Made by a program: the position numbers and the translations under genes. DNA of 24,477 bases. Origin: a virus. Location of the stretch: positions 1 to 24,477 of IMG/VR virus record IMGVR_UViG_3300030329_003947; one strand, given 5' to 3'. Every line of letters begins with the position of its first letter. The stretch's first letter is position 1. The notes under the pieces are model-generated. The model was not told the DNA's origin, made no database searches, and saw only the letters and a list, made by a program, of their open reading frames with translations. Positions 1-24,477 of this stretch are shown here, piece after piece.

Positions 1-3000
1 ATCATAGGCTCTCTGCATGGTGACAGACCAATCAAAGAAATCTCCGTAGTTCGATTTTAGCTTGTCTAATGAGTCCTGTAAAAACTGAAGTGCAGTACGA
101 GTGTCGCCAAACTCAGCGGTGCTCAGCAAACCAAATCGCCGTCCTGTGCCACGAAACTCTTTCGCAACACTAACTCGTGCAGCTTCAAAGAAGTCAGCAG
201 TAAACTCTGATAAAGTCCGAGCGACCATTGAAGGGTTAGTGACCATCTGAATCAAAGGCCACGTGATTACGTTTGTGCCTTGGTAACGCGGGCTAATACC
301 CATCAAACCACTTGCTTGCATTCGACGGCTGGCAAGCCAAATAGAACCAATATTTGTTAAAAGAGCTTCGCCAATATTTTCAGACTTCCTAAGAGAATCA
401 AGGCCACGACCAAGCTTGCCTTCAATCGCTTTACCTCGAACTAAATCAATTGTTCGAGCTAGCACTGGATCGCCCAACAAATACACATCATCCTTCAACG
501 AGATCATTGAAGGCATCAGCTTGGGAGATTGAGAGAGGTCGGACCCGCCAATAGGAAAACCAGCGTTGTTAAGGCCTGCCATGATGTCGGCAACCTCTAA
601 GCTAGTGGCCCTGTAGAGCGCGTCATCATAGGCTTGAGCGATTATCTGCTGCACTCTCTCTGGGTTGTTTTTTAGTTCTTTCCATGCTGTCGACGGATTG
701 ACTATGCGAAAAACACCTTCAGCCTCTTCAAGGTCTCGCCCCAGCTCATCAGCTTTTATTTGAGCCCACATAAAAGGAGCCCGTGGGTCGCCGTCAGGAA
801 CAGGAGCGAAGACTTCGCGTTTGGGCTCAAAGCCAAACTCGGCGGTTCTTTGGCGCCCAGCAGGGGGCAAATCTTTTTGGGCTACAGTTCTTGAAAGACG
901 CCTAGGATCATCGCCAACATATTGAACTAAGGTCGCTTCTCCTTCAAGCTTTTTTGGCGTCTTTATGGTGCTAAATAAATCCAAGAGCTTGGCGTTCTTT
1001 TCATTAGCAGCAATGACTGCAACCTCAGAAACACGACCTCTTTCAAACCGCACGACTTCAAGACCAGTTGGAAAACCGAGCCCTCGACGTTGAAAGTCAT
1101 TCAGCGTCTCCAATACTTTTTCAGTCCCTCCCCACTCTTTTAAAAGCTGAAGGTTTGCTGCTCGATATTCTTCAGACCCAGGGGGGAACTTCACGTCATC
1201 CAGAACCCAGGGCTGCATAATTTTATCCAGCTCATCAGGGCGAAAATTCGCAATAGACTTAGGGTCCATTCCTTCGTACACAGGACGGACATAAGCGTAC
1301 TTACCAGAAGTCTGTGCTCTCTCAACTACTTTGGTAGCATCTCTTTGAAGGTTCGCAATCGCTTCATAGATCAACCAGTCTCTGGTTTTATCAATCTCTT
1401 CATCAGCGAATACACGATAGACCTCTTCAGCTTTCTCACGCATACGCTTAATGAAGCCTACGTGTTTTCCTTCTTGCTGAGCAATGTATCCTGTTCTGCG
1501 CCACTCTTGAGCGAGTTCTTCAGAGAACCCTGTGCGAGCCATGTAATCATTCAGGACTTCCCGTTGGAGGTCTGGGTCTTCCATATAAAGTGGTATAAAA
1601 TAATTCCGATCAGGAGCTTTGGCTTGAGCCGCTTTATCAATTTTCGCTCTAGCTCCAGGAGACAAGACCTTATCGTAAACGGTCTCCATAGTATCTGTAT
1701 CAAACAGAGTCTTATAAGCGCTAGCGATTTCAGGAGCTTTAGGGGTCAGCAGGTGATCTATTTTTGCCTTCTCAATAATGTCGTTCAAAGAACCAACAAA
1801 GACATCATCTTTCAAGCTCTCTTCGACAGAAACCCACTCCCCGTCTTTTAAGGTATTTCGCTCCTTCCAGTGTTGCATCGCTTTGTTAAATTCAGGAGTC
1901 GAACCGAAGTTTCTTCGGTCAGGCATTGGTCCTGCGTCTACAACTCTCTTGCCAGCCCACATGTCAAAGAAATTGCTCTGCTCTTCACCGTGTTCCCAGC
2001 GAGCCAGTTGTTGCTTGTACTGGTCAATAATGTCTTTCTTTGCCGTCCCAAAGCCAGTGTCTTGATCAATCCATCGAGGGTCCAAGTTTGGATGGTAGCC
2101 AAGGCCTGTCTTCCATCGTTCAACTTGATCATTCCACTCCTTAAATTCAGGAGGCGGGTCTCCTGGATGGCCAAACATAACGCGCTTGCTGGTTGGATCT
2201 AACGCATCAAGATAAGCCGCCATGTCATCTTGAACAGACGCAACACCAGCGTCAGACATCATCTTGTTGATGTTGTTCTTTAAAAAGTTCTGAAGCCCAA
2301 CGCTGGTAAGATCACCGCCATAAAAGAAGTCAGAAAGAACGCGCTCGTAGACTTTCTTTGGATCAGTACCAAAGCGTGCGCGAATCAATTTCTCAGCGTA
2401 CCCAGAGAGAATGTGCCGATAAACGGACTCATGCCCTTCTAAGTCTTGCATTCCCCCTCGGGGGAGGGACCATTCAGACTCAGTGCGCTGTGGCTTAACA
2501 ATAAGCTCAGGAAACTCTGTCATCAAACGGTCTGCCATTTCAGTAAACTTTTGAGAGACCATTTCTTGTTGAGCGGCAACAGCAACTGCTGCCATAAAAT
2601 GACGATCTTCAACCTTGACTTTAGAGAGATCACCTGCCCCTTCAGCCCGAATGAACTCTTTAAACGCTGGGCCAAAATGGTCTATTGCGTTTTGGAGTGC
2701 CGTTGTCTTGAGAAAGCCCAGCTCACCTTCACGGCCTGCCAAGATTCTTTGGAGGCTGCTTTTCCAAGCAGGCAACTTCATCAGCTTAGATGTCTCATCG
2801 CCGCGAGCAGCCAACACAACTTCGTTTAAAAAGTCAGGCAAAATACGCTGCAGGTTTTCCATCTCTGAGAAGACATCTTCTCCCATCAAGCCCTTATATG
2901 CAGACATGACTTCATATAAGTCAACTTCACTAAGAGACTCTTCAACTCGGCGGACAGGCTTCGTCTTCCAAATGTCTTCTGCGGACGAACTATAGTCTGC

Positions 3001-6000
3001 AGCCGTTTCAAAGCCGCGAGGCTTTAGCAGGCTCTCTTGTCTGCCTTTGGCGTTCAAATAGTATGAAAATACAGAATGATAAAACCTCTCCGCAGTCTCC
3101 CCCTCATCCGCAGATTTACTCCAGATGTCTTGAAGCACCGAAGTAAATGCATCATAAGGGTTCTTGTATTCCTGTTGAGCATCAATCATCATTTGATTGA
3201 ATGCGCGAGGCACATCATAGGCCTCTTGCTCAAAGTTCGAAGCAATTCGAATCACCCGTGGATTAACCCACGGCGTCATGCGGTCAGAAGCAGGCTTTAA
3301 GACATCTGGCAATACACGCTGAACAAAGCTCCCAGCCATCCGAACAGCATAAGGCACCTCTTCTCCACGTACAGCGCCTCGAAGCACCGAGGCTTTGTCG
3401 TACCCCTGGCGGGCAGCGATAGTTTGCATAAGACGAAGAGCAGGAATTCTTCGTCCTGGGCCGCCCCCAACGCGGATGTCTCGAAACACGGGGACTTTGT
3501 CTATAACTTTTCCGACTTGATGCCCAGCCTTTCCAAGCAGGCCTCTAGAATCCTTAGGAAAGTAATCAACGATTTTCCCAGGAGCAATACCAACGGGCAC
3601 CTCAATGCCCTTGAATGCTTCAGGACGAATCAAAGTGGCGACACCATCATCAAGCTCTTTGGCCATTCGAAGCATGATTGTGGATTCAATCCAATTGAAC
3701 AATAAGCGCTGCTCATTATCAGTAGCCTTATGAGGGCTAAGCTCAAACAACTTCATTTTGGATTGAGTTCTTCGGCTTTCCATACGCTTTAAAGCTCGTT
3801 GCAACCCAGGAGTGGGAGGGCGAACCTTAAAAAGGTTGTTCAGCGCAGTTTCATCAATAACAATTTCCCAAAAACCATCGCGGCCTTTTTCTAAAGTCTG
3901 AGCTACCTTCTTAGTCTCAGCTTGAGCTGGGCGTTGAATCTTTTGCTTAGTTGCGCGAGTCATCAGCACATCTAAGTTTCCGTTTGCAAAAACGGTGTCA
4001 GCCTGAACTTGCTTTGATTGAAGTAAAACTGAAGTCCAAATGTCTTCTATTAGAGTTCGAGTCTGAACAGCGTTCTCTGCTTTCAGGAGTTCAGGGTTTG
4101 CCTGGAGAGCCCTCTCCATTCTTTTAAAGCCTTCTGCAATTGCAGGGTCTGCAGCTTGCTGCACTCTCTCTTGAGTCCACCTAAGCAGAAGAGGGCCAAA
4201 ATCCTCAGGCTTACCAGAGGCCTCAGCAAACTCAACAAAGCCATCAGTGGCGCGTTTTGCAAGCCACCGACCCATCACCCTTGGAGTGGACGACCAGTCC
4301 CAACGGGTGTTGGTTTCTGCTCCTTTCAAGCCTTTCGAGGCCTCGACCGTCATCTTGACACGTGAGCGCCCGTGGCCGTACTTAGCGGCCAAAGTAGTGA
4401 CAGGATTGGCCAAGAAGTCAGCCATCACATCAAGACGGTTGTTGAATACAGAAGGCGTCTTGGCATTCAAAGCAGCCGCTAAATCCTCAGGAGAACGCAC
4501 TAAGCCTGACTCTAAAAACATATTATAGAGTGTTGGCTGTGCAAACTTTTGCGCACCTCGAGCGGCCTTGGCAGCACCCCCTGCAACGTATTGTCCAGCT
4601 CTTATGACTTGAGATCCCATCGTAAGTGGAGAGATGGGAATCGCTAGCTCTAACCCGATGGCTGCTGCCATAGCTGGTATTCCAAACACCGAGTCCGTCA
4701 TCCCCTCAATGGCTTGCACATCTTCCAATGTAAAGCGGCCTGACTCCCAGCCTTCTAAGACGTTCATCATGTAGGCATCACTAGCGCCAGATAAGTGCGC
4801 TAATGCTGGGCCTAAGATGCCATACTTCTCAGGATCAGTCCTCCTGGGGGTAGGGGTAGAGATACCTGTAACGCCTTCGGTTCGAGGCAGGGCTAGCGAA
4901 GGGATTCCCAAATATGTAGAGTAATGCTTGGCCCTCTCGATCAGGCTTGGCTCTTCTCCACTAGCGAGCTTCTCGTAATATTCTCGATTCTTTTCAGAGA
5001 ACTTTTTTCCCGCTAAATAGTTTATGTCTAAAGGATCAACAGGCTGACCCCCTGGGAGCCTATCGTAGGTAAACGGCATCAAGACGCCTTCAGCGACGGC
5101 CCTGATTACGGGAGAGGCAACGAACCTCATGGTTCGAAGAAACTCACTCTCAACCATGACGCTTTCTGAGGGCTCATAAAGCCAAGTAGAGACATCTTCT
5201 CCTATATGACGCGCTATATCTTCAAGGGTCCCTGAGCTTCTCCGCTCGATGTTCTCCATTTGTTTTTTCACTCGACGAGCACGGTCCATATCAAGACGAG
5301 GGATATTGGTGCTGACCCATTCCCTTAGATATTGGTCAGCCATGGTCTCTGCGTCTTTTAAGAGCTGTTCCTCGTCGGGCTTCATTTCCCCTGAGTCCCA
5401 AGCCTCTTCGCGCAGCGCCTGCTCAAAGATGCGCTTCATCTTAGTTTTAAGCTGGCTGGTATATTCAAATTCAGCTTTGACTTTGGCTTTCTCTAGCTCT
5501 CGTATCCAGACATTTTGTTTTTGCTTTGCGACACGCGCAGAAGCGTTATAGGCCGCTGTGCCGCCATAAACGCCAGCGCGCTGAAGGTTTCTTCTTAAGA
5601 CCTCCGCCTGCTCAGGCATGTACTTTTTGTACCAATCCATGTCTGGAGTTCGTGTAAAATCAGTGTAAGCTGACTTCCACGCGTTAATCTTGTCTTGTTT
5701 GAAAGTCCCTGATGACAACTCCTCATCAGAAGCAGAAACCCAATCGCGCCCCATTGGGAGGCCGAATTGTTTTGCAAAGCTTTCCCAGGCTGAGAATTCA
5801 ATAGCTGCGGCTGCGGCTGCGCCCTCATCGCTGCTAATCCCTCTGCCTTTAGGCTTTGCCAATGGCTGTTGGCGCCACACTTCTTTTACGGCTTCTGGTA
5901 GCCCTGCTTCCTGAAAGACCCTAGACGGAGAGACGTCTCGGGTATCTGCCCCTGTAACCGCCTGAGGATATGGGCTTAATGATGCAGGCTTTGTATAGCC

Positions 6001-6423
6001 CTTCTCAAACTCTTGTACTTTTCTGGCAGACTCCATTTGAAGTTGAGGCCAACTGTACTCTTCTCCTGCCCTCACTTTGTCCTCAATAAGCCAGTCTAAC
6101 TCTTGCTGACGCCCAGCAGCTTTTCGAGTTTCGACTCTAGACCGATCAGCAACTTCCGACACAACAGTTTCACTGGCAGGCGCCTCTTCCCGCGCTGCGG
6201 GCGGCGCCACAGGGTTCTGTATCCTGTGAAGGGCAGATTGCTGTGCGGCGATTAGCCGGTCGTACCGAGCCTTTAGCTCTGCGCCACTATAGCCACGATT
6301 TACGTATGAATCGTATTTCTTACGTGACGCAGGGTCCAAAGCATTTAAATCAATTCCTGGTGTTGTGAATGGGTCTTCAGGCAACAACGGAAGATTAGTT
6401 TGTATTTCTGGCGGTCTTGCCAT
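1..6423 (-). CDS. Giant virion-associated protein, probable internal/ejection protein (partial, 3' end outside window)
   Basis: An uninterrupted minus-strand frame of 2,141 codons starts at the ATG at 6423 and is still open at base 1. The start lies two bases after the stop of the upstream gene, with a G-rich stretch (GGGGGC) just before it. I read the whole frame by eye and saw no stop. The protein is soluble-looking, charged and mostly helical. It has a Pro/Ala-rich N-terminal region, a poly-Ala run near residue 200, and one hydrophobic Ala/Gly-rich segment at about residues 570-610. No lysozyme, transglycosylase, polymerase or protease motif was recognised. Its place at the end of the virion operon after two ejection-like genes suggests a protein packaged in the head and delivered with DNA. 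A tape-measure protein is the main alternative, but long heptad regions and several membrane helices are not evident. The function is inferred from context only. Confidence 0.8.
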   Translation of the reverse strand, partial: MARPPEIQTNLPLLPEDPFTTPGIDLNALDPASRKKYDSYVNRGYSGAELKARYDRLIAAQQSALHRIQNPVAPPAAREEAPASETVVSEVADRSRVETRKAAGRQQELDWLIEDKVRAGEEYSWPQLQMESARKVQEFEKGYTKPASLSPYPQAVTGADTRDVSPSRVFQEAGLPEAVKEVWRQQPLAKPKGRGISSDEGAAAAAAIEFSAWESFAKQFGLPMGRDWVSASDEELSSGTFKQDKINAWKSAYTDFTRTPDMDWYKKYMPEQAEVLRRNLQRAGVYGGTAAYNASARVAKQKQNVWIRELEKAKVKAEFEYTSQLKTKMKRIFEQALREEAWDSGEMKPDEEQLLKDAETMADQYLREWVSTNIPRLDMDRARRVKKQMENIERRSSGTLEDIARHIGEDVSTWLYEPSESVMVESEFLRTMRFVASPVIRAVAEGVLMPFTYDRLPGGQPVDPLDINYLAGKKFSEKNREYYEKLASGEEPSLIERAKHYSTYLGIPSLALPRTEGVTGISTPTPRRTDPEKYGILGPALAHLSGASDAYMMNVLEGWESGRFTLEDVQAIEGMTDSVFGIPAMAAAIGLELAIPISPLTMGSQVIRAGQYVAGGAAKAARGAQKFAQPTLYNMFLESGLVRSPEDLAAALNAKTPSVFNNRLDVMADFLANPVTTLAAKYGHGRSRVKMTVEASKGLKGAETNTRWDWSSTPRVMGRWLAKRATDGFVEFAEASGKPEDFGPLLLRWTQERVQQAADPAIAEGFKRMERALQANPELLKAENAVQTRTLIEDIWTSVLLQSKQVQADTVFANGNLDVLMTRATKQKIQRPAQAETKKVAQTLEKGRDGFWEIVIDETALNNLFKVRPPTPGLQRALKRMESRRTQSKMKLFELSPHKATDNEQRLLFNWIESTIMLRMAKELDDGVATLIRPEAFKGIEVPVGIAPGKIVDYFPKDSRGLLGKAGHQVGKVIDKVPVFRDIRVGGGPGRRIPALRLMQTIAARQGYDKASVLRGAVRGEEVPYAVRMAGSFVQRVLPDVLKPASDRMTPWVNPRVIRIASNFEQEAYDVPRAFNQMMIDAQQEYKNPYDAFTSVLQDIWSKSADEGETAERFYHSVFSYYLNAKGRQESLLKPRGFETAADYSSSAEDIWKTKPVRRVEESLSEVDLYEVMSAYKGLMGEDVFSEMENLQRILPDFLNEVVLAARGDETSKLMKLPAWKSSLQRILAGREGELGFLKTTALQNAIDHFGPAFKEFIRAEGAGDLSKVKVEDRHFMAAVAVAAQQEMVSQKFTEMADRLMTEFPELIVKPQRTESEWSLPRGGMQDLEGHESVYRHILSGYAEKLIRARFGTDPKKVYERVLSDFFYGGDLTSVGLQNFLKNNINKMMSDAGVASVQDDMAAYLDALDPTSKRVMFGHPGDPPPEFKEWNDQVERWKTGLGYHPNLDPRWIDQDTGFGTAKKDIIDQYKQQLARWEHGEEQSNFFDMWAGKRVVDAGPMPDRRNFGSTPEFNKAMQHWKERNTLKDGEWVSVEESLKDDVFVGSLNDIIEKAKIDHLLTPKAPEIASAYKTLFDTDTMETVYDKVLSPGARAKIDKAAQAKAPDRNYFIPLYMEDPDLQREVLNDYMARTGFSEELAQEWRRTGYIAQQEGKHVGFIKRMREKAEEVYRVFADEEIDKTRDWLIYEAIANLQRDATKVVERAQTSGKYAYVRPVYEGMDPKSIANFRPDELDKIMQPWVLDDVKFPPGSEEYRAANLQLLKEWGGTEKVLETLNDFQRRGLGFPTGLEVVRFERGRVSEVAVIAANEKNAKLLDLFSTIKTPKKLEGEATLVQYVGDDPRRLSRTVAQKDLPPAGRQRTAEFGFEPKREVFAPVPDGDPRAPFMWAQIKADELGRDLEEAEGVFRIVNPSTAWKELKNNPERVQQIIAQAYDDALYRATSLEVADIMAGLNNAGFPIGGSDLSQSPKLMPSMISLKDDVYLLGDPVLARTIDLVRGKAIEGKLGRGLDSLRKSENIGEALLTNIGSIWLASRRMQASGLMGISPRYQGTNVITWPLIQMVTNPSMVARTLSEFTADFFEAARVSVAKEFRGTGRRFGLLSTAEFGDTRTALQFLQDSLDKLKSNYGDFFDWSVTMQRAYD

Positions 6424-6425
6424 GA

Positions 6426-8003
6426 TCAGCCCCCAGGTTGTTCAGGAGTGTCTTCTGCAGGCGCTTCAGTTTGAGAAGCGTAGCGATCTTTTCGCAAGTT
6501 TACTTTATTGATAATGGCTTGAGCCAGAATGCTTCCTACGCCTTTTCGGTACTCATTCTGCTCATCAGGATCATCTGAAAACGATCCAGACATTTCAGCA
6601 AGCTTAGACCACCAAAGCTCTCTTGGCGTGTGCTTCTCCAACTGCTCTGCAGTGCGACGATGCTCTTCTCTTGTTGAGACGTTTCCGCTTCGCGCTGCAT
6701 GAGTTGCCTGCATTGCTCTGACTTCGTCTTCATTCATTTGAGCAAGGATTGAATTCAATCCAAGAGGAACCTTTGACTCAGCCATTCCTTGGTAAGCGCC
6801 CGCTGCTCTTTTCTGGACTTCCTCAGCAGTGAATTTGGGAGCCTTTTTCATAGAGGCCAAGTCGCTTCGGGCTTGAGCTAGCCGATCAGACGTGGCAGCG
6901 CGTTGAGACTTAAGTCCAGCTCTGCGCTCCAATTGATCCAATTGATAATCATCCAAGAACTCGAGCCTTAAGTCTCCTAACGTACGAGTATCAGAAGGGT
7001 CTCTCACCTTGCGCCAAGCAGCCTCTTCATCAGGTGTGATCTCTCCATCATCAAACAAGGCCTGCTGGAGAGCTTTATATTCTGTAGAAGCTCTCTTCTT
7101 TTTGATGGCTTTCGCTTCAGCAGTAAGAGTTTCAGTCTCAGTTCGCGTTGTGCCGGCTGCGGTGCCCTGGGCGGGAAGTTCTTTAAGGAGACCCCCCTCC
7201 CCCCTGCCTGGGACAGGGTCGGCCCCAACGATTAGGTCCATCGCAGAGTCTATATCTCTGTAATCACCTATTCCGTGGTCAAGAGATTGGTCACGCTTGT
7301 AATCTTCGAACTGGCCTGTCGTGTGCCAAGCCCCGCCAGCAACCATGGCGTTTGCAGTGTCTGCCAAGCTGTTTGCGATGCCTTGACTGTCAACCAAGAG
7401 CTTCTTAGCTAAATCAGCGCCGACTCCAAGTTCAACAGCGTCAAGCAATCGCCTCATTGAAGAGTTGTATTTTTCTTCTGCGCCCTGGGGGCCTAGCTCA
7501 AGCTGAATCCCTTCTAACACTCGCTGGACCTGAGGGGCGATTGCCGCTAACCTGACATCGTCACCCGCCGCCCCAGCGATTGTGGCGTTAGCCGCTCTTA
7601 AATCATCAGCGAGTCGAGTCATTGAAGGAGTGTGGACGCTCCTCGCGGGGGCAAAGATGGCCGCTTCAGCGGATTTGTTTTTAGACATCTGCTCAGCTTT
7701 TGCTGTAGCCAAGTCCGAATAAACGCGAAGCGCATCTAACTGAGAGTCTCCTGCTTTGCTAGATGTGGTTCGAACGAACTTTCGCCTAATCTCAGCTGGA
7801 TCATCAGCGTTTACAACGCCTAGCTCTGCGATTGCTTTATCGTAAAGAGTGATCTCTTTTTGAAGCGCGTTGATGTGCTCCATAAGTAAGGCTCTGTACT
7901 CAGAGTCAGTTAGAATATCTTGCTTTAAAGATTCCTGAGCCCAACCAAGAGAGCGATTAATGGCATCTTTTTTGCCTGCCTTTATAGCGTTGTAATAACT
8001 CAT
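6426..8003 (-). CDS. Probable internal virion / DNA-ejection protein, 525 aa
   Basis: The ATG at 8003 overlaps the upstream stop codon as TAATG and follows a GGGGGGCG stretch, so it is preferred over the in-frame TTG at 8018. The product starts MSYYNAIKAGKKDA. It is almost entirely charged and predicted helical, with coiled-coil-like runs in the first 120 residues and again at about 330-420. It has a Pro/Gly-rich linker near residue 270 and an acidic, Pro-rich tail ending EQPGG. There is no signal peptide or membrane helix. Such low-complexity helical proteins between tail genes and a giant last gene are typical of podovirus internal virion proteins that enter the cell with the DNA. That assignment rests on position and composition. 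A structural protein of another kind is possible. Confidence 0.75.
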   Translation of the reverse strand: MSYYNAIKAGKKDAINRSLGWAQESLKQDILTDSEYRALLMEHINALQKEITLYDKAIAELGVVNADDPAEIRRKFVRTTSSKAGDSQLDALRVYSDLATAKAEQMSKNKSAEAAIFAPARSVHTPSMTRLADDLRAANATIAGAAGDDVRLAAIAPQVQRVLEGIQLELGPQGAEEKYNSSMRRLLDAVELGVGADLAKKLLVDSQGIANSLADTANAMVAGGAWHTTGQFEDYKRDQSLDHGIGDYRDIDSAMDLIVGADPVPGRGEGGLLKELPAQGTAAGTTRTETETLTAEAKAIKKKRASTEYKALQQALFDDGEITPDEEAAWRKVRDPSDTRTLGDLRLEFLDDYQLDQLERRAGLKSQRAATSDRLAQARSDLASMKKAPKFTAEEVQKRAAGAYQGMAESKVPLGLNSILAQMNEDEVRAMQATHAARSGNVSTREEHRRTAEQLEKHTPRELWWSKLAEMSGSFSDDPDEQNEYRKGVGSILAQAIINKVNLRKDRYASQTEAPAEDTPEQPGG

Positions 8004-9052
8004 TAGTACGCCCCCCAATCTTGGCTAATAGCATTTGGATTCGCGGCACCCATAGTCCCTTGGTATGTCATTGATCTCATCAACGTCTCAACAGGAATCC
8101 CAAGCTCTGCTGCCAAGCTTTGAAGGTAGACCAAGTCTTGGCCTTGAATAGCGCCAGGAGCGGTGTTTTCTCCCAAGAAGAATTGATCAAGCCCGCGCTC
8201 AGCAGCAGAAGGCTTGAAGCCCTCATCTTTCCAATAAGAAGCATATTGGTCTTGAGTTGAAGCGGGCTGATTAATCGCAGCCTGTTGTTGTGCAATCCAC
8301 TCGTCCCATTGAGCCTGAAGCTCAGGACGCATAGTGCTTTTTGCCGCCTCGTAAGTCGCGATGACTTCATCTAAATCTTGAGGCCCAGGCAAGTCCATTG
8401 TTTTTTGAAACGCATCTTGATCTTGAGCCATCTGAGCCATCTGAGCTTCTTGCTCTTTTAAGATCTTAGCCTCACCAAGATCAGTAGCGGCGGTCCCCAA
8501 TGTGGTCGCAAGACCAGGGGCAGCAGCGAGAGCTTCTTGTTTAGACTTCTGAATCTCTTGCTCTTTGCTTGCGATCATCTCTTCCATCAGCGCCTCTTCA
8601 GCAATCTGCTTTTGAAGATGTGCTTGCGCCAACTGCTGTTGCGCTACTTGGCGCTGTCTTGCTTTTTCCGCCTCCATAGCAATCGCTGTCTTAGCGGTAA
8701 GGCCAGCGGCCCCGGCCCCCATCATGCCCATTCCTGCTGCTTGAGTAGCGGCAAATTGACGTTGTTGAGCGAGCATTGGATCAACCATTTGAGCCCTTAG
8801 AACCGCTAGCTCTTCATCCGTTAAACCCAAAAGGCCCATTTCTTGGCGGCGCCTATATTCTGCGAGTTGTTCGTCGCGCAGCTTTTGAGCTTCGCTAGGA
8901 CCGCCCATGGCAAACCCAGCAAGACCGCCAACTCCAGCTCCTATTAAAGAGCCAAGAGGAGAAGCCGCAGAACCTAAAGCCGCTCCAGCAGCGGCGCCTT
9001 GAGCGGCACTCGAAGTGCGCTGCATCAAATAGTTTGAAGAATCATAAGCCAT
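8003..9052 (-). CDS. Gly/Ala-rich probable internal virion / ejection protein, 349 aa
   Basis: The start is taken at the ATG at 9052, which forms a TAATG overlap with the preceding gene; the in-frame TTG at 9061 is three codons upstream. Residues about 15-50 are a Gly/Ala-rich hydrophobic stretch containing SLIGAGVGGLAGFAMGG, and a second such patch (GMGMMGAGAAG) lies near residue 110. A Gln/Glu/Lys-rich coiled coil covers about 120-215, followed by a mixed helical C-terminal half. Glycine-zipper-like segments followed by coiled coil are common in phage proteins that insert into or cross the host membrane during ejection. The gene sits directly before another probable internal protein and the giant gene, which supports that role. 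No enzyme motif is visible. Confidence 0.75.
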   Translation of the reverse strand: MAYDSSNYLMQRTSSAAQGAAAGAALGSAASPLGSLIGAGVGGLAGFAMGGPSEAQKLRDEQLAEYRRRQEMGLLGLTDEELAVLRAQMVDPMLAQQRQFAATQAAGMGMMGAGAAGLTAKTAIAMEAEKARQRQVAQQQLAQAHLQKQIAEEALMEEMIASKEQEIQKSKQEALAAAPGLATTLGTAATDLGEAKILKEQEAQMAQMAQDQDAFQKTMDLPGPQDLDEVIATYEAAKSTMRPELQAQWDEWIAQQQAAINQPASTQDQYASYWKDEGFKPSAAERGLDQFFLGENTAPGAIQGQDLVYLQSLAAELGIPVETLMRSMTYQGTMGAANPNAISQDWGAY

Positions 9053-9795
9053 TAAATCCAAGCCTCCACGCTGATCGTCCAGTTAATAAATCTTGTCCAA
9101 GCACAATCAGATCTGCCTGTAAGAGCTATTCTATAAATAGAAGCATTCTGATTGGTCATCAAATAAAAGCCGCTCATTGCTTTACGGCTTGTGTTTAAGG
9201 TTCGGTATGCTGCATCTTGACTGTCTTCGACGTATGTAAATGAAGAAGACTGAGGTTTTCTCTTATCAATTGAAGCCGCAGTCTCGTTCATGTTGTCTAA
9301 AGTTAGTTCGTCGCCGCTTTGGATTACAAGGTTCAGCTCTGTATGCTGCTCTCCACCAATGTCAGAGTGAACTTTAAACAACGGCGTCTGAGGAGCCACA
9401 GTGTATTGAACTAAAATATATCGAACTCCGCGAGGAACGCGCATCTCAATGGAGGTGTTTCCAACATAGTTAAACAATGCATTTTCAATGTTTACAATAG
9501 AAGCGTTCTGACGATTGGTGTTGTATTTTGTCACCATCGTCATCATGTCTTTAGGCACAGTGCGAAACTTTCCCCCTTGGAAGCCAGATACAAACTCCAT
9601 GGTGTTTGAAGTCGCGTGATACAGGGGCTTCATAAGGTGCTTTGATTCAACCCAATTGGTAGCCAAATCTCCTGAGCCTCCTGAGCCAGCAACCATTGAG
9701 CCGCCTATATACTGACTAAGCTTCTCAAAGTTTCCCTGTACAGTTGCAGCCAGTATTGGCTGAGCATCATTTACAACGGTTTTGCTGAATGCCAT
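9052..9795 (-). CDS. Probable virion appendage protein, 247 aa (third of three)
   Basis: The ATG at 9795 overlaps the previous stop as TAATG and has AGGA eight to ten bases upstream, so the 14 extra codons from an upstream non-ATG start are rejected. The product starts MAFSKTVVNDAQPI. A short N-terminal segment with the pattern TVQGNFEKLSQYI may anchor it to the particle. The rest is rich in beta-forming residues and ends in aromatic strands (TRFINWTISVEAWI), as in jelly-roll or lectin-like fibre domains. It lies between two similar-sized unknown proteins and the ejection-like genes. Tail fibre, head fibre or tail-tip protein are all possible; no family was recognised. Confidence 0.7.
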   Translation of the reverse strand: MAFSKTVVNDAQPILAATVQGNFEKLSQYIGGSMVAGSGGSGDLATNWVESKHLMKPLYHATSNTMEFVSGFQGGKFRTVPKDMMTMVTKYNTNRQNASIVNIENALFNYVGNTSIEMRVPRGVRYILVQYTVAPQTPLFKVHSDIGGEQHTELNLVIQSGDELTLDNMNETAASIDKRKPQSSSFTYVEDSQDAAYRTLNTSRKAMSGFYLMTNQNASIYRIALTGRSDCAWTRFINWTISVEAWI

Positions 9796-10757
9796 TAGCT
9801 TTTCCTCATAGCAATGACGCCTAAAGAACGCCCACACACATTGATTTTTTGCACGTTGGGGGCAACCCCTCCTGCACCTGTGTACTCTCCCAAAGCACTC
9901 GCGTAATCAAATCGAGTCACCTGAGAGCCCACAGAACCACTCGTTGTCATGCGATACAATCCTCGAATAACGATGCGAATCGCCCAGATTTGAGTGTCTT
10001 GAGTTGGTGTCCAAAAGCAGCCCCTACACCACGAAGCTTTTGCAACAGCTTCTATTCCGTCCGTCCCGCCTTTTGCGGGAGGTACAGTCAGAGGTGTCCC
10101 TGTATTGGGGCCTGTGCCGCCTTGATTGATCCAAAACTGGTTATACATAATATGCGGAATGGGCATTACCGTATTTGAAGTGTCAGCTTGAACTTGAGTA
10201 TTTGTTTCTGGGTCTGGCTGGTTTGAGAAGTTTGCCCAAGAGCCGCCGCTAGAGGTCTGGTATTGCGGCCAAATAAGCCACATCAATCCTCCAGAAGCAT
10301 CCTTTAGCTTAGCGTTGCCAGACGCTGTATGTACAGTGCTGTTTTGTGGGCGAAAGCCAGAAGGCCAAGGAGAGTCTGTGATGTTGCCCAGCTGAATTTG
10401 CCAATAAACACGAAGAACATCTGTAGTTCTAAGCGTCAGCGGATTGCCTGCAGCAACCGTAGAAACTTGCTCTAGCTCTAACGCAGCTTGAGCGTTTGCC
10501 ACAGCAGTTGTGGTGGCGCCTGCTTTCTCAAAGCCCGCAAAGGTAACTACAATGCTTTTCGCAACATCAGAGGATTTACCTGTATCTGCAGGAGCAGAAT
10601 AAATGTTGCCAACATCGACTCCTTCACTGCGAACATTGTCTGCGTTTATGGTAGCTGTTGCAGTTTCAAATGCCGCAAACTTGGTATCAACACCTTCTGT
10701 TCCTGTTTTGGTAATAACAGAGCCTGGAGTCCAACGAGGATTTGTAATACGAGACAT
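9795..10757 (-). CDS. Probable virion appendage / fibre protein, 320 aa (second of three)
   Basis: The ATG at 10757 overlaps the upstream stop as TAATG. Near the N terminus is KFAAFETATATINADNVR, a pattern of aromatic residues followed by INxxN. It resembles the segment at the same place in the upstream 214-residue protein (KSYDSYKAAINGNLGRDNLP). The body is Ser/Thr/Gly-rich and beta-like, with an aromatic block (MWLIWPQYQ) near residue 160 and two cysteines close together (SWCRGCFW) near 245. The strand IWAIRIVIRGLYRM is typical of a sandwich fold. No catalytic motif is visible. An exposed adsorption or decoration role is inferred from composition and from its place after the large tail protein. 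Confidence 0.7.
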   Translation of the reverse strand: MSRITNPRWTPGSVITKTGTEGVDTKFAAFETATATINADNVRSEGVDVGNIYSAPADTGKSSDVAKSIVVTFAGFEKAGATTTAVANAQAALELEQVSTVAAGNPLTLRTTDVLRVYWQIQLGNITDSPWPSGFRPQNSTVHTASGNAKLKDASGGLMWLIWPQYQTSSGGSWANFSNQPDPETNTQVQADTSNTVMPIPHIMYNQFWINQGGTGPNTGTPLTVPPAKGGTDGIEAVAKASWCRGCFWTPTQDTQIWAIRIVIRGLYRMTTSGSVGSQVTRFDYASALGEYTGAGGVAPNVQKINVCGRSLGVIAMRKS

Positions 10758-11401
10758 TATCTATACCTGTTCATAAGAAACAACTGAAGCCCGCCAAAGT
10801 AAACCTGCCAAAGGTCTGAAGTATTAGACGGAGCAGTAGCGTCAATGCGCCAGAACACTTCAATTGTTTTTTCACCGCCAGCGATGGGCACATCAACCAC
10901 GACATGAACAGGCTGTATTGTGTAGCAATACAGAGGTGAGCGAACAATCTCAGCGCCGTTAACGTGGATTTTAAACTCGAGCCCATAGGGGCGATCCCTC
11001 TGTTCGCCGCCAGCAGCTTGTTGAGTTTTATACAAGTTGTAGCAACCGAATCCCATCAACTCAATGTGAAGGATTCCCTCTTGCATTTGAAGAGCAGAAG
11101 TCTTGTGTAATCTGTACCAGCCACCCTCATATTTATCAGCAGTCCACCCCCCGGGGCCTAAATCAGTACCGCTGTTCACCCAGGTCTTATCGCCTGCCGG
11201 AATCTTTATGTTCTCAGTTAATGAGATAGAGTGAAACGCGTTGCTTGTCGTATGAGTGTTATCGATGACATTGTGGGGAAGATTGTCTCTCCCTAAGTTG
11301 CCATTAATAGCAGCTTTATAAGAGTCATAAGATTTGTTGATCTGGCCAGCATCGACGATGTTGTCAGCGCGAGGCTCTCCTTCATTCCACTTTAAAGTCA
11401 T
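10757..11401 (-). CDS. Probable virion appendage protein, 214 aa (first of three)
   Basis: The start codon at 11401 overlaps the stop of the 728-residue protein by four bases (ATGA). After an N-terminal segment with a Tyr/Tyr/INxNL pattern, the protein is beta-rich. It has repeated aromatic strands such as HIELMGFGCYNLY, CYTIQPVHVVVDVPIAGG and TIEVFWRID, and ends LQLFLMNRYR. This looks like one compact beta-sandwich, perhaps carbohydrate-binding, attached through its N terminus. The N-terminal likeness to the next gene suggests the two share a docking site. No named family was recognised, and the fold is inferred from residue pattern alone. Confidence 0.7.
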   Translation of the reverse strand: MTLKWNEGEPRADNIVDAGQINKSYDSYKAAINGNLGRDNLPHNVIDNTHTTSNAFHSISLTENIKIPAGDKTWVNSGTDLGPGGWTADKYEGGWYRLHKTSALQMQEGILHIELMGFGCYNLYKTQQAAGGEQRDRPYGLEFKIHVNGAEIVRSPLYCYTIQPVHVVVDVPIAGGEKTIEVFWRIDATAPSNTSDLWQVYFGGLQLFLMNRYR

Positions 11402-13584
11402 CTCTTACCTCGAATGATTTTTGTTGCGTTCATTTGATAATCAATCGCATATCCAATCAAGACGATGTCGTTATTGGTCGCAATTTCAAACTGAAAATGG
11501 CTACACGCTCCATCAGCAATGGGGTAACGAATCTCAGTAACGCGAGGGCGCTCCCAAACGTCAGTGCCAACAACCGCAGTATTCCAAACATTCTGAGAGG
11601 CTCGGTCTGGCATCTGCATTTGATACGAGCCGCTGGTGTTCCCAGTCAACTCGTAATCTTTAGTGTACGTAATGGGTATCTTATTGGAGCCTGTAGTCAT
11701 TACATACAGATAGACGTACTTCACGTATTTCTTTTGCTCAGGCCGCGCAAAGTCATGAAACGGACTGCGCCACACGCTGATGGGAGGAGAGCTTCGTGAA
11801 TAAGTGTCTGTGTCTGCGGTGTAAGTGTACCCATTCTGTCGCGCCCGACTAATCACAAACAGTCCAGACTCTTTGGTGACATCACTCAAGGCTCCCGTGT
11901 GATGGCCAAAAATTAGATCACCATTAAGGTTTGAATCAATACATCCGACTGGAAAATCAGAGCTTCTAAGAGAGAAGACCATTTGCTCCACATGAAAGAC
12001 AATGCCCAGCGTAGGCTTGTCTTCTCCATCAGCGGGGAAGTACACATGATACTCTTTCCACTTCTGGCTATATGTTCCCGTAGCTCGGGCCAGGGCGTCT
12101 TTGTTGACGCGATCAATCGTGCTTCTGATTACGTCAGAGATGCGATTGACCTGCACTTCAGACCCCCCGTCCATTGAGCCTGACAAAATATAGATGCCAT
12201 CTTCAGCCATAAAGATGACTCCAACATTTGGAATCGTGGCGATGGTGTTTGGGCTTCGACAAGTAATGCCTTGCCGAAGAGTCGTTACCTGAAAGCCTGT
12301 GGCATAGTCTCCGTGGACTACATCAATGCAACCCTCCCTGAAGACCAGAAGCATATTGTAATAGGCATAAAGGCCCGTTATGGCGCCTCCAGGTCTGCCA
12401 GACAAATCCATGAAAGAGAGCGCTTCAAATGTGTCTGGAGTTCCTGGATAGCTCCAATACAATCGAGCGTCTTCACCGGCGCCTCCGTCAAGAAACAGGC
12501 AGCTTTTGAAAACAGCGCCAAACCGAGCTTTAGGAGCTGGCATTGGGATTGAGTTCTCTTCAGAGGGGGCAAGGCCTGCCAATTCAGAGTCAGAAACTGT
12601 ATCGACAAAGCACTCGTCAATGTTGTTGTCGATTTGTCCAACATACCGAAAGATGCCGTCTCCTAAGGTAGTGTCTGGTTGAAAGAGGCTGGTTTGACTT
12701 CCCCCCTGGTTGTTGGTGCGGTAGATTCTCCTCGCTATTGTTCCTTCAGGCCCTCGGGGAATATCAACCACCAAGCCATACGTAACCTTGTAGTCAGCGT
12801 TTTCCCAATGAGCTAGAGTTGATGCCCCTGAGATGGGGGACTCAGAACCCGTGTTGTTCACAAAGGTTACTTTGTAATAATAGGCAGGCCTTACCGAGTT
12901 GCTAGTGCTGCCCAAGTAGGTAGAATCGGAGTTCCAAGTTCTAAGGTCGGCCGCGCTGGCTGTGGCTCCATTGGGAATAGAGCAGACCCTGCCAATAAAA
13001 TCATCAATAGCAGCGCTGTTCGCACCAGGGTCAAAGTACCCATGATACGCTTCGGGCGGAGAAGGCGCACCGTCCCAACCTACATCATACAACAGATTCC
13101 CAGGTGCTGACGGGAATACTGCATTGTCAATGTTCATAGGCCAGGCAGACCATTTTACAGGACGATTGTAACCATTCAAGATAATGATCCAACGCCCCAT
13201 AGGTACATATTGAGTGCAGGCCTCGGTGACGGATGGGATTTCTCTCCCCGTCTGAAGAACAGCCAATTGATTTTGGTAGTTCTTTGTAAAGAGAAGCGCT
13301 CCCCTAGTCTCATGAAGCATGAACTCTTGGGCGCCGTTATGGCGATTCCATATAAACAAGCTGTCGATACGAGTGGCCCCATTCGAAAGAACAGGGAGAG
13401 CGCTCCAGGGGGCGTATGCTGTTTGTTTGGTGAAAAACTTTTCGTATCCAATTCGGTTGTCCCAAGCGTTAGTGCGGACTTCACGAGTAAAGTTCTGCAC
13501 TAAGTCTGCAGATTCAGGGTCAGCTGGAACCCTTTCGTCAACACCTCTAAGGACAGCGGTTGCAAAACGATGCTCAGTTTTCAT
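11398..13584 (-). CDS. Large beta-rich tail or head-closure protein, 728 aa (propeller-like)
   Basis: The ATG at 13584 has GAGG five bases upstream and lies eight bases after the connector stop. The protein begins with a basic segment containing VLRGVDERVPADPESADLVQNF. It then carries many short beta repeats, with phrases such as LLVFREGCIDVVHG, VGVIFMAEDGIYILSGS and LNGDLIFGHHTGALSDVT that look like successive blades of a beta-propeller. Proteins of this size and style following the connector gene act as tail tube or head-closure components in podoviruses, comparable to the P22 gp10 class or T7 gp12 class. Which one cannot be settled by eye. There are no endoglycosidase motifs or collagen-like repeats. 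Confidence 0.78.
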   Translation of the reverse strand: MKTEHRFATAVLRGVDERVPADPESADLVQNFTREVRTNAWDNRIGYEKFFTKQTAYAPWSALPVLSNGATRIDSLFIWNRHNGAQEFMLHETRGALLFTKNYQNQLAVLQTGREIPSVTEACTQYVPMGRWIIILNGYNRPVKWSAWPMNIDNAVFPSAPGNLLYDVGWDGAPSPPEAYHGYFDPGANSAAIDDFIGRVCSIPNGATASAADLRTWNSDSTYLGSTSNSVRPAYYYKVTFVNNTGSESPISGASTLAHWENADYKVTYGLVVDIPRGPEGTIARRIYRTNNQGGSQTSLFQPDTTLGDGIFRYVGQIDNNIDECFVDTVSDSELAGLAPSEENSIPMPAPKARFGAVFKSCLFLDGGAGEDARLYWSYPGTPDTFEALSFMDLSGRPGGAITGLYAYYNMLLVFREGCIDVVHGDYATGFQVTTLRQGITCRSPNTIATIPNVGVIFMAEDGIYILSGSMDGGSEVQVNRISDVIRSTIDRVNKDALARATGTYSQKWKEYHVYFPADGEDKPTLGIVFHVEQMVFSLRSSDFPVGCIDSNLNGDLIFGHHTGALSDVTKESGLFVISRARQNGYTYTADTDTYSRSSPPISVWRSPFHDFARPEQKKYVKYVYLYVMTTGSNKIPITYTKDYELTGNTSGSYQMQMPDRASQNVWNTAVVGTDVWERPRVTEIRYPIADGACSHFQFEIATNNDIVLIGYAIDYQMNATKIIRGKR

Positions 13585-13592
13585 GAACGCCT

Positions 13593-14879
13593 CTAGTTGT
13601 GAGTCAAGCGAGGACGTGGGCGCCTGTAAACAGCGCTTTGCCTAAAGACTTGTTTAATCCATATTGTTGCTGCACGCGTGAGGCAGCGTTGCTGCATTCT
13701 CATCAACTCATCGTCAGCCTTGAGCTGATACATCTGCGATTGGGGAAGATTGCCGTGTTTGACGAAAAGCTCTTCAACACATCTATAAACCAAATAGCGA
13801 TGAAACTCTGAGGGAAATTCAGGCACATCTGAGTCGTCCAATAGTCGCTGAGGGCGATAGACATAACGAAGCGTTGCCTCGTAATCTTTGTCTTGGCGCG
13901 GATACATTCGGACGCGCTTATATGTCCCCTCATGTTCTGGTAAAGGCTCGGACTCTACCAAGTAAGTGTTGATGTTCTGAAAGGACACGGTGCCTGTAGT
14001 GGTTACACTTGGCGCGTCGTCTGCTGCTTCAGCCCGATAAAACCGATTCGACTGAGGGCCTCGAAAGTAAACACGCTTATACAGGTAATCGTTGTCTGTG
14101 CGCTGTAAATTACTAACATTAATAGAGTTTGTGGTGTTAGGAGTTACCGCTACAGATACAGGGGAGGGGGCGCTCTCCCTGTTCTGCCGAATAAAGGTAT
14201 AGCAGACATCATAGGTGCCAGCCGCAGGACTGGTCCCCGACCCAGCATCGGTAACAGTTGGCTTGAAGCGAGGCTGCGGGAGCGTCACTTCATCATCCAT
14301 TATCCAATCAGTCGGCCGACTAACCAAATCGACATCAAGAGCAAGATGCTCGTCCAGCCAACGATTAAGGTAGCCAAACTCTTGTCGTTCGTTTTCAGGG
14401 CTACGAATACCAAGTGAGAGTACATCAATGGAATCAGCAGGTAAATCAACATAGCGGTGTTTCACTTTGAAGGTGGCACTGCCAGTGCCAATTAAACCAG
14501 GCGCGCCTCCGTTCTTGTTAACCAGAATCGCTTCTGTGTTTGGAGAACCTGACAAGTCAACCGCAAGTATCTCATACTCTCCAGCATTTGCAACATTGTC
14601 TATGATTTCTAAAATCATACCTGCCATGTCTTCAGTGAAGAAGCTGCCGCCAGTCACCTTAACCCTGGTAGAACTCAAGATGGCAGCATTCGTACTGACC
14701 GAGCGGTCAGCTTTGAGTGTGAGCATAAATGTCTTCTGAGCGAAGTTCCATGCGCGGTCAGCATAGAGGTCCAGATAGATCTCATTTATAAACCGTCTCA
14801 CTTCATCTTCATAAGCTGTGACACCAGGGGCATAGTCCAGGATGCTACCAGCCATATCAATCATCTGACGCAAATTCAT
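13593..14879 (-). CDS. Head-tail connector / adaptor protein, 428 aa
   Basis: The start is taken at the ATG at 14879, with GAGG five bases upstream; the in-frame GTG at 14885 overlaps that ribosome site. The N terminus (MNLRQMIDMAGSILDY, then RRFINEIYLDLYADRAWNF) is the typical helical opening of phage head-tail adaptors, where short helices with an FINEAYxxL-like motif form the ring under the portal. The middle is a beta-rich insertion with a fibronectin-like YDVCYTFIRQNRESAPSPVS segment. The C-terminal 100 residues return to helix and basic sequence. It follows portal, capsid and decoration genes and precedes the large tail protein, the expected place for an adaptor. A tail-tube component of the T7 gp11 type is the alternative. 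Confidence 0.75.
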   Translation of the reverse strand: MNLRQMIDMAGSILDYAPGVTAYEDEVRRFINEIYLDLYADRAWNFAQKTFMLTLKADRSVSTNAAILSSTRVKVTGGSFFTEDMAGMILEIIDNVANAGEYEILAVDLSGSPNTEAILVNKNGGAPGLIGTGSATFKVKHRYVDLPADSIDVLSLGIRSPENERQEFGYLNRWLDEHLALDVDLVSRPTDWIMDDEVTLPQPRFKPTVTDAGSGTSPAAGTYDVCYTFIRQNRESAPSPVSVAVTPNTTNSINVSNLQRTDNDYLYKRVYFRGPQSNRFYRAEAADDAPSVTTTGTVSFQNINTYLVESEPLPEHEGTYKRVRMYPRQDKDYEATLRYVYRPQRLLDDSDVPEFPSEFHRYLVYRCVEELFVKHGNLPQSQMYQLKADDELMRMQQRCLTRAATIWIKQVFRQSAVYRRPRPRLTHN

Positions 14880-14890
14880 ACTCACCTCAT

Positions 14891-14930
14891 GAAAGAAAGA
14901 CCCCGCAGGGATGGTGGTCCTACGGGGTCT
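14891..14930 (-). terminator. Terminator-like hairpin between decoration and connector genes
   Basis: On the minus strand an 8-bp perfect stem AGACCCCG/CGGGGTCT (14898-14905 with 14923-14930) is extended by four more pairs after one mismatch. It is followed by TTCTTTC. It sits in the 82-base gap after the decoration gene. The short interrupted U run suggests partial termination or mRNA 3'-end protection rather than a complete stop, because the tail genes continue on the same strand. Confidence 0.7.
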
Positions 14931-14961
14931 AAGGGCGAACAGCGATCACCCAAGGAAGAAA

Positions 14962-15429
14962 TTAAAATCGTCGATAGACCATCATCTCAACAAAGTTGCC
15001 AACTTTGCTTTTTAGAGTCACACCAAAGACAGATTGCCAAGCAACAGTACCAGATGTAGCTTGAACTGGCATTGTACCAACTTCAGCCGCGCCAATGGCG
15101 CCAACTAAAGATCCAGTACCAGCAATAGTGCCAGCTTTTGCTTTAGCAACATAGCCAGCAGTGACTACATCTACCCGTTGACCAGCGGTTGCAGCCGTTA
15201 TCGCTACACCGCAAGCTAAAGGGTTACCCGTAGCAACAGCACCAGCAGCCTCTACTGTATAAGCCGCTTCAGCGCCAGTCTTGCTATCTTCCCAAGCGAC
15301 AACATCACCAATGGCAATTGTGCCGCCAGCAATAAAAGTTTCAACCGTTCTACGGTGAGACATTGTCTCTGAAGTAAGCGGATCTTCTCCCTTTGCTGGG
15401 AGCTTTTGAATTAAATCATTAGTAGCCAT
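14962..15429 (-). CDS. Capsid decoration / head-stabilising protein, 155 aa
   Basis: The ATG at 15429 starts two bases after the capsid stop. The protein is small, Ala/Gly/Thr/Val-rich and predicted all-beta. It contains the phrase ACGVAITAATAGQRVDVVTA and repeated short strands with Gly turns. This resembles the DUF2190-type head proteins found beside many phage capsid genes, in which a loop of about 100 residues of beta structure decorates the shell. Position immediately after the capsid gene supports this, and both genes end before the same terminator-like hairpin, consistent with high-level joint expression. The family call rests on pattern and context. Confidence 0.72.
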   Translation of the reverse strand: MATNDLIQKLPAKGEDPLTSETMSHRRTVETFIAGGTIAIGDVVAWEDSKTGAEAAYTVEAAGAVATGNPLACGVAITAATAGQRVDVVTAGYVAKAKAGTIAGTGSLVGAIGAAEVGTMPVQATSGTVAWQSVFGVTLKSKVGNFVEMMVYRRF

Positions 15430-15431
15430 GT

Positions 15432-16418
15432 TTAACTCGCGTTTGCCAAGACGCCTTGGCTCTTAAGGTGATCAAAGATGAGCTGAGTTCGGCAAATGAT
15501 GTTGGCGCTTCGAGAAGCATATCCAGACACATTCTCAAAATCACTCATGGTGAAGTTGGCATCTGAATCAAACACACATTTGATGTGCTCAGTGTTGAGG
15601 AAATACATAGAGATTTGTTCTGTGCCAGAAGTACCAGCAGGCATATTTGGCGAAACATGCATCATAGCACTGTGGAAGGCCAACGCGAGCTTGCCCCCGT
15701 CCAGAGTAGTCTCGTTAACGAAACGCTCATTAGCAAACAAAAGCTTCTTATAAGCGACATAAGAATCATTTGAGGCCAAGATTAGATTGGGCACACCGCT
15801 TGGGCTGTTGATTTGACAGTTGATATACAACTGAGCCATATCTCCAACATCAAGATTTGCTACACCATTAGCATCAAAATATTGATTGTTAAGCTCAGTA
15901 AAAACATTCTTTGCCAAGCCACCAACAGAGGCAGTTACAGAAGCCGCTGGATACAAGAAGCCTGTAGCAAGATTCTTTCCATCAAGGCTAAGCATCTCGC
16001 TAAGGACAGAAGAGTCTGCCTTTACAGATTGCTTCTCCCATTCCCTTTTGAGCATTCCCATCACGCTTTTGAGGCGAGCCTCAGCGATGGAAAGGATGGC
16101 GCGTGGTCCACGGTTAGAGAGCTCTTCTTTCTTGGTGATAACAATCGGAGCGATGAAGTCGCACCAGTTGAACTCAGCGGTGCGGAGGACATCGCTGACT
16201 GCCAAGTTGATTGGCTCATAGCCAGAACTCAACTGAGTAATAGAGCTGTGCTCTGCGAGGATTAAAGGTCTTTGGATTTTAGAACCACCGTCGATGGTTT
16301 CAATCCCGCCTTTAGCTTTGATTGCTTCAAGAAGTGGTGTCGATACGAAGAGCTGATCGACAGCTTCTTTAGCCAGCACGCGTAGGGTACTGGACAAAAT
16401 ATCATTTGAAATTGCCAT
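15432..16418 (-). CDS. Major capsid protein, 328 aa
   Basis: This is the expected major capsid gene, directly after the scaffold gene and before a decoration protein. The length (328 residues) fits an HK97-fold coat protein. The N-terminal part contains LRVLAKEAVDQLFVSTPLLE, then a loop ending in TAEFNWCDFIAPIVITKKEE. A long helix follows (IAEARLKSVMGMLKREWEKQ), like the spine helix of this fold. Later parts (NLILASNDSYVAYKKLLFAN and HIKCVFDSDANFTMSDF) look like the A-domain strands. The start codon has only a weak GAG ribosome site six bases upstream, unusual for a highly expressed protein, but a 202-base leader precedes it. Identification rests mostly on gene order and length. Confidence 0.82.
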   Translation of the reverse strand: MAISNDILSSTLRVLAKEAVDQLFVSTPLLEAIKAKGGIETIDGGSKIQRPLILAEHSSITQLSSGYEPINLAVSDVLRTAEFNWCDFIAPIVITKKEELSNRGPRAILSIAEARLKSVMGMLKREWEKQSVKADSSVLSEMLSLDGKNLATGFLYPAASVTASVGGLAKNVFTELNNQYFDANGVANLDVGDMAQLYINCQINSPSGVPNLILASNDSYVAYKKLLFANERFVNETTLDGGKLALAFHSAMMHVSPNMPAGTSGTEQISMYFLNTEHIKCVFDSDANFTMSDFENVSGYASRSANIICRTQLIFDHLKSQGVLANAS

Positions 16419-16620
16419 TGTATTCTCATGGAAAAAGGTTCATCGATTTTGTTGGTTACCCAATAGGGTCCGATGTGCCTTGTCCCAGAGGGGGGCGGAT
16501 GTCAATAACTCTAAACGATAATGACAGGAAATGCAAGGAAGAGAGAGGCCAGCCAAGGAAAAAAGCCCGAGGCAAATTCTACAACAAATGCGATCTTTAA
16601 AAAAAGCTGGCCTCTCTCAG
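16419..16620 (-). promoter_or_regulatory. Capsid leader region between scaffold and capsid genes
   Basis: This is the largest gap inside the minus-strand operon. It holds a 13-bp inverted repeat in its upstream half, a short GCC-TCG-GGC stem followed by TTTTTT on the minus strand, and a weak promoter-like pair on the minus strand (TTGCAT, 17 bases, TAGAGT). A TTGACA near 16500 has no matching -10 box. I think it is a processing, termination or re-initiation point that sets capsid expression, but no single element is convincing. Confidence 0.4.
16541..16618. repeat. 13-bp perfect inverted repeat with 52-base loop
   Basis: GAGAGAGGCCAGC at 16541-16553 is the exact reverse complement of 16606-16618. 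On the minus strand the first arm starts two bases after the scaffold stop and is followed by seven Ts, and the second arm is followed by TTCC. A large internal loop contains two T runs. It is not a classic terminator because the loop is long. A transcript end-protection stem or an RNase III-type processing site would fit. Confidence 0.75.
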
Positions 16621-17508
16621 TTAACCTTTCTTATTGCCTTCTAAGTATTTGTAAATAGCCCACGCACCCTGAGATTTAACAGCATCAGGTATCCCTCCCC
16701 CTCGTGCGCGGGATGCGCCGCCTACTCGGAGGCCAGCATCTTTTGCGGCTTTACGATATTTAGCCAGCTCGGCAGCTTGAGTTTGCTGTTGCTCTGAAAG
16801 AGCTTTGCCTTTGACAATCCAATACGCCTTCTCCAATGAGAGAGCCTCATCAGCCATGAGCATCTTAGCGACCTCGTGTTTGTGGTCCATAAGATCAGGA
16901 TGATTTTGTTTGAACTGTTCAAGCTGAAGTTTGCGCGTTTCGATCTCATGTTGTTGTTGAACAGGGCGCATCATCTCCTGAAGCTTCTGAGCTACTTCTT
17001 TCTGAACGCGCTTCTCAAAGCTAGCTTCATCATAAGGATTGAAGTCAATTTCCTGCTCAGCGGCTTCCTTGATTTGTCGATTCCACTCTTCGTTCTGAGC
17101 CAAGCTTTCACGACTAACTTGGAGCATTTTGCGTTCTTTCGCAAGCTCCATTGTCTTCTTTGTGTAGTCTGCCCTCATGTTGGCCATGAGCTTCTTGGCG
17201 TCTTCGGGGAGATTTGACATCACCTCCGCATAATCGATGCCCGTGTGACCACCTTCACCAGACAAGATCTCGTCTTGTTGAATTTTTTCATCTTCAACTG
17301 AAGACTCAATGTAGTCTTTTAAAGAATTTAAAACAGAGTCTCTTCGCTCCTGACGCCCAGCATTTTCGGGTAATGCTTCAAATGATGGAACGTTGTCGTT
17401 GGAGGCATCAGGAGCAGAAGAGTCCTGCACTGGTTCGTTAGAAGTGTTTAAATCCGCGTCTGGGGGAGACGACTCTGTAGGGGTAACATGCTGTTCGACT
17501 TCTGACAT
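16621..17508 (-). CDS. Capsid scaffolding protein, 295 aa
   Basis: The ATG at 17508 directly abuts the upstream stop (TAAATG), with GGAG nine bases before it inside the upstream gene. The first 100 residues are acidic and Ser/Pro/Asn-rich. A long charged coiled coil follows at about 115-215 (ELAKERKMLQVSRESLAQNE, QKEVAQKLQEMMRPVQQQHE). The C terminus is basic and Gly-rich (LRVGGASRARGGG) and ends YKYLEGNKKG. Acidic N terminus, helical middle and basic C terminus is the standard scaffold design, in which the C terminus binds coat subunits during procapsid assembly. Its place just before the capsid gene agrees. No protease domain is visible. Confidence 0.82.
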   Translation of the reverse strand: MSEVEQHVTPTESSPPDADLNTSNEPVQDSSAPDASNDNVPSFEALPENAGRQERRDSVLNSLKDYIESSVEDEKIQQDEILSGEGGHTGIDYAEVMSNLPEDAKKLMANMRADYTKKTMELAKERKMLQVSRESLAQNEEWNRQIKEAAEQEIDFNPYDEASFEKRVQKEVAQKLQEMMRPVQQQHEIETRKLQLEQFKQNHPDLMDHKHEVAKMLMADEALSLEKAYWIVKGKALSEQQQTQAAELAKYRKAAKDAGLRVGGASRARGGGIPDAVKSQGAWAIYKYLEGNKKG

Positions 17509-18006
17509 TTACATTCTCTCCATAAATAGGGTGTCAACCTCTTCAGGTGGTTGCTCATCGGGAGCGATTACTTCTTCTTCAACAACTTCTTCAGGAGCGG
17601 CTGCGTATTCGCTCTTCATAAACCGTTGAAAGTCTTTGTTTTTCGCAAGACTCTTCAGTTGTCCTGCGAGGAGCGTTAGGTCTGAATCATCAGAGATTCC
17701 TTCTATAGCAATATCCAGCTCATCCACACCGGCATCTCGAGCCGCCGCGCTGACAATGTCTAAATACGTGACAAACTCATCAGGGAAGAGATCAACTTCT
17801 TCTTGGAAAGAAGGATAAATCTCTACGTCAGGGAATAAATCAACGACATCATTAAGCGCATCAACAACTGCGTTTAACCGAGTCAAGCTGAAGTCCCCTT
17901 CAGGGGCTCGCGCCATTGTCATTGTCTCTTGGTTTTGATCAACTTGAGCAGCCATGTCCATAGCCATGCCTTCTAACTCAGGTGTGCCCATTGTTTCGTA
18001 CGCCAT
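17509..18006 (-). CDS. Acidic small virion-block protein, 165 aa, function unknown
   Basis: Two consecutive ATGs are possible (18009 and 18006). The second is chosen because GAGG lies six bases upstream and it forms a TGATG overlap with the previous stop. The protein is strongly acidic, with a Met-rich N terminus, a helical middle (LTRLNAVVDALNDVVDLF) and a C-terminal run of Glu/Pro (PEEVVEEEVIAPDEQPPEEV). There are no cysteines and no membrane segment. Located between a zinc-ribbon protein and the scaffold, it may be an assembly chaperone or scaffold partner. This is inferred from charge and position; I recognise no family. Confidence 0.7.
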   Translation of the reverse strand: MAYETMGTPELEGMAMDMAAQVDQNQETMTMARAPEGDFSLTRLNAVVDALNDVVDLFPDVEIYPSFQEEVDLFPDEFVTYLDIVSAAARDAGVDELDIAIEGISDDSDLTLLAGQLKSLAKNKDFQRFMKSEYAAAPEEVVEEEVIAPDEQPPEEVDTLFMERM

Positions 18007-18473
18007 CATTCACCTCTTATGCTTTCGTCTAATAGACCTTTGCTTTTTAGTTTATCGATACTAAATGTTTCTGCTGCGGCTCTTCCAGCATCTCCATGCT
18101 CTTTGAGCTTTCGCTGGTATTCTTGAGAATCTGCTTCGGCGTCTTTATATTCCTGACATTCCTGTTCCATGCGATCTTCAAAGAAATGCTTGTCCATGTC
18201 TCTGAGGTCAACAAGTCCCTTCTCACGCATGAGCTGGTCTCTGTGCTGGGAGTTGTTGACGTAAGATTGGAGGTTAGGAGAGTAATAGCCATTGGTGTCG
18301 CCCCATCGGTTTGCAGTTCGAGAGATTAATGGAAGCTGCTTTGTCGCCCAATGCACATCAGGCCCATAATGAACACACAGGTTGCATGGAACCTGTTTTG
18401 GCGCTGTTTCACCAACAGGAAAATAGTGCTCTTCGACGTGACCTTCAGGACATTTATAATCAAATAACGGCAT
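18006..18473 (-). CDS. FmdB-like zinc-ribbon protein, 155 aa
   Basis: The start at 18473 gives MPLFDYKCPEGH, matching the canonical start of FmdB-type zinc ribbons (MPxYEYxC); an extra ATG codon lies directly before it. Probable zinc ligands are C8, H12, C30 and C33, the second pair as CNLC. The rest is hydrophilic, with a glutamate-rich helix near residues 95-130. The gene overlaps the end of the portal gene by 14 bases. FmdB-type domains are seen as small regulators or chaperone-like proteins in bacteria. In a phage virion block the role is unknown; a portal or scaffold assembly factor is a guess. Confidence 0.72.
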   Translation of the reverse strand: MPLFDYKCPEGHVEEHYFPVGETAPKQVPCNLCVHYGPDVHWATKQLPLISRTANRWGDTNGYYSPNLQSYVNNSQHRDQLMREKGLVDLRDMDKHFFEDRMEQECQEYKDAEADSQEYQRKLKEHGDAGRAAAETFSIDKLKSKGLLDESIRGE

Positions 18474-20097
18474 CATTCATCTGGGGTAAGTATTGAGCGA
18501 CATTGGCAGGTCCAGGGTCAGCCAAAACATCTTGTAGAGGCATCTGCGTCCCTGCGTTCATGGCTCCAGGCATGCCCCCTGGGGGAGCCATTTCAGTTGG
18601 AACGACAGGGATAAAAGACTCAGGGAGCCCCAGCATACGCACGACTTCTTTTAAAATCTCAGGCTGGGGGACCCCCAATTGCAAGAGCGTTGGGATGTTC
18701 TCCAGCAATTGCTGTTTGGCAAGCTGCTCACTCATTGGAGTCGTTGCCATGTCAGCGGCGAAGACGTCAAAATCTCCAATGACGTCTGACGGTTTGACAA
18801 TCTCTGGGACTCCATCAATCAAAACCGAGAGAGCTTTCTCGTCTTCAAGGAAGAGGCCTAAAATATTCAAGTACACACGACTCAACTGCTCGATGGCCGC
18901 ATCTCTTTTGCGGGCCATTTGGCCTAGCTGTGAGCTAGAGTATGAAGCAAGCGCCGCGACCTCGGTGGCAGTCGCTGACTTCATGGCTTCCCCCCTTGCG
19001 AAGGGAGCGAGCTGGTCTGCGGCGTCTTTGTCTTGAGTCACGGTTTGCGCGTAGGCGCCAACTTCTACAGGAACCATTGTGTGAGGAATCGGGCGAATCA
19101 CAGCGTCCAAGTCTTCGTCGTCAACCTCTATGAATAGGCCATCAATGCCAGATGTCAGCTGAGCCATCTGCTCTTCATCCATGATTCCTTTCCTCACAAG
19201 ATACTGACGTGAGGCTTTCCTCACGGCTCCTGCTTGAAAAGACCGAACTACGTTCTTTTCGTAGCATTGGTCATAGATGCGGCGCACTGCGCTGTACCCA
19301 ATCATGGGCTGGTCAGGCATTGAAGAGAAATAGAAGGGAACAATGGGCACACTGGGCCTGTCCGCGTAATCCCTAAAAGGAATCGGGTCATCTGTGAGGA
19401 ATTTCTTCCCCTCACCCCAGTTCGGGGTCCAAAACTGGAGCCTATTGTTCACAAGGTCATAGATTTCAACAACTTTGATGTATTTGTCGAACTCTGTATC
19501 CCTCATCTTCTCCTCTTCTTCAGGGAGACGGTCAGTTGTGAACTTAAAGTAGCGCTCACGGCTCACGGTATCGAACTTCTTGGCGCCGAAGCGCTCTTTG
19601 GCCATGTGCAATGGGCAGTAATACACATGTCCGATGTATCTTTGCTGGTCATGACGGCTTGCATCACGGTCGACAATCACCTCCCAGGGGGGCAAGGCGA
19701 CTGGAAGGAGCATATCATAGACATCCTCACCCCCTACAGGGATGATTTTAAAGAATGCGTTGGGATAAATGAGCGCCATCCGTGAGGCTTCTTCGATCTG
19801 CTGCCTGCACTTGGTCAAAAACTCGTTGACTACAGCGGATGACTTGTCAGGATCACCTAATCCTCGCAGACCAGCCTTGAGGACGATGGCAGGATTCTTG
19901 GCATACAGCCCAGCGAGGTAAGACTCAACGTAGCTATAGCAATCTTGGGTCTGGATTACTATCGCTGTAGGGTCATCTTGGCGATCATCCCAAAACCGTG
20001 TCTCGTAAATGGCCTTATACTTTTCCATGTCGTGCCGCTGGTATTCCCAGTAGCGCTCATGGTCGATAAGCAAAGTCTTCACATCGTGAGCATCCAT
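18460..20097 (-). CDS. Portal protein, 545 aa
   Basis: The start overlaps the terminase stop as TAATG, with GGAG nine bases upstream. Size and order (after terminase, before scaffold and capsid) fit the dodecameric portal through which DNA is packaged. The N-terminal part begins MDAHDVKTLLIDHERYWEYQ. The wing region holds MALIYPNAFFKIIPVGG and ALPPWEVIVDRDA, typical portal phrases. A long stem and crown region contains SATATEVAALASYSSSQLGQ and KRDAAIEQLSRVYLNILGLF. The C terminus is Pro/Met/Gly-rich (MAPPGGMPGAMNAG) and possibly disordered. The likeness is to the podovirus and P22-like portals in length and phrasing, but the exact family cannot be fixed by eye. Confidence 0.88.
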   Translation of the reverse strand: MDAHDVKTLLIDHERYWEYQRHDMEKYKAIYETRFWDDRQDDPTAIVIQTQDCYSYVESYLAGLYAKNPAIVLKAGLRGLGDPDKSSAVVNEFLTKCRQQIEEASRMALIYPNAFFKIIPVGGEDVYDMLLPVALPPWEVIVDRDASRHDQQRYIGHVYYCPLHMAKERFGAKKFDTVSRERYFKFTTDRLPEEEEKMRDTEFDKYIKVVEIYDLVNNRLQFWTPNWGEGKKFLTDDPIPFRDYADRPSVPIVPFYFSSMPDQPMIGYSAVRRIYDQCYEKNVVRSFQAGAVRKASRQYLVRKGIMDEEQMAQLTSGIDGLFIEVDDEDLDAVIRPIPHTMVPVEVGAYAQTVTQDKDAADQLAPFARGEAMKSATATEVAALASYSSSQLGQMARKRDAAIEQLSRVYLNILGLFLEDEKALSVLIDGVPEIVKPSDVIGDFDVFAADMATTPMSEQLAKQQLLENIPTLLQLGVPQPEILKEVVRMLGLPESFIPVVPTEMAPPGGMPGAMNAGTQMPLQDVLADPGPANVAQYLPQMNDAVI

Positions 20098-21623
20098 TAG
20101 TAAGGACTCCTGCTGCGTTTAGGTACGGAGGTTTTCCAAGGAACAGCCTTTTGTGCCCGCCGTGCCCTCATTCGTGTCTTGTGTTGGTCGATAATATTTG
20201 CTCTCATAGAGGAAAGCAAAGAATATGGAATATCCTTACATGCCCACAGCGCCAATGCAAAGGACATAAGCAAATCATCGTTCCCGTTTTTGGGGTGATC
20301 GGGTCTCTCCCGCACTGAATCCCAGATGGTATTCTTGAGCTGGTCCAAAAGACGCGAATCTAGCCTAGAGAAGGAATGGGCTTCGATTCTTTCTCTTAAA
20401 TGTTCAAACAATCTTAGTCTGTTATGGGCTCGGGTTTCGAAGGGACGACCTCTGTCATTTGTCCATAACTTTTTGTACCCTGTGCGCTCAATCTGGTTGA
20501 GCGTTGTGGAGCCGTAGCCGTTTGCTTCGACTAAAACCAAGGGATTGTTGTATTTCCTCACAAGACTCACGATAATATCGCCCAGCTGTGAGGGTGTAGT
20601 TGTGTTGCTCTCAAAATGATACACCGGCTCACGGGTTGCGAGGCTCAAGATTGTGATCGCGGAGAAGTCACCCCCCACCCCTGCGGACACATCACAGCCC
20701 AGCACATATTCCTCTTGGGGGTTAGGCTCCTCAACGGGTCGATGGGCTCTAGCGCCGAGGGGTATGGGTTCTATCCCCTCTAATATTGACAAGTCAAAAT
20801 AGAACGTAGTCGCAGCTAGGAAACTCTCCTCAACTGTGAGGGGAAACTCACGGCGAAACTTCTCTAATCCCAGGGTCGCTAATTTCTTCTTCCTCCAAAA
20901 CATCTGCTGAAGATCAAGGTTGTGATCGTTGCTCATCTTGCGCTCTTCAGACGAGAGCCGGTAGTTGTTTGAAGGCTTCTTCCTATATTCGGGCTTCATG
21001 GGCCACCCATAAAAAGCGACCACCCACTCGTTCTTCCCTTCCTGAGCATCTAAGATTAACTGGTGAAACTTATCCCCTGGAGTGTTGGCTGTAGACTCAA
21101 TAATCACCTGCCCGTCTCCAACTGTCGCCTCCACCTCCGCGAGGGTCTCTTCTTGATTGGGATAGAACGCAAACTCAGACAAGTGCGCTGCTGCTGCTGC
21201 GAACGAACGAGTCCCGCCCCTTCCCCCTGCAGTGTAGATGTCCATACTGGCGCCTGAGTCTTGAAAAACCATCGTCCTAGTATTTAACTTTGCTAGGGGG
21301 ACCCTGAACTTTGGGGGTAGGTTGCGATAGAACGTCTTGTCCATCTTGTTCAACCCCTCGGCACTAGAGCGGGTATGGCTCATGACCGCATATGGTCTCG
21401 GATGTTCAGCGCAGTACGCTTTCCAGAAAAAGTAGGCTCTGATTAACGTTGATATTCCTAGCTGACGGGCTTTTGGAACAATCACACGGTCATGAGCTAG
21501 AAGAACGTCTAGTAAATCAGCTTGTGCAGGGTTAAGGTCAAAAAACGTGAGTCGCTTCCTCTCCTTGTTGTAAATGTACAAGCTAGAGATAAATTCTTTG
21601 GCGCTTAACTTCTTGATGTCCAT
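20097..21623 (-). CDS. terL: Terminase large subunit (packaging ATPase-nuclease), 508 aa
   Basis: The start at 21623 (MDIKKLSAKEF) has a strong GGAGG five bases upstream; a longer frame back to a TTG at 21761 would run through the inverted repeat and is rejected. The ATPase has a Walker A-type motif KARQLGIST at residues 51-59, a Walker B-type end HLSEF with E150, and the coupling motif IIESTAN at 174-180. The C-terminal RNase H-like nuclease shows D311 (GCDVSAG), E366 (LVLVEANG) and a late DD pair (NGNDDLLMSF). The protein binds concatemeric DNA, cuts it and pumps it into the prohead through the portal encoded next. No small-terminase gene is recognisable in this window; one of the short plus-strand genes or a gene outside could serve. 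Confidence 0.95.
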   Translation of the reverse strand: MDIKKLSAKEFISSLYIYNKERKRLTFFDLNPAQADLLDVLLAHDRVIVPKARQLGISTLIRAYFFWKAYCAEHPRPYAVMSHTRSSAEGLNKMDKTFYRNLPPKFRVPLAKLNTRTMVFQDSGASMDIYTAGGRGGTRSFAAAAAHLSEFAFYPNQEETLAEVEATVGDGQVIIESTANTPGDKFHQLILDAQEGKNEWVVAFYGWPMKPEYRKKPSNNYRLSSEERKMSNDHNLDLQQMFWRKKKLATLGLEKFRREFPLTVEESFLAATTFYFDLSILEGIEPIPLGARAHRPVEEPNPQEEYVLGCDVSAGVGGDFSAITILSLATREPVYHFESNTTTPSQLGDIIVSLVRKYNNPLVLVEANGYGSTTLNQIERTGYKKLWTNDRGRPFETRAHNRLRLFEHLRERIEAHSFSRLDSRLLDQLKNTIWDSVRERPDHPKNGNDDLLMSFALALWACKDIPYSLLSSMRANIIDQHKTRMRARRAQKAVPWKTSVPKRSRSPY

Positions 21624-21639
21624 GCTGTCCTCCAGTTTT

Positions 21640-21668
21640 AGTATATGGGTGAGAAAATGGGTCCGCAA
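21640..21668 (-). promoter_or_regulatory. Candidate promoter for the virion operon
   Basis: On the minus strand TATACT (21645-21640) matches five of six bases of a sigma70 -10 box. A poor -35 (TTGCGG, 21668-21663) lies 17 bases upstream. Transcription would start just before the GGAGG site of terL, leaving a very short leader. It is plausible as a late promoter, but the -35 is weak. Confidence 0.4.
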
Positions 21669-21705
21669 GAAATCGACTATTAGTGGGACTCCGAACGCCT
21701 CAGAG

Positions 21706-21786
21706 CGCGAGCGGGGGATCAAAGTGTGGGATGCCAATGTCGTGAGGCTGTGAGGCTGCAACCCACACTGTGATCCCCCGCTCGCG
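21706..21786. repeat. 25-bp inverted repeat (24 of 25 paired) with 31-base loop
   Basis: The arms 21706-21730 and 21762-21786 pair with one mismatch. They include the block GCGAGCGGGGGATCA and its complement, then AGTGTGGG/CCCACACT. The loop contains an exact tandem repeat of GTGAGGCT (21742-21757). It lies 83 bases upstream of the terL start and touches the end of the decayed gene copy. A terminator is unlikely on either side because no T run follows. A cruciform protein-binding site, replication or packaging signal, or small hairpin-type mobile element are possible. Confidence 0.85.
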
Positions 21787-22347
21787 ATTCCTCCTCCGCC
21801 CAGCCGTCTTCGTCTCTGTCTTCCATATGGACACCTTCTCCAGGTGGATCACCCTGCTCCATCCGAGTCGGTCTGCGGAGATCAAGTCGGTGATGTCCAT
21901 GTAGTCCTGTAGCATTGCTCCATCGTCTCCCACCAATCCCTCCATCCTGAGCGTGGCGTGTGTGAGTCGTGAGTCCTACCTGTCCAGCTGTTGAAGTATC
22001 TCCTGCCGTCTCGGCGAAGCATGGCAACCCGACCCACCCCAGTACGTGGGGAGTGCGGGACCTCAAAGTGCCCCCGGGTTTCCCTCCACCGAAGACTCCA
22101 GTCCTTCCACGACCGTGAGTTGTGAGGGCCAAGGCTGAGTACTTCCTCACGGCCTCCAACGAGTCCTTTTCCTATTTAGAATACCCAACGTCAGCCGCCA
22201 TTTCCCGCAGGATTCAACGGGAGTTCTCTTATTATAATGAGGTCCAGTCTCCTCTGTCAACGTGTTGTCTCATGCGAGCACGCGTGGTTCATGTCACCCC
22301 ATGTCCATGAGTTACTCTCCTTTGTTTCCCATGGTTTCTCCGAGTTG
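21787..22347 (-). pseudogene. Decayed inverted copy of the 192-aa gene
   Basis: The minus strand here is homologous to the plus-strand gene at 22488-23066. Identical blocks include 25 of 25 bases (21787-21811 with 23040-23064), 23 of 23 (21990-22012 with 22831-22853) and 14 of 14 (22169-22182 with 22641-22654). The ribosome site and start codon are also conserved in 17 of 18 bases (22330-22347 with 22473-22490). The copy is dead: from its ATG at 22332 a stop arrives at codon seven. There are single-base deletions before GACGGCAGG and before GTCCATATGG, about 20 bases are missing in the middle, and the stop codon is replaced by the arm of the 25-bp repeat. Several long open frames on both strands here are by-products of high G+C. 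Confidence 0.85.
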
Positions 22348-22405
22348 ACTTCCCCCGTCCAGTCAGCCAGCTGCCTGACCGTGGCTCCCCCCCTGCAGCG
22401 CAGTG

Positions 22406-22448
22406 AATATTTCCTCTCGGCTCCGCCCTTTTTGAGAGAGTAAATATT
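22406..22448. repeat. Axis hairpin of the inverted duplication
   Basis: AATATTTCCTCTC (22406-22418) pairs with 22436-22448 at 12 of 13 positions, leaving a 17-base loop that includes CCGCCCTTTTT. It marks the centre of symmetry and may be a divergent regulatory site or the turning point at which the inversion arose. Confidence 0.7.
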
Positions 22449-22454
22449 AACTAC

Positions 22455-22471
22455 GCCTCCAGGAGGGAGGC
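22455..22471 (+). promoter_or_regulatory. Leader hairpin upstream of the 192-aa gene
   Basis: A perfect 6-bp stem GCCTCC/GGAGGC with loop AGGAG ends 16 bases before the start codon. The true ribosome site GGAG (22479-22482) lies just downstream, five bases from the ATG. The loop presents a decoy AGGAG, so the hairpin could tune ribosome access or protect the mRNA end. Confidence 0.5.
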
Positions 22472-22487
22472 ACAACTCGGAGCAACC

Positions 22488-23066
22488 ATGTCCAACGCAC
22501 TCAAGCACCACATTCCCCTGGGGAGCCAAGCCCCCCGCTCTCCCCTGAGCCCCCAAGAGTTCCAAAGTCGCCTGGACCTCAAGATAATAAGGACACCCTG
22601 GGCTCGTCCTGACGGCAAATGGGTCAAACGAGGGTTCATCATTCTAAATAGGAACGGCCACGTCTACTGCCGTGAGGAAGTCCTCACTGTCGGGGGACCC
22701 GACAGCCACACAAATCACGTTCGCTTCACTCCCTTCATCTTCGGAGTAGGGAAAAGCGACAGAGTCGCTCAATTTGAGGCCACTCGCATCCTCGACGAAC
22801 TGGAATGGGTCGGGTGGCTCATGTTCTGCAGAGACGGCAGGAGATACTTCAACCGCCTCCCAGGAAGGCCTCACTTTGTCCCACAAGCCAAGCTCACTCT
22901 TCCACTCATGGAGGGAGACGACTCCACAATGCTCCAGGACTACCTGGACAACCGCGATGCTGATGATCTCCAAGCAGACCGCCTCGTACTCCACAGGGAG
23001 AACCACCCTACAAAGGTGATCCCTATGGACGACCGAGCCGAAGACGGCTGGGCGGAGGAGGAATAA
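22488..23066 (+). CDS. Unknown 192-aa protein, first gene of the rightward block
   Basis: The ATG at 22488 has GGAG five bases upstream, and this site is conserved in the decayed copy, which supports the start. The protein has a Pro/Ser-rich first 30 residues, then a mixed alpha/beta region containing KWVKRGFIILNRNGHVYCRE and WVGWLMFCRDGRRYFNRLPG. It ends in an acidic tail (DDRAEDGWAEEE). It has two cysteines, no CXXC pair, no membrane segment and no motif I recognise. Codon choice is C-rich, unlike the virion genes. Being the first gene after the divergent region and having been duplicated, it may be an early regulator or host-interaction protein. This is speculation; the conserved C-terminal acidic block is the best-preserved part in the dead copy. 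Confidence 0.75.
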   Translation: MSNALKHHIPLGSQAPRSPLSPQEFQSRLDLKIIRTPWARPDGKWVKRGFIILNRNGHVYCREEVLTVGGPDSHTNHVRFTPFIFGVGKSDRVAQFEATRILDELEWVGWLMFCRDGRRYFNRLPGRPHFVPQAKLTLPLMEGDDSTMLQDYLDNRDADDLQADRLVLHRENHPTKVIPMDDRAEDGWAEEE

Positions 23067-23083
23067 CCTCCTCTTCCTTTTTT
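23054..23083 (+). terminator. Rho-independent terminator overlapping the stop codon
   Basis: A 7-bp perfect stem GAGGAGG/CCTCCTC (23055-23061 with 23067-23073) with loop AATAA is followed by TTCCTTTTTT. The loop contains the TAA stop of the 192-aa gene, so a terminating ribosome would cover the hairpin. Confidence 0.8.
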
Positions 23084-23111
23084 AAAATACTTAAATAACC
23101 TAAAAAATAAC

Positions 23112-23339
23112 ATGAGTTCTAAAATGAAAAATACTTCTTCCTCAAACACTACTGCAGAAAATAAACCAGAAAGAACTATCATTATTACCCTCTGGGAGGA
23201 CCTTGAGGAATATTGCGTCCTCTGTGAAAAAACCACCAGATGGAAACGAAATGCCGAGTGCAGAGGATGCGGAATTGGTATCCAAACCAACCGGCGTGCA
23301 CTCGCCGAAGAATTAGAAGAACAACCACAATCCAAATAA
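23112..23339 (+). CDS. Small zinc-knuckle/zinc-ribbon protein, 75 aa
   Basis: The N terminus (residues 1-20) is Ser/Asn/Thr-rich and probably disordered. A strand-like TIIITLWEDLEEY follows. Four cysteines as CVLC (35, 38) and CRGC (50, 53), 11 residues apart, make a likely zinc site with basic residues between. The C terminus is an acidic/Gln-rich helix (RRALAEELEEQPQSK). The ribosome site is poor (A/T-rich leader), and no better start is visible; the methionine at residue 5 is possible. It is separated from the previous gene by a terminator, so it probably needs its own promoter. A nucleic-acid-binding or host-takeover role would fit a zinc ribbon, but no family is certain. Confidence 0.65.
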   Translation: MSSKMKNTSSSNTTAENKPERTIIITLWEDLEEYCVLCEKTTRWKRNAECRGCGIGIQTNRRALAEELEEQPQSK

Positions 23340-23385
23340 CTAACCAACGGGGCTTCGGCCCCAACAACAGGAGAACAACCACAAT
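23315..23385. repeat. 17-base direct repeat flanking the UUCG hairpin
   Basis: AGAAGAACAACCACAAT (23315-23331) is repeated with one change at 23369-23385. The first copy encodes the end of the zinc-knuckle protein; the second supplies the ribosome site and start of the next gene. It looks like a tandem duplication of a translation-start segment. Confidence 0.7.
23349..23362 (+). promoter_or_regulatory. UUCG-tetraloop intergenic hairpin
   Basis: GGGGC-TTCG-GCCCC is a perfect 5-bp stem closed by the very stable UUCG loop, nine bases after the stop of the zinc-knuckle gene. No T run follows, so processing, mRNA protection or partial termination is more likely than full termination. Confidence 0.7.
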
Positions 23386-23680
23386 GGAAAAACTACAATA
23401 CTGGGAACTATCGCAACTCAACGCTCTTATCGAACAGAAACAAGAGTGCTTCGAACAAGCTTCAGAACTCGGAGTAGCCGAGGCAGTAACAGACGAAGAA
23501 ATACAAATGTTCCGCTCCATCATTCGCAGGAGATTTGAACTCATGTGCCAACAATCAACAGGAAGGGGATGGCAGCGTCACTGCCTTCAAGAACTGACCG
23601 CGTACTACGAATGGATCTTCGCCTTTGAAGAGGAGCGGAGAGAAGAACAAGAAAACTCCTTCTTCGCCTACGAACTATAA
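23384..23680 (+). CDS. Small helical protein, 98 aa, function unknown
   Basis: The ATG at 23384 (MEKLQYWELSQLNAL) follows AGGAG and the hairpin; a longer frame back to 23240 would overlap the previous gene and lacks a ribosome site, so it is rejected. The product is helical and charged: an EQKQECFEQASELGVAEAV segment, an arginine-rich middle (FRSIIRRRFELM), aromatic TAYYEWIFAF, and an acidic end. It may fold as a small helical bundle. There is no domain I recognise. It lies in a run of short plus-strand genes, probably expressed early in infection, possibly as an inhibitor of a host protein; that is only inference. Confidence 0.65.
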   Translation: MEKLQYWELSQLNALIEQKQECFEQASELGVAEAVTDEEIQMFRSIIRRRFELMCQQSTGRGWQRHCLQELTAYYEWIFAFEEERREEQENSFFAYEL

Positions 23681-23684
23681 CAAC

Positions 23685-23699
23685 GGGGGCTCAGCCCCC
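23685..23699 (+). promoter_or_regulatory. GC intergenic hairpin
   Basis: GGGGGC/GCCCCC with a three-base loop TCA begins four bases after the preceding stop. It is the same kind of element, at the same kind of position, as the UUCG hairpin one gene upstream, with a CAACGGGG start in both. The next ribosome site AAGGA lies just downstream. Confidence 0.68.
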
Positions 23700-23716
23700 A
23701 CCCCCAAGGACTCAAA

Positions 23717-23980
23717 ATGAACTACATGAACTATGAAACTTTTATCAAACACAACCTGCGTGTTACTGACAAATCACGATGGGCCCGAGTAAGGGCCTAC
23801 TGCCAATATGTCGAACGCGTGCTCTTGGCAGACATCACCGATGAAAACCCCAAAGAATTCTGGACCCATTCAGATATACTTTGGCGTTTCAATGAAGGCG
23901 GAATGTCTGTCAAAGATATAGCCCTTAAGACTGGATACTCTCAAAGAGAAGTCTTAGAAATTTTGGCATCACAAGTCTAA
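23717..23980 (+). CDS. Small helix-turn-helix protein, 87 aa
   Basis: The first ATG is chosen because AAGGA lies six bases upstream; a second methionine follows three codons later. The C-terminal segment MSVKDIALKTGYSQREVLEI (residues 63-82) has the form of a helix-turn-helix, with a small residue and Gly at the turn (ALKTGYS). The N-terminal 60 residues are aromatic and basic (KSRWARVRAYCQYVERVLL) and could be a dimerisation or second DNA-binding part. A transcription regulator or a small-terminase-like DNA-binding protein is plausible, since no small terminase is seen elsewhere. Neither is proven. A structured, 130-base gap follows. Confidence 0.68.
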   Translation: MNYMNYETFIKHNLRVTDKSRWARVRAYCQYVERVLLADITDENPKEFWTHSDILWRFNEGGMSVKDIALKTGYSQREVLEILASQV

Positions 23981-23986
23981 TCTTCT

Positions 23987-24082
23987 GGGACAGCTCCAGA
24001 GCCAGACGAGCTGTCTCTTCCACTGGACTGAGCGAACCTCTTCGAGTTTCCTCAGTCATTCACTGAGCCTCAGCCAGCTGAG
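23987..24082 (+). promoter_or_regulatory. Multi-stem intergenic region with mutually exclusive hairpins
   Basis: A first stem pairs 23987-23996 with 24008-24017 (GACAGCTC/GAGCTGTC, ten pairs with one G-T). Then CTCAGTC (24051-24057) can pair either upstream with GACTGAG (24026-24032) or, as CTCAGT, downstream with ACTGAG (24062-24067). A further CTCAG/CTGAG stem lies at 24069-24082. The arrangement resembles an attenuator or other conformational switch before the next gene's ribosome site at 24099. There is no clear T run, so control might be translational. Confidence 0.6.
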
Positions 24083-24110
24083 TCTCGCTCATACCTATGG
24101 AGTAACTACA

Positions 24111-24386
24111 ATGACGACAAATCAGAAACCAGAACAGGTGGCGATATTCACGCGCTACCTATCTATCCCTGGAACACCTAAACAAAACAGGTTCATGTTC
24201 TACGCTCGGGTCGACCGAGCAATGGCTCTCAACTTCATCGGAAGAATGAGAATCGCAGATGAAGACATACGCGTCTCTCTCGATAACAACCACCCCAACA
24301 TGTTCTGGTCAGCGCACATAACGGTTCGGCGCTTCAAGCGCATCCAACAAGCAGAACTTGAAAAACAACTACGGAGTAACAAATGA
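24111..24386 (+). CDS. Small protein of unknown function, 91 aa
   Basis: The ATG at 24111 has GGAG eight bases upstream after the structured leader. The product is a small mixed fold: basic N-terminal MTTNQKPEQVAIFTRYLSIP, an aromatic strand RFMFYARVD, an acidic RIADEDIRVSL, then strand SAHITVRRF and a C-terminal basic helix (KRIQQAELEKQLRSNK). It has no cysteines and no membrane helix. The stop overlaps the next start by four bases (ATGA), so the two are likely co-translated. I do not recognise a family. A nucleic-acid-binding role is suggested only by its basic surface. Confidence 0.65.
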   Translation: MTTNQKPEQVAIFTRYLSIPGTPKQNRFMFYARVDRAMALNFIGRMRIADEDIRVSLDNNHPNMFWSAHITVRRFKRIQQAELEKQLRSNK

Positions 24387-24477
24387 CATTCGACATCGTA
24401 GAATGGACCTACTGCATGTACGCGATGGTGAGCGGATTCCCCCTGCTTGCCCTCGCAGAACTATCATTCTCTTACGA
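24383..24477 (+). CDS. Partial small protein with hydrophobic segment (3' end outside window)
   Basis: The ATG at 24383 overlaps the previous stop (ATGA) and has GGAG six bases upstream, in the same GGAGTAAC context as the previous gene. The visible 31 residues start MTFDIVEWTYCMYAMVSG and continue into a hydrophobic FPLLALAEL segment, which could be a membrane helix or buried core. The frame is open to the window edge. The full length and role are unknown. Confidence 0.55.
   Translation, partial: MTFDIVEWTYCMYAMVSGFPLLALAELSFSY

Follow-up and report, generated by a model that had tools for sequence, protein, structure and literature searches.

Duplicated pseudogenes with regulatory reuse are second copies of a gene that have lost their reading frame and apparently gained a regulatory element, and the locus analyzed here resembles them in both respects. 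Unlike the known reused pseudogenes, however, it lies inverted and head to head with its parent, it is found in a phage, the parent is an orphan, and isolated differences between the two copies are transversions only. The locus can also be compared with the quasi-palindromes linked to template switching (PMC8604942, PMC7202029), since it is likewise an imperfect inverted repeat with identical blocks and holds two possible short local inversions like those attributed to template switching. In contrast to those quasi-palindromes, the arms measure about 600 bases and lie far apart. Moreover, ordinary template switching makes the arms more alike and is not known to favor transversions, whereas the arms described here diverge mostly by transversions. 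A third comparison is offered by the related phages L051, L062/L063 and L065, in which TTGACA-17-TATAAT-like sites between divergent gene blocks lie upstream of the terminase region, some of them aimed at the terminase. These are short promoter repeats with 17-bp spacers in AT-rich DNA, separated from the large terminase by a putative small-terminase gene; in our phage, a single promoter with an 18-bp spacer lies within a gene relic. In L051 (positions 1-1500) and L062/L063 (positions 1800-3110), clustered near-identical divergent promoters (CTTGACA-17-TATAAT/TATATT) were observed between the early and late blocks.

The window, i.e., the whole stretch of 24,477 bases that was analyzed, is record IMGVR_UViG_3300030329_003947 and belongs to a tailed phage. 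A leftward block encodes the terminase, the portal, a scaffold-like protein, the major head protein and virion proteins; rightward genes, which are small, start at about 22.5 kb. At the left end, a giant virion-side ORF (1-6423, minus strand, more than 2141 aa) runs off the sequence; it matched no family except for a very weak hit to an RNA-polymerase PHROG (E 0.038). Directly upstream of gene A, the first rightward gene, lies its diverged inverted copy, here called B. The features of the region are as follows.

20097-21623, minus strand: large subunit of the terminase (phrog_2), whose gene opens the leftward packaging-capsid operon
21706-21786, minus strand: hairpin with 29-nt arms (93%), adjoining B at 21786/21787 (-54.9 kcal/mol, z -8.0)
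21787-22421, minus strand: B, the inverted copy of gene A in its decayed state, read leftward and defined by homology, indels and coding scores
22381-22473, unstranded: centre of the repeat, with 38-nt arms (76%) and a 17-nt spacer, including AATATTT..AAATATT
22473-22490, plus strand: ribosome site and start of gene A, kept in B at 22330-22347 (18 nt, 94% complementary)
22488-23066, plus strand: gene A, intact ORF of 192 aa and of unknown family, backed by its coding score
22922-22926, plus strand: possible five-base inversion, CTCCA in A opposite TGGAG in B at the same place; second case at 22989-22993
23054-23077, plus strand: terminator-like stem with T-run where gene A ends, its 5' half inside the duplicated part and its 3' half outside

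The inverted gene duplication is real. When 22400-23100 was aligned locally to the reverse-complemented stretch 21690-22440, the result was 408 identical bases out of 567 aligned (72%) and a score of 379, far above the maximum of 41 reached in 200 shuffles. The homology extends from 22462 on the A side to 23064, the first base of the A stop codon, which pairs with 21787, and it takes in the ribosome site, the ATG and the coding region. Divergent stretches are interleaved with identical blocks (runs test), among them exact matches of about 26, 23 and 14 bases, and the 19 to 20 or so indels are mostly deletions in B. The pair is the sole long inverted repeat in the window. While A is open over 192 codons, the reading frame of B meets a stop after six (MGNKGE*) and is frameshifted, and the codon scores of B are noncoding in all six frames. 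According to the first-pass annotation, the divergent centre holds an unknown gene together with its inverted and decayed duplicate, and exact blocks and a conserved ribosome site and start occur in both arms, one copy being intact and the other carrying frameshifts and an early stop; the alignment bore out each of these points. As in a duplicated pseudogene, homology is full length, from ribosome site to stop codon, and the frame is destroyed with no coding signal left. A 146-aa open frame does run through B and the hairpin (21719-22159, minus strand) and is longer than most found in shuffles (p 0.034). We rejected it as a gene of B, since its codon scores are noncoding and its frame wanders relative to that of A.

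Gene A itself scored 0.043 per codon in its own frame, and the two remaining forward frames scored about -0.5; the score is highest in the own frame, with one antisense frame nearly equal. Codons ending in C are far commoner than in the rest of the genes, C making up 47% of third positions. No match was obtained in Pfam, PHROGs, NCBIfam, PADLOC or PDB, and none of these collections yielded a transposase match for gene A that would mark the cassette as a transposable element. A single-sequence structure model reached a pLDDT of 36 and was set aside. Relatives of the gene were recovered neither by tblastn in phages and plasmids, nor in viral and genome scans with the protein or the A/B alignment as the query, nor with a DNA pattern for the motif RDGRRYFN, nor in the records of 26 relatives, a search run without a positive control.

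Scans with the head protein and the terminase recovered about 58 related contigs. The nearest, L026 and L027, have terminases about 63% identical and head proteins 72 to 74% identical to those of our phage; both end at or inside the terminase and are thus uninformative on the A/B region. Gene A is absent from the other related contigs, and all relatives with upstream sequence lack a palindrome at the matching place, so that the arrangement sought in related genomes was not found. A seemingly conserved palindrome at the equivalent place in L062 was discarded, being in fact a pair of facing promoters. As for age, divergence between the arms amounts to 28% of aligned bases plus about 19 indels, which is close to the fourfold-site divergence of 32 to 35% between L026 and L027, whose proteins are 92 to 94% identical. 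The "recent origin" offered earlier for the repeat is therefore not supported. If B has evolved roughly neutrally, the duplication would be approximately as old as the L026/L027 split, a rough comparison with a different lineage.

The repeat sits in a GC-rich island with sharp edges: GC content is 51 to 63% from about 21700 to 23070 and 34 to 48% just outside. The island comprises the near-perfect hairpin of 81 nt, B, gene A and its terminator, and base composition is unbroken across 21787 and 22427. These elements are probably parts of one acquired cassette, as suggested by the base composition together with the absence of relatives. Rfam gave no match, and 19 exact 16-mer matches to the hairpin among viral contigs included none with the cassette. 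In relatives that extend upstream, short ORFs precede the large terminase and were read as small-terminase genes from their position and length; no homologue of them was found in the window, where the slot, upstream of 21623, is occupied by the GC-rich island. The cassette may thus have displaced the putative small-terminase gene.

We then come to the function of B. The window was scanned for TTGACA-N(16-18)-TATAAT with a threshold of 11/12, and two further features follow from the result.

22231-22260, minus strand: sigma-70 consensus TTGACA-18-TATAAT, 12/12, inside B and pointing at the terminase operon
21624-22224, minus strand: putative leader for the leftward operon, about 600 nt long and made of downstream B, the hairpin and the terminase ribosome site, its start placed from the -10 hexamer

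The match in B, with both hexamers perfect and spaced within the 16 to 18 bp of sigma-70 promoters, was the only site in the window reaching at least 11/12. None of 1,500 dinucleotide shuffles of B reached 11/12, and 60 shuffles of the whole window produced no 12/12 site. The site lies about 600 bases from the terminase start. Within the putative leader, TGGAG occurs eight times on the minus strand versus 1.4 expected, one occurrence being the terminase ribosome site. A CsrA-type sponge of GGA motifs was considered for this leader and rejected: TGGAG is enriched, but ANGGA is not significantly so (p 0.064), and the placement in loops is inconsistent.

The reading that we favor, with somewhat better than even confidence, is that gene A was duplicated in inverted orientation within an acquired cassette and that B, having lost its coding function, came to serve the leftward terminase-capsid operon as promoter and leader. 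A GC-rich cassette with gene A and a terminal hairpin would have entered a tailed-phage genome at its divergent centre. The inverted duplication of gene A with its ribosome site is documented by the observed homology, boundaries and disruption. B ceased to be a protein gene, diverging by about 28% without coding constraint, and during or after this decay it would have taken on its role as promoter and leader. Transcription by the host sigma-70 RNA polymerase would begin in B near 22224 and proceed through what remains of B and through the hairpin into the terminase. Reuse is suggested by the unique 12/12 match, its orientation toward the terminase, its excess over shuffles and the similar sites in L051, L062/L063 and L065. 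The reading also draws on the homology and disruption of B, on the age and phase-free divergence of the arms with their deletions mostly in B, and on the single compositional island from hairpin to terminator. Such a role would explain why a dead segment of 0.6 kb is retained in a compact phage genome. Against it, the counterpart in A already matches at 8/12, so that few changes were needed and the promoter could be fortuitous; a leader of about 600 nt with strong hairpins is long; and no close relative carrying the A/B region was found in the collections searched, hence conservation lends the promoter no support. On balance, B is most likely a promoter and leader: the match, its uniqueness and its orientation are observed in the sequence, while its use is inferred. 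The first-pass annotation had suggested "a role" for the repeat, and this is supported in another form, as no other sigma-70-type promoter in the window is perfect and the one in B is directed toward the terminase operon. The apparent reuse of a dead gene copy as a control region is unusual but understandable, and modest in mechanism.

The strongest alternative, to which we assign a clearly smaller but appreciable probability, is that B is simply a decaying pseudogene heading for loss and that its promoter match is coincidental. The frameshifts, early stop, deletion bias and noncoding composition of B all agree with this, but the promoter match is far above chance, unique in the window, and correctly placed and oriented. 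Moreover, transitions are nearly absent, unlike in ordinary neutral decay. Differences between A and B fall at the three codon positions in the numbers 48/59/52, and the lack of a codon-phase pattern indicates that protein constraint did not act on both copies when most of them arose. Only 35 of the 159 differences are transitions, and none of the 18 isolated ones (three matching bases on each side) is; four alignment scorings agree, giving 0 or 1 transition among 18 to 21 isolated differences. Compared with random pairing, in which one third would be transitions, the deficit is significant in two tests that share data (p 0.0012 and 0.0007). In related contigs, 202 of 363 differences are transitions (Fisher p 4e-13 versus the arms), the control being coding sequence under selection, so that B lacks the lineage-like neutral spectrum of a duplicated pseudogene. 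The classes in excess from A to B are C to A and T to G, with C to A occurring 43 times versus 7 for A to C. Two possible five-base inversions were seen between the arms where 0.15 were expected (p 0.0065), and they account for only a small part of the spectrum. Sequencing error behind the A/C and G/T differences was rejected, since the flanking ORFs are intact and an indel-rich divergence of 28% would not survive assembly.

This substitution spectrum is the one truly puzzling feature of the locus. In a heteroduplex of the paired arms, C-to-A and T-to-G changes correspond to C-T and G-A mismatches. It is conceivable, although we consider it doubtful, that the arms still meet as a heteroduplex in which mismatch repair removes transitions, T-T, A-A and G-G, while C-T/G-A and C-C survive. 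G-A has been described as the worst-recognized purine-purine mismatch, C-C as very poorly recognized, and A-A and G-G as among the best recognized, an order that fits such a filter, although the ranking of mismatch recognition is without consensus (PMC4417165). The filter leaves the direction bias (43 versus 7) unaccounted for. Single-base indels are also removed by repair, and their presence in the arms speaks against it. Alternatively, selection against a hairpin on both strands could cause the transversion excess, since a transition always leaves a G-T pair on one strand.

It is rather unlikely that the near-palindrome itself is functional, whether at the DNA level, as an origin or a signal for packaging, or in the form of a long folded RNA regulating gene A. 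A single strand spanning both arms would form one extended hairpin (-638 and -711 kcal/mol), and the 81-nt hairpin adjoins the repeat; however, inverted homology by itself produces such large folding energies, and relatives lack such a palindrome at this place. A cruciform, as proposed at first pass, is unlikely because the arms are too diverged and the centre is nonhomologous, even though single strands would still fold. The proposal that the messages of the two arms pair is unsupported as written: with A read rightward and B leftward, both outward transcripts carry the sense of the gene A message and cannot pair. Pairing would require transcription to run across the centre, and no promoter that could drive this was found, nor was a rightward promoter left of B. 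A transcript of this kind would fold on itself.

An assembly artefact, in which B stems from another population or a foldback and was wrongly joined, is improbable: the arrangement is known from a single contig and no second genome, but an amplification foldback would be near-identical rather than 72% identical, the flanking ORFs are intact over 21 kb, and composition is continuous across both junctions. That B is a sequence store donating variants to gene A by conversion, of the silent-cassette or diversity-generating type, is hardly credible, since, despite the alternation of identical blocks and divergent stretches, B is frameshifted, differences affect all four bases in either direction of comparison rather than template adenines only, and no reverse transcriptase was matched among the scanned proteins of the window, itself a fragment.

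If the favored reading of B as promoter and leader is true, an entire gene duplicate would have been converted, within a compact phage genome, to the promoter and leader of a structural operon, giving a regulatory region whose protein-coding ancestor is traceable and adjoins it. The transversion-rich divergence, if repeated in other long inverted repeats, would provide a sequence signature of arm-to-arm pairing in vivo.
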